IMG/VR virus record: IMGVR_UViG_3300042465_003102
Coordinates: 1-39,618 of that record
DNA from: a virus
DNA: 39,618 nt
Strand: one strand, 5' to 3'
The first letter of the stretch is position 1. Every line of letters begins with the position of its first letter. Positions 1 through 39,618 of this stretch are shown here, piece after piece. A model generated the notes under the pieces. The model searched no databases. It was not told where the DNA came from and saw nothing but the letters and a program-made list of their open reading frames with translations. The translations under genes and the position numbers were made by a program.

Positions 1-127
1 AATTCTTCCCTGTCAACCACAGGAGCAGAAACTATGAAACTACGTTTGTATCGAATCGTTGAAACCGCCACGCAGAGGGTTCGCCTGATCGAAGCCACCA
101 ACGCGGCCCAGGCTATGAAGCACGTTG
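1..127. repeat. Left copy of 127-bp terminal redundancy
   Basis: These 127 bases are identical to 39492-39618, so the contig closes on itself and the unique genome is 39491 bp. The repeat starts inside the early promoter -10 region and ends inside the first gene, which is not where a biological end repeat is expected. The length 127 equals a common maximum assembler k-mer, so it is best read as an assembly overlap of a circular or circularly permuted molecule. Confidence 0.95.
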
Positions 128-231
128 CCGAGACAACGCACACTTGCGCCGTCGTTACGAGTACGTCCGAAGCTGCGCGGCTTGTGTCGGGCGGAATCAA
201 GGTGGAGAGTGCGGGGAAGGACGACGCATAA
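34..231 (+). CDS. Small early protein, unknown function, 65 aa
   Basis: First gene of the rightward early operon, starting about 30 bp after the -10 box of the promoter at the window end. An AGGAGC ribosome site about 8 bases before the ATG supports this start. The protein is small, basic and alanine-rich with no recognised domain; its middle (ATNAAQAMKHVAET) looks helical. The TAA stop lies inside the first 7-base box (GCATAAC) of a 70-bp folded repeat. Its position right after the strong promoter suggests a host-takeover or regulatory role, which is inference only. Confidence 0.75.
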   Translation: MKLRLYRIVETATQRVRLIEATNAAQAMKHVAETTHTCAVVTSTSEAARLVSGGIKVESAGKDDA

Positions 232-295
232 CGACAGAGTGGAGGGGCGCGACGCAGCTTCATCGCGGCGCGTCCCTTCGCACGACGGGTTGTGC
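226..295. repeat. attC-like 70-bp folded element, copy B1
   Basis: Starts GCATAAC and ends GTTGTGC, which pair as 7-bp end boxes with one G-T wobble. Inside are an unpaired spacer (6 nt left, 5 nt right), a 3-bp GTG/CAC stem, one bulged base on the right side, then a GC-rich stem. It is nearly identical to the copy at 1177-1246. Spacer lengths and bulge position match integron attC sites read on the minus strand. The end box GTTGTGC deviates at one base from the attC consensus GTTRRRY. Confidence 0.6.
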
Positions 296-320
296 GGCGC
301 GGTTGATACGGAGTGAAGAC

Positions 321-785
321 ATGAGCCTGTTTTGTGATTCTGGATATGACCATGACGGCGCGGACTGGTGGTGGTATCAGCCAGCCGACGAGGCACCGCT
401 GGCGACAAAGCGCAGCCGGAAATGCTGTTCGTGTGGCGAGAAAGTCGGCGTTGGCGACACGGCGCGGAAGGTGCAGCGTTTCCGGCCTACCTCGGAGCGG
501 TGCAACTACATCGAGGAATCGATCTACGGCGACGAAGTACCGCTGGCCGACTGGTATCTGTGCGAGACGTGCGGCGATCTGGCGGACTCGCTTTCGGAGC
601 TTGGCTTTTGCTACCACCTCGGCGACGGCGAGAGCCTGAAGCAACAAATAGCCGACTACCGGCGCGACGAGGGGACGGCTTTGACGCACAACGTGAGAAG
701 TCAGGCGACTGACGCGGCCTTATCGCGGCAGGTCGCCTGCACTGACGGGTTGTGCCACGGCGCATCTTCGGAGAAAGAACAATGA
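321..785 (+). CDS. Zinc-finger-like phage protein, unknown function, 154 aa
   Basis: The chosen ATG follows the first 70-bp element; an in-frame start further upstream would read through that element. Residues about 32-37 carry CCSCGE and about 80-84 CETCG, so two CxxC pairs could bind zinc. The stretch between them (GDEVPLADWYLCETCG) resembles a hypothetical protein family common in phages of Burkholderia and relatives. The last roughly 33 residues are encoded by the 70-bp repeat at 686-755, so the tail may be an acquired extension. The stop overlaps the next start (ATGA). Function unknown. Confidence 0.8.
   Translation: MSLFCDSGYDHDGADWWWYQPADEAPLATKRSRKCCSCGEKVGVGDTARKVQRFRPTSERCNYIEESIYGDEVPLADWYLCETCGDLADSLSELGFCYHLGDGESLKQQIADYRRDEGTALTHNVRSQATDAALSRQVACTDGLCHGASSEKEQ
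441..464 (+). repeat. 24-bp in-frame repeat A, copy 1 (diverged)
   Basis: Encodes KVGVGDTA next to the CxxC motif of the zinc-finger-like protein. It differs from the other copies by one base in the AAAGTCGGCGCTGGC core. Here the peptide sits in a natural domain context, so this copy may be the source of the others. Confidence 0.5.
686..755. repeat. attC-like 70-bp folded element, copy B2
   Basis: Bounded by GCACAAC and GTTGTGC, a perfect 7-bp inverted pair. It has the same architecture as B1 and B3: 6/5-nt spacers, a 3-bp AGT/ACT stem, one bulged base on the right, then a long stem (CAGGCGAC pairing with GTCGCCTG). The stem sequence differs from B1 and B3 while pairing is kept, so structure rather than sequence appears conserved. 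It encodes the C-terminus of the preceding gene. Confidence 0.6.
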
Positions 786-1258
786 GCTTCGACCACGAAC
801 CACACGAACCGCAACCAGACTGCGACTGCCATGCCTGCGCGATATGGGAGCGCGACAAACTGCGCGAGATCGTTGGCGCACTGCGCTGGCCAATCCACGC
901 CGACGACAGGAAGGCGGCGCAAGCAACGGGAAAACACCCTGCGCCGTGCGCTCGCTTTTGCGAGGCCAATGCGTTCGAGATCGGAGAACGGATGCTGCGT
1001 GCCCAGATACGCGAGGAACGGCGACTGCTCACGGAATTCACCACGACTGTCGAGCGGTGCTACCGAATGCTGCTATCGGAGCCGGATACGAAAGGCGCAC
1101 TGTTCAAGGCTGAAAACATCCTGCGGGAAGCGCTGGCTGATCAGAAAGTCGGCGCTGGCACGACGGCGACCGAGGGGCACAACGACAGAGTGGAGGGGCG
1201 CGACGCGGCCTCATCGCGGCGCGTCCCTTCGCACGACGGGTTGTGCGGCAAACGGTGA
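782..1258 (+). CDS. Early protein with His/Cys-rich N-terminus, unknown function, 158 aa
   Basis: Starts at an ATG overlapping the previous stop (ATGA), indicating translational coupling. The N-terminus is rich in His and Cys (HEPHEPQPDCDCHAC, residues 5-19), a possible metal site, followed by a long charged helical region. The tail is composite: KVGAGTTA comes from repeat A at 1145-1168, and the last roughly 27 residues are encoded by the 70-bp element at 1177-1246. No known domain is recognised. Without the repeats the protein would be near 120 aa. Confidence 0.75.
   Translation: MSFDHEPHEPQPDCDCHACAIWERDKLREIVGALRWPIHADDRKAAQATGKHPAPCARFCEANAFEIGERMLRAQIREERRLLTEFTTTVERCYRMLLSEPDTKGALFKAENILREALADQKVGAGTTATEGHNDRVEGRDAASSRRVPSHDGLCGKR
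1145..1168 (+). repeat. 24-bp in-frame repeat A, copy 2
   Basis: Core AAAGTCGGCGCTGGC is identical to copies 3 and 4, with a local rearrangement in the second half, so it encodes KVGAGTTA. It lies just before the 70-bp element B3. Confidence 0.6.
1177..1246. repeat. attC-like 70-bp folded element, copy B3
   Basis: Bounded by GCACAAC and GTTGTGC. Apart from a few bases it equals copy B1 about 0.95 kb upstream. On the minus strand it reads: 7-bp box, 5-nt spacer CCGTC, GTG, bulged C, GAAGGG stem, loop, returning stem, CAC, 6-nt spacer, 7-bp box. That is the spacing and bulge position of classical attC sites such as aadA1 and the Vibrio VCR. Confidence 0.6.
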
Positions 1259-1272
1259 TGACGGGGAAGAAC

Positions 1273-1518
1273 ATGAACTTTGACACATGGATGAGAGCAC
1301 GAAACCCAAAGTACCACCCGACCGACGACACGGTAGCACTGAGAGAACTGCGCGAATGCTGGAGGACAGCGGAATGGCACAGCGAGCGCGCGGAGGATCG
1401 GGAGTTGATGATCGAGCTAATGCGTGACAAATGCAGAAAAGTCGGCGCTGGCGACACGGCGCTCGACATTCACGCGGACTTGACGCTGCACGCCCTTCGT
1501 CGGGAAGTAGCGAAGTGA
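1273..1518 (+). CDS. Small early protein, unknown function, 81 aa
   Basis: The ATG is preceded by GGGGAA about 5 bases upstream; a longer start would run back into element B3. The sequence is charged and probably helical (WMRARNPKYHP near the start, then a Glu/Arg-rich stretch). It ends with KVGAGDTA from repeat A followed by about 20 residues. The stop overlaps the GTG start of the next gene. No family recognised. It is the last of the single-gene units associated with the 70-bp elements. Confidence 0.75.
   Translation: MNFDTWMRARNPKYHPTDDTVALRELRECWRTAEWHSERAEDRELMIELMRDKCRKVGAGDTALDIHADLTLHALRREVAK
1438..1461 (+). repeat. 24-bp in-frame repeat A, copy 3
   Basis: Encodes KVGAGDTA near the C-terminus of the small protein that ends at 1518. 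The core matches copies 2 and 4, and the reading frame is the same in all copies. Confidence 0.6.
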
Positions 1519-2264
1519 ACAGAATAGTTTGCCAATTTTCGTGCGGCGCGGCCTCGGCGGTGGCGACGAAACTTGCGCTCACCCAGTACGGCGACCGCTG
1601 CGAGATTATCAACGCCTACCTGAAGAACGAGCACCCAGACAACCGGCGCTTTCTCGCCGACTGCGAGCAGTGGTTTGGGCTCCCGGTGACAGTGTTGCGC
1701 GACGAGAAATACGGCGCCGACATTGTGCAGGTGTTCCGGCGCAAGCAGTACATGAAGGGCATGAGCGGCGCCCCGTGCTCCCGCGAGTTGAAGCGGAAGC
1801 TGCTTGATGCTTGGAAGCAACCCGGAGACGTGATGGTTTTTGGCTACACCGTCGAGGAAGCCGACCGATTGGAGGACTTCCGCGAGCGCAACCCTGACCG
1901 GACTGTGTTGGCCCCGCTGATCGACGCCGGCCTCGACAAAGAGGACTGCAAGGCGATGGTGCAGCGCGCTGGGATTGAGCTGCCGCTGATGTACCGCCTT
2001 GGCTACGACAACGCGAACTGCATCGGCTGCGTAAAGGGTGGCGAGGGCTATTGGCGGGCGATCCGAGAGGACTTCCCGGACAAGTTCGAGGAACTGGCGG
2101 CGGTGCAAGACGAGATTGGGGAGGGCGCCTATCTGTTCCGCAACCGGCAGACCGGCGAGCGGTACAGCTTGCGCCAGATTCCACCCGGCCCAGCCCGCCG
2201 AAACGAGGCGCTGCCGTCGTGCTCGTTCTTTTGCGAAATAGCCGAAATGGAGTACACGGCATGA
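1515..2264 (+). CDS. PAPS-reductase-like PP-loop ATPase family protein, 249 aa
   Basis: The GTG start overlaps the previous stop (GTGA). Residues 7-15 (QFSCGAASA) form a PP-loop nucleotide-binding signature in the place where the PAPS reductase/adenine nucleotide alpha-hydrolase family has SGGKDS. Cysteines at 88, 169 and 172 (NCIGC) and a terminal CSFFC could hold a metal or Fe-S centre, as in several phage and DndC-like members. The family binds ATP or PAPS; in phages the true reaction is usually unknown, with nucleotide or DNA modification the usual suggestion. It lies in the early operon near a methyltransferase gene. Confidence 0.85.
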   Translation: MNRIVCQFSCGAASAVATKLALTQYGDRCEIINAYLKNEHPDNRRFLADCEQWFGLPVTVLRDEKYGADIVQVFRRKQYMKGMSGAPCSRELKRKLLDAWKQPGDVMVFGYTVEEADRLEDFRERNPDRTVLAPLIDAGLDKEDCKAMVQRAGIELPLMYRLGYDNANCIGCVKGGEGYWRAIREDFPDKFEELAAVQDEIGEGAYLFRNRQTGERYSLRQIPPGPARRNEALPSCSFFCEIAEMEYTA

Positions 2265-2266
2265 TT

Positions 2267-2300
2267 TTGACGCACAACGTGTGATATGGGTGAACCCATA
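2267..2300. other. Partial attC-like box plus TATGGGT palindrome
   Basis: TTGACGCACAACGTG at 2267-2281 is identical to the left end of element B2 (682-696), but no partner GTTGTGC follows, so it looks like a remnant. Directly after it, TATGGGT-GA-ACCCATA (2285-2300) is a perfect inverted repeat. A TATGGGT half also overlaps the early promoter at 39483-39489, so this may be an operator or a small hairpin. Confidence 0.4.
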
Positions 2301-2337
2301 AAACCGCTTAACATTTTTACGCAAAGGAATCATTACC

Positions 2338-2535
2338 ATGCCTCAAGTTAAAGCCGATTTACGCATCACCATCGAAGCCAACGGAAAGTCGTTCACGCTG
2401 AACTGCCTGAAGCTACCTGATCGCAGTTTTATCATCAAGCGCGGTCGCAAGGTATCGGACAAAATGCCACGCGCAACCATTTCCGAAATCTTCGACACAT
2501 CGCGCAAATGGGCTGTAAATAATTGCGCGTTGTAA
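2338..2535 (+). CDS. Small early protein, unknown function, 65 aa
   Basis: AAAGGAA lies about 9 bases before the ATG. The protein is basic and compact (KADLRITIEANGKSF, then KLPDRSFIIKRGRK), with alternating beta-like residues and a helical end. It resembles short hypothetical proteins seen in early regions of proteobacterial phages. The basic centre may contact nucleic acid, but no DNA-binding fold is identified. Confidence 0.8.
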   Translation: MPQVKADLRITIEANGKSFTLNCLKLPDRSFIIKRGRKVSDKMPRATISEIFDTSRKWAVNNCAL

Positions 2536-2583
2536 GTTTCGTGTAAGTTTCGAGTGGAAAATGCAAGCCAAGGAGGTAGCACA

Positions 2584-2769
2584 ATGAAACCTGTACCGCA
2601 GTACGAAGCAACAGTAGAGCAGCAGCATCCGGCAGTTGATGGCGTAGCAAATCTTTCCGTAGTAGGGCATGTGGCCGGCACATACGAATCGTGCTGGCAG
2701 CAGGCTAAAGAGATCACGAAATTTCCTGTGATCCAGTTTCGGGAGTTGAATCATGGGCAGAAGTGCTGA
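2584..2769 (+). CDS. Small early protein, unknown function, 61 aa
   Basis: A near-perfect ribosome site (AAGGAGGT) sits about 6 bases before this ATG, so it is preferred over an in-frame start 30 bases upstream. The sequence has no cysteine pairs or membrane segment. The end overlaps the next gene by 17 bases. No family recognised. Confidence 0.75.
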   Translation: MKPVPQYEATVEQQHPAVDGVANLSVVGHVAGTYESCWQQAKEITKFPVIQFRELNHGQKC

Positions 2770-2980
2770 CATGTGGCAAGAGCAGCAGGAACGCGAGGCC
2801 GGCGACGAGCAGCAATACGATCTGTGCGAGATGCTGTTCGAGATGGGCGTGTATATGCAGGAGGTGCAACGCGCTGAGATGGAGCGCGACATGGAGCCGC
2901 ATAAGCGCGGTGACTATACCGAGCGGCTGTACGAGATTGCCGACGTGCAACGCAAGGCTCGCCGGGAGAATGGAGCATGA
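2753..2980 (+). CDS. Acidic helical small protein, unknown function, 75 aa
   Basis: Rich in Glu, Gln and Met with a predicted helical, possibly coiled-coil character throughout (QEQQEREAGDEQQ near the start). It overlaps the preceding gene by 17 bases and the next by 4 (ATGA), so it is part of a tightly coupled string. No domain recognised. Confidence 0.75.
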   Translation: MGRSADMWQEQQEREAGDEQQYDLCEMLFEMGVYMQEVQRAEMERDMEPHKRGDYTERLYEIADVQRKARRENGA

Positions 2981-3189
2981 GCGCCTACAAATTCCGCGCC
3001 AACGAAATCAACAACGTCTATTCGTCAGGCCATCACTTCGTTTATGTCGAACTGGACATGACAACTCCGCAAGCCAAGGATGCATTCCTCACGCTGGCCG
3101 GCGACACGCGGCTGAACGAGTTGGGGGAATGGATGGCTGAGTTGGGCTACAACATTTCCGAAATCGACATCGACAAGGAGGCAGCATGA
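2977..3189 (+). CDS. Small early protein, unknown function, 70 aa
   Basis: GGAG immediately precedes the ATG, and the gene overlaps both neighbours by 4 bases. The sequence mixes beta-like segments (HHFVYVELDM) with an acidic helical C-terminus (NISEIDIDKEAA). No known domain. Because it is coupled to the Gp157-like and ERF genes, it may belong to the recombination cassette. Confidence 0.75.
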   Translation: MSAYKFRANEINNVYSSGHHFVYVELDMTTPQAKDAFLTLAGDTRLNELGEWMAELGYNISEIDIDKEAA

Positions 3190-3692
3190 ACGCCCTACCC
3201 GCTTTATATCAGGTAGCAGACGCCTACCTGCAAGACGTTGCCAAGCTGCAAGACCTCGACCTTGACCCGCAGACCGTTGCGGATACCCTTGAGGCCATGC
3301 AGGGCGATATGGAAGTCAAAGCGACCAATGTGGCTTGTTTTATCAAGAATCTTGAAAGCCTAGCCGACCAGATCAAGCAGGCCGAGGCAGCAATGGCAGC
3401 ACGGCGCAAGGCCATCGAAACCCGCGCTGAGTCGATTCGGGAGTACCTGTTGTCGAATATGGTACGCACCGGCATCAGCAAGATCGAATCGCCGTACTTC
3501 AAGATTGCGCTGCGGAACAACCCGCCGTCAGTGGTGGTGGATGATCCCGATGCGATTCCGTGGGAGTATCAGCGTCAGAAGCCTGCGCCCCCTCCAGAGG
3601 TCGATAAGGTCGCCGTAAAGGAAGCACTCAAATCAGGAATTACTGTACCAGGCGCTCGTTTGGTTGTAGGCCAGAGCGTAACCATTAAGTGA
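3186..3692 (+). CDS. Siphovirus Gp157-like protein, 168 aa
   Basis: Matches the Sipho_Gp157 family in length and pattern. The N-terminal helical half resembles the family start (LYQVADAYLQ). A coiled-coil segment follows at about residues 50-90 (KNLESLADQIKQAEAAMAAR), then a small C-terminal domain with KIESPYFKIALRNNPPSVVV and IPWEYQ. The family is known from Streptococcus phages, where it has been linked to phage resistance when expressed in hosts; it is often found beside annealing proteins. The start overlaps the previous stop. Originally it was probably adjacent to the ERF gene, before the GIY-YIG gene entered between them. Confidence 0.9.
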   Translation: MNALPALYQVADAYLQDVAKLQDLDLDPQTVADTLEAMQGDMEVKATNVACFIKNLESLADQIKQAEAAMAARRKAIETRAESIREYLLSNMVRTGISKIESPYFKIALRNNPPSVVVDDPDAIPWEYQRQKPAPPPEVDKVAVKEALKSGITVPGARLVVGQSVTIK

Positions 3693-3699
3693 GGCAGTT

Positions 3700-4371
3700 A
3701 TGAACAAGTATTACATCTATGCCCACTCAAAGCCTTGCGGAGAAGTTTTCTATGTAGGAAAGGGGAGCGGGAAGCGGCTGTTTATAACGTCGAATAGAAG
3801 TGATTTTTGGAAGCGCATTGCGTCGAAGTATGAGTACGAGGTATCAATAATTGAGGAGTGCTTGGATGAAGATACCGCTTTCGATAGAGAAATTTTCTGG
3901 ATCGCTCATTACAAATCTATTGGCCAGTGCGTTGCAAACTTCACTAATGGAGGCGACGGGGTACGGGTTGGCTCAAGATGGTGGGGAGAGAAGATAAGCA
4001 AATCTCTAATCGGGAAGAAATGTGCATCAGGAAAGGAATCGAAGTCGTACAAAGACCTTGTATGCGACGAAGATTTGAGAAAAATGTATTGCGACCAAGG
4101 AATGTCGTCTATTGATATATCCAAGGTAACGAATCTTTCCTATACAACAATCTGTTCGCGCATTTCATATTTAGGGATTCAGATACGCAGCCCAGGTAGA
4201 GCAAAGCGGAAGATAGTATGCACAACAGATGGTGCTTGCTTTGATTCTATAGCTGATGCATCCAAGTTTTATGGGTTGCGCCGTGAACTTGTGAATAAGG
4301 TTTTGTCTGGCAGATACCATACAACAGGAGGAATGTCTTTCTCCTACAAAGAGGAATCACATCATGAATAA
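3700..4371 (+). CDS. GIY-YIG family free-standing homing-type endonuclease, 223 aa
   Basis: The N-terminal catalytic module shows YIY (residues 5-7) and FYVGKG (17-22) followed by R26, with an N-T-GG-G block near residue 85 as in phage GIY-YIG enzymes. The C-terminal half contains helix-turn-helix-like, NUMOD-type DNA-binding segments (SSIDISKVTNLSYTTI and SIADASKFYGLRRELV). Base composition is clearly more AT-rich than its neighbours, a sign of recent arrival. It lies between the Gp157-like and ERF genes, and its TAA lies inside the ERF start region (8-base overlap). Confidence 0.88.
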   Translation: MNKYYIYAHSKPCGEVFYVGKGSGKRLFITSNRSDFWKRIASKYEYEVSIIEECLDEDTAFDREIFWIAHYKSIGQCVANFTNGGDGVRVGSRWWGEKISKSLIGKKCASGKESKSYKDLVCDEDLRKMYCDQGMSSIDISKVTNLSYTTICSRISYLGIQIRSPGRAKRKIVCTTDGACFDSIADASKFYGLRRELVNKVLSGRYHTTGGMSFSYKEESHHE

Positions 4372-5125
4372 ATCTGAAAGTATAGGGCAACTTGCTGCCG
4401 CACTTGCCAAAGCGCAGCGTGTTATGGGTGGCGCATCCAAGGATGCCTCAAACCCATTCTTTAAATCTCACTACTCAACGCTTGCCAGTGTGATTGATGC
4501 AATCCGTGAGCCATTGACATCGAACGGCCTTTCATTTGTTCAACTCACCCAGCCTAGTGAGAAGAACGAAGTCGTTATCGAAACCGTTTTAATGCATGAA
4601 TCCGGCGAGTGGGTATCTAGCATTACATGCCTTCCAGTGGCGAAGGCAGACGCACAGGGCTACGGATCGGCAATCACCTACGCAAAAAGATATGGCGTTC
4701 AGGCTCTGACCGGATGCCCGAGTGAAGACGATGACGGAAATGCGGCGGCACAAGCTGCACCGAAGGCAGCAGCACCGAAGCCGGTAGCCAAGTCCGTCCC
4801 GCCAGCAGTCAAGGCGAAGGTCGAGGAAATCCAGAAGCCGGCCAAGGGAACAATCAGCGGGGACGATAGCGAAGGCGACCTTACCGGAATCGGCCCAGAC
4901 CGTCCCGTCGACGAAGTGACCAAGGGCAAGGTGCTACACGCCTTCGCGTCGATAGGCTTCACCCTGCCCATGCTGGAGCAGGAATACGGCAAGCCTCTGG
5001 CTGAGTGGATGGAGTCGGATGTTGTCGATGCGCGTGATTTGTTGAAGTCCCTCAAGATTTCTGCTGCACAAGCCAAGGCTCAGGCTGCGGAGATGGCGGC
5101 GAATCCTGATGGCGGGGAGATTTGA
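4364..5125 (+). CDS. erf: ERF family single-strand annealing recombinase, 253 aa
   Basis: Residues 1-130 match the ERF superfamily: an N-terminal helix (LAAALAKAQRVMGGASKD), NPFFKSHYSTLASVIDAI, then SAITYAKRYGVQALTG. These proteins anneal complementary single strands during phage recombination and genome circularisation. A low-complexity Ala/Pro/Lys linker follows, then a C-terminal domain of about 80 residues. GAGG about 10 bases upstream, inside the endonuclease gene, supports the start. The probable SSB-like protein is encoded 0.45 kb downstream. Confidence 0.92.
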   Translation: MNKSESIGQLAAALAKAQRVMGGASKDASNPFFKSHYSTLASVIDAIREPLTSNGLSFVQLTQPSEKNEVVIETVLMHESGEWVSSITCLPVAKADAQGYGSAITYAKRYGVQALTGCPSEDDDGNAAAQAAPKAAAPKPVAKSVPPAVKAKVEEIQKPAKGTISGDDSEGDLTGIGPDRPVDEVTKGKVLHAFASIGFTLPMLEQEYGKPLAEWMESDVVDARDLLKSLKISAAQAKAQAAEMAANPDGGEI

Positions 5126-5126
5126 G

Positions 5127-5348
5127 ATGATTAACGACGACGGAACAGACGCCGAATGCGGCGACGAGATTGACGACGACGAACCCGGCTACTGCCCACA
5201 GTGCGCTGGTAGCGGCGAGGGCATGTACGATGGCTCACGGTGCAGCAGTTGCGGCGGCAGTGGAGTCGAGCGCGATGACACTGGCCGCGAGGATTGGGAA
5301 GCCGACCGTGCCGACGAGCGCAACGATGCGGCTAAGTTCGATGACTAA
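5127..5348 (+). CDS. DnaJ-like zinc-finger small protein, 73 aa
   Basis: Contains CPQCAGSGEG and CSSCGGSG, the CxxCxGxG repeats that bind one zinc in the DnaJ central domain. The rest is strongly acidic (DDDEPG near the start, Asp/Glu-rich C-terminus). GGCGGGGAG ends about 7 bases before this ATG, which is preferred over the in-frame ATG at 5109 overlapping erf. It could bind zinc and contact a protein partner; no DnaJ J-domain is present. Confidence 0.8.
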   Translation: MINDDGTDAECGDEIDDDEPGYCPQCAGSGEGMYDGSRCSSCGGSGVERDDTGREDWEADRADERNDAAKFDD

Positions 5349-5577
5349 CGCAATCTCGCACCAAGCCGCGCAGACGCTTGAGCGCAAACTGATGTCCTCG
5401 TCACAACCGCTGGCGGTGTTTGTATCCTACGGCGGCAGTTGGGTGGCGACGAAAATCACCACGGCGCTGTTCAAGGATCAATGCGCCAAAGCACCGGATC
5501 GGCTGATGGGCGTCTATGACGCGATGGCATCCGTTTCGGATATTGCAGCAGACTTTTATCAATCAGGAGTTAAGTGA
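5341..5577 (+). CDS. Small early protein, unknown function, 78 aa
   Basis: The ATG lies inside the end of the preceding gene (8-base overlap). An earlier in-frame start would overlap that gene almost fully and is rejected. The protein has no Cys-pair or membrane segment; FVSYGGSWVATKITTALFKD is a mixed hydrophobic core. Its place between erf and the SSB-like gene suggests a role in DNA metabolism, but no family is recognised. Confidence 0.65.
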   Translation: MTNAISHQAAQTLERKLMSSSQPLAVFVSYGGSWVATKITTALFKDQCAKAPDRLMGVYDAMASVSDIAADFYQSGVK

Positions 5578-5578
5578 A

Positions 5579-5863
5579 ATGGCAGACAATGAAATCGAAT
5601 TCCCCAAGGGGCTTATTGTTAAGGCTCCGAGGGACGGCGCACCGGACTTTGTGAAGGCAGCAATCAGCATCAAGGTGGCCGAACTGATCGAGTGGCTTTC
5701 GCAGCGCGAGGGAGAGTGGGTCAACCTCGACGTTAAGGAGGCGAAGTCGGGGAAGTGGTATTGCGCTGTTAATACCTACAAGCCGAAGTCTGAACAGCAG
5801 GAGAACAAGCCTGGTGCGAATGTGCCGGCGAGTGAGTACGACATCGGTGACGATGCGTTCTGA
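5579..5863 (+). CDS. Candidate ssDNA-binding-like protein with acidic tip, 94 aa
   Basis: Starts one base after the previous stop, with AGGAG about 10 bases upstream. The body (residues 1-70) looks like a small beta-rich domain with conserved-looking KAPRDGAPDFVKAAISIK and GEWVNLDV blocks, followed by a disordered linker and the ending YDIGDDAF. An acidic tail closing in Phe is the hallmark of bacterial SSB tips that recruit replication proteins. The body does not show a clear OB-fold signature, so the SSB call is an inference from the tail and its location beside erf. Confidence 0.6.
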   Translation: MADNEIEFPKGLIVKAPRDGAPDFVKAAISIKVAELIEWLSQREGEWVNLDVKEAKSGKWYCAVNTYKPKSEQQENKPGANVPASEYDIGDDAF

Positions 5864-5864
5864 T

Positions 5865-6032
5865 ATGACAACCGACCAGCAAGCCGAGATAGTGCGGCTC
5901 AACAATGCTCAATGCGACACGCTACGGGTACTCGCAGAGTTGGCTGCGGAATATGCGCGAGTGTGCGATATGTTTTGTAAGGTTCCCGTAAGGTCTGCGG
6001 CTTATCTTGCGGCTATGGACGCAATCAAATGA
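5865..6032 (+). CDS. Small early protein, unknown function, 55 aa
   Basis: One base separates it from the previous stop. Predicted to be mostly helical (QAEIVRLNNAQCDTLRVLAE). It overlaps the next ATG by 4 bases. No strong ribosome site, so translation may depend on coupling. An alternative ATG at 5853 overlaps the preceding gene. Confidence 0.6.
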   Translation: MTTDQQAEIVRLNNAQCDTLRVLAELAAEYARVCDMFCKVPVRSAAYLAAMDAIK

Positions 6033-6364
6033 CACCCACCTTCCGCAAATGGCACGACGCCGACGATGCCGGTACTCCGCTGCTGCTCACGAAGCAGTTG
6101 GACGATCTGACCGGCAGCAAGGAACATTCAGTCGACGTCCGAGGGCCGAAGCAGCACCACACGCGGTTTGTGTGCGAAGTGCTGCTGTACCGCGACGAGG
6201 GGCATATCGACGCTTGGGCGGATACGACAACGGGATCGCTGTATATCGACGGGCGGTGCTTGTCTGGGCCATTGGAGTTCGTTGGCAAGCCGAAGCCTAC
6301 GGGACGCGCTGTGCCGAACTGGAGAAAGCGGCAGGTTGAGGGGGATTTGAGGACGAGGGTGTGA
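6029..6364 (+). CDS. Early protein, unknown function, 111 aa
   Basis: Overlaps both neighbours (ATGA at its start, TGATG at its end). Mixed alpha/beta composition with a central HTRFVCEVLLYRDEG segment and a basic C-terminus (NWRKRQVEGDLRTRV). No domain recognised. Its immediate partner downstream is the methyltransferase. Confidence 0.75.
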   Translation: MTPTFRKWHDADDAGTPLLLTKQLDDLTGSKEHSVDVRGPKQHHTRFVCEVLLYRDEGHIDAWADTTTGSLYIDGRCLSGPLEFVGKPKPTGRAVPNWRKRQVEGDLRTRV

Positions 6365-7056
6365 TGATGGCTGAGAAAGTGACAATCGGGAATTGCGAAC
6401 TGTGGCACGGGGACTGCCGCGAAGTGCTGCCGCTGCTGCCCGCCGTGGATTTGATGTTGACCGACCCGCCGTATGGGATTGGGCGCGACGGAAAGCCGCC
6501 CAGCACAAGCAGCCACGGAGGGCACAAGGGCTACGAATTCATGGGGTGGGACACTGACGCGCCGCCGGCTTGGCTGTTTGGCCTGATGCACGAAAAGGCC
6601 AAGCACCTGATTATCTGGGGCGCGAACTACTACCCGCAAAACCTGCGCCCTTCGATGGGGTGGCTTGTGTGGGACAAGGGGCAACGGATTAGCCAAAGCG
6701 ATTGCGAACTGGCCTACACGACGCTGGACAAGGCGCTGCGCTCCATGACCCTGAACCGGGCAGCGATTGCGCAAGACGGCGCGGTGCACCCGACACAAAA
6801 GCCGGTGCAGGTAATGGAATGGTGTCTGAGCTTGCACCCAAAGGCGCGGACGGTTTGCGATCCATTCATGGGCAGCGGAACGACCGGCGTTGCCTGCGCC
6901 CGAATGGGTTTGCAGTTCGTCGGAATCGAGCGCGAGCGTAAATACTTTGACATAGCCTGCCGCCGAATAGAGCAAGCCTACGCACAGCCTCGGCTGTTCG
7001 AGGATGCGAAAGTCGGCGCTGGCGATACGGCGGTGCAGGAGGATTGGACGAAATGA
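6364..7056 (+). CDS. DNA methyltransferase (adenine-N6 or cytosine-N4), 230 aa
   Basis: Shows the catalytic DPPYG (34-38) near the N-terminus and the SAM-binding DPFMGSGTT (166-174) near the C-terminus, with HPTQKP (142-147) between. This motif order fits the beta class of amino-methyltransferases. The enzyme would transfer a methyl group from SAM to an exocyclic amine in DNA, perhaps to evade host restriction. No paired restriction gene is visible. GTG, ATG and ATG stand in a row at 6361-6369; the middle one is chosen for its TGATG overlap. The C-terminus carries KVGAGDTA (216-223) from repeat A. Confidence 0.9.
   Translation: MMAEKVTIGNCELWHGDCREVLPLLPAVDLMLTDPPYGIGRDGKPPSTSSHGGHKGYEFMGWDTDAPPAWLFGLMHEKAKHLIIWGANYYPQNLRPSMGWLVWDKGQRISQSDCELAYTTLDKALRSMTLNRAAIAQDGAVHPTQKPVQVMEWCLSLHPKARTVCDPFMGSGTTGVACARMGLQFVGIERERKYFDIACRRIEQAYAQPRLFEDAKVGAGDTAVQEDWTK
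7009..7032 (+). repeat. 24-bp in-frame repeat A, copy 4
   Basis: Encodes KVGAGDTA at the very end of the methyltransferase, about 5.5 kb from the other copies. The core matches copies 2 and 3, in the same reading frame, which argues for selection on the peptide or for recent spread of a coding segment. Confidence 0.6.
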
Positions 7057-7523
7057 AGAAACGCATAACCCTAAACGAAACCATCCGAGCCAACGAGAAG
7101 GCGCTACGCGGCCTTTGCTTCGCGGCAGGTAAGCCAGCACCCGAAGGATTCGATACGCCTCTCAAAGAGGCTAAAACACGCGCCCCGAGCAAGCCACCGG
7201 AGTACCCGCTAGAACACGACGAGCAGAGGGCATTCGTCAGGTGGTTCAGGATGCAGTATCCGAAGGTTCGCATCTTCGCCGTCCCGAATGCGGCGATGCG
7301 CGACTACAAGTTGGCCGCGTACCTGGTTGCCGAGGGATTGACTGCCGGCGTACCGGATTTGCTGGTGCTTGACTGGAAACTCGGCATCGAAATGAAGCGC
7401 GTCAAAGGATCAACGATCAGCGACGAGCAACGAGGATGGGAGTTGTATCTGAGAGGCATCGGATGGCATCACATCTATGCCTATGGGTGCAAAGACGCTA
7501 TTGAAAAGGTGCAACAACTATGA
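7053..7523 (+). CDS. VRR-NUC domain nuclease, 156 aa
   Basis: The domain spans about residues 50-155 with the PD-(D/E)XK-type pattern: E54/E57 in YPLEHDEQRAF, GVPD (99-102), EMK (113-115) and Q126, ending AYGCKDAI. Members are stand-alone structure-specific DNA nucleases common in phages. GGAGG about 10 bases upstream and the ATGA overlap with the methyltransferase stop fix the start at 7053. A role in resolving or trimming replication intermediates is likely, given the nearby erf gene. Confidence 0.9.
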   Translation: MKKRITLNETIRANEKALRGLCFAAGKPAPEGFDTPLKEAKTRAPSKPPEYPLEHDEQRAFVRWFRMQYPKVRIFAVPNAAMRDYKLAAYLVAEGLTAGVPDLLVLDWKLGIEMKRVKGSTISDEQRGWELYLRGIGWHHIYAYGCKDAIEKVQQL

Positions 7524-7714
7524 TCTGCTACGAGGAGGATAAAACACAATGCGCCTACATCTCGACTCAGACAAAGAAACGATGCGCCAGGATAGCAACA
7601 CATTCCTGCGGCGGCAAGGCGTACTGCGAGAGGCACAATCAGATGGCTATCCGCGACAGGGCGAACTCTCAGCCAATCGTGAAACCATCGAAGCCATCAT
7701 CCTCGACTCAGTAG
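7520..7714 (+). CDS. Small Cys/His-rich putative zinc protein, 64 aa
   Basis: Contains C-x9-RC near the start and GGKAYCERH, a pattern seen in short phage proteins with one zinc site. Overlaps the nuclease stop by 4 bases. The C-terminal third is Ser/Pro-rich and probably disordered. Function unknown; it may act with the nuclease because of the coupling. Confidence 0.75.
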   Translation: MICYEEDKTQCAYISTQTKKRCARIATHSCGGKAYCERHNQMAIRDRANSQPIVKPSKPSSSTQ

Positions 7715-7759
7715 CGCAGAGGGATCGTGAATATATCGCTCGACAAATCGGGAGGATCA

Positions 7760-7978
7760 ATGAAGCCAACAAGAAAGCCGTTTCACGCCGATCTGATAGT
7801 GTTCTTTGCCTGTTGGTCGGTTGCCTGTTTCGTGGCGGGGCTGTGGATGGGTGAGGAACGCGCCACCGAAGCTCCCAAGGTCTACGACAAGCCGGTAACG
7901 AAGAAACTGTCGGTGCATGACATGACCAAGCAGCAGACGAAGCGTTGGGCGAAGTACCTTGCGACGAGGGGGATGTGA
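7760..7978 (+). CDS. Single-span membrane protein, unknown function, 72 aa
   Basis: GGGAGG sits 6 bases before this ATG, so it is preferred over an in-frame start 33 bases upstream. A short basic N-terminus is followed by one hydrophobic span (LIVFFACWSVACFVAGLWMG, about residues 12-31) and a basic cytoplasmic-type tail. Probably an inner-membrane protein; role unknown. Confidence 0.75.
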   Translation: MKPTRKPFHADLIVFFACWSVACFVAGLWMGEERATEAPKVYDKPVTKKLSVHDMTKQQTKRWAKYLATRGM

Positions 7979-8130
7979 TGAACGCACTATTTCTTCGTTA
8001 TAGGTATTCTGTAGAAATGGTTTTCGCGTACCTCGCCGGAAACATGGGCGACGAGGTTTCGATGGACAACCATGTACGCGAGGCCGACAAGGTCTGGCTT
8101 GAATTGTGGAAGATAGGAGCGGTGAGATGA
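7978..8130 (+). CDS. Small early protein, unknown function, 50 aa
   Basis: TGATG overlap with the previous gene and ATGA overlap with the next. Moderately hydrophobic N-terminus (YSVEMVFAYLAG) and acidic helical C-terminus. No family recognised. Confidence 0.6.
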   Translation: MNALFLRYRYSVEMVFAYLAGNMGDEVSMDNHVREADKVWLELWKIGAVR

Positions 8131-8561
8131 ACAAAGATGACGTACTGCGGATAGCGAAGGAAATGTTTCATGGCGAGCCTTCGATGCAAGACTTGAAGCC
8201 GTATCTCGACTTCGCCGCTCGACTTGAAGTAGAGTGGATGAAGGGGCAGGAGCCGGTGGCGTGGAGTATCACTATGGACGGTGAACACACAGGGAATATG
8301 TGGCTGTCTGAATACACCGCAGGGACAAAGATGGATGAACTAAATCTGGCATATCCGATGGATAAGCGCGCTCTTGTCCCACTCTACCTCCACACCGCAC
8401 CTATCCCCTCGACCCATTGTGTTGTGCCGAAGGGGCCGACTGCTGACATGAATCGCGCTGCTGATAAATGTGCCTGCACAATGGATAGTATCCCAAAAGG
8501 ATTTTGGTATTGGGGACACATCTACAAAGCAATGATCGCCGCCGCGCAAGGAGAGAAGTGA
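8127..8561 (+). CDS. Phage protein of the PVAW...PLY type, 144 aa
   Basis: Carries EPVAWSI around residue 42 and LVPLYL around residue 84, a pair found in many short accessory phage proteins (Ea22-like groups) whose function is unknown. The C-terminal part has two Cys (KCACTMD) and a helical end. The start overlaps the previous stop; the ATG at 8127 is used rather than the earlier one that lies deep in the previous gene. Confidence 0.75.
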   Translation: MNKDDVLRIAKEMFHGEPSMQDLKPYLDFAARLEVEWMKGQEPVAWSITMDGEHTGNMWLSEYTAGTKMDELNLAYPMDKRALVPLYLHTAPIPSTHCVVPKGPTADMNRAADKCACTMDSIPKGFWYWGHIYKAMIAAAQGEK

Positions 8562-8881
8562 TGAGCATAGCAGCCGGATATGGAGACAAGGACAAGCGCA
8601 TCGCTGAACTGGAAGTTGATCTAATGGCATCCATCAAGCGAGAGGAAGCACTGCTAACACAGATTGGAAATATGAGAGCCGAGAACGCTGAACTGCGGAA
8701 GGATGCTGCGCGGTTGGATTGGATCGAAGCACAACACACGCTTCATCGCTCTGTTGAACTCCTTTATGTTGTAGATGGCTATGAAGTGGAATACCTCTAT
8801 GACGGAAATTCAATAAGCAAGCCTCATCGAGGGGATTCTTTACGCGCCGCCATCGACGCAGCAATGGGAGAACAGACATGA
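8561..8881 (+). CDS. Coiled-coil accessory phage protein, 106 aa
   Basis: Residues 8-50 form a coiled coil (KRIAELEVDLMASIKREEAL). It is followed by KDAARLDWIEAQ and a C-terminal SLRAAIDAAM, the arrangement seen in Ea8.5- or Ead-like accessory phage proteins. Coupled to the previous gene by TGATG. Function unknown. Confidence 0.75.
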   Translation: MSIAAGYGDKDKRIAELEVDLMASIKREEALLTQIGNMRAENAELRKDAARLDWIEAQHTLHRSVELLYVVDGYEVEYLYDGNSISKPHRGDSLRAAIDAAMGEQT

Positions 8882-8997
8882 CCTGCGAACAGTATTGGCA
8901 GGTCGCAGAGAAAGCCCTTCAATTTCTTGCTGTGCTTTCGTTTTCTGGCATTACGGGCTGGATAGGCTACATGGTTGGGAGAAAACACGATGAATAA
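8878..8997 (+). CDS. Very small membrane protein, 39 aa
   Basis: Short frame fully packed into the operon: ATGA overlap with the preceding stop and 8-base overlap with the next start. Residues about 13-33 form one hydrophobic span (LQFLAVLSFSGITGWIGYMV), followed by a charged GRKHDE end. Could be a small membrane peptide; no homolog is recognised. Confidence 0.55.
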   Translation: MTCEQYWQVAEKALQFLAVLSFSGITGWIGYMVGRKHDE

Positions 8998-9274
8998 ACT
9001 CGCTGAACTGAAGGCCGCTGCGGAGGCGGTGGATGTGCCGATGTATCTACCAGAGCGTACTAGGGATGACATTCAAAGCTTGCAACAAGCGTGGATTCTG
9101 TATCACAACCTCGCCAACCCCGCCACCATCCTCAAGCTGATCGCGGTAGTGAATTCTCTGCGTGAAATGGTGACAGACAAAGAAGATGGTCCGTTCTTCC
9201 ACGACGATGAACACCCAGAAGGAAGTACGTATCGTAGGGCTAAGAATTTACTCAAGGAGTTGAACGATGACTAG
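8990..9274 (+). CDS. Accessory early protein, unknown function, 94 aa
   Basis: Starts MNKLAELKAAAEAVD and contains NPATILKLIAVVNSLR, features of the Ead/Ea22-like accessory group often found in long arrays of small phage genes. GGGAGA about 9 bases upstream supports the start. Overlaps both neighbours by 8 bases. No catalytic motif. Confidence 0.75.
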   Translation: MNKLAELKAAAEAVDVPMYLPERTRDDIQSLQQAWILYHNLANPATILKLIAVVNSLREMVTDKEDGPFFHDDEHPEGSTYRRAKNLLKELNDD

Positions 9275-9461
9275 CCAAGAAGCGTTTGAAGAACTGTTCG
9301 GGATGGCAGCAGAATCAAACTCCTATAGATTTTCTGATTTCGACACAGGTTGGCAAGCCTCCCGCGCCGCGTTGATTGCGGAGATTAAGGCGGGTGGTTG
9401 GATATCTTACGGCGGGGATAAGCACTACCGCCTACCCGACGAAGATTGCAGCACAGGTTAG
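9267..9461 (+). CDS. Small accessory early protein, unknown function, 64 aa
   Basis: Pattern QEAFEELF then TGWQASRAALIAEI resembles the W-x-A-x-R-A core of short accessory phage proteins. AAGGAG is 10 bases upstream. Overlaps the preceding gene by 8 bases. No known function. Confidence 0.7.
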   Translation: MTSQEAFEELFGMAAESNSYRFSDFDTGWQASRAALIAEIKAGGWISYGGDKHYRLPDEDCSTG

Positions 9462-9505
9462 TCAGTCACCTGTTCAAGACTGACATTTTTGGAGATAAAA
9501 CCCAA

Positions 9506-9649
9506 ATGGAAACTGTAATTGAAGCTGCAATCAAGGCACTTGCCGAGAAAATCAATGGTGATGTGAAAGCCCCAGAAGCAATCAACTTCACACAGGCCGC
9601 GTTGAATCTGGCGCACACGCTTCAAGTTCTGAAGCAAGTCAAACAGTAA
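9506..9649 (+). CDS. Small helical early protein, unknown function, 47 aa
   Basis: GGAG about 11 bases before this ATG supports it over an earlier in-frame start that would overlap the previous gene. Predicted to be two helices (METVIEAAIKALAEKI and FTQAALNLAHTLQVLKQV). Function unknown. Confidence 0.65.
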   Translation: METVIEAAIKALAEKINGDVKAPEAINFTQAALNLAHTLQVLKQVKQ

Positions 9650-9656
9650 AGGAGTC

Positions 9657-9674
9657 GGCGGGGTAACTCCCGCC
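9657..9674 (+). other. GC-rich hairpin in the intergenic gap
   Basis: GGCGGG and CCCGCC pair with a 6-base loop, in the 73-bp gap between two early genes. There is no U-run after it, so a standard terminator is not supported; it could slow transcription or protect the mRNA end. Confidence 0.4.
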
Positions 9675-9722
9675 CACCCGAATGTCTAGCCGCTGAGAAG
9701 GCTGCGAAAGGAGAATACTGCC

Positions 9723-10226
9723 GTGACCGTGAGTGACATCGTAGAAAGACTGCGTACGCAGGAGACTGACTTGTTCAGGTTGCAGGAAGAAGCCGCCGAC
9801 ACCATCGAAGCCCTGCTCCTACAAGAGCAAGGAGATGCGTCAGAAATTGAGCATTTGAAGGGTAGCGTCGAAGTTCTGCGCCGACAGGTGGGGGAACTGG
9901 AAACAGAGTGCACTGTTCATGCAGTTTGCACAAGAGCGAAGGCGGAACAACTCGTCGCCATGACGGAACTATGGAAGAACGAGTATAGGCTGCGTACAGA
10001 AGCACAAGCCGACTGTTCAGAGTGGCGCACCGCCTGTGAACAGAAAACCGAGATCATGCAGACCCATAGCGACGAACGGCAGGAGTTACAGCGGCAGGTG
10101 CTGTCGTTGCAGGTCGATGCAAAGCAAGCCGACGAATTCACGCACAAGGCGTTAGATGAACGCGACCACTACCTGCGTGAATTGGAAGCAGCGCAGGCCG
10201 AGATAGAAAGGCTAAAAAATCCCTAA
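9723..10226 (+). CDS. Long coiled-coil early protein, 167 aa
   Basis: AAAGGAG about 9 bases before a GTG start. Nearly the whole protein is predicted coiled coil, rich in Glu, Gln, Ala and Leu with heptad-like spacing (HLKGSVEVLRRQVGELETE, then ELEAAQAEIERLKNP). Last gene of the rightward operon. The 41-bp gap to the convergent late operon shows no clear terminator hairpin, so the two transcripts may overlap. Function unknown. Confidence 0.8.
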   Translation: MTVSDIVERLRTQETDLFRLQEEAADTIEALLLQEQGDASEIEHLKGSVEVLRRQVGELETECTVHAVCTRAKAEQLVAMTELWKNEYRLRTEAQADCSEWRTACEQKTEIMQTHSDERQELQRQVLSLQVDAKQADEFTHKALDERDHYLRELEAAQAEIERLKNP

Positions 10227-10267
10227 AAACCGATTCAACTCTCGGCAGAACGGCGCGATACGGAGCC

Positions 10268-10777
10268 TTACTTAGCAAGCAGCATCTTGTCCTTGTTCTG
10301 CGAACCTTGCGTAGTTCCGAACCAGTACGATATGCAGCCCGTCCACGCCGTCCCTAGTGAGCCAAGCATTATCATCAGGGGCGGCGAGTCGATCACATGG
10401 GGATCAGCCAGCATCCATCCGAGTATTCCGAAGAACCCTACCGTAACCATGTAGGTCAGCACAGTCGGCGTCGATGAATGCGTCACGATCTGCATCTGCC
10501 GAGCCGAGTCCCTGTCCTTGAATTCAAGCTCCGAGTACCGGAAGCCGCGTTCCTTCTCGTCAGCCTGGTACTGCAACTCCAGTTTGCGAATCTCGGCTAC
10601 CTGTTCCGGCGTTACTCTTCCGTCAGAAATGGCCTTGGTTACGTCTGCAACGGTTCCGCCGTCTATGCCGAGTATCTTCGTCAGGCCGGCGACTGCAACG
10701 CCGAATAGTGGGCCTCCTAGAGCCGAAGCCAAGGTCGGTGCGAGTCCTGATAAAAAGCCACTAAGCACTGCGTTCAT
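10268..10777 (-). CDS. Holin-like membrane protein, 169 aa
   Basis: Last gene of the late operon, directly after the endolysin (TGATG overlap). GGGAG lies about 5 bases before the ATG. The N-terminal hydrophobic stretch (residues 8-38), a charged middle with PEQVAEIRKLELQYQ, and two C-terminal spans (YMVTVGFFGILGWML and PPLMIMLGSLGTAWTGC) match a class of phage holins that carry a large cytoplasmic linker. It would time endolysin release by forming inner-membrane pores. The class is inferred from topology and neighbours. Confidence 0.75.
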   Translation of the reverse strand: MNAVLSGFLSGLAPTLASALGGPLFGVAVAGLTKILGIDGGTVADVTKAISDGRVTPEQVAEIRKLELQYQADEKERGFRYSELEFKDRDSARQMQIVTHSSTPTVLTYMVTVGFFGILGWMLADPHVIDSPPLMIMLGSLGTAWTGCISYWFGTTQGSQNKDKMLLAK

Positions 10778-11121
10778 CACTTTCTCCCTTCGTGTTCCAG
10801 TGAGTAGTGGTTGCCGTCCTCGAAGTCACCACCCCAAGTACCGCCCTGCTTTTTCCACCATTCGCCTAGCTCACGGTGATCCTCGGTGGCGTCAAGGAAC
10901 TTGCCGTCTTTGAACAGATTCAGATCAATGGCAAGCCGCAGCTTGTGGCACGATGAAGCGTTCCCGTAGCCCTTGAATACGCCAACAGCACCAAAAACTC
11001 GCTCATCCCGATTGGCGTCTCCGAGCGTTACTTCGTAGCCCATTTCGATAGCCTTGTCGATCAGACGCGGAACCATTGAGGCGAATAAGCTCTGTTTTTG
11101 CCGCAGTGACATGCTCATCAT
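10777..11121 (-). CDS. M15 family endolysin (L-Ala-D-Glu peptidase type), 114 aa
   Basis: Residues 59-66 (HKLRLAID) give the zinc-binding H-x6-D pair, and WGGDFEDGNHYSL (96-108) gives the third ligand His105 of Peptidase_M15. GDANRDERVFG upstream fits the fold. These enzymes cut peptidoglycan stem peptides during lysis. The start overlaps the preceding stop (ATGA), with AAGGGA 6 bases upstream; longer starts would lie inside the previous gene. No signal peptide, so release depends on the holin-like partner. Confidence 0.9.
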   Translation of the reverse strand: MMSMSLRQKQSLFASMVPRLIDKAIEMGYEVTLGDANRDERVFGAVGVFKGYGNASSCHKLRLAIDLNLFKDGKFLDATEDHRELGEWWKKQGGTWGGDFEDGNHYSLEHEGRK

Positions 11122-11462
11122 ACGTGTCCCTTTACCAGAGCCGGCCACAAGACCTGCACCAACAGCCAGCCCAAGAAACCTAGCAAGCCCCACTTCACCA
11201 ACTCGAAGCGCATCTTTTTCCAGAACTCAGTGCGGGCTTTGCTCTCCGCAATGAATTGATCGTGTGCAGAACAATGTCCCGCATAGTCAGGCTCGCCAGT
11301 ATCGGGATGTTTTGGAAAAGCCACTGCTATATCTGTCTGCTTGTCCATGTAGGAAACAATCGAAGCAGTCAGAGAAGATAATTGCTGCTCGATATGCGTA
11401 AGCCGCTCACCGACAGTTTTAGATGGGCAATCAGTTATATCCGGCAAGCACTTCGCAATCAT
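11118..11462 (-). CDS. Coiled-coil membrane-anchored protein of the lysis region, 114 aa
   Basis: AAGGAAG five bases upstream decides this ATG over a GTG 60 bases earlier. The N-terminal half contains a short coiled coil (GERLTHIEQQLSSLTASIV), and the C-terminus one membrane span (WGLLGFLGWLLVQVLW). Together with the next two genes it forms a likely lysis cassette. It could be a holin partner, a membrane anchor or a spanin-like component, but no signal peptide or lipobox is visible. Confidence 0.7.
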   Translation of the reverse strand: MIAKCLPDITDCPSKTVGERLTHIEQQLSSLTASIVSYMDKQTDIAVAFPKHPDTGEPDYAGHCSAHDQFIAESKARTEFWKKMRFELVKWGLLGFLGWLLVQVLWPALVKGHV

Positions 11463-11505
11463 TTGATTCTTCCTTCCCACCGTCTGTGCGGCAGATGCGG
11501 TTAGA

Positions 11506-11823
11506 TTACCTACAGTGTCCACCTAGCTCGAATTGGTCGAGAAGATTGAAACACAGCCAATTTGCTACACGGGTTCTCCACCCTGCTCCTTCTGCTTTGT
11601 AGCGACTCAGACGTTTGGTGAACATGTATTCCTCTGGTAAATCCATGAAGATGAATGTCGCTATGAATACGTTGAAGAATACATCCATGAATACGGCCAG
11701 AAGCGCAGCAGGAGCAAGCAGAATCTTCGCTGTCAGTGGGAGAGTTTTCCATACCGACTTTGCTGCCATTGTCACGACGAACAGCAGGTAGAAAGCGTAG
11801 GTGTAGAGAGCGAGGTAGATCAC
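11506..11823 (-). CDS. Phage membrane protein, unknown function, 105 aa
   Basis: The GTG start overlaps the preceding stop (GTGA). Two to three hydrophobic segments fill residues 1-55 (YLALYTYAFYLLFVV and ILLAPAALLAVFMDVFFNV), followed by FMDLPEEYMFTKRLSRYK and a conserved-looking end (CFNLLDQFELGGHC). The pattern is familiar from lysis-adjacent membrane proteins of Burkholderiales phages. Role unknown; a second holin is possible. Confidence 0.75.
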   Translation of the reverse strand: MIYLALYTYAFYLLFVVTMAAKSVWKTLPLTAKILLAPAALLAVFMDVFFNVFIATFIFMDLPEEYMFTKRLSRYKAEGAGWRTRVANWLCFNLLDQFELGGHCR

Positions 11824-12236
11824 GACTGAATCCCTGCGAATGCTGCCCGGATGTTTGCGGGACACGCGGCAACAATCGAAGCGTACTCAGCACCGACAGC
11901 CGCCGTCAGGCTGGCATCGTCAGTCGCCGCCAAAACAGAAGGCAGTGTTGTTATGTTGAGCAGCGCCGTCCGCGCAGAGAGGCAGGCCGTGACGGTCGCA
12001 GAGTCGTTCGATTCCTTTGCTGCAAACGCGATTCCGGCGAGCCGGTTCAGGGCGATCTCGCGGCCTGCGCGAGCGATACGTAGCAGAGGGGCGCATGACC
12101 ATGCAGGAATCTTGCTCTGCCGAATTGCCGCCGCTTCGGCCTCTGTAATCTCGACGCATCCCTCGGACAGCAGATGGACGAAGGCCGCATCGTCGAGATA
12201 GTGAAGGTTGTGAGAGGCATCTTTGTAGTTGGGCAT
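11820..12236 (-). CDS. Tail fibre accessory or assembly-type protein, 138 aa
   Basis: The opening (YKDASHNLHYLDDAAFVHLL, then EGCVEITEAEAAAI) matches the start seen in tail fibre assembly-like proteins. The rest is helical and alanine-rich. It lies just after the tail fibre gene (10-bp gap), the usual position for a fibre chaperone. Ends overlapping the membrane protein gene. Confidence 0.7.
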   Translation of the reverse strand: MPNYKDASHNLHYLDDAAFVHLLSEGCVEITEAEAAAIRQSKIPAWSCAPLLRIARAGREIALNRLAGIAFAAKESNDSATVTACLSARTALLNITTLPSVLAATDDASLTAAVGAEYASIVAACPANIRAAFAGIQS

Positions 12237-12246
12237 TATTTTTCCT

Positions 12247-13503
12247 TTAGCGAAGTTCGTTCCATTTGGAAATCGTCAGCGTCGCCGAATAACTCATTCC
12301 GGGAGGGACGACGAAAGAAGCCACTTGGATAGTCGTCATGCTTACGCCGCCGACGGTAAAGGTAACAGTGTTTGCTCCTGTATGCGTCGCCATCACCATG
12401 ATGGGCTTCCCGGTAGTGTTGTAGTAAGTCGTACCGCTCACTCGACTTCCAGTTACATCAGACCAGACTTGTCCGTATCCGAACGATGACATCGCCGTTA
12501 CCGCGTTTCCGCCAGCACCCTGAATCGTACTTGGCGCTGTGGCCCACGTTCCAGCCGTAGTCTGTGTCGATTCGATGTAGCCGATGACGCGATAGGCGAG
12601 GTTGCTGCGCGCCGTGGTCGAATAGATGACGTTCGCGGTATCCGCCGCTCCCGCTCCGCCTTCAGCCGTGGTGCTGATGACGCCTGTTTCAGTAAGGTCG
12701 TTGCCACCGGAGATATTCACTGCTGCGAGTTCAATCGTCCCGGCGTTGTTCATGGCCAGCACAGCAATGCGAGACTGCACGGCGTTCACCGTGCCAAGTG
12801 TTGAGCCACTGCTGATTACAAGGTTAGCCGGAGTGCCTGATACCGTCGTCACCGTGCCACTGGTCAGCGTTGCCGAGCGGAAATCGAGCGACAGGGCCGA
12901 TGCGCTGATGGTCAGGGCATTGGAGCCGACTGATGCGCTGATGGGCTGGATTTGCGTTCCACCGCCGCCAAGAGCAGCAATAGCCTGAGCAACACGAAGT
13001 GGAGACATTGACCGCAGCGCGGCTTCGGTGCCGGCTTCCATTTCGCCTTGAGATGCGGAGACTGTGGGGATGTCGGCGTCGTAGGCTTGGACATCTACTC
13101 CAATCTCAAGATTTACCGTAGTCTTAAACGTAGCCTCGTCTGCATCGTCCAGGATCGTCTTTGCGAAAGCCGATACACCAAGCGTTGTCAATTGGTCACT
13201 TGCCGTTGCATCATCAATCAGCGCCCTTCCTGCTGTAGTGATTGCCGACTCAGCAGCAGTATTCGCTGCTGTCGTATAGATCATCTTGTCAGCGGCAGTT
13301 CCGAGAGCCGCGATTGATGTCAAGAACGAGTCATATGCTTGGACAGCAACGCCAATATCACCAGAATCATGCTTTGTTGCAACAGCAACAGCCACAGCAT
13401 CAAAATCAGCTTTGATTTCAGTTCCCTTGACCAACTTGGCCGGGTTCCCTGTGAGCAAAGCATCCTTTGCCGAGTAGTCAGTAATAACGATGTAATCACT
13501 CAT
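12247..13503 (-). CDS. Tail fibre or receptor-binding protein, 418 aa
   Basis: GGGAGG precedes the ATG. Residues 1-170 hold two copies of a fibre-like unit (AVQAYDSFL and DVQAYDADI) and the motif TEAALRSMSPLRVAQAI, which is common in phage fibre N-terminal regions. The remainder is beta-rich with many Ser/Thr/Gly and ends in a compact domain (VSMTTIQVASFVVPPGMSY). It probably contacts the host surface. It lies next to the tail tube-like gene and the fibre accessory gene, consistent with tail assembly. Confidence 0.8.
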   Translation of the reverse strand: MSDYIVITDYSAKDALLTGNPAKLVKGTEIKADFDAVAVAVATKHDSGDIGVAVQAYDSFLTSIAALGTAADKMIYTTAANTAAESAITTAGRALIDDATASDQLTTLGVSAFAKTILDDADEATFKTTVNLEIGVDVQAYDADIPTVSASQGEMEAGTEAALRSMSPLRVAQAIAALGGGGTQIQPISASVGSNALTISASALSLDFRSATLTSGTVTTVSGTPANLVISSGSTLGTVNAVQSRIAVLAMNNAGTIELAAVNISGGNDLTETGVISTTAEGGAGAADTANVIYSTTARSNLAYRVIGYIESTQTTAGTWATAPSTIQGAGGNAVTAMSSFGYGQVWSDVTGSRVSGTTYYNTTGKPIMVMATHTGANTVTFTVGGVSMTTIQVASFVVPPGMSYSATLTISKWNELR

Positions 13504-15044
13504 TGGAGCCTCCCATCCTTCGTATATAGATCAATTCTCTGGATGGACAGATTGTAACCGCCAACCTGCGCTTCCACTCCGAACTGTAGAACCTTTCCTG
13601 CGCTTGATCCATTAACGGTCAAGGTGTTAATCGCCACATTCCCTGCGTACTCGGCTAAACCGTATTCAGCAGTTCCATACTCAGCAGGAGCGGAAACTCC
13701 AGAAAGAACCGTAGTCTGTGAATAGTAGGTTTGCATGAAGTCATAGGCCCACTTGAATACCACCGTCTGATTTGACAGTCCAATGAGCGTCAAGATGACT
13801 TTCTTGAGAATTGAAGTCTGAATAGGATTCCCGAAGTCAATCCATGTCGTGAAATAGGACATTCGGTAGTTAGAACCATTGTCGTAATACCCTGTATGAC
13901 TTCCAAGGTATCCAGCTTTCCCCATGTAGAGAATCTTGTCACTTGTCTCGCAGAAGGCTTTTGGGTCAATGTTCGTCCATGTAGTAATTCTCGCTGATCC
14001 ATCCTGTAATGGGGAACGGAGGTCAAAACAGTAGGTAACGGCAGAAGCCGGGAAGGTAATCAGATAGAACGAGTTGCTTGGAGAATAAACCGCCTTCACG
14101 TTTTCCAGAGATTCAAGTGCGGCGTACCCCTGAATATCCGAATGAACATTCTTGCTGAAATTCCGCATCGGAGCGGATTTCTCTTGGATCGTCCTTTGAA
14201 CCGACCTTACGCCATCTCCTGACAGGAAGATAACATCCTCTCCCGTAGGCTGAATCGAGTCCCTGGCTATACATCCGATGTTCTCAAGGGAATCCTCAAG
14301 AATCATGCTCGATGGAGTATCGGCATCCTTGTAGATAAGCGTCTGCTTCTTCCCGAAGATGAACAGTCGGTTGTTGTGCGCCGCTAGACCGACAATTTCA
14401 TCCCCGCCAATGGGCCAGATATTCCGAAGATTCAGTGACCCGGAAGTCCCGCCAGTCCAGATATGCGGCGTCAAAAGGTCAGAGAATACTAATGTTCCCT
14501 TGTCAGCAGTCGTATCCGCCGCCCATACCCGTCCGTAAGCACTGATGGCCGTATTGCATTGATATACAGTTCCGGCAGTACCCGCCTTCTCGTTCAGGCG
14601 ACGGAACGTAGTCGTAGAGATAGCGGGATCGTAGATTAGCGGGTCGTATCCGCGCTGCCAGAACATCCCTACGCCGCTCAACTGGCAGAACTGCCAATTG
14701 TTTGCATTGATCGTGGGCGCTACTCCTCCACCGCCGTAGGTTAGCGTAACCAACGTGGTTCCACTCAACTTGAACAGGAACCCGCCACCAGCACACAGAG
14801 TAGTGGCAGTTCCATCGTTCTCAATCAATTCACCGATACAAGTGACGTTCGATGATGCAAGATCGGTATTCGCGGTGTTTGCAGTAGTCCATCCCTTGCG
14901 CGAAGCCACGCGCCCAGACTTGTCAATCACGCAATTGATAGCTTCAAGCGCGAAATTAGCCGACAGGTCGACCGGACTATCGGACGTATTAAGCCCGTAG
15001 AAGCCCGGTGCGCTTATCGAGAATGGGGTAATGTTCTCAGCCAT
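13500..15044 (-). CDS. Tail tubular or needle-proximal beta-propeller-type protein, 514 aa
   Basis: The N-terminus (SAPGFYGLNTSDSPVDLSANFALEAINCVIDK) matches the opening of podovirus tail tube B-like proteins. The body repeats beta segments such as GRVWAADTT and NNRLFIFGKKQTLIYK, consistent with a propeller. It follows the adaptor gene, the same order as tube A then tube B genes in T7-like phages. Start and stop overlap the neighbours. Confidence 0.8.
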   Translation of the reverse strand: MAENITPFSISAPGFYGLNTSDSPVDLSANFALEAINCVIDKSGRVASRKGWTTANTANTDLASSNVTCIGELIENDGTATTLCAGGGFLFKLSGTTLVTLTYGGGGVAPTINANNWQFCQLSGVGMFWQRGYDPLIYDPAISTTTFRRLNEKAGTAGTVYQCNTAISAYGRVWAADTTADKGTLVFSDLLTPHIWTGGTSGSLNLRNIWPIGGDEIVGLAAHNNRLFIFGKKQTLIYKDADTPSSMILEDSLENIGCIARDSIQPTGEDVIFLSGDGVRSVQRTIQEKSAPMRNFSKNVHSDIQGYAALESLENVKAVYSPSNSFYLITFPASAVTYCFDLRSPLQDGSARITTWTNIDPKAFCETSDKILYMGKAGYLGSHTGYYDNGSNYRMSYFTTWIDFGNPIQTSILKKVILTLIGLSNQTVVFKWAYDFMQTYYSQTTVLSGVSAPAEYGTAEYGLAEYAGNVAINTLTVNGSSAGKVLQFGVEAQVGGYNLSIQRIDLYTKDGRLQ

Positions 15045-15691
15045 TAGTTCGCCACGAAGGTATCGTATTCAGAGAAACGCTCTTTCTCAAGCGAGATATA
15101 GTCGCTCAGGACTGACTTAAACAGCCCGTATGCCTCTCCAGAGGTTAGCCCGCCATCTTCGCCCCTCTCAACGATTGCACGGGCGTATGCGCCTGCTACG
15201 ACCGGCTCATAGGGTACGGTGATAACCGTGGCATCAGCAGCAAGAATCGCCTGCGGGACAACCATGTTGAACTTGAGCGCGGAAACACCTGATGGTGTCG
15301 GGTAAATCTCAACCTTGTTGTCCGTGCCGTCCGTTCCGTTCCATGCGTAATAGATCGGATTCCCTGTAGGTACAGTTGAGAGTTGCTGTTGATCCAGAAT
15401 CCACTGGATAGGTACGTTTCTGAGCTGGACAAGGTTCGTGGTGTCATTGACTACGACATCCCTCTGACGAATGCCTGATCCTGTGACGGTGTAGTTGGAG
15501 GTTCCGCCGACAGTGTTCAGGGTTACGGTGGTGGCGAGCGCGTCCCAATTCCAAGCATCTTCGACTTGGCGTTTGGCGTCATTGACGAATCGACCGATCA
15601 GCGTGGAGTAGGCAGACGTTGAAACGCTCGCTACGGTAGATTCGCGTAGGCGGGAGAGGACTTCGTTGGTTGCTTGTAGCCAAGTGGTCAT
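15044..15691 (-). CDS. Head-tail adaptor / tail tubular A-like protein, 215 aa
   Basis: Opens TTWLQATNEVLSRLRES and continues with NDAKRQVEDAWNWDAL, the helical head of podovirus adaptor proteins (T7 gp11 or P22 gp4-like), then a beta domain and a helical C-terminus. This ring would sit between the portal and the tail tube. One-base overlap with the tail gene and 4-base overlap with the internal protein gene. Confidence 0.8.
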   Translation of the reverse strand: MTTWLQATNEVLSRLRESTVASVSTSAYSTLIGRFVNDAKRQVEDAWNWDALATTVTLNTVGGTSNYTVTGSGIRQRDVVVNDTTNLVQLRNVPIQWILDQQQLSTVPTGNPIYYAWNGTDGTDNKVEIYPTPSGVSALKFNMVVPQAILAADATVITVPYEPVVAGAYARAIVERGEDGGLTSGEAYGLFKSVLSDYISLEKERFSEYDTFVAN

Positions 15692-17682
15692 TGGTTTGCT
15701 CCTGACATCATTCCTTGAATGTTACTAGCTCCACCGACAATCGGAGACATCCTTGCAGCAGACATTGGCGTTGCAGATGAAGTACGTTTAGCCGCATCCC
15801 TGACAAGCAATTCACGCAGCAACGTTGGATCAGCCAACACTTTAGCCGCCTCCCTTGTGACATCATCAACCGTTGATTTTGCTGTTTCACGCGCAAGTTT
15901 GTTAGCGACAGCAACCCACACGTTAAGCAGGTTTGGTAACTGGAACGCCCGTTCATCACCAAGATTGGCCTTTGCCAACTTCTGCAATTCCTGAACTTCA
16001 CCCTGAATCTGCGAAGCGTTACGCAGACCAGAAATCTTGCTCATCTGCCCAAGATTGAACATATCAGACAATTGCTGATTCGGCCTGCCTGTTGCTTGCC
16101 TTATCAGACGCTCCTGTGCTGGAATAGCCTCAGTTGCTTTCAAGAAGGCTTCTGGCGATTGCTCCATCTTCTGCGACAGCGCGGTTCCAACTTTCATCTG
16201 ATTCGCCGGAACAGACTGGAATGCAAAGATACGGTTTGCCTGCGCCCACTCAGGCGATTTCTCTGACAGCCATGCTCCAAGAGCGTTCTTAGCCTCTCGC
16301 AGTTCATAGCCTAAAGTCTCGTCCGTAGATGCCGGAGACTTCATTAGGCGGTTGACTTCCTTTTCCATCAGCCGGTACTGATTCTGCAATGACTTGATGG
16401 AGTATTTAGCGAACTGTTCAGGCATGTCCTCTTTGTACGGGGTCTGCTGCCAATCAGTGAAAACACCTTGATACACCGTCTTTGCAGGAGTATCCTTGCC
16501 AATCTGCGTAGCCCTTGGAACATTCCCTGCGCTTCGTTCTTCGATTCCAAGAGCGCGAGTGACAGCGGGACGATCCATAATTTCATTCAGTGCACGGTCG
16601 CCAGAAACTTCGCCTTGCGGGTATAGTTTCTGTGCTGTAGCTGTTCTTGCTGCTTTAACTTTCGCTAGTGCTATATCATCAGCAGACATACCAATCAGCG
16701 GATCAACCGGAGCATTCCTTCCGCCAGATAGCGTTCCCATCATTTCACGGGAAGCCCCTTGCTGTGCAGCAGCAATCGTGTTCAGATTCTCGCCTCCTGA
16801 CATCTTGGAAATTTCGCTCTCAAGCGCAGCAACCCTTGCTCCGACAGGAGCCTTTACTTGCTGTCCAATGCGGGCCTGACCAAGAGTTTGTGCAGTAGTC
16901 AGTGGTTGTCCTAGCTCAGAAACATCAACCCCCTTGGTACTGAGTATCTTCAGCACAGCGTCTTTTTCTGCTGGCTGAAGTTGATCGAGAACCATTTTTT
17001 GCCCGATGGAAGCGCGGCCTCCTTTGGATAGCGTTGCCCAAAGCGAGTTTCCTACATTTCTTGCTGCACCAGACATATTCGAGACAACTTTTGCCAGTGC
17101 GGGGCTTCCAAGAGCAGCAGTTATTCCTGCGCCGAATAGCCCACCTTCAGCCGCATCGCCGCCTTGAGCAACAGACAATCCTGCTCCCGTCACGCCACCC
17201 GCTGCAATGTTCTTCAGGTACGTTGACGTTGCTTCAGCGACTTTCGGGATTGCCGGGGTGCGTGATGCGGCAGCAAATGCCCCTGAGCCTGCCGCTTGTG
17301 CAATTGGGTCAAGTAATCCTCCCGCAAGATAAGCACCGCTACTCTTATCTGCTACGTCTTGGGCCAAACTAGCCTCGCTACGCAACCACGGAGCATCAAA
17401 CATCTTGGAAGGAATGTCGAGAATCTTCCCTCCGAGCGCCCCGGCTCCAGCAACCACGTCGCCAATGATATTTCTCGCCGTACCACGTTCAGCGCGAATC
17501 ATTGACTTAGTTGCGCGTTGCTTTTGCTCTGCGATCTGTTCAGGCGATAAAGTCGGCTTTGGCGGTACGGCGACCTCAGAGCGTAGGCGACGAACTTCAG
17601 CAGCAAGTACCCCCGCTGCTTCCGTGTCTCCGGCAGCATCAGCCTTCAGGAAGGCCGCTTCGACTTGAGCAAGATCAGCCAT
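15688..17682 (-). CDS. Large internal virion / ejection protein, 664 aa
   Basis: Begins with a short helical unit (LAQVEAAFLKADAAGDTEAA), then a Gly/Ala-rich segment (residues about 70-200) with amphipathic, possibly membrane-active stretches, then a long helical region. Size, composition and place between the adaptor gene and two further helical proteins match ejection proteins that enter the host envelope with the DNA. There is no lytic transglycosylase motif that I can see. Confidence 0.7.
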   Translation of the reverse strand: MADLAQVEAAFLKADAAGDTEAAGVLAAEVRRLRSEVAVPPKPTLSPEQIAEQKQRATKSMIRAERGTARNIIGDVVAGAGALGGKILDIPSKMFDAPWLRSEASLAQDVADKSSGAYLAGGLLDPIAQAAGSGAFAAASRTPAIPKVAEATSTYLKNIAAGGVTGAGLSVAQGGDAAEGGLFGAGITAALGSPALAKVVSNMSGAARNVGNSLWATLSKGGRASIGQKMVLDQLQPAEKDAVLKILSTKGVDVSELGQPLTTAQTLGQARIGQQVKAPVGARVAALESEISKMSGGENLNTIAAAQQGASREMMGTLSGGRNAPVDPLIGMSADDIALAKVKAARTATAQKLYPQGEVSGDRALNEIMDRPAVTRALGIEERSAGNVPRATQIGKDTPAKTVYQGVFTDWQQTPYKEDMPEQFAKYSIKSLQNQYRLMEKEVNRLMKSPASTDETLGYELREAKNALGAWLSEKSPEWAQANRIFAFQSVPANQMKVGTALSQKMEQSPEAFLKATEAIPAQERLIRQATGRPNQQLSDMFNLGQMSKISGLRNASQIQGEVQELQKLAKANLGDERAFQLPNLLNVWVAVANKLARETAKSTVDDVTREAAKVLADPTLLRELLVRDAAKRTSSATPMSAARMSPIVGGASNIQGMMSGANQ

Positions 17683-18833
17683 TATTTGTACTTCTCCAAG
17701 GCGGCATCAACTGATGAACTAGGTGCGGATACTCCAGCATCTACAGCATCTTTCGACAAGAACTGGCCGCGACGATTTTTCATCAAACGCAAGATTTCCT
17801 TGCCCGCTTCTTTCTTCTGCTTGTTTGGTACAGCGGGGTTGGCGAGTTGTCCAGCGGCCTTCTCATATGAAGCCGTGTCTTTGTCTGACTGTGGCCCTTC
17901 AAAACGAGGAACCATCTTCAACACCAAGTCATAGATTGGTCGCATTTGCCCGACTGCTATTGATCCATGGGTTGCTGATCCAATAAATCCTGCCGCAGCA
18001 TCAACTAATGCGCCTGCTCCGCTACCTGTTGACTTGTCAATAAGCCCTCCATCCTTAGTGGCTGCATCAAGCTCAGTGATAGCTCGGTCAAGATCAAGGA
18101 CGCTTTGTTTCTTGGCCTGAACTGCCTTTTCATATTGCGCCGTTGGCTTACCTGCTGCATCAAGTTTTTTGATTACGTTTCCTTGGTTATCAAGAAGTGT
18201 GACGTTTCCAGCGGCATCAGTAACGATGTTTGGTTTTTTATCTTGACCCTCCTTGAGAGCCATCATTCCTTGCCCAAGCATCAACTTGATCTGATTCGCC
18301 TCCCTTGCAGCCGCAGCGCGATCAGCAGCAGACGCCCTAGCATCAGCGGCGCGTTCCTTCGCCAAGTCGTAAGCCTGCTGAAGCTGCTGACGCTTGAAGT
18401 CCATCGCATCCTGTTCTTGGAACTCCTGCTTACGCTCGCCAAGAATCTGCTTGCGCTGCTCAATGAGCATCTTCTGTTCTTCCGCTTCCTGCTTCCGCGC
18501 AAGCATAATCAGCTTCATCGCCGTCTGCTTATCGCCCATCTGATCGAACTGCGCCGCCTTCGCTTTGAGCCCGGCAGAGGTAGTCAGATCGCCGCCCATG
18601 CCCATAATCTCTTGCTGGCGTTTCGCCTGTGCGATAGCCGGATTCTCATAGCCAGCGGCTTCCATCCCCGCACCACCGAGCATTCCACCGGCACGGAACA
18701 AAGTCCCTGCGGCACGTTGGAAGGGGTCTTGTTGGGCGTAGGTGTCAGCAGTAGCACCTAGTTGCTGGTTCTGCTGCTGCTGTATCTGCCACGGTTGCGG
18801 CCCGAATAGGCTTGAAACGATGTCGGTAGGCAT
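17682..18833 (-). CDS. Coiled-coil internal virion protein, 383 aa
   Basis: The central part is a long coiled coil (EEQKMLIEQRKQILGERKQ, then DAMDFKRQQLQQAYDLAKER). The N-terminus is Gln-rich (PWQIQQQQNQQLGA) and the C-terminus is helical (KEAGKEILRLMKNRRGQF). One-base overlaps with both neighbours show coordinated expression. Likely one of three internal or ejection proteins; no enzymatic motif. Confidence 0.7.
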   Translation of the reverse strand: MPTDIVSSLFGPQPWQIQQQQNQQLGATADTYAQQDPFQRAAGTLFRAGGMLGGAGMEAAGYENPAIAQAKRQQEIMGMGGDLTTSAGLKAKAAQFDQMGDKQTAMKLIMLARKQEAEEQKMLIEQRKQILGERKQEFQEQDAMDFKRQQLQQAYDLAKERAADARASAADRAAAAREANQIKLMLGQGMMALKEGQDKKPNIVTDAAGNVTLLDNQGNVIKKLDAAGKPTAQYEKAVQAKKQSVLDLDRAITELDAATKDGGLIDKSTGSGAGALVDAAAGFIGSATHGSIAVGQMRPIYDLVLKMVPRFEGPQSDKDTASYEKAAGQLANPAVPNKQKKEAGKEILRLMKNRRGQFLSKDAVDAGVSAPSSSVDAALEKYK

Positions 18834-20554
18834 TAGAGTCTCGCCCCTGTAAATGGGTTGAACGCATACTGTTGCTGCTGTTGCTGGTTGTTGTAGTTCT
18901 GCACCTGATTAGCCGCACCGCTCAACATATTTCCCCACGGGCTGTACGCATTTGCCTGTTGAGTGGAGTTGTTTGCACTCAAACCACCCTGCATTAAGAG
19001 TCCAGCAGCACCGGAGTTCATGTTCATCTTCCCTAGATCAGCGCCGAGCGTCAAAGGCTGTTGCGCCAATCCTTCGATAGTCGTAGCACCTCCAAGAGCG
19101 GTCTTGTATGGATCGAATGCAGCGGTTTGCCCTGTGTACATCCCGCGAGTCAGGTCGCCGCCAGTGCCTACCATTCCAGCACCGAACTTGGCGTAGTCCA
19201 TCCCGCCTTGAGTTGCCTGTGCAGCGAGGCCCAAGTCCTGTTGTCTCTGAGCGTTATACATCGCCTCAAGGCGAGGATTTGCAGCCCCCATCTGTCCGGT
19301 TGCTCCGGTAGCCAATCCGTAGGTTCCACGGTTGAACTCGCCGGTAAGCATGTTGCTTGCGTCCCTATCACGACCAGTGGCAAGTAGTGCCTGCTGATCC
19401 TGCATGTATTTCATCGCCTGCGCTTGCGGGTCTTGGGCAAGGTACTGGTTGCCAAGCGCCATAGCGCGTTGCCCAGCAGCGCCCATCGGAGCGAACTGAG
19501 AAGGGGCGTTCTGGTACTGACTGAGCATCTGATTGGACTGACCCAACAGAGCGTCTTGCTGTGCTTTGGCCCACGGTGCGGCGGAATAGTTAGCTCCGAT
19601 TACATTGCCTTGAGCATCCTTTTGGAAGTTGGATGCACCGGCAAAGGTAGTCATTCCGTAAGGCTTGAACTTGGCAGCGTCAGCAGCAGTTTGCGCTGTT
19701 GCAAGATCGGATTGAGCCTTGATCTTTGCCGCGTCGACAGCAGCGTTCCCGGTTAGCGCACCACCAATAGCACCTAGGCCACCGGAGAGAAGTCGTCCGG
19801 CGAGCGAACCTCCAGTATCACCACCAAATAGGCTGTTAATTGCTTTTGTTGCGTTGTAAGCAGTCTTGACTCCACTCAACAATCCGCCGCTACCACCGGC
19901 GGCTACCGTTGCATCAGAAGCCAAGTATCCACCAATATCTTGCGGGGAGTATCCTGCATCAAGATAAGCCTGTTGCGCTTCAGCCGGTAGTTTCCCCCAC
20001 AGCCCCATATCCCTTGCTTGATCTTGAAGCAAGGATGAGCCAATTTGATTCGGCTGATAACCTGCGTCAAGATAAGCCTGCTGCGCCTCGTAGGGAAGAC
20101 CTTGGAACGCCGACATGTACGATGAATCTTGAGCCAGCGCCGTACCAACATCCAGAGGACTATACCCTGCGGCAAAATATGCGTTCTGCGCTTCCAACGG
20201 AAGGCTTGTGAATGCCTCCATTGCAGAAGCAGAATCTATTGGAACATCAAACCAACCCCCCGCTCCGCTAAGTCCAATGGCACCACCTATTGCCTGTAAT
20301 GGATTCCCGTTTATGATTCCAGATGCTACGTTCATGCCAGCAACAAACGGAGCGAGTGGAGGGAAGACTGCCGCAGCAACTGTTGATATGATTGGGTTAC
20401 TGACTACTGCATCAACAACGCCTCCAATAGCATCTCCAATGCCGCCTACAATATCACCAACAAAATCCCGCTTTTCCCCGTACCGGAAAGGATCACCAAA
20501 AGGAATTTCAAGGTGCGCGCAGTTTCTTTTTACGTCGCTTCTAGTCAGGCGCAT
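18833..20554 (-). CDS. Repeat-containing internal virion protein, 573 aa
   Basis: The N-terminal third includes a Gly/Ala/Val-rich segment (GGIGDAIGGVVDAVVSN) of possible membrane activity. Residues about 115-220 contain three tandem copies of a roughly 36-residue unit with core LPxEAQxAYxxAGYxPxxIG. The rest is Gln/Ala/Gly-rich and ends in a Gln run before YAFNPFTGARL. Probably ejected or internal; the repeats may form a helical stack. The start overlaps the GNAT-like gene by 10 bases. Confidence 0.7.
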   Translation of the reverse strand: MRLTRSDVKRNCAHLEIPFGDPFRYGEKRDFVGDIVGGIGDAIGGVVDAVVSNPIISTVAAAVFPPLAPFVAGMNVASGIINGNPLQAIGGAIGLSGAGGWFDVPIDSASAMEAFTSLPLEAQNAYFAAGYSPLDVGTALAQDSSYMSAFQGLPYEAQQAYLDAGYQPNQIGSSLLQDQARDMGLWGKLPAEAQQAYLDAGYSPQDIGGYLASDATVAAGGSGGLLSGVKTAYNATKAINSLFGGDTGGSLAGRLLSGGLGAIGGALTGNAAVDAAKIKAQSDLATAQTAADAAKFKPYGMTTFAGASNFQKDAQGNVIGANYSAAPWAKAQQDALLGQSNQMLSQYQNAPSQFAPMGAAGQRAMALGNQYLAQDPQAQAMKYMQDQQALLATGRDRDASNMLTGEFNRGTYGLATGATGQMGAANPRLEAMYNAQRQQDLGLAAQATQGGMDYAKFGAGMVGTGGDLTRGMYTGQTAAFDPYKTALGGATTIEGLAQQPLTLGADLGKMNMNSGAAGLLMQGGLSANNSTQQANAYSPWGNMLSGAANQVQNYNNQQQQQQYAFNPFTGARL

Positions 20555-20889
20555 CTTTCGCTCCTATGAACAAACCATACGTGGGTATTGGTCGTTCTAT
20601 CAATGCTGAATCCAATCTTTTCAACAAATGATATGGCGCGCGTATCCCCATGCTTGATAGGTGCATATATCTCGTTAAATAACTTGTGGACTCTAGATAA
20701 AATGTTTTGACACTCTCTCAGCAATTTTCGCCCAGATAAAGATTTCTGCGGTGCAAGAATGTGCATCACATTACCCCTGCGAACTGCGTATCCATTTGTA
20801 ATATCGAATACTGCGTCACACCTTTCAAGATATTCACTAACCTGATGTTCAGTTAAGTTGAATGTATCAAGAACTGATTTTGGGATCAC
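20545..20889 (-). CDS. GNAT-like acetyltransferase fold protein, 114 aa
   Basis: The C-terminal half (RAISFVEKIGFSI) matches the last motif of GNAT proteins, and the preceding segment resembles the YAVRRGNVMHIL strand region. T7 gp13 and relatives in the internal virion cluster are GNAT-like, and the position before the internal protein genes agrees. The acetyl-CoA loop is not obvious, so catalysis is doubtful. Base composition is slightly AT-rich. Starts in an ATGA overlap. Confidence 0.7.
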   Translation of the reverse strand: MIPKSVLDTFNLTEHQVSEYLERCDAVFDITNGYAVRRGNVMHILAPQKSLSGRKLLRECQNILSRVHKLFNEIYAPIKHGDTRAISFVEKIGFSIDRTTNTHVWFVHRSERCA

Positions 20890-21152
20890 TTTGGATCATC
20901 CCTAATAAGCCCCTTGTCAAGAAGCATCTTCAGATGTTCGTTCGTGTTCTTCTTGAATTGCCCGTTCTCAATAAACCCAACCAATCGACCTTGCTTGTCT
21001 GCAACCATGTTTCCATCCGCTGAAACATAGTATTTCTCTCCCCTTACTTCTGCTTCTCCATTAGCTACGCTAACCTTTTCGCCAGCTACATCAACCTCTC
21101 CGCTGTAGCTGGCTGGAGATTTAGGTTGTTGAGACATCATTCCTTGTTCCAT
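20886..21152 (-). CDS. Small virion-region protein, unknown function, 88 aa
   Basis: Short disordered Gln/Ser/Pro start, then a beta-rich core with repeating G-E-K-x-x-V units (GEVDVAGEKVSVANGEAEV), then a charged helical end. Coupled to the GNAT-like gene. Could be a minor head component; no family recognised. Confidence 0.7.
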   Translation of the reverse strand: MEQGMMSQQPKSPASYSGEVDVAGEKVSVANGEAEVRGEKYYVSADGNMVADKQGRLVGFIENGQFKKNTNEHLKMLLDKGLIRDDPK

Positions 21153-21153
21153 A

Positions 21154-21372
21154 TCAAATCTCCGTCACTTCTTCTTTGCGCGGACGACCTGGCTTACGTT
21201 TCAGCACTTCCGCTTCGGCGGCTTGCGGGACTTGGACGGCTTCATCGGCATTGGCATTGGTTTCATGGATCACCTCCTCATAGGATTCATTGGAACGGGT
21301 TGAACGAATGTCGTCCTCGTTGGAGAACGACACTACGTTGCCACTTCTGATACACCGGAATTGACTAGCCAC
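21154..21372 (-). CDS. Small protein with AT-hook-like tail, 72 aa
   Basis: The core FRCIRSGNVVSFSNEDDI resembles a short family in Burkholderiales phages. The C-terminus holds RKPGRPRKEE, which contains the GRP core of an AT-hook that binds AT-rich minor groove. The start is uncertain: GTG at 21372 fits the family start and overlaps the previous stop by 8 bases; a longer start at 21390 is possible. Placed among head genes, so a DNA-contacting virion or packaging role can be imagined but is not shown. Confidence 0.6.
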   Translation of the reverse strand: MASQFRCIRSGNVVSFSNEDDIRSTRSNESYEEVIHETNANADEAVQVPQAAEAEVLKRKPGRPRKEEVTEI

Positions 21373-21991
21373 CCTGAACCACCGCAGCACTCAGAACAGC
21401 AGATGCCGAAGCCGACAGCAGCAGTCGGATACACGCTACAGGGGCTGCATACGTCGCTTCAGACGATGCAGACTTTGCACCAGCCGAGTTGTCGAACCAC
21501 AGCGTAGGATGCGAACTGGAGCCGTCCTGATAGCTGTGCTGAACCTTGTAGGTTGCTGTTCCGCTTACCAGTGTCACGCCGATACCGATAGCGATAGGCG
21601 AGGTGCTTAGATTTGGGCTGATCGTGTTGGAAACGGAGTCGATTGCGTGACCGACACTCAACGTAGTTGCAACCGAACCTGTGTGCGCTACCGAACTGAC
21701 CGTCTTGAAATACTTGGTTCCGGTCTTTGTTCCAGCACTCGCGCCTACAGTAGATTCTGTCTGCGCCCTGCCGTCAGAGTCGGTTCCGGTAATCGTGAAG
21801 GTGATTCCGACATCGTTACCACCGGATACTAGGGTAATCAGGTGAGCCGCAGCCAGTGTAGCCACCCCGCCAGTAGCAAGCGTTCCACCAATGACAATGG
21901 CTCCAGCACCGGGAGATGCCGAAGCACTCACGGAATTGACCGCCGCCGCAGAGGTCGTCAGCTTCAGAGGGCCGTAAGAATTAACATCCAT
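21365..21991 (-). CDS. Virion structural protein, likely head decoration or fibre, 208 aa
   Basis: Ala/Ser/Gly/Thr-rich beta protein with alternating hydrophobic stretches (GVATLAAAHLITLVSGG) typical of phage surface proteins, just downstream of the capsid pair. A terminator-like hairpin separates it from the upstream gene, so its level may be lower than the capsid protein. No family recognised with certainty. Confidence 0.65.
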   Translation of the reverse strand: MDVNSYGPLKLTTSAAAVNSVSASASPGAGAIVIGGTLATGGVATLAAAHLITLVSGGNDVGITFTITGTDSDGRAQTESTVGASAGTKTGTKYFKTVSSVAHTGSVATTLSVGHAIDSVSNTISPNLSTSPIAIGIGVTLVSGTATYKVQHSYQDGSSSHPTLWFDNSAGAKSASSEATYAAPVACIRLLLSASASAVLSAAVVQGG

Positions 21992-22012
21992 GTTTGTTCT
22001 CCAATGGAAGAA

Positions 22013-22030
22013 GGGGGCTGTTAAGCCCCC
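22013..22030 (-). terminator. Hairpin terminator after the capsid genes
   Basis: On the minus strand GGGGGCT pairs with AGCCCCC around a TAAC loop, followed by TTCTTCC. The strong 7-bp GC stem with a weak U-tract suggests partial termination that raises the share of scaffold, capsid and decoration mRNA. Confidence 0.65.
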
Positions 22031-22036
22031 GTTCCC

Positions 22037-22390
22037 TTACCAAGCCGGACGGCCAACCAAGATTTTGATTACCGCGTTCGTGATCGCATCAGCAGCGAAT
22101 TCAGCAACGTCAGCGTGGACAATGAAATTCACCGTGTTTGCCGAGCCGACTTCTGCACGGATCACAGCACCATCACCGCCTGCATCGAACGAGTCCATAT
22201 TCAGGCTCATACCAACAACCATGTCGCCAAGAGCGATGCCCGGAACAGTCATGCTGATGGACAACGTGTCGCCAATCGCTACCGCGTCTTGATCGGTAAC
22301 GGTGGCGGTAACTGCCCACATCTCACTGAATGCCCCGCCGAACTGCTTGTTGCCCTGCTCGACATTTGAAACACTAATCGTATTTGCCAT
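22037..22390 (-). CDS. Small virion protein beside capsid, likely decoration, 117 aa
   Basis: AAAGGAG, a strong ribosome site, precedes the ATG by about 7 bases; its GGAGATTCATC leader is shared with the capsid gene, suggesting high expression. The sequence is beta-rich (DTLSISMTVPGIALGDMVV) without motifs. Position right after the major capsid gene and before a terminator fits a capsid decoration or cement protein. Confidence 0.7.
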   Translation of the reverse strand: MANTISVSNVEQGNKQFGGAFSEMWAVTATVTDQDAVAIGDTLSISMTVPGIALGDMVVGMSLNMDSFDAGGDGAVIRAEVGSANTVNFIVHADVAEFAADAITNAVIKILVGRPAW

Positions 22391-22444
22391 GATGAATCTC
22401 CTTTAGGTTAGGTGGAGGGAGCCATTACAGCCCCCCCCGATTCA

Positions 22445-23473
22445 TCAAGCAGGCACTATGAGCGCAATGCCGGCATACGACCGGAGCGTCTTGGTGCCAT
22501 AGATCGTGTCGGCAGTCACCAGCGTACCAAGGTACTCTTGCTTGTACTGACTCTGGGTACGGATACCCATTTGTTCAGCGTGAGCGAAAGCATCCTTGTG
22601 CAGCATCAGGCAAGGACGGTACTTGGTGTCAGTGTCGCCGGTGAAGTCGGTAGTGATACCGTAAGCATCCACATACGAAGCCGTCAGAGTCGTGCTGGAG
22701 AAGTTCACCGCTTGCAGGCTGTCCGTACCCTGAACGTGAATCCACGGGCAGTTGGACGAGGTGAATACTTCCATGCCGTAGACGTTGCCGAGACGACCCG
22801 TCTTGATGGTGTCGCCGTTACCGACAAACGCCTGCTCGGTGAATCGAGCGATGCCGCGCAGTACGCGAGCCTCAACCGGGGGGATGATGAAGTTGAGTTC
22901 GGACGAATCAACATCGGAATCCTCCAGCGTCTGCATGGCGCGGCGGATACCCGCGTCAGTCAGTGCCGTACCGTTGCCGGGGGTAGCACCGGAGAACGCC
23001 GTCGAGCCGTCGCCGCCGATAACACCAGTCTCATACAGATTGGTGTTGGCCGGGGTGGTGTTACCCGATTGCAGGTAGTGGCCCAACAGGTGCAGATCTT
23101 GGTCGACCTTCTTGGCGAGCGCGTAACCGGCATCCTGCGTGTAGAACTGACGCATGGACGACAGGGCTTGCATCTCAGCCATGTCTTCGTACAGTTTGCT
23201 GTACTCGAACCATTTGTTGATGAGGACATCAACAGAGGTCGCGGTGTCAGCAACCAGGGTCACAACCGTCAGATCAGCCTTGGCAGTAGCAGAGCCACGA
23301 GCCGGAACGGGGATGTGCAGGGTGTCGCCCTTCTTGCCCTTGAAGGAAATCTTGGTAACGAGGTTGGCGAGAACAAGTTTGGACTTGTACGCCGCAAGCG
23401 TTTCGTCTGACCAAAGTTCAGGAATAAATTTGTCTGCGGTGGTGAGGGTTACGCCCCCAGTAGGATAAGCCAT
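22445..23473 (-). CDS. Major capsid protein, 342 aa
   Basis: N-terminal FIPELWSDETLAAYKSKLV and KGDTLHIPVPARG, then WFEYSKLYEDMAEMQALSSM and the spine-helix-like YALAKKVDQDLHLLGHYL, fit HK97-fold coat proteins of podoviruses. Length is typical. AGGAGATTCATC before the ATG indicates strong translation. It follows a scaffold-like gene and precedes a decoration-type gene, the classical order. This protein should be the most abundant virion component. Confidence 0.9.
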   Translation of the reverse strand: MAYPTGGVTLTTADKFIPELWSDETLAAYKSKLVLANLVTKISFKGKKGDTLHIPVPARGSATAKADLTVVTLVADTATSVDVLINKWFEYSKLYEDMAEMQALSSMRQFYTQDAGYALAKKVDQDLHLLGHYLQSGNTTPANTNLYETGVIGGDGSTAFSGATPGNGTALTDAGIRRAMQTLEDSDVDSSELNFIIPPVEARVLRGIARFTEQAFVGNGDTIKTGRLGNVYGMEVFTSSNCPWIHVQGTDSLQAVNFSSTTLTASYVDAYGITTDFTGDTDTKYRPCLMLHKDAFAHAEQMGIRTQSQYKQEYLGTLVTADTIYGTKTLRSYAGIALIVPA

Positions 23474-23521
23474 GATGAATCTCCTAGATCAATCGTTAAA
23501 TTGACCCCACCGAAACTTAAC

Positions 23522-24304
23522 CTACTTGACTCGCTTCTCCGCGTAAGCTGCAAGAATCTCGTCAGACATGGCCTCGTACTTGGCAGGGTTTGTCATTTTC
23601 AACCTGATGAGGTCAGCCCTGCGATAGATTTTCCGAGAAGATTCCCCGCTACCTCCGGTATCAACTGCTGCGGCCTGCAATGTCTTGGTACGGGAGGATT
23701 TCTCCTCATCACTAACCGTAACTTGCGGTGGCGCTTTGACTGCTCGCAATTGCTTGAAGGTACTCAACAACTCGTCTGCTGCATCGAAGTCATACGCTTC
23801 AGCCTCTTGGAACAGCTTGGTTCGCACTTTGCTACCTTTGATCCATTCTGCAAACTCTGCGTCTTGGACTACTTGAGCAAAATCAGGGTGCGTCTGTACC
23901 AGTTTCTGTTGCGTCTGCGCCCGTTGTGCGGCTAGAGCGTACTGCTCGGCCTGTAGCACACGCGGATTCGACTCGATCTGCCTGCGAATTGCCTCTTGCG
24001 GATTCTCGAAGAAATCAACCTCTTTTGGCTGTTCCTCTTGTACCTTTGGCTTCAGTTGCGATTTGATTAGCTCATCAGTAAGCCTGCGAAGTTCGCCAGC
24101 CTCGTTTGCGTATCGGCCAAGATTCTTCTTGTCCATTTCCGCAATGTCGATGATCTCTTTAACAGTCTTCCCGCGATACCGCTCGGGGAATTCCTCTGTG
24201 ATCGGCTTGGTTGCCTCGGTACTTGCTGCGCTCTGCGTCTGATCTTGCTCAACGACAGCATCAATTTCGCTGACATCAGATTCAATGTCTTGTATTTCAG
24301 CCAT
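23522..24304 (-). CDS. Scaffolding protein, 260 aa
   Basis: Acidic N-terminus (DIESDVSEIDAVVEQDQ), central helical and coiled-coil part rich in Gln/Ala (QAEQYALAAQRAQTQQKLVQ), and basic C-terminus (YAEKRVK), the usual design in which a basic tail contacts the coat protein. It sits directly upstream of the capsid gene and directly downstream of a strong promoter. No protease is encoded nearby, so it may be released rather than cut. Confidence 0.85.
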   Translation of the reverse strand: MAEIQDIESDVSEIDAVVEQDQTQSAASTEATKPITEEFPERYRGKTVKEIIDIAEMDKKNLGRYANEAGELRRLTDELIKSQLKPKVQEEQPKEVDFFENPQEAIRRQIESNPRVLQAEQYALAAQRAQTQQKLVQTHPDFAQVVQDAEFAEWIKGSKVRTKLFQEAEAYDFDAADELLSTFKQLRAVKAPPQVTVSDEEKSSRTKTLQAAAVDTGGSGESSRKIYRRADLIRLKMTNPAKYEAMSDEILAAYAEKRVK

Positions 24305-24345
24305 TTGTGTCTCCCACCCCTGAATAGGGCTACAAGTTAAGTTGC

Positions 24346-24374
24346 TTTATAACGGTTACTTACTAATCTGTCAA
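24346..24374 (-). promoter_or_regulatory. Sigma70-type promoter for the scaffold-capsid unit
   Basis: On the minus strand TTGACA (24374-24369) and TATAAA (24351-24346) are separated by exactly 17 bases. It points at the scaffold gene 42 bases away. The match is nearly perfect, so it should work with the host sigma factor. Confidence 0.8.
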
Positions 24375-24382
24375 GCGGTTAC

Positions 24383-24619
24383 CTACTCACCATGTTCAGC
24401 GCGTTTCGCGGCCTTCTGGCGAGCATTAGCCTCACGGATGGTTGCCCACCTGTCGTGAGCGCCTGGAAACGCCCCTGTGATGCCCTCCAGAGCCACTCTG
24501 GGCATACCGACGATCTTGTACATCGTCTTTCCGCAGATACATGGGATTTGCGTGGCCTCGATGTACCGCTCGACCACATTCCCGCAATCTGGGCATTTCA
24601 AGTCAATCAGTTGTCTCAT
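24383..24619 (-). CDS. Small zinc-ribbon protein, 78 aa
   Basis: CPDCG (residues 9-13) and CICG (residues 27-30) form a zinc ribbon, followed by a helical basic tail (ANARQKAAKRAEHGE). The chosen ATG overlaps the previous stop; an earlier in-frame start lies deeper in that gene. Similar FmdB-like small proteins occur between portal and scaffold genes in many phages; role unknown. The promoter for the scaffold lies just beyond its stop. Confidence 0.75.
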   Translation of the reverse strand: MRQLIDLKCPDCGNVVERYIEATQIPCICGKTMYKIVGMPRVALEGITGAFPGAHDRWATIREANARQKAAKRAEHGE

Positions 24620-24845
24620 CCTGTAGCCCCTTGTAAGCGTTTTCACTGGTTTCCTTCAGGGATAGCATCCAACGCATCATGGAAATCTCTCCACGGCGGT
24701 AGTGAAGCGTCTTTTCGTCTGGAACCGATGAAAGATCGTTGGTGGCGTCGAGCATTTGAGTAACATCCTCCATGAGTTGCTTCCATGCGGTGTCGCCCAT
24801 CATGCTCAGTCTTTTTTCGTAATACGCCTGCAACTGACTATCCAT
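24603..24845 (-). CDS. Small helical protein of the head region, 80 aa
   Basis: The ATG overlaps the previous stop (TAATG), and a longer start is rejected. It is helical throughout (QLQAYYEKRLSMMGDTAW and GEISMMRWMLSLKETSE). Similar short proteins between fibre-type and zinc-ribbon genes are common in podovirus head clusters. Function unknown. Confidence 0.7.
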   Translation of the reverse strand: MDSQLQAYYEKRLSMMGDTAWKQLMEDVTQMLDATNDLSSVPDEKTLHYRRGEISMMRWMLSLKETSENAYKGLQDETTD

Positions 24846-26050
24846 TAGATTTCCTCGCCCCATCCAAAAACTACGTCACTCGATCCATTGACCGAATCGT
24901 TCGTCACCACAATGTAGTCCCCGCGAACCATGTTCAGTTCCAAGTGATCCAGTGGGAAGTCGTAAGTCTCTCGCTTTGCTGCCTCCACCGAAACGGCGTA
25001 CAGGAACTCAAGGTTCGCCACCGTTACCGCCGTTCCCCTTACCGCGCCTGCGTTCATGTCCGTCGAGTCGGACTGCATGTAGGAATACTTGCCCCCATAT
25101 CCAGCAACCAGCGTTTCCCCAGTTATGTCCGCAGGGTAACGAGTGCGCCATATCTTGAACGTGCATTTCTTAGTGTTGTTGAACGACGATGTACGCAAGT
25201 GAACCGTCCGTGTATTTATCATTGACCCGATCAACAACGGGTTATGCAGCACCAACACCGGCTTGTCTGCACCGTTAGTAGCCACCGCAGCAGCGTATGC
25301 AGAACCAAACTGCTCGCCGGTAATCGTACCGTTCTCTGAGGTGATGTCGGCACAACCAATGTGGATGGCACAGTTGGCTACGCCAGCGTCAGCAGTCGAA
25401 GCCTTGAACGAAATAGGCAGCGCAGGGTTCGACATACTCAGTGCCGTCAGAGTACCAAGGTTACTGAACGTCTTTACCAGTACGTTGTTGATGAAGAACT
25501 TGTAATTCCCTACGCCACGCCACTGATACTGGATGTCGTAGATGTTGCCCTTCTGGACATCGAATCCGCTGACGCCAGTTGTCGTGATGACTTCTTCCTT
25601 TGTCTCAACGCCAAGAGAACGCAGAACGGCGTACAACAGACCGTCAGCCTTGAGCCGGAAGAACACGCCCGAACCGGAAGTTTGAACACCCCACTCCCGG
25701 ACACAGCCTGTCGCCGTCTTGCTAGGACACCATAGCGCAGTCGAGAACAGCACCCCACGATTCGGCTGATACGGAGGGCATTCGCGTGACTCAAGGATCA
25801 GAGCAGTCTTGCCAGCAGAGGTCGTGATAACTGCCGCGCCGTCTGTCGATACGATGTTCGTCGAGGTATAAACCTGAGTGCCACCCTCGTACATGAACCA
25901 CATCTTCGCCGGTATGTCGAAGCTGAACATGCCGTGGAACAAAGAGTACGGGAGCGAGACCTTCTGAACGCCCCACGCATCTTCTGTAAGGTCGCCCGTG
26001 CCGAGAGTCCCGCCGTTGATCTTGGTTCGGTGCGGATAGTCGGTAATCAC
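24845..26050 (-). CDS. Large virion protein, probably fibre or capsid-attached lectin-like, 401 aa
   Basis: Beta-rich with segments that fit a jelly-roll or lectin fold (GVFFRLKADGLLYAVLRSLG, IYDIQYQWRGVGNYKFFIN). The pattern of a surface-display or fibre protein in the middle of the head gene block is seen in several podoviruses. No enzyme motif. Overlaps both neighbours, so it is made with the other head components. Confidence 0.65.
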   Translation of the reverse strand: MITDYPHRTKINGGTLGTGDLTEDAWGVQKVSLPYSLFHGMFSFDIPAKMWFMYEGGTQVYTSTNIVSTDGAAVITTSAGKTALILESRECPPYQPNRGVLFSTALWCPSKTATGCVREWGVQTSGSGVFFRLKADGLLYAVLRSLGVETKEEVITTTGVSGFDVQKGNIYDIQYQWRGVGNYKFFINNVLVKTFSNLGTLTALSMSNPALPISFKASTADAGVANCAIHIGCADITSENGTITGEQFGSAYAAAVATNGADKPVLVLHNPLLIGSMINTRTVHLRTSSFNNTKKCTFKIWRTRYPADITGETLVAGYGGKYSYMQSDSTDMNAGAVRGTAVTVANLEFLYAVSVEAAKRETYDFPLDHLELNMVRGDYIVVTNDSVNGSSDVVFGWGEEI

Positions 26051-26379
26051 GTTCCTGCCCTGCCTTCCGAACCGCTAATTGTCACCGTGATCCCGGCAGC
26101 AGAACCAATACCCTGCACGAAATCGCCAGCATTCAAGACCTGAACACCTGTCCATTGAATGAGTGTATTCGCAGGAATGCTTACCGTTGGGAATAGCATA
26201 TTGGTAGTCGCAGCACTTCCGCCTGTTGGGACAAGGTGTAGCGCGCATGTCAATGCCCCTGCCGTGGTGTTGGCGATGTTTATGTCGAGAACTTCCGTTC
26301 TCATTCCCGTAGGCACGGTATAGATGAGCGTACCCGCTCCGGTAGTGATTGCCCCTTGGCCTAGTTTTTTCATACCCAT
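26047..26379 (-). CDS. Small beta-rich virion protein, 110 aa
   Basis: Beta-rich sequence with the pattern GTLIYTVPTGMRTEVLDINI, then IPANTLIQWTGVQVLNAGDF, characteristic of compact phage surface or adaptor domains in which an anomer-like beta sandwich is built from alternating hydrophobics. Short overlaps with the repeat protein and the 401-aa protein. Probably a head fibre component. Confidence 0.6.
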   Translation of the reverse strand: MGMKKLGQGAITTGAGTLIYTVPTGMRTEVLDINIANTTAGALTCALHLVPTGGSAATTNMLFPTVSIPANTLIQWTGVQVLNAGDFVQGIGSAAGITVTISGSEGRAGT

Positions 26380-27029
26380 GCACTCCCATTCCAGCGTTTA
26401 AGCGTCTTTGTTTGCCATGATACGCCACCCCAATGCTTTAATGTTTTAATCTGCCAATCCGCACCATCCCAATACTTTATAGATAAACCTGTTCCTATTC
26501 TTGCTACGTTTCCTGCTATCACTGATCCACTTCCAACCAGAACACCTGTTGCTGCCATCGTTCTGAATCGAGAGGCCGAGCCTACTACTACTGCTCCAGG
26601 CCCGACCAGCGCCCCACTTGCAGCCCGCGTTGTCCCGCTGTCTGCTGCCCCAACAACTATCGAGCCTTGCCCTACAAGTACCCCGCTTGTTGCGTGGGTG
26701 GCTACGCCTTCCTGCCTATCTGCTGCACCGACTACCGTAGAACCTTTACCTGCAAGAACCCCTGACGTAGCCATCACCCGCTTGCGGGAAGCGGAGCCTG
26801 CGATTACCGATCCTTGTCCGGTGAGTACGCCGGTCGATGGTCTTGTGGTCTTGCTTGACGCCGACCCGACTATTACCGAGCCTTGGCCTGTGAGTACCCC
26901 AGACGAGGCGCGAACCGTCTTGCTTGACGCACTGCCAACTATTGCGGAACCCGGCCCTGTGAGTGCGCCGGTTGTTGCGTGTGTTACTGGCCCTGCTGCA
27001 CCTTGACCGAGTAGCAGTGGAAGTAACAT
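26370..27029 (-). CDS. Tandem-repeat virion protein with seven 23-residue units, 219 aa
   Basis: Residues about 16-178 comprise seven near-identical units of about 23 residues with core SGVLTGQGSVIVGSAS. The Gly and Val spacing suggests a beta-solenoid. The C-terminus holds three Trp-rich segments of the type YWDGADWQIKTLKHW, a frequent end of phage fibre proteins. The N-terminus is short and hydrophobic (LLPLLLGQGAAG). Probably an elongated fibre or surface protein whose length can change by repeat number. Confidence 0.7.
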   Translation of the reverse strand: MLLPLLLGQGAAGPVTHATTGALTGPGSAIVGSASSKTVRASSGVLTGQGSVIVGSASSKTTRPSTGVLTGQGSVIAGSASRKRVMATSGVLAGKGSTVVGAADRQEGVATHATSGVLVGQGSIVVGAADSGTTRAASGALVGPGAVVVGSASRFRTMAATGVLVGSGSVIAGNVARIGTGLSIKYWDGADWQIKTLKHWGGVSWQTKTLKRWNGSAWV

Positions 27030-27032
27030 TTG

Positions 27033-27683
27033 TTACTCAACCGTGAAAAGAATGTCCCAACCCGTATTTCCGGCAGCGGAGTTCGTTGTCTGCGTGACAC
27101 TCAATCCCTGATTCTGACCAAGATAAATCCCTGCATATTGGTAGTCGACAAGCCGCCCAAATGGGACAAGTTCCAGCCCTCCTGCCGCAGCAAGCGCAAT
27201 TACACCGACGTTTGTTTCCTCGCTATGCACCGCATAAGACCGGAGCGCAACACCCGGAGTTGCCCCGCCGGTCGGCTTGGATCGGCAAGTAATAGCTGCA
27301 TCCAATGCGGTTTGAGGCGTTGCTGTGTCCCTGAGAATTGCGGTCTGTGCAGACCCGCCGGTTCCCACGGCGGTCGTCCTCTGGAATGTCCAGTTGAACG
27401 CTACTCCGGTTACGGCAGTCACGATGCTAGGCCGCTGGAGAATTGACAACACTCTGACGCGCAAAGTTGCGTGGGCATTGAATACGTCGAAATGGATTGT
27501 CGAAGCCGCCGCAACATGCACCTGTTCTGCTATCGAGTACCAGTAGATCGGACGAGAGCCATAAATGTGTCCGTCATCCGACGCTTTCATAACAACCTGA
27601 TACTCTTTTGAGTTTTGCAGGTGCGTGGCTACCGTCGCCCCGCTTCCGGGCGTAACGAGTATTGAGTCGTTCGCTTGGGTCAT
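27033..27683 (-). CDS. Virion-region protein, unknown function, 216 aa
   Basis: The ATG starts two bases after the previous stop; the longer frame back to 27722 overlaps that gene and has no better ribosome site. Beta-rich with Thr/Ala stretches (VATHLQNSKEYQVVMKASDD, then IHFDVFNAHATLRVRVLSI). Likely structural because of location. No family recognised. Confidence 0.7.
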   Translation of the reverse strand: MTQANDSILVTPGSGATVATHLQNSKEYQVVMKASDDGHIYGSRPIYWYSIAEQVHVAAASTIHFDVFNAHATLRVRVLSILQRPSIVTAVTGVAFNWTFQRTTAVGTGGSAQTAILRDTATPQTALDAAITCRSKPTGGATPGVALRSYAVHSEETNVGVIALAAAGGLELVPFGRLVDYQYAGIYLGQNQGLSVTQTTNSAAGNTGWDILFTVE

Positions 27684-27685
27684 GG

Positions 27686-28066
27686 CTATGCAGACAGCGC
27701 GGTGTAGGTCAGGCTCGAACAACTCACGGTATCACCCGCCGCAATGGTCAGCCCGTTCGTCATGTTGATGTCCGACGCTGCCGCTGCCACCTGACAGGTG
27801 ATCGCCACCACATCACCGGAGGTCTGTAGCGTGGCGTGCGACACCGCAGACGCGTTGCCTGCCGCGTTGGTATCCGACGCGATAGCTCCGGCGGTTGCCG
27901 TACCTGTGGAAGACGCACCGAAGGCAGGGGTGGCCATGACAAGCGTGGCGGCAATCGCCCCCGCAGATGAGATACGGAAGCACAGTTTGCTGCCCGCCCC
28001 GTCAAGTTGATCGACCACCGCGTTTGTTGCGGCATCCCTACTCGCCGTCGAGTGTGTGACTGCCAT
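27686..28066 (-). CDS. Small virion protein, unknown function, 126 aa
   Basis: AAGGAG precedes the ATG by about 8 bases. Ala/Ser/Thr-rich, with GAIAATLVMATPAFGASSTG and repeating GTATAGAIASDTNAAG segments, typical of phage surface or adhesion proteins. The cysteine placement is not obviously structural. Function unknown. Confidence 0.7.
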   Translation of the reverse strand: MAVTHSTASRDAATNAVVDQLDGAGSKLCFRISSAGAIAATLVMATPAFGASSTGTATAGAIASDTNAAGNASAVSHATLQTSGDVVAITCQVAAAASDINMTNGLTIAAGDTVSCSSLTYTALSA

Positions 28067-28211
28067 CTGGTAGCTCCTTCAAAAGTTGTTCGTGGGTTTT
28101 GGGGTCAGTGATCGCACTGGTCAGTTTCACTTCCTCAACTTTGCCGGTGACGGCGCGTGTGATCTGCACCGTCATTGCGAGTTCGCCCAGTTGCCCGTTG
28201 AGTTGTGTCAT
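28038..28211 (-). CDS. Small protein, unknown function, 57 aa
   Basis: AAAGG about 7 bases before the ATG; an earlier start would overlap the collagen-like gene. A short beta/alpha protein (LGELAMTVQITRAVTGKVEEV) with an acidic end. It overlaps the next gene by 29 bases. Function unknown. Confidence 0.6.
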   Translation of the reverse strand: MTQLNGQLGELAMTVQITRAVTGKVEEVKLTSAITDPKTHEQLLKELPDGSHTLDGE

Positions 28212-28221
28212 TTCAGTGCCT

Positions 28222-28725
28222 TTACGAAATATCAAGCCACAAGTCATTAACCTGCGGGGTAGTTGGTGCAACTGCTGAAACAGTGATCTGATCCCGTGCT
28301 ACTTGTGTGCTAAGTATCTGCTGAATCTTACCTTTATCAACGCTAGGCAACTCACCCGCATCAACAATCTTTCCGTCAGACAACTTCAATACTAGGTGGT
28401 CATCAGCCGCAATCTCTGCATCAACAACCGATACTCCTTGCTTTCCCTGCTTGCCTACTGCGTCCTTACCATCTTTTCCGTCCTTGCCATCGCGCCCCAT
28501 CCCATCCTTGCCTGGATCGCCCTTGTCGCCCTTGAGTCCTCGCGGGCCGATCTTTCCCGGTTCGCCATCGCGTCCATCCTTCAGAGGAATCAGCGTCTTG
28601 ATTTCATGCGTATCAACCCTATCAATCAGTCGTTCCAGCGCCTTACCTACCGTCACCGTGACAGCAGTAAGTTTAGCCTCAGTGCTTACATCAGGCTTCA
28701 GTAGATCAACCAACCGCTGAAACAT
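28222..28725 (-). CDS. Collagen-like virion protein, 167 aa
   Basis: Residues about 51-100 contain Gly-X-Y triplets such as GEPGKIGPRGLKGDKG and GKDGKDGKD that form a collagen-type triple helix. The N-terminus is helical (VGKALERLIDRVD) and could trimerise; the C-terminus is a small beta domain (VSVVDAEIAADDHLVLKL). Such phage proteins build short fibres on the head or tail. Placed after the endonuclease gene. Confidence 0.8.
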   Translation of the reverse strand: MFQRLVDLLKPDVSTEAKLTAVTVTVGKALERLIDRVDTHEIKTLIPLKDGRDGEPGKIGPRGLKGDKGDPGKDGMGRDGKDGKDGKDAVGKQGKQGVSVVDAEIAADDHLVLKLSDGKIVDAGELPSVDKGKIQQILSTQVARDQITVSAVAPTTPQVNDLWLDIS

Positions 28726-28749
28726 CTTTGCTCCTATGCTGCTTTAACC

Positions 28750-29229
28750 CTATCGCCTAAATTGCTCCAAATACCCAACAAGACTGAGCAACACATCAAC
28801 ATTGTCATCAACCATTCCGAGTGCAGTATTGCAATGTTGGCATAACAACGCCCTTATTTCTCCTGTTGCGTGATCGTGATCTACAAATAGCCTACCTCTC
28901 TGCGTATCACTTGAATGCTTTCCACAGGCAGCACAGCAATAATTTTGATGCTCTGCCATTCTGTCATATTCTTCAAGTGGCATTCCATAACAATACTGCA
29001 AATGCTTTCTCTTAAAGTAATCTGGATTCTTCGTCTTGAAACTCTTCGAGTATTCCTTCCTGTGTTCGACGTTATTTGCGTCCCATTCAGCCTTTTTCGC
29101 TTTCCTGTATTCAGGATTTGCTTCTCTCCATAACGCAGCATACATCGCCACTTTTTCTTTGTTTCTCTTTTTCCACTCTCTAGACGCTTGAAGTTGCTTG
29201 GCGTATTTTTCTTCGTGAGATTTTTTCAT
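28750..29229 (-). CDS. Endonuclease VII-type HNH nuclease, probably mobile, 159 aa
   Basis: The second half shows CCAACGK, then RLFVDHDHATGEIRALLCQHCNTALG, the zinc/HNH pattern of the endonuclease VII family, ending DNVDVLLSLVGYLE. The first half is lysine-rich with repeated short helical segments. The gene is clearly more AT-rich than the portal and fibre genes around it. Its start overlaps the portal stop by 4 bases. Without a surrounding intron, it is probably a free-standing homing-type nuclease rather than the phage's own resolvase. Confidence 0.85.
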   Translation of the reverse strand: MKKSHEEKYAKQLQASREWKKRNKEKVAMYAALWREANPEYRKAKKAEWDANNVEHRKEYSKSFKTKNPDYFKRKHLQYCYGMPLEEYDRMAEHQNYCCAACGKHSSDTQRGRLFVDHDHATGEIRALLCQHCNTALGMVDDNVDVLLSLVGYLEQFRR

Positions 29230-31265
29230 TGCATCGTTCTTAACGCAGACTCAATGTAATCACTGTCATTTTTTTTATCAGACAACTTAGCTTTAACCTG
29301 CATTTCTGCGATTCTTTCATTTGATTCAATATCTTTTTCTTTTATAAGAATCTCGGCAATACGCGCCCTACGTTCAAAGTCGTCACCTTCGTTCTGGTCA
29401 TCCAAATTGTTGCTCAGGGCCGCGATCATCTTCGCCTTCATTTCTTCTGGGGCGAGTTGCGCTTCAACAGTCGTCTTTTGCGCTTCCGCCTGCAACTTCT
29501 GGACTTCAGCCTGTTTCTTCGCCATCTCAAGTTGCACACCCTGCTGTTGCATCTGCTGCTGTTCAGGGTTCGGCTGCGACATCTTCGCCATCTGCTCCAG
29601 CATCTGTTCGCGGTTGCTCAGAGACGAGTTCTTCACGATGCCCTGCATCAGTATCGGGGTCAGAGGGCTGTTCGCGCCGAGCGTCTGGATCAGGAATGCC
29701 AACTGTTTCTGCTCGTATTCACGCGCAATTATCCCCAGTGTCGCCGTCGGAATGAATTTCACGTCAGCACTCGGATACCGTTCAGGCGCGAACTGCATGT
29801 ACCTCCAAGACGCCTTGTAGATGAACGGAATCAGGAAGTCCTCTTGGAAATTCACCAGAGTACGCTTGTACTTCTTAATCATGGTGGCAGTCGCCATGTC
29901 CATCGACTGACCATCCCGTGCTACCGCGCTCACCGTACCATTCGAGTCAATCGTACCCGTCGCCATCAGCAACATGCGCTCGAATTCCTTGCTGGTCGTC
30001 ATTGCTGCACCGTCATTCGTCCCGAAATGGAACGGGAAGATGATTTCGTTCGGTGCACCGTTGGTCAGGAACGCTTTTCCTGGCTTCACTTCGAACTTAG
30101 CGCCTCTAGGAAGTCTGGTAGCGTCAATCGCCACCATCGGAGCGACTGTCAGGGCCAGTGCGTCCATGTGCGAGCGCATACTTCCGTCAATCGCGCTCTG
30201 CATGTTGCTTGCCTTCTCCACCGTCCCCCGACCAAGCAGGCGGTTCGGTACAGTATCGTCCTGATAGCTGATAACAGGTCTGTCCTGCATCATGTAGGGC
30301 GATTCTTCGGCTTTCAGGAGCAATGAACCGTTTGCAATCACGACAATAGCCTCAACCATGTCGGAATAGTCCTCGATGGCGTTGGAAACGCCCAAATCAA
30401 CGACTTCTTCGCCTTCTACCGTCAGGTATTCACGCGGGACTAGGCCGTAGTAGGTGAGGATTTTTACCTTGTCATCCTCGAAATTCCGCTTTTCCGTGGT
30501 GCTTTCGAGTGAATCATCCTCGTACAGCGTCCCAATATCGACATTTAGGTACTTGCCGTCAGCAATCCCTTTCGCAATCTTGTGGATTGACAGGTATCGC
30601 TCGATGGCAACACCCATGCAGTCGTTGATTTCAGTGCCATTCGGGTCAAACAGGAAGTTCTTGGGGCTTACCGGGATGAGTTTGACGCATACCCTGTCTT
30701 TTTCCCCCACCCCGTAGGCCATCTGCTGATTGTCGACAGGAACCTGCATGGGCTTGTACTGCTTTTCGGTAGATACAGTGATTTCACCGATACCCGTACC
30801 GTAAATCTGCCCCAGCAGCACGATCTGGTCGATACTCTTGCGTATTTTGTCCTGCGCGAAGTCCTCGTACAGTTTCGCCTTCATCTGCTCGACGTCGACG
30901 CTGCCGGTTTTGTCCTCCAGATCATCCTTGATGTCGAAGAACTCGCCCTGGCCGAAGATTGCCTCCATCACCTCGGCGTGGCGCGTCTCTACAGCCTGTT
31001 GTGTTGCCGGGGAAATGACTCTGGAACGCTCGGACTGGCGCATCTTGTCGCTGTTGTCCCAAACCCCACGGAATGTGCGCTCGTAACGCTCCCAATCCTC
31101 TGAGAAGTTTCCGTCGCGGTAGTCCCGCCATTTATCGGTGTGGTCGACAATGAAAGCGGTTAGTTCTTTTTCACTGTCGGAGGGTTCATGGAATACCGGA
31201 TCTTTCTCCAGTGGTTCTGGATCAATCACTTGCCCGGTGTTGGAATACCCTATTTCATTATCCAT
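29226..31265 (-). CDS. Portal protein (head-tail connector), 679 aa
   Basis: The N-terminus shows WRDYRDGNFSEDWERYERTF and SERSRVISPATQQAVETRHA, typical of podovirus portals. The body contains LIPVSPKNFLFDPNGTEIN and DRPVISYQDDTVPNRLLGRG. A long Gln/Ala/Lys-rich coiled coil (residues about 570-640) lies near the C-terminus. It forms the dodecameric ring through which DNA is packaged. A promoter lies in front of it, inside the end of the terminase gene. A 6-bp perfect hairpin stands before its ribosome site. Confidence 0.9.
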   Translation of the reverse strand: MDNEIGYSNTGQVIDPEPLEKDPVFHEPSDSEKELTAFIVDHTDKWRDYRDGNFSEDWERYERTFRGVWDNSDKMRQSERSRVISPATQQAVETRHAEVMEAIFGQGEFFDIKDDLEDKTGSVDVEQMKAKLYEDFAQDKIRKSIDQIVLLGQIYGTGIGEITVSTEKQYKPMQVPVDNQQMAYGVGEKDRVCVKLIPVSPKNFLFDPNGTEINDCMGVAIERYLSIHKIAKGIADGKYLNVDIGTLYEDDSLESTTEKRNFEDDKVKILTYYGLVPREYLTVEGEEVVDLGVSNAIEDYSDMVEAIVVIANGSLLLKAEESPYMMQDRPVISYQDDTVPNRLLGRGTVEKASNMQSAIDGSMRSHMDALALTVAPMVAIDATRLPRGAKFEVKPGKAFLTNGAPNEIIFPFHFGTNDGAAMTTSKEFERMLLMATGTIDSNGTVSAVARDGQSMDMATATMIKKYKRTLVNFQEDFLIPFIYKASWRYMQFAPERYPSADVKFIPTATLGIIAREYEQKQLAFLIQTLGANSPLTPILMQGIVKNSSLSNREQMLEQMAKMSQPNPEQQQMQQQGVQLEMAKKQAEVQKLQAEAQKTTVEAQLAPEEMKAKMIAALSNNLDDQNEGDDFERRARIAEILIKEKDIESNERIAEMQVKAKLSDKKNDSDYIESALRTMQ

Positions 31266-31281
31266 GCGCTACCCCTGAACT

Positions 31282-31296
31282 GATTACTTCGTAATC
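31282..31296 (-). other. Hairpin in the portal mRNA leader
   Basis: GATTAC and GTAATC pair around a 3-base loop, ending about 16 bases before the portal ATG, just before the GGGG of its ribosome site. It could protect the mRNA end or set translation rate. Confidence 0.5.
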
Positions 31297-31410
31297 GGAC
31301 GACCAGACTCTCACTGGCATCTCCCGTTTTGCACGGAGCTTTAGTTAAGCTACGCCCTAGCCCATCAGGTTTAGCAAGCGGCTAACTCACATCCCTAATG
31401 TTGTAACCGT

Positions 31411-31439
31411 CTTATACTAGAACCCGCACGTTACGTCAA
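31411..31439 (-). promoter_or_regulatory. Sigma70-type promoter for the portal unit
   Basis: Minus strand TTGACG (31439-31434), 17-base spacer, TATAAG (31416-31411). It overlaps the terminase stop and opens a 150-base leader before the portal. Together with the promoter at 24346-24374 it divides the late operon into separately boosted segments. Confidence 0.7.
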
Positions 31440-32697
31440 GAACCTCGTATTCCTCAACCGCGTCGTTAGGGTCGCCATAAATCGTGTCATGGAGATGCGC
31501 GATTAGGGAAAGCGCGTCGGCCCCGTCATCGTGAACCTTCTGCGAAGGGAACATTAGCAGTTGATCCTTCAGCTTGTCATGGTTCCCGTCATCACTGAAT
31601 ATTATCCTGCCGTGCTCGAATCTCCCCTGCAATGCGAAGATCACGCGATTAGCAATGGCATCAACACCCTTCTTACTGGAGCCTGAAGTCGATATTGCTT
31701 CAATGTGGGCATATACATTGTTCTTCCTCTGAAGATCAGTAAGGTACGGCATCACCGCCCTCATCAAACTTCCTTTTTCTATCCCCACGCAGATAGGCTT
31801 GTATGTCCTGATCGCCATGAGGATTCTTACGGCAGTTTCCCTTACATCCTTGCGGAACATATCAACCTTCTTTACCCACCATGTTCCATCGTCAGTAATC
31901 TTCACCACAGCAATAGCTGTATCGTCCAAATGCTTCTTTTTATTCGGGTCGCTCACATCCTCGAATCCAGCAAGATCGACTGCGATGTAGTAACTCCCAT
32001 TCTTCGGTTCAGGACCATACTTAAACCATTCTTCCTTGAATATGTCGGCCCCCATCGTATCAAACGAAGCCATATATTCCTGCTTGAAGGCCATCGTACT
32101 CATTGAACGCTTTGCAGCTTCAATTTCAGACCGAGAGATTAATGGATTGTCGTAGGTCGTGAGATGCCACGATTTCCATTCTTCGTCGGTGCCAGCCATC
32201 CCAAGGTCGAAGTAATCACGAAACAAACTGATGCCAGGGTTTGGCGTCCCAATGAATAGCGCGGTACCCTCCATATCTGAAAGCGCCGGTCGGATAATCA
32301 ATTCCCAAACGTTATCCTTCATCATTTGCATCTCGTCTAGCGTGCAGTGGTACAACTTCATACCGCGAAGCGAATCAGGCGAGTCAGCACCCCTGACGTA
32401 GATCGTTATCCCATTCACCAATTTAATCTCGCCATTATTCACATTCGACTTCGAGATAACCAACGCCCCAAGCTCAAGCAGCAAATCCCAACACAAAACT
32501 CTCGCCATCCCCTGCGTCGGAGCGACGTACATCACCCCTGCATCTTTGCTTGGACATTCCAGTGCCTTTATCAGTGTATTCACAACTGAGAACCTAGTTT
32601 TCCCACAACGTCGGCCTGCAACAATCGTCTTGAACCGAGAATTATCCTGGATCGCTTGCTTTTGCCACGGAATGAAATCGAATCGTAATTCGCTCAT
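31417..32697 (-). CDS. terL: Terminase large subunit, 426 aa
   Basis: ATPase domain with Walker A-type AGRRCGKT (residues 27-34) and a Walker B-like LYHCTLDEMQ near residue 120. The nuclease domain includes YYIAVDLAGFED with the catalytic Asp and a C-terminal DDGADALSLIAHL. It drives DNA into the prohead and cuts it. The start overlaps the small terminase stop (ATGA). Length is within the normal range for podovirus terminases. Confidence 0.92.
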   Translation of the reverse strand: MSELRFDFIPWQKQAIQDNSRFKTIVAGRRCGKTRFSVVNTLIKALECPSKDAGVMYVAPTQGMARVLCWDLLLELGALVISKSNVNNGEIKLVNGITIYVRGADSPDSLRGMKLYHCTLDEMQMMKDNVWELIIRPALSDMEGTALFIGTPNPGISLFRDYFDLGMAGTDEEWKSWHLTTYDNPLISRSEIEAAKRSMSTMAFKQEYMASFDTMGADIFKEEWFKYGPEPKNGSYYIAVDLAGFEDVSDPNKKKHLDDTAIAVVKITDDGTWWVKKVDMFRKDVRETAVRILMAIRTYKPICVGIEKGSLMRAVMPYLTDLQRKNNVYAHIEAISTSGSSKKGVDAIANRVIFALQGRFEHGRIIFSDDGNHDKLKDQLLMFPSQKVHDDGADALSLIAHLHDTIYGDPNDAVEEYEVLDVTCGF

Positions 32698-33143
32698 ACA
32701 GCGTCCTGCGTAGCAACAACCAACCCTTCAACATCCTTAATCGGTGCAGCAATCCCCTTCAACTGCACATCACCAATCACGATTGTGATTCCGTTACTTC
32801 CAAACCCGCTCGCCCTCTCCTCACGATCACCCCACTCAACCCTGCTCATCTTCGCCGCCTGTTTCCCATATACCTCACTCTGCAACCTCGCCAGCGGCAC
32901 ACTCTCCACACTCGCATCCCTCACTACCTGCAACCCCTCATACACCAACCCGTCAGCAAAGCACCTCTTCGCCAACTCCCACTCAGCCATCCTCTCAGCC
33001 TTATCCTCCAACCACCGACGCATCACCATCCACGGCATCCCATTCCCACGCGCTATATCCCTAGGATCCTCACCCTCCGATACCCTCGTCATTATCAGCG
33101 CCAATGCCCCTTCCTCTCCATGCTCGGTAATCATCCTGTCCAT
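32694..33143 (-). CDS. terS: Terminase small subunit, 149 aa
   Basis: Contains a DNA-binding helix-turn-helix-like segment at about residues 20-50 (ARGNGMPWMVMRRWLED), a helical middle (GKQAAKMSRVEWGDREERAS) and a beta C-terminus. Small subunits recognise the packaging site and stimulate the large subunit. GGGGTGGAG with a 4-base spacer decides this ATG; an in-frame start at 33176 would add 11 residues. A weak promoter (TTGCCC-17-TACACT) stands just before the longer start. Confidence 0.85.
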   Translation of the reverse strand: MDRMITEHGEEGALALIMTRVSEGEDPRDIARGNGMPWMVMRRWLEDKAERMAEWELAKRCFADGLVYEGLQVVRDASVESVPLARLQSEVYGKQAAKMSRVEWGDREERASGFGSNGITIVIGDVQLKGIAAPIKDVEGLVVATQDAV

Positions 33144-33190
33144 TCGGCTCCACCCCTCTCTTGTTTTCAGGCCCATGCGATAGTGTAGGC

Positions 33191-33199
33191 TGTGGATAA
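33191..33199 (-). promoter_or_regulatory. Consensus DnaA box
   Basis: The minus strand reads TTATCCACA, the E. coli consensus DnaA box. It lies at the edge of the only long non-coding stretch, about 0.3 kb from paired iteron-like repeats and near the replication genes. Confidence 0.6.
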
Positions 33200-33510
33200 G
33201 TATTGGGCAACCGTTTTGCGAGGGCAGGGGTATAGCTCTTACTTACTCACCGTGGCCTCTAGTACCCCCCCCCTATCATCTGCGCCTGGCCGATAGGCTG
33301 CTGCGCTTCACCCCGTCCAGCGACAGCGACCGTGCTCCGTCCGATCGAGCGAGCTGAGACTGGTGCGCATGGTAGCCAGCATGTAGGTCGAGCTGGCATC
33401 GCATCGGCACGCTGGCAGCTACCGGATCACGTAGGCCTGCTTCGATCTCGGCACGGACCAATCGCCTGCATGATGCAAGGCAAGGCGCGCAACATGTAGC
33501 CGTTACGGTT
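33200..33510. other. GC-rich non-coding stretch with long imperfect inverted repeat
   Basis: No convincing gene on either strand. A run of nine C lies at 33265-33273. The arms GGTAGCCAGC (33371-33380) and GCTGGCAGCTACC (33411-33423) form a long imperfect hairpin that also encloses a smaller GCCAGC/GCTGGC pair. Composition is richer in GC than the flanking AT-rich repeat region. It may encode a structured RNA or contribute to an origin or packaging site; this is not established. Confidence 0.4.
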
Positions 33511-33520
33511 TGCCGATAAT

Positions 33521-33702
33521 GCGTACATTGGTACATCTGATCCATTGCTCGACATGTTGCGGAAAATCAGTACATCGGTACAGAAAATCAGTACATGTAC
33601 CGATGTACCGATTGGACCCTTTTTCCCCAAAGTTTTTAAATGCGCGCACGCACCTGCGGACAGACTTTAGGGAAAACACCCCGAATCGGTACATCGGTAC
33701 AT
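33521..33702. repeat. Four tandem pairs of an 8-bp CGGTACAT unit (iteron-like)
   Basis: Pairs occur at 33521-33536, 33568-33583, 33595-33610 (inverted) and 33687-33702. The last reads CGGTACATCGGTACAT. In each pair the halves are spaced 8 bases. The inverted pair and the last pair extend to a perfect 19-bp inverted repeat (33595-33613 and 33684-33702). An AT-rich part (33617-33641) with T and A runs lies between them. Likely protein-binding sites at a replication origin or a regulatory hub. Confidence 0.65.
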
Positions 33703-33784
33703 CGTGGAATTTGCAAGGCATTGATTCCATTACAGGTAAGCATTTGCTTATATACTCCGCTAACATTAGCGTCTAAATATCTGC

Positions 33785-33802
33785 GATTATTTGCAAATAA
33801 TC
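33785..33802. promoter_or_regulatory. Operator-like perfect 18-bp palindrome
   Basis: GATTATTTGCAAATAATC is a perfect palindrome that ends one base before the -35 hexamer of the following promoter. Such a position suits a dimeric regulator that activates or represses this promoter. The regulator is unknown; the phage repressor gene is a candidate. Confidence 0.55.
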
Positions 33803-33803
33803 A

Positions 33804-33832
33804 TTGACAATCCTTACGCGCTATCTTAGACT
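33804..33832 (+). promoter_or_regulatory. Sigma70-type promoter of the clamp operon
   Basis: TTGACA at 33804-33809, 17-base spacer, TAGACT at 33827-33832 (4 of 6). It precedes the 80-aa gene start by about 46 bases and would read through to the terminator at 35810-35846. Confidence 0.6.
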
Positions 33833-33878
33833 GCAATTGTGGCATCCAATAACGCAGCAATTGATAAGGGGTTTTGAA

Positions 33879-34121
33879 ATGCAAGTTCAACAGTTCAGCA
33901 ATGGCGGATACGTCATACATCGCATCACGCATCAGGGGCAGGGGAAGATTTCGGCATGGTTTGACCGTGAAGGAAACCTGATCGACATTGAAAAGTTCGA
34001 CAAGAATGGGCGTAAAACAGGGCAGGGCATCATGTACGCGATGGAGCGATGCCGCATTATCGGAAGGATACATAACCCGAACTTACAGCAGGATATTGAT
34101 TCCCAAAACGCACGCGCATAA
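33879..34121 (+). CDS. Small protein, unknown function, 80 aa
   Basis: AAGGGG about 8 bases before the ATG; the longer open frame upstream would start inside the promoter. Beta-rich start (QVQQFSNGGYVIHRITHQG) and charged middle (DREGNLIDIEKFDKNGRK), ending in a helical tail. It opens the clamp operon. No family recognised. Confidence 0.75.
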   Translation: MQVQQFSNGGYVIHRITHQGQGKISAWFDREGNLIDIEKFDKNGRKTGQGIMYAMERCRIIGRIHNPNLQQDIDSQNARA

Positions 34122-34209
34122 ACCCTAGCCTATAGCCTGCAAAGGCTATGGAGTATGGTTTTACCGCAAAGCCGACGCGGATAGTTCGGCACTAGACAGG
34201 GGATTCAAA

Positions 34210-34548
34210 ATGAAAACTACAGTTAGCAGCTCCGATTTCCACGACGCATTCCGCGCCTATGACCGCATGGAGAATTTCAGCTACGAAGGCCGTAACCTGA
34301 TTTTTGACTATCTGGAATCCATCGAAGAGGACACAGGTGAAGAGATGGAATTGGATGTTATCGCCATCTGCTGCGACTTCAACGAAGACAATCCGTTGGA
34401 TATCGCCAAGAATTACGATATCGACTTGTCCGACTGCGACATCGAAGACGCCGACGAAGTGAAAGACGCTGTTCTGGAATACCTGAACGAGAATACATCG
34501 GTTGTAGGCGAGACTGATTCCGGCAACATCGTTTATCAGGCGTTTTAA
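34210..34548 (+). CDS. Conserved acidic phage protein, 112 aa
   Basis: Opens with DFHDAFRAYDRMENFSYEG, followed by LFDYLESIEEDTGEEMELDV-like acidic helices (here IFDYLESIEEDTGEE) and DVIAICCDF, a signature of a widespread acidic phage and plasmid family. Net charge is strongly negative, so DNA mimicry or binding to a basic partner can be considered, but no function is established. AGGGG about 7 bases before the ATG. Confidence 0.85.
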   Translation: MKTTVSSSDFHDAFRAYDRMENFSYEGRNLIFDYLESIEEDTGEEMELDVIAICCDFNEDNPLDIAKNYDIDLSDCDIEDADEVKDAVLEYLNENTSVVGETDSGNIVYQAF

Positions 34549-34558
34549 GGGGATTGAC

Positions 34559-34708
34559 ATGACATCCGCCAAATTCCACACCCTTGCCCGCGCAATATTC
34601 GCCTGCGAGCGCGCAGCAACCGATCCCGTGCGCCAGGTGTATTGGGCGAAACACTTTGTCAGGTTGATCTCGCTGGTACGTAATTCTAATCTGAGGGGGA
34701 TAGCATGA
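34559..34708 (+). CDS. Small protein, unknown function, 49 aa
   Basis: AAGGGGA precedes the ATG by about 6 bases. Sequence SAKFHTLARAIFACERAATD and VYWAKHFVRLISLVR suggests two helices, familiar from short phage proteins found beside the acidic family above. ATGA overlap with the next gene. Function unknown. Confidence 0.65.
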   Translation: MTSAKFHTLARAIFACERAATDPVRQVYWAKHFVRLISLVRNSNLRGIA

Positions 34709-34875
34709 AAGCTACATTCGTCAAGAGCGGTTCAGACTATCTCCCGGCTATCAAGTCGACCTACAGTGGCAACGTGAAGGTGCTTTATGGTGATCGACTG
34801 GCAACGGCGGCAACGGCAAAGAAGTACGCGCAGATTGAAATCAATAGGCTTAACGCACTTAACGCAGGGTTCTAA
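34705..34875 (+). CDS. Small basic protein, unknown function, 56 aa
   Basis: Overlaps the previous stop by 4 bases and has GAGGGGG about 6 bases upstream. Basic protein (net positive) with a helical C-terminus (AATAKKYAQIEINRLNAL). It may bind nucleic acid, but no fold is recognised. Confidence 0.65.
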   Translation: MKATFVKSGSDYLPAIKSTYSGNVKVLYGDRLATAATAKKYAQIEINRLNALNAGF

Positions 34876-34912
34876 AGCGCCAATATCGGCGCATAACATA
34901 GGGGCAATAATC

Positions 34913-35599
34913 ATGCAAATCACTATCAAGCAATCCACCATCAAGGCCGTGTCTCATGCAATGGCGAATAACGATATTCGCTACTATCTGAATTCGATTT
35001 GTGTCGAGCATAACGGGTTAGAAACTCGCATTATCGCCACTGACGGCCATCGCCTGCACATTGTGCGGGTTGAGCATTCAGACGGCGATCATTGCGCGCC
35101 TGTGCAGTATTTGTTGCCTGATACGCTGGTCAAAACCATTATCAAGTGCAAAGCACCCAGGCACGACAAGCGCAAAGAGGTCGTGTTGGCCTTTGCTGAC
35201 GGCAAGGTATCCGTTAGCCTTCCCGATGGTACGGAATCCATTGCAAAGCTGATTGACGGCAAATTCCCGGACTATTCGCGGGTTATTCCGCAAACCGTAT
35301 CCGGGGAGTATGCCTGCATCAATCAGGATTATGTGATGGATGCGCTGGAAGGTTATCGTGATTACATGGAAAGCAAAAACTGCTTTATGGCGCTGAAGCA
35401 TGGCGGAGATAATTGTGCCGTGCTTAGTGCTGGCGATTATCTTGCTGTAGTAATGCCGATGCGCGGGGATGTGTCGAATGATCCTGATTCGACTTGGCAC
35501 TCACAACTTGCTGGCCCTGTTGCGGTTCCGTTGCCGGCAGGCTTTGAGGATCAACAAGGCGCGGTCGACTATGCCAATAGTCAATCCGTCGCAGCATGA
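34913..35599 (+). CDS. Truncated DnaN-like sliding clamp protein, 228 aa
   Basis: Residues 42-48 (ATDGHRL) and 113-126 (LIDGKFPDYSRVIP) are the signature motifs of domain II of the bacterial beta clamp; 179-184 (VVMPMR) is its C-terminal motif. Compared with the roughly 366-residue DnaN, domain I and the first half of domain III are absent, and about 44 residues follow the usual end. AGGGG is 8 bases upstream. It may act as a phage clamp or modify the host clamp. It belongs to an operon by the primase gene. Confidence 0.85.
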   Translation: MQITIKQSTIKAVSHAMANNDIRYYLNSICVEHNGLETRIIATDGHRLHIVRVEHSDGDHCAPVQYLLPDTLVKTIIKCKAPRHDKRKEVVLAFADGKVSVSLPDGTESIAKLIDGKFPDYSRVIPQTVSGEYACINQDYVMDALEGYRDYMESKNCFMALKHGGDNCAVLSAGDYLAVVMPMRGDVSNDPDSTWHSQLAGPVAVPLPAGFEDQQGAVDYANSQSVAA

Positions 35600-35709
35600 C
35601 AATCGACCGTACCATAACCTGCATCGAGGGGCGCATTGGACGGATATGCTTTACGGTGAATCCTTGCGCCAGCCCGCTTGTTCCGCTGTTTAAGATTTGG
35701 AGGATTTGA
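35596..35709 (+). CDS. Very small protein, 37 aa
   Basis: ATGA overlap with the clamp stop. Contains RTITCIEGRIGRICF and a hydrophobic end (SPLVPLFKIWRI). Coding status is likely because of its tight coupling, but there is no family match. It ends 2 bases before the next start. Confidence 0.5.
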   Translation: MTIDRTITCIEGRIGRICFTVNPCASPLVPLFKIWRI

Positions 35710-35711
35710 CC

Positions 35712-35771
35712 ATGCTACATTCAATAGGCGCGCTATTGCTGGCCCTTGTCCTGATCGTGCTCAGGCCCTAG
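35712..35771 (+). CDS. Candidate 19-residue membrane microprotein
   Basis: GGAGG sits 8 bases before the ATG. The peptide is a single hydrophobic stretch (SIGALLLALVLIVL) closed by RP. The strong ribosome site just before a terminator supports translation, though the size makes it uncertain. Confidence 0.4.
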   Translation: MLHSIGALLLALVLIVLRP

Positions 35772-35809
35772 AATCAGAAGCTCCCCTCGCCGGTAGCGAT
35801 ACCGGCTTT

Positions 35810-35846
35810 GCCGCCACCGTGAATTAACCGCTGGCGGCTTCTTTTT
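35810..35846 (+). terminator. Intrinsic terminator of the clamp operon
   Basis: GCCGCCA and TGGCGGC pair around a 15-base loop and are followed by TTCTTTTT. A smaller hairpin (GCCGGTA/TACCGGC at 35789-35806) stands just before it. The arm overlaps the 3' end of the opposing small gene. Confidence 0.75.
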
Positions 35847-36051
35847 GCCTATGCTGTTCACAGGCCGACTTTGCCGCCTCTCTAGCGGCTTCCATTGTCT
35901 CGGGAGTGTATGGATACTCCCCTAGCGTGATTCTGGCCGTCTGGGGGCCGTATAGCGCGATATAGCGCGTGATTAGTTTCATTACCAGATACGGTTCGGC
36001 GCGAAGGCATAGTTTCCCTGTACGCTTCCAGGATAGCGGCTCAGAATTCAC
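35824..36051 (-). CDS. Small phage protein, unknown function, 75 aa
   Basis: The segment LSWKRTGKLCLRAEPYLVMK, ending AAREAAKSACEQH, resembles short phage proteins that start with a W-x-R motif and end A-x-x-A-C-E-x-H. The GTG start at 36051 gives an 11-base overlap with the primase; other starts (ATG at 36090 or 35982) are possible. Last gene of the replication block. Confidence 0.6.
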   Translation of the reverse strand: MNSEPLSWKRTGKLCLRAEPYLVMKLITRYIALYGPQTARITLGEYPYTPETMEAAREAAKSACEQHRQKEAASG

Positions 36052-38593
36052 GGTCTGCCCATGCGCCAGGTTCAGCCGGTTTCGCGTCAATCCCTAGTAT
36101 CGCTTTCCCATTCCCCTTGCGCCCTTTGGTATTGAATCCGCGTGCTTCCATGCGCTGACTGAATCGCTTTTTACTCACAATGCCTTCCCCTGATTTTTCG
36201 ACATACTCGGCATAGGATTTATAGGCATCGCCGGTCGCGTATTTCAATTCCTTGCCAAGCTCGCAACAATCGGCTATCCATTGCCCGAGCGTATCCTCGG
36301 CGTCCAGGTATTGCTGAGTCTCGGCTTTCACGCTGGCGGGTTTCTGTAACCCTGTGCGCTGCCATTCCATGCAACCTTCGACCGCCCATGCCATGATCGC
36401 CGGCCATTCGGCTTGCAGCAATTCGGGCAGGCCGTATATACGCTCCGATTCGGGGATACTCTCAGGGAATTCTATGAAGTGCATCCGGCGGCGTATTTCC
36501 TCGCCGGTATTCTTGAAGGCAGGCCGGAAGTTTCCGTTTATGAGCAGTTTAAATTCCGGCGTGAATGTGAATTGCTTTTCGTATAGTCGGCGTGCTGATA
36601 CCGTATCCCGCCCGGTAATTAGTTTCAATAGGGCTTCATTCCACCGTGCGCCCTCGTCGGGTTCGCTGCACCGTACCATTCGCGCCCCGGCAAGGCAGGC
36701 CAGTTCTTCCGTATGCCTCTCATGCTTTGACTCCATGAGCATTTCAATCTTGGCAGTCGCGCAATATCCGCCTTCATCGGCTTTGCCGAGCATACCGCCA
36801 AGGCAGTCGATAAACTTTGATTTCCCGCTATTCCCTGCACCATGAATAAACAGGAATCCTTCCTCTTGGCATGATCCGGTCAGGATATAGCCTGCCCATC
36901 GCTGGTAGTATTTCCGCATTTCCGGGTCGCCCTTGGTGCAGCGGTCGAGTACCTTGTTCCAGTGTGGCATAGGGCCGGGTTGAGGCGATACGGCAGCTTG
37001 CCGAGTTATGAAGTCGGCACGGTCAGGCGGGCGAACCTTGCCGGTTTTTAGGTCAAGCGTACCGTCTGGGGTTCCCATCAACCACGGGTTGCTATCCCAT
37101 TCTTCCGGCAGTCGAGCATGGCGCGGGAATGATCCGGCCAGGTCGCGCACGTTGGCAATGTTTCGTTTCGCGCACAGTGAGCGAATGGCCGATGCTGATA
37201 GTGCTTTGGCTTCAAGCCAGTGAGTAGCGCGGCACATCTCGTCGGCAATGATGGATGTTACTGAGTTCGTCCGGTCGACTTTCCACCTTGCGCCGTCCCA
37301 TTGGCACCATTGATTCCATGCCAGCGTATAGCACCAGTCCGCGCCCTCGTTGTTACTCCAATGCTTTGCGAGTGAAAGCTCGGAGAATTCGGGCGGTAGC
37401 AGTTCGGATTTCTCGATGGCCGTATGCCTTACTGTTTTCGCAGGCTGTACTGTCGGCGCATCTGGTATCTGTTCGGGCACCACGTCAATCGTCAGCGGGA
37501 TATGCTGCGGCTCGTCGAAGTCGTCGGGCAATGGCGGGAGTTCGTAGATACTCGAATCCTCATCGAATCCCCTGTATGGTTCAGCGGCGGCGACTTGAGC
37601 GGATTGCATAGTTTTTTTTTCCTCCACTAGCTTTTGTTTTTCTAGCTCTCGGCTTGTCACCGCTGATACTCTCGGCGCGGCCCATGCCATCAATGCTTCC
37701 TTGCTCATGCCCTCGGCCAGCGCATCGGCAACATCCCATTTATTAGGCTTGTCGCTCGTATCGAGGATGGACACTTTACACCCAATGGGTAATAGGTAGC
37801 TAGCCACCTTGAACATTGCCGCCTCACCGACTCCGGTTACATCGGCGTCCGGTATCAGCAATACGTCGCGCCCTGCTAGTGGCGTCCAATCAACTCCGGC
37901 TATCGAGTTCGCACCTCCCGGCCATGCTATGCCAATGCGCGATGCCCAATAATGGCGCGAGGCGTCGGCGGCTTTTTCGCCTTCGGAGATTACTACCTTG
38001 CCGGCAGGATTCGCGGCCAGTAGATCGAGGCCGTATATCGGGCGGCGTCCGTGCGTCCATGCCTTGCTTGCCCACTTCGCGGATACGTTGGTGCTGTAGC
38101 TGCCATAACTCCACGGGCGATAGTCCTTGCTGCCATCGGGTTGCAGGTAGCGCACCACATAGCCGAGCAGTGCGCCGGTTTCGGATAGGTACGTCCAGTG
38201 CGCTACGTAGGTGCGATCCTTGATGGTGAAGTCGGTAAGCGGTTCCGGTGCTGTTGCGTGCTGCCATGTCGCGGCTTTAATTGGCGCTTCGGCCTTGATG
38301 CGGGTATCGTCGCGCTGGAATCCGTTGGCGCGGAGTCGCTTGATGGCCTCGCCTTCGTCGCACCCGTCCATTTTCATGACAACATCAATTACGGTGCCGC
38401 CACGACCGCAACTCTTGCAATGACATTTTTGCACGCCGTCCTTGATATAGACCTGCATCGAAGGCTTCGATTCGTCATGGAAGATGCACAGGCAGTCATG
38501 CTCTTGGCCTCGTTGCTTGAGTTCGACTCCGTAGCCGGTCAGCAATGTGACCATGTCCACGGAACGCTTGAGAGCGTCTAGATCGTCGGTCAT
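36041..38593 (-). CDS. Primase-helicase, CHC2 / Toprim / SF3 (P4-D5 type), 850 aa
   Basis: The N-terminal zinc finger uses C36-x2-H39 and C59-x2-C62 (CHC2 type). A Toprim region lies at about residues 195-260 (VVISEGEKAAD, then LLIPDAD). The C-terminal SF3 helicase has Walker A GAGNSGKSK at about 580 and later TPEFKLLINGNFRP and EEIRRRMHFIEFP, typical of P4 alpha and D5 proteins. It would synthesise primers and unwind DNA at the phage origin. GAGGA upstream fixes the ATG at 38593, which overlaps the HNH stop. An earlier in-frame start is inside the HNH gene. Confidence 0.92.
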   Translation of the reverse strand: MTDDLDALKRSVDMVTLLTGYGVELKQRGQEHDCLCIFHDESKPSMQVYIKDGVQKCHCKSCGRGGTVIDVVMKMDGCDEGEAIKRLRANGFQRDDTRIKAEAPIKAATWQHATAPEPLTDFTIKDRTYVAHWTYLSETGALLGYVVRYLQPDGSKDYRPWSYGSYSTNVSAKWASKAWTHGRRPIYGLDLLAANPAGKVVISEGEKAADASRHYWASRIGIAWPGGANSIAGVDWTPLAGRDVLLIPDADVTGVGEAAMFKVASYLLPIGCKVSILDTSDKPNKWDVADALAEGMSKEALMAWAAPRVSAVTSRELEKQKLVEEKKTMQSAQVAAAEPYRGFDEDSSIYELPPLPDDFDEPQHIPLTIDVVPEQIPDAPTVQPAKTVRHTAIEKSELLPPEFSELSLAKHWSNNEGADWCYTLAWNQWCQWDGARWKVDRTNSVTSIIADEMCRATHWLEAKALSASAIRSLCAKRNIANVRDLAGSFPRHARLPEEWDSNPWLMGTPDGTLDLKTGKVRPPDRADFITRQAAVSPQPGPMPHWNKVLDRCTKGDPEMRKYYQRWAGYILTGSCQEEGFLFIHGAGNSGKSKFIDCLGGMLGKADEGGYCATAKIEMLMESKHERHTEELACLAGARMVRCSEPDEGARWNEALLKLITGRDTVSARRLYEKQFTFTPEFKLLINGNFRPAFKNTGEEIRRRMHFIEFPESIPESERIYGLPELLQAEWPAIMAWAVEGCMEWQRTGLQKPASVKAETQQYLDAEDTLGQWIADCCELGKELKYATGDAYKSYAEYVEKSGEGIVSKKRFSQRMEARGFNTKGRKGNGKAILGIDAKPAEPGAWADREF

Positions 38594-39240
38594 AACAAAA
38601 ATCCTCGGCTCTGCATGAAATCCACGGGATGCTTTGCATGTTTTTGATTGTTGCATCGCTGCCTAAGAAGTTGAATATTGCTATCCTCATTAGCGCCACC
38701 AAGCGCAATAGGCATGATGTGATCGAGATGATAATTGTCGCCCAAAGGAAGCCCGCAGCAGGCACATTTCCCACGCTGCAACTTGAATAGCTTTGCTGAT
38801 AGGTCGCTAGATAATTTGCCACCATTAGCGCGCTTCTGGGATAGGCGGTTTTGCTTATGGATACGGCGCTTTTCCGGGTTCGCCGCGTTCCAAGCTGCAC
38901 GGTTTTTTGCGTGTCGCTCTGGATTCGCAGCAGTCCAAGCTAAACTTTTAGCTTTTGCTTTTTCTCGATTCGCAGCATACCGATCTGATCTAGCGGCAAG
39001 TTCTTTTTCTCTATTTGCTGAGTACCAAGCTAGTTTAGAGGCAAGCGATTTCTCTCTATTTGCAGCGTGCCAAGCAGAAGATCTAGCGTTTGCTAGTTCT
39101 CTGTTTTCAGCGTGCCAAACTGCGTTTCTAGCAAGTGCTTTCTCTTTGTTCACAGCATACCAAGCAGCCTTACACGGCTTGCAATCCCCACATTTATAAC
39201 GCTCAGTCTCAACATTGCACCGCTTGCAAAACTTAATCAC
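38590..39240 (-). CDS. HNH endonuclease with seven 15-residue repeats, 216 aa
   Basis: The C-terminus holds CACCGLPLGDNYHLDHIMPI and CNNQKHAKHP, a zinc-supported HNH motif. Before it, residues about 24-130 form seven tandem 15-residue units with core AWHAANREKSLA, likely an extended helical DNA-binding arm. An N-terminal zinc ribbon (CKRCN, CGDCKPC) starts the protein. It is AT-rich relative to the primase gene. The stop overlaps the primase start. It is probably a mobile homing-type nuclease inserted between the repressor and primase genes. Confidence 0.85.
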   Translation of the reverse strand: MIKFCKRCNVETERYKCGDCKPCKAAWYAVNKEKALARNAVWHAENRELANARSSAWHAANREKSLASKLAWYSANREKELAARSDRYAANREKAKAKSLAWTAANPERHAKNRAAWNAANPEKRRIHKQNRLSQKRANGGKLSSDLSAKLFKLQRGKCACCGLPLGDNYHLDHIMPIALGGANEDSNIQLLRQRCNNQKHAKHPVDFMQSRGFLL

Positions 39241-39419
39241 TTCCGCTCCTTCCTAGCAATTAGCTTTCCTCCTGTAACAGCCTCTATCAAGCGTTGAGCG
39301 CGGTATGGGATTTTCTTTTGTTCCTGCCAGTATCGGATAGCCTGCTCGGTGTATCCGAGAGCGGCGGCGGCAGCTATGGTACTCCCGCCGTAATGATCCA
39401 ACAATTGTTTAAGAGTCAT
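39237..39419 (-). CDS. Cro/YdaS-like helix-turn-helix repressor, 60 aa
   Basis: Helix-turn-helix segment GGSTIAAAAALGYTEQAIRYWQ, then KKIPYRAQRLIEAVTGGKL, typical of Cro/YdaS-type small regulators. GGAG about 7 bases before the ATG. It lies back to back with the early promoter at 39467-39494 and is therefore the obvious candidate to control it. It is the first gene of the minus-strand replication block. Confidence 0.85.
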   Translation of the reverse strand: MTLKQLLDHYGGSTIAAAAALGYTEQAIRYWQEQKKIPYRAQRLIEAVTGGKLIARKERK

Positions 39420-39466
39420 GGTGTTTCTCCGTCGGTAAAAAACTTTAAGGATTCGTTAAAAAAGTG

Positions 39467-39494
39467 TTGACATGGCGAATTCTATGGGTACAAT
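39467..39494 (+). promoter_or_regulatory. Rightward early promoter
   Basis: TTGACA (39467-39472), 16-base spacer, TACAAT (39489-39494). It crosses the window junction and drives the first early gene at 34 (equivalent to 39525). TATGGGT at 39483-39489 overlaps its -10 region and is one half of the palindrome at 2285-2300, a possible operator half-site. Divergent from the repressor gene. Confidence 0.85.
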
Positions 39495-39618
39495 TCTTCC
39501 CTGTCAACCACAGGAGCAGAAACTATGAAACTACGTTTGTATCGAATCGTTGAAACCGCCACGCAGAGGGTTCGCCTGATCGAAGCCACCAACGCGGCCC
39601 AGGCTATGAAGCACGTTG
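39492..39618. repeat. Right copy of 127-bp terminal redundancy
   Basis: Identical to 1-127, including the start of the first early gene. Joining the two ends gives a 39491-bp circle. Confidence 0.95.

Follow-up and report, generated by a model that had tools for sequence, protein, structure and literature searches.

The question raised by this locus is whether three similar elements, spaced among the first small genes of a phage genome, are integron recombination sites, and what would then move and express the genes between them. The window, i.e. the whole stretch of 39,618 bases analysed, begins and ends with the same 127 bp (1-127 = 39492-39618, a direct repeat) and is therefore probably a complete circular assembly. 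It encodes primase, Erf-like, Gam-like, terminase, portal and head proteins and belongs to a podovirus-like phage, in whose early region the elements are located. Two further repeats were seen elsewhere in the window: a 50-nt family with 69-nt spacing inside a coding region (26581-26984), and a 39-nt inverted repeat (82% complementary) adjoining the packaging genes at about 33.6 kb (33595-33702).

Elements, boxes and cassettes in the window

Three 70-bp elements were found exactly where a preliminary description of this DNA had placed them (Table 1), each with the end boxes given there, GCAYAAC on the left and GTTGTGC on the right. Over 73 nt, elements 1 and 3 share 96% identity; the identity of element 2 to element 1 is 66%. 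Folding of element 2 was significant on both strands (z = -5.8 on the + strand, -3.9 on the - strand) and element 3 gave z = -3.0, while element 1 by itself reached -1.6, which is not significant. Since the folding energy was strong for element 2 only, the case for attC sites was not built on it. A leave-out profile containing no sites of the window phage or its sisters gave just these three matches in 39.6 kb, with E-values of 4.2e-16, 6.3e-14 and 3.6e-15 for sites 1, 2 and 3 and the next match at 0.47. The full profile gave 1.3e-16, 1.7e-14 and 8.3e-16, respectively, and had no match in 1.24 Mb of reversed decoy sequence. Judged by their sequences, the three elements are integron attC sites.

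Site 2 has spacers of 6 and 5 nt and one extrahelical base, a C on the + strand (fit 6,5,0,1); its stem sequence is different from that of the other sites, but the geometry is the same. The left box of site 1 is not complementary to its own right box, as should be the case for a recombined box, and the half site that ends the array is complementary to the right box of site 3. The chain of matching boxes is complete in the window, running from 295 to 686, from 755 to 1177, and from 1246 to the half site at 2272. The cassette boundaries in Table 1 were deduced from the break AA|C on the + strand, equivalent to G^TT on the - strand.

Table 1. Sites, cassettes and genes of the array in the window
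Feature	Position	Strand	Remarks
gene 1	34..231	+	65 aa; phage backbone gene ahead of array
attC site 1	226..295	- (attC top strand)	profile match; opens cassette C1
attC site 1 boxes	226-232; 289-295		R' GCATAAC, left end; R'' GTTGTGC
cassette C1	232..691	+	attC 1 + gene 2; end boxes match, GTTGTGC/GCACAAC
gene 2	321..785	+	cassette C1; small Cys-rich protein; ORF runs through attC 2
attC site 2	686..755	-	profile match and geometry; opens cassette C2
cassette C2	692..1182	+	attC 2 + gene 3
gene 3	782..1258	+	cassette C2; ORF runs through attC 3
attC site 3	1177..1246	-	profile match, 96% identical to site 1; opens cassette C3
cassette C3	1183..2277	+	attC 3 + gene 4 + PAPS-reductase-family gene
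gene 4	1273..1518	+	cassette C3
phosphoadenosine phosphosulfate reductase family gene	1515..2264	+	cassette C3; PHROG 424, E 6e-54
half site GCACAAC	2272..2278	-	R'-type box closing last cassette; array end

A CALIN is a cluster of two or more attC sites with no integrase close by, and the window, with three attC sites within 1.0 kb and no integrase, has this arrangement. It is not a complete integron, as no intI lies in cis in the window and the array end AACGTGTGATATGGG lacks the AACTnnAATT motif that adjoins intI in related phages (see below). Nor is it a canonical array, in which each gene lies upstream of its attC and in the direction of the attC top strand; the genes of the window array are reversed. 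That 226-2278 is a three-cassette CALIN, and its sites attC, is in our view very likely and the best explanation of the whole.

The elements had been assigned to the 3' ends of three small genes. This needs correcting for genes 2 and 3, whose ORFs run on through the elements, to 785 and 1258. The stop codon TAA of gene 1 overlaps the R' box of site 1. The hairpins read in this way encode C-terminal tails, e.g. HNDRVEGRDAASSRRVPSHDGLCG. Homologues of gene 2 were present on 15 contigs, some within arrays and some outside. A short coding repeat, AGAAAGTCGGCGCTGGCGACACGGCG (peptide KVGAGDTA), occurs at 1143-1179, 1436-1472 and 7007-7043 and also at 439-475. The genes concerned are small and unrelated, and the repeat lies close to their 3' ends; related contigs have it in over 30 contexts. 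An N6/N4 DNA methyltransferase gene of the window (6361-7056) lies outside the array, and in many relatives (L007, L032, L038, L039, L042 and others) this gene is a cassette gene following an attC.

Geometry and orientation of the site family

Pattern scans of IMG/VR recovered the same element on about 35 viral contigs, most of which hold several sites according to the profile search. The stems are very different and the skeleton is common: RYYYAACG, 5-6 nt, L box, stem, one extra base, L box, 5 nt, GTTRRRY. Among the contigs fetched, mostly unannotated metagenome assemblies, 68 viral ones carry the family. In cultured phages, the 'distant' DNA search returned no array, only single homologous genes.

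In 92 unique sites the AAC and GTT of the outer boxes RYYYAAC and GTTRRRY, which define attC ends, are present at 99-100%, and the four outer bases follow the consensus loosely. The departure of GTTGTGC from GTTRRRY at one base, first counted against attC identity, belongs to a wider spread of boxes in the family (GTTATGC, GTTAGAG, GTTGGGC and GTTCGGC); deviation from the strict consensus is still a point against the attC reading. An attC site also has two spacers of about 5 and 6 nt, L boxes, and an extrahelical base located three pairs into the L stem. RNAalifold found no structure in a MAFFT alignment of the sites, where the L arms do not line up, and an explicit fit of the attC geometry was used instead. 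It accommodated 67 of the 92 real sites (73%) compared with 9.6% of shuffled interiors; in these 67 the extrahelical base or bases lay on the right arm in 52, on the left arm in 2, and were missing in 13. Read on the gene strand, the phage sites mostly have spacers of 6/5 or 5/5, whereas class 1 attC sites read in the same way have 5/6 and carry the extrahelical base on their left arm. The geometry is thus that of class 1 attC in reverse orientation, in agreement with the minus-strand reading proposed earlier.

Integron integrases cut at the R' box, and the attC bottom strand is the strand that they recognise when it is folded. In most attC sites a G following AAC marks the R' box (PMC2727003). 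Of 206 phage sites, 202 have this G at the left box and one has it at the other box. Since the mark sits at the left, so does the R' box, and the strand that codes for the genes corresponds to the attC bottom strand; the + strand would accordingly be the folded substrate of IntI. A check with an attC model had been proposed for the window, and it was run in reverse: the profile made from phage sites only detected class 1 attC in three plasmids, in all cases on the predicted strand, opposite to the cassette genes, with the best match at the blaOXA-21 attC (E 2.3e-12). The attC of this clinical cassette (L051:7988-8053) has the tip and skeleton of the phage family, hinting, as far as sequence likeness goes, at a cassette pool common to phages and clinical cassettes.

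The direction of the cassette genes was scored by a codon score trained on few genes, which assigned them to the attC bottom strand in 144 intervals, against 19 with the genes on the other strand (1 to 6 in the class 1 control). Five of the 19 exceptions came from a single contig with a normally oriented integron (L106). In an independent count, the best coding ORF just upstream of intI was on the same strand as intI in 23 members of the viral clade described below and on the opposite strand in one. For bacterial integrons together with class 1, the corresponding numbers were 3 and 14 (P 3e-7). Genes running opposite to the attC orientation had been listed as counter-evidence; the reversed direction is the rule in the phage family. 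A search of a literature collection with few subscription journals and no preprints turned up no report of reversed phage cassettes. Within the literature covered, the reversed direction and the phage lineage of IntI, attI and attC are new, and CALINs in phages as such are already known (Qi et al. 2023).

Gain and loss of cassette units

If the DNA between two cuts was formerly circular, matching box halves are required at both of its ends. In 86 of 132 neighbouring pairs, the left box of a site was the reverse complement of the right box of the site before it, where 9.4 pairs were expected and 22 was the maximum in 10,000 permutations; left and right boxes of the same site matched in just 9 of 206. 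Box matching alone is silent on which gene goes with which attC, and this was decided by comparison across contigs. In 29 pairs the attC and the downstream flank were common and the upstream flank differed, and in 24 pairs the upstream flank was common and the attC differed. In total, 53 pairs spoke for the attC travelling with the downstream gene, 8 were intermediate and 15 contrary, the latter partly because several cassettes have short leader sequences in common. The notion that each element is a property of the upstream gene was rejected by this comparison, which assigns it to the gene downstream. Each cassette consists of an attC followed by its gene or genes.

Gain and loss of such units was seen between relatives. 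Two contigs, L006 and L007, come from sister phages that share the backbone (gene 1, primase), L006 being 94% identical to window positions 1049-2980. Where the window has its three sites, two and nine are present in L006 and L007. All three phages are closely similar over the end of gene 1 up to the box, and divergence starts at YAAC. Cassette C3 is found in L006 behind a different neighbour and is absent from this place in L007. In a second pair, G013 and G005, the DNA around the array is 98-99% identical and differs by exactly one cassette cut at AAC, which lies between ...CCCTCCAAC and ...GCGCATAACGACAG in one and is missing from the other. A lack of whole-unit gain and loss between relatives had been named beforehand as the result that would count against an array; both comparisons gave the opposite outcome, whole units gained or lost with breaks in the R' box, as is characteristic of gene cassettes.

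A different explanation of the shuffling is that the hairpins are attC-derived or other linkers no longer recombined site-specifically, and that homologous recombination between near-identical repeats, e.g. by the Erf annealing protein of the phage itself, exchanges the modules between them, for which the stem-loop linkers of T4-type phages offer a likeness. The Erf-like gene and the absence of IntI in the window, and the 96% identity of sites 1 and 3, would fit with this. However, the 24 pairs with a common upstream gene have hairpins less than 78% alike; exchange that takes place while the hairpins differ is independent of hairpin similarity. Moreover, the breaks fall at AAC, matching boxes at both ends of a unit are not predicted by homologous recombination, and complete integrons of the same attC family exist in relatives. 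We consider this explanation unlikely and return to cassettes recombined at their boxes.

Integrases of related phages and the proposed exchange system

A search for a tyrosine recombinase (PF00589) gave no match in the window. The earlier statement that no integrase is present is thus correct for the window and does not extend to the related phages, which carry IntI. In G013, G005, G003 and G031, TIGR02249 matched at 479 and 450 bits (cut-off 265), and intI lies in cis in these four and in G041. The contigs with IntI are phage contigs of different types, with siphovirus head and tail genes in G013, a myovirus sheath and terminase in G041, and a podovirus connector and terminase in G031. G013-type contigs had been considered as plasmids because of a ParB, an assignment that was dropped once head and tail genes were found. 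G013 (L176:3257-4255) also encodes a reverse transcriptase (phrog_1423), possibly that of a diversity-generating retroelement.

In a protein scan, 61 viral loci with IntI were obtained. In the loci in which sites were detected, the array is located 5' of intI, and its attC sites are on the canonical strand relative to intI. An attI-like motif, AACTnnAATT (often AACTTAAATTC...CGACA), was located 39-101 nt upstream of intI in 16 of the 31 loci examined, the others having an undetected attC in between or an end that was not traced. The motif joins the end of the last cassette and is constant while the cassette end varies, as in G013 and G005. In a quick tree, 43 viral IntIs formed a clade (SH-aLRT 97) together with one sequence from a bacterial genome (L141), whose neighbours are same-strand genes and phage-type genes. 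A single query served to collect the viral IntIs by similarity, a sampling biased toward it, and the bacterial side covered only about 370 genomes, so that the clade may look purer than it is. In a first tree class 1 IntI was placed beside the viral clade; it moved outside once bacterial rows had been added and long branches taken out, and given this shift between trees we make no claim on the origin of class 1.

The integrases of the relatives, together with the geometry, the profile and the gain and loss at AAC, support a phage cassette array, one of the two possibilities raised at the outset; the other, a new structured mobile repeat, is not needed given the attC evidence. Taken together, the data suggest that phages run their own gene-swapping platform. 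Related phages have the full platform, namely IntI, an attI-like site a short way upstream of intI, and the array, with one reading direction for all three. Through recombination at the left R' box (AA|C on +, G^TT on -), presumably catalysed by IntI, whole units of an attC and its downstream gene would be joined or removed, and new cassettes would enter at attI beside intI, where the array is most distant from the phage promoter. Expression may depend on read-through from phage promoters and not on an integron Pc promoter. With the genes reversed, transcription would come from the phage side and pass through the array toward intI, leaving the newest cassette farthest from the promoter. Phages that lack IntI would owe their arrays to an enzyme acting in trans or to inheritance. 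For the window array this enzyme could come from the host, from a prophage or from a co-infecting phage; otherwise the array may now be fixed.

We think it probable that tailed phages of several morphotypes own an integron lineage, comprising an IntI clade, attI and an attC family, with reversed cassettes, in which phage promoters drive the arrays and intI is the last gene of a phage operon. Early genes (methyltransferases and others) would be traded through it, also by phages lacking IntI such as the window phage, via a pool that overlaps that of clinical class 1 cassettes (e.g. blaOXA). Phage genomes are mosaics, and precise swaps of small early genes are mostly ascribed to homologous or illegitimate recombination. 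If our reading is true, a site-specific cassette system run by phages offers a mechanism, open to direct test, by which early genes, probably anti-defence genes among them, are replaced rapidly. Integron cassettes and integrases would then have both a reservoir and a vehicle in phages, and the direction of cassettes would be set by selection for expression and not by the recombination machinery.

Alternatively, a stretch of a bacterial chromosomal integron could have been captured once by a transduction-like accident, its cassettes being bacterial and outside phage biology; precedents, as in Vibrio phages, were described by Qi et al. 2023 (PMC9892861). Nevertheless, in 84,980 species genomes of bacteria and archaea the pattern scan found ten matches, none with the element skeleton, as opposed to 68 viral contigs with the family; the scan used one tip sequence, so that bacteria with other tips could escape it. 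The ten matches were attributed to chance, and a bacterial host array as the source was rejected. The gene direction is also opposite to that in bacterial integrons, and cassettes turn over at one place among sister phages, making a one-off capture highly improbable. Plain transcription terminators, or RNA hairpins repeated at the ends of genes, to which the G+C-rich hairpins at gene boundaries bear some likeness, have next to no chance of being the answer and were rejected, as no T-run follows the hairpins, two ORFs run through them, the structure is interrupted at the fixed attC places, and box matching together with gain and loss shows that the ends recombine.

The proposed integron lineage of phages can be set beside several known systems. 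Qi et al. 2023 (PMC9892861) reported CALINs in the virulent Tetrasphaera phage TJE1, Polaribacter phage P12002L and Pseudoalteromonas phage PH101, and 5 of 6 phage attC sites tested there were recombined by IntI1. The window resembles these in having an attC array without integrase in a lytic-type phage, and some of theirs have methyltransferase cassettes. The only attC that we located in TJE1 (1016-1075) is in canonical orientation after its gene, with an extrahelical C on the left arm, whereas the window sites are reversed and are members of a large phage attC family, and the relatives of the window, unlike those CALINs, carry IntI and an attI-like site. With class 1 and sedentary chromosomal integrons the phage system shares the IntI family (TIGR02249), the folding features of attC, the box vocabulary, and the position and direction of attC relative to intI; it differs in that the phage cassette genes point toward intI and the attI sequence is different. 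Treponema integrons (PMC3607928) have intI codirectional with the cassette genes and are said to transcribe intI toward attI, i.e. flipped. The phage intI is likewise transcribed in the direction of the cassette genes, but it keeps its canonical place relative to attC, and it is the cassette genes that are flipped. An IntI on a phage record is also known from Vibrio p16 and p42, a P1 isolate and Shewanella M16-3. These temperate-phage IntIs are 44-58% identical to the phage IntI query, and their complete integrons were described as captured pieces of host or clinical integrons.

Two further integrase loci were observed. Virus Rctr41k (KX853513), from a methane-oxidising enrichment, has an integron-integrase-like gene annotated as xerD (L137:4680-5678) in the same direction as its neighbours, and attC sites of the phage family were not detected in this virus. 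The IntI of G052 (L094) falls in a bacterial clade, on a contig with a terminase match and same-strand genes, and is perhaps a second, independent capture with reversed cassettes.
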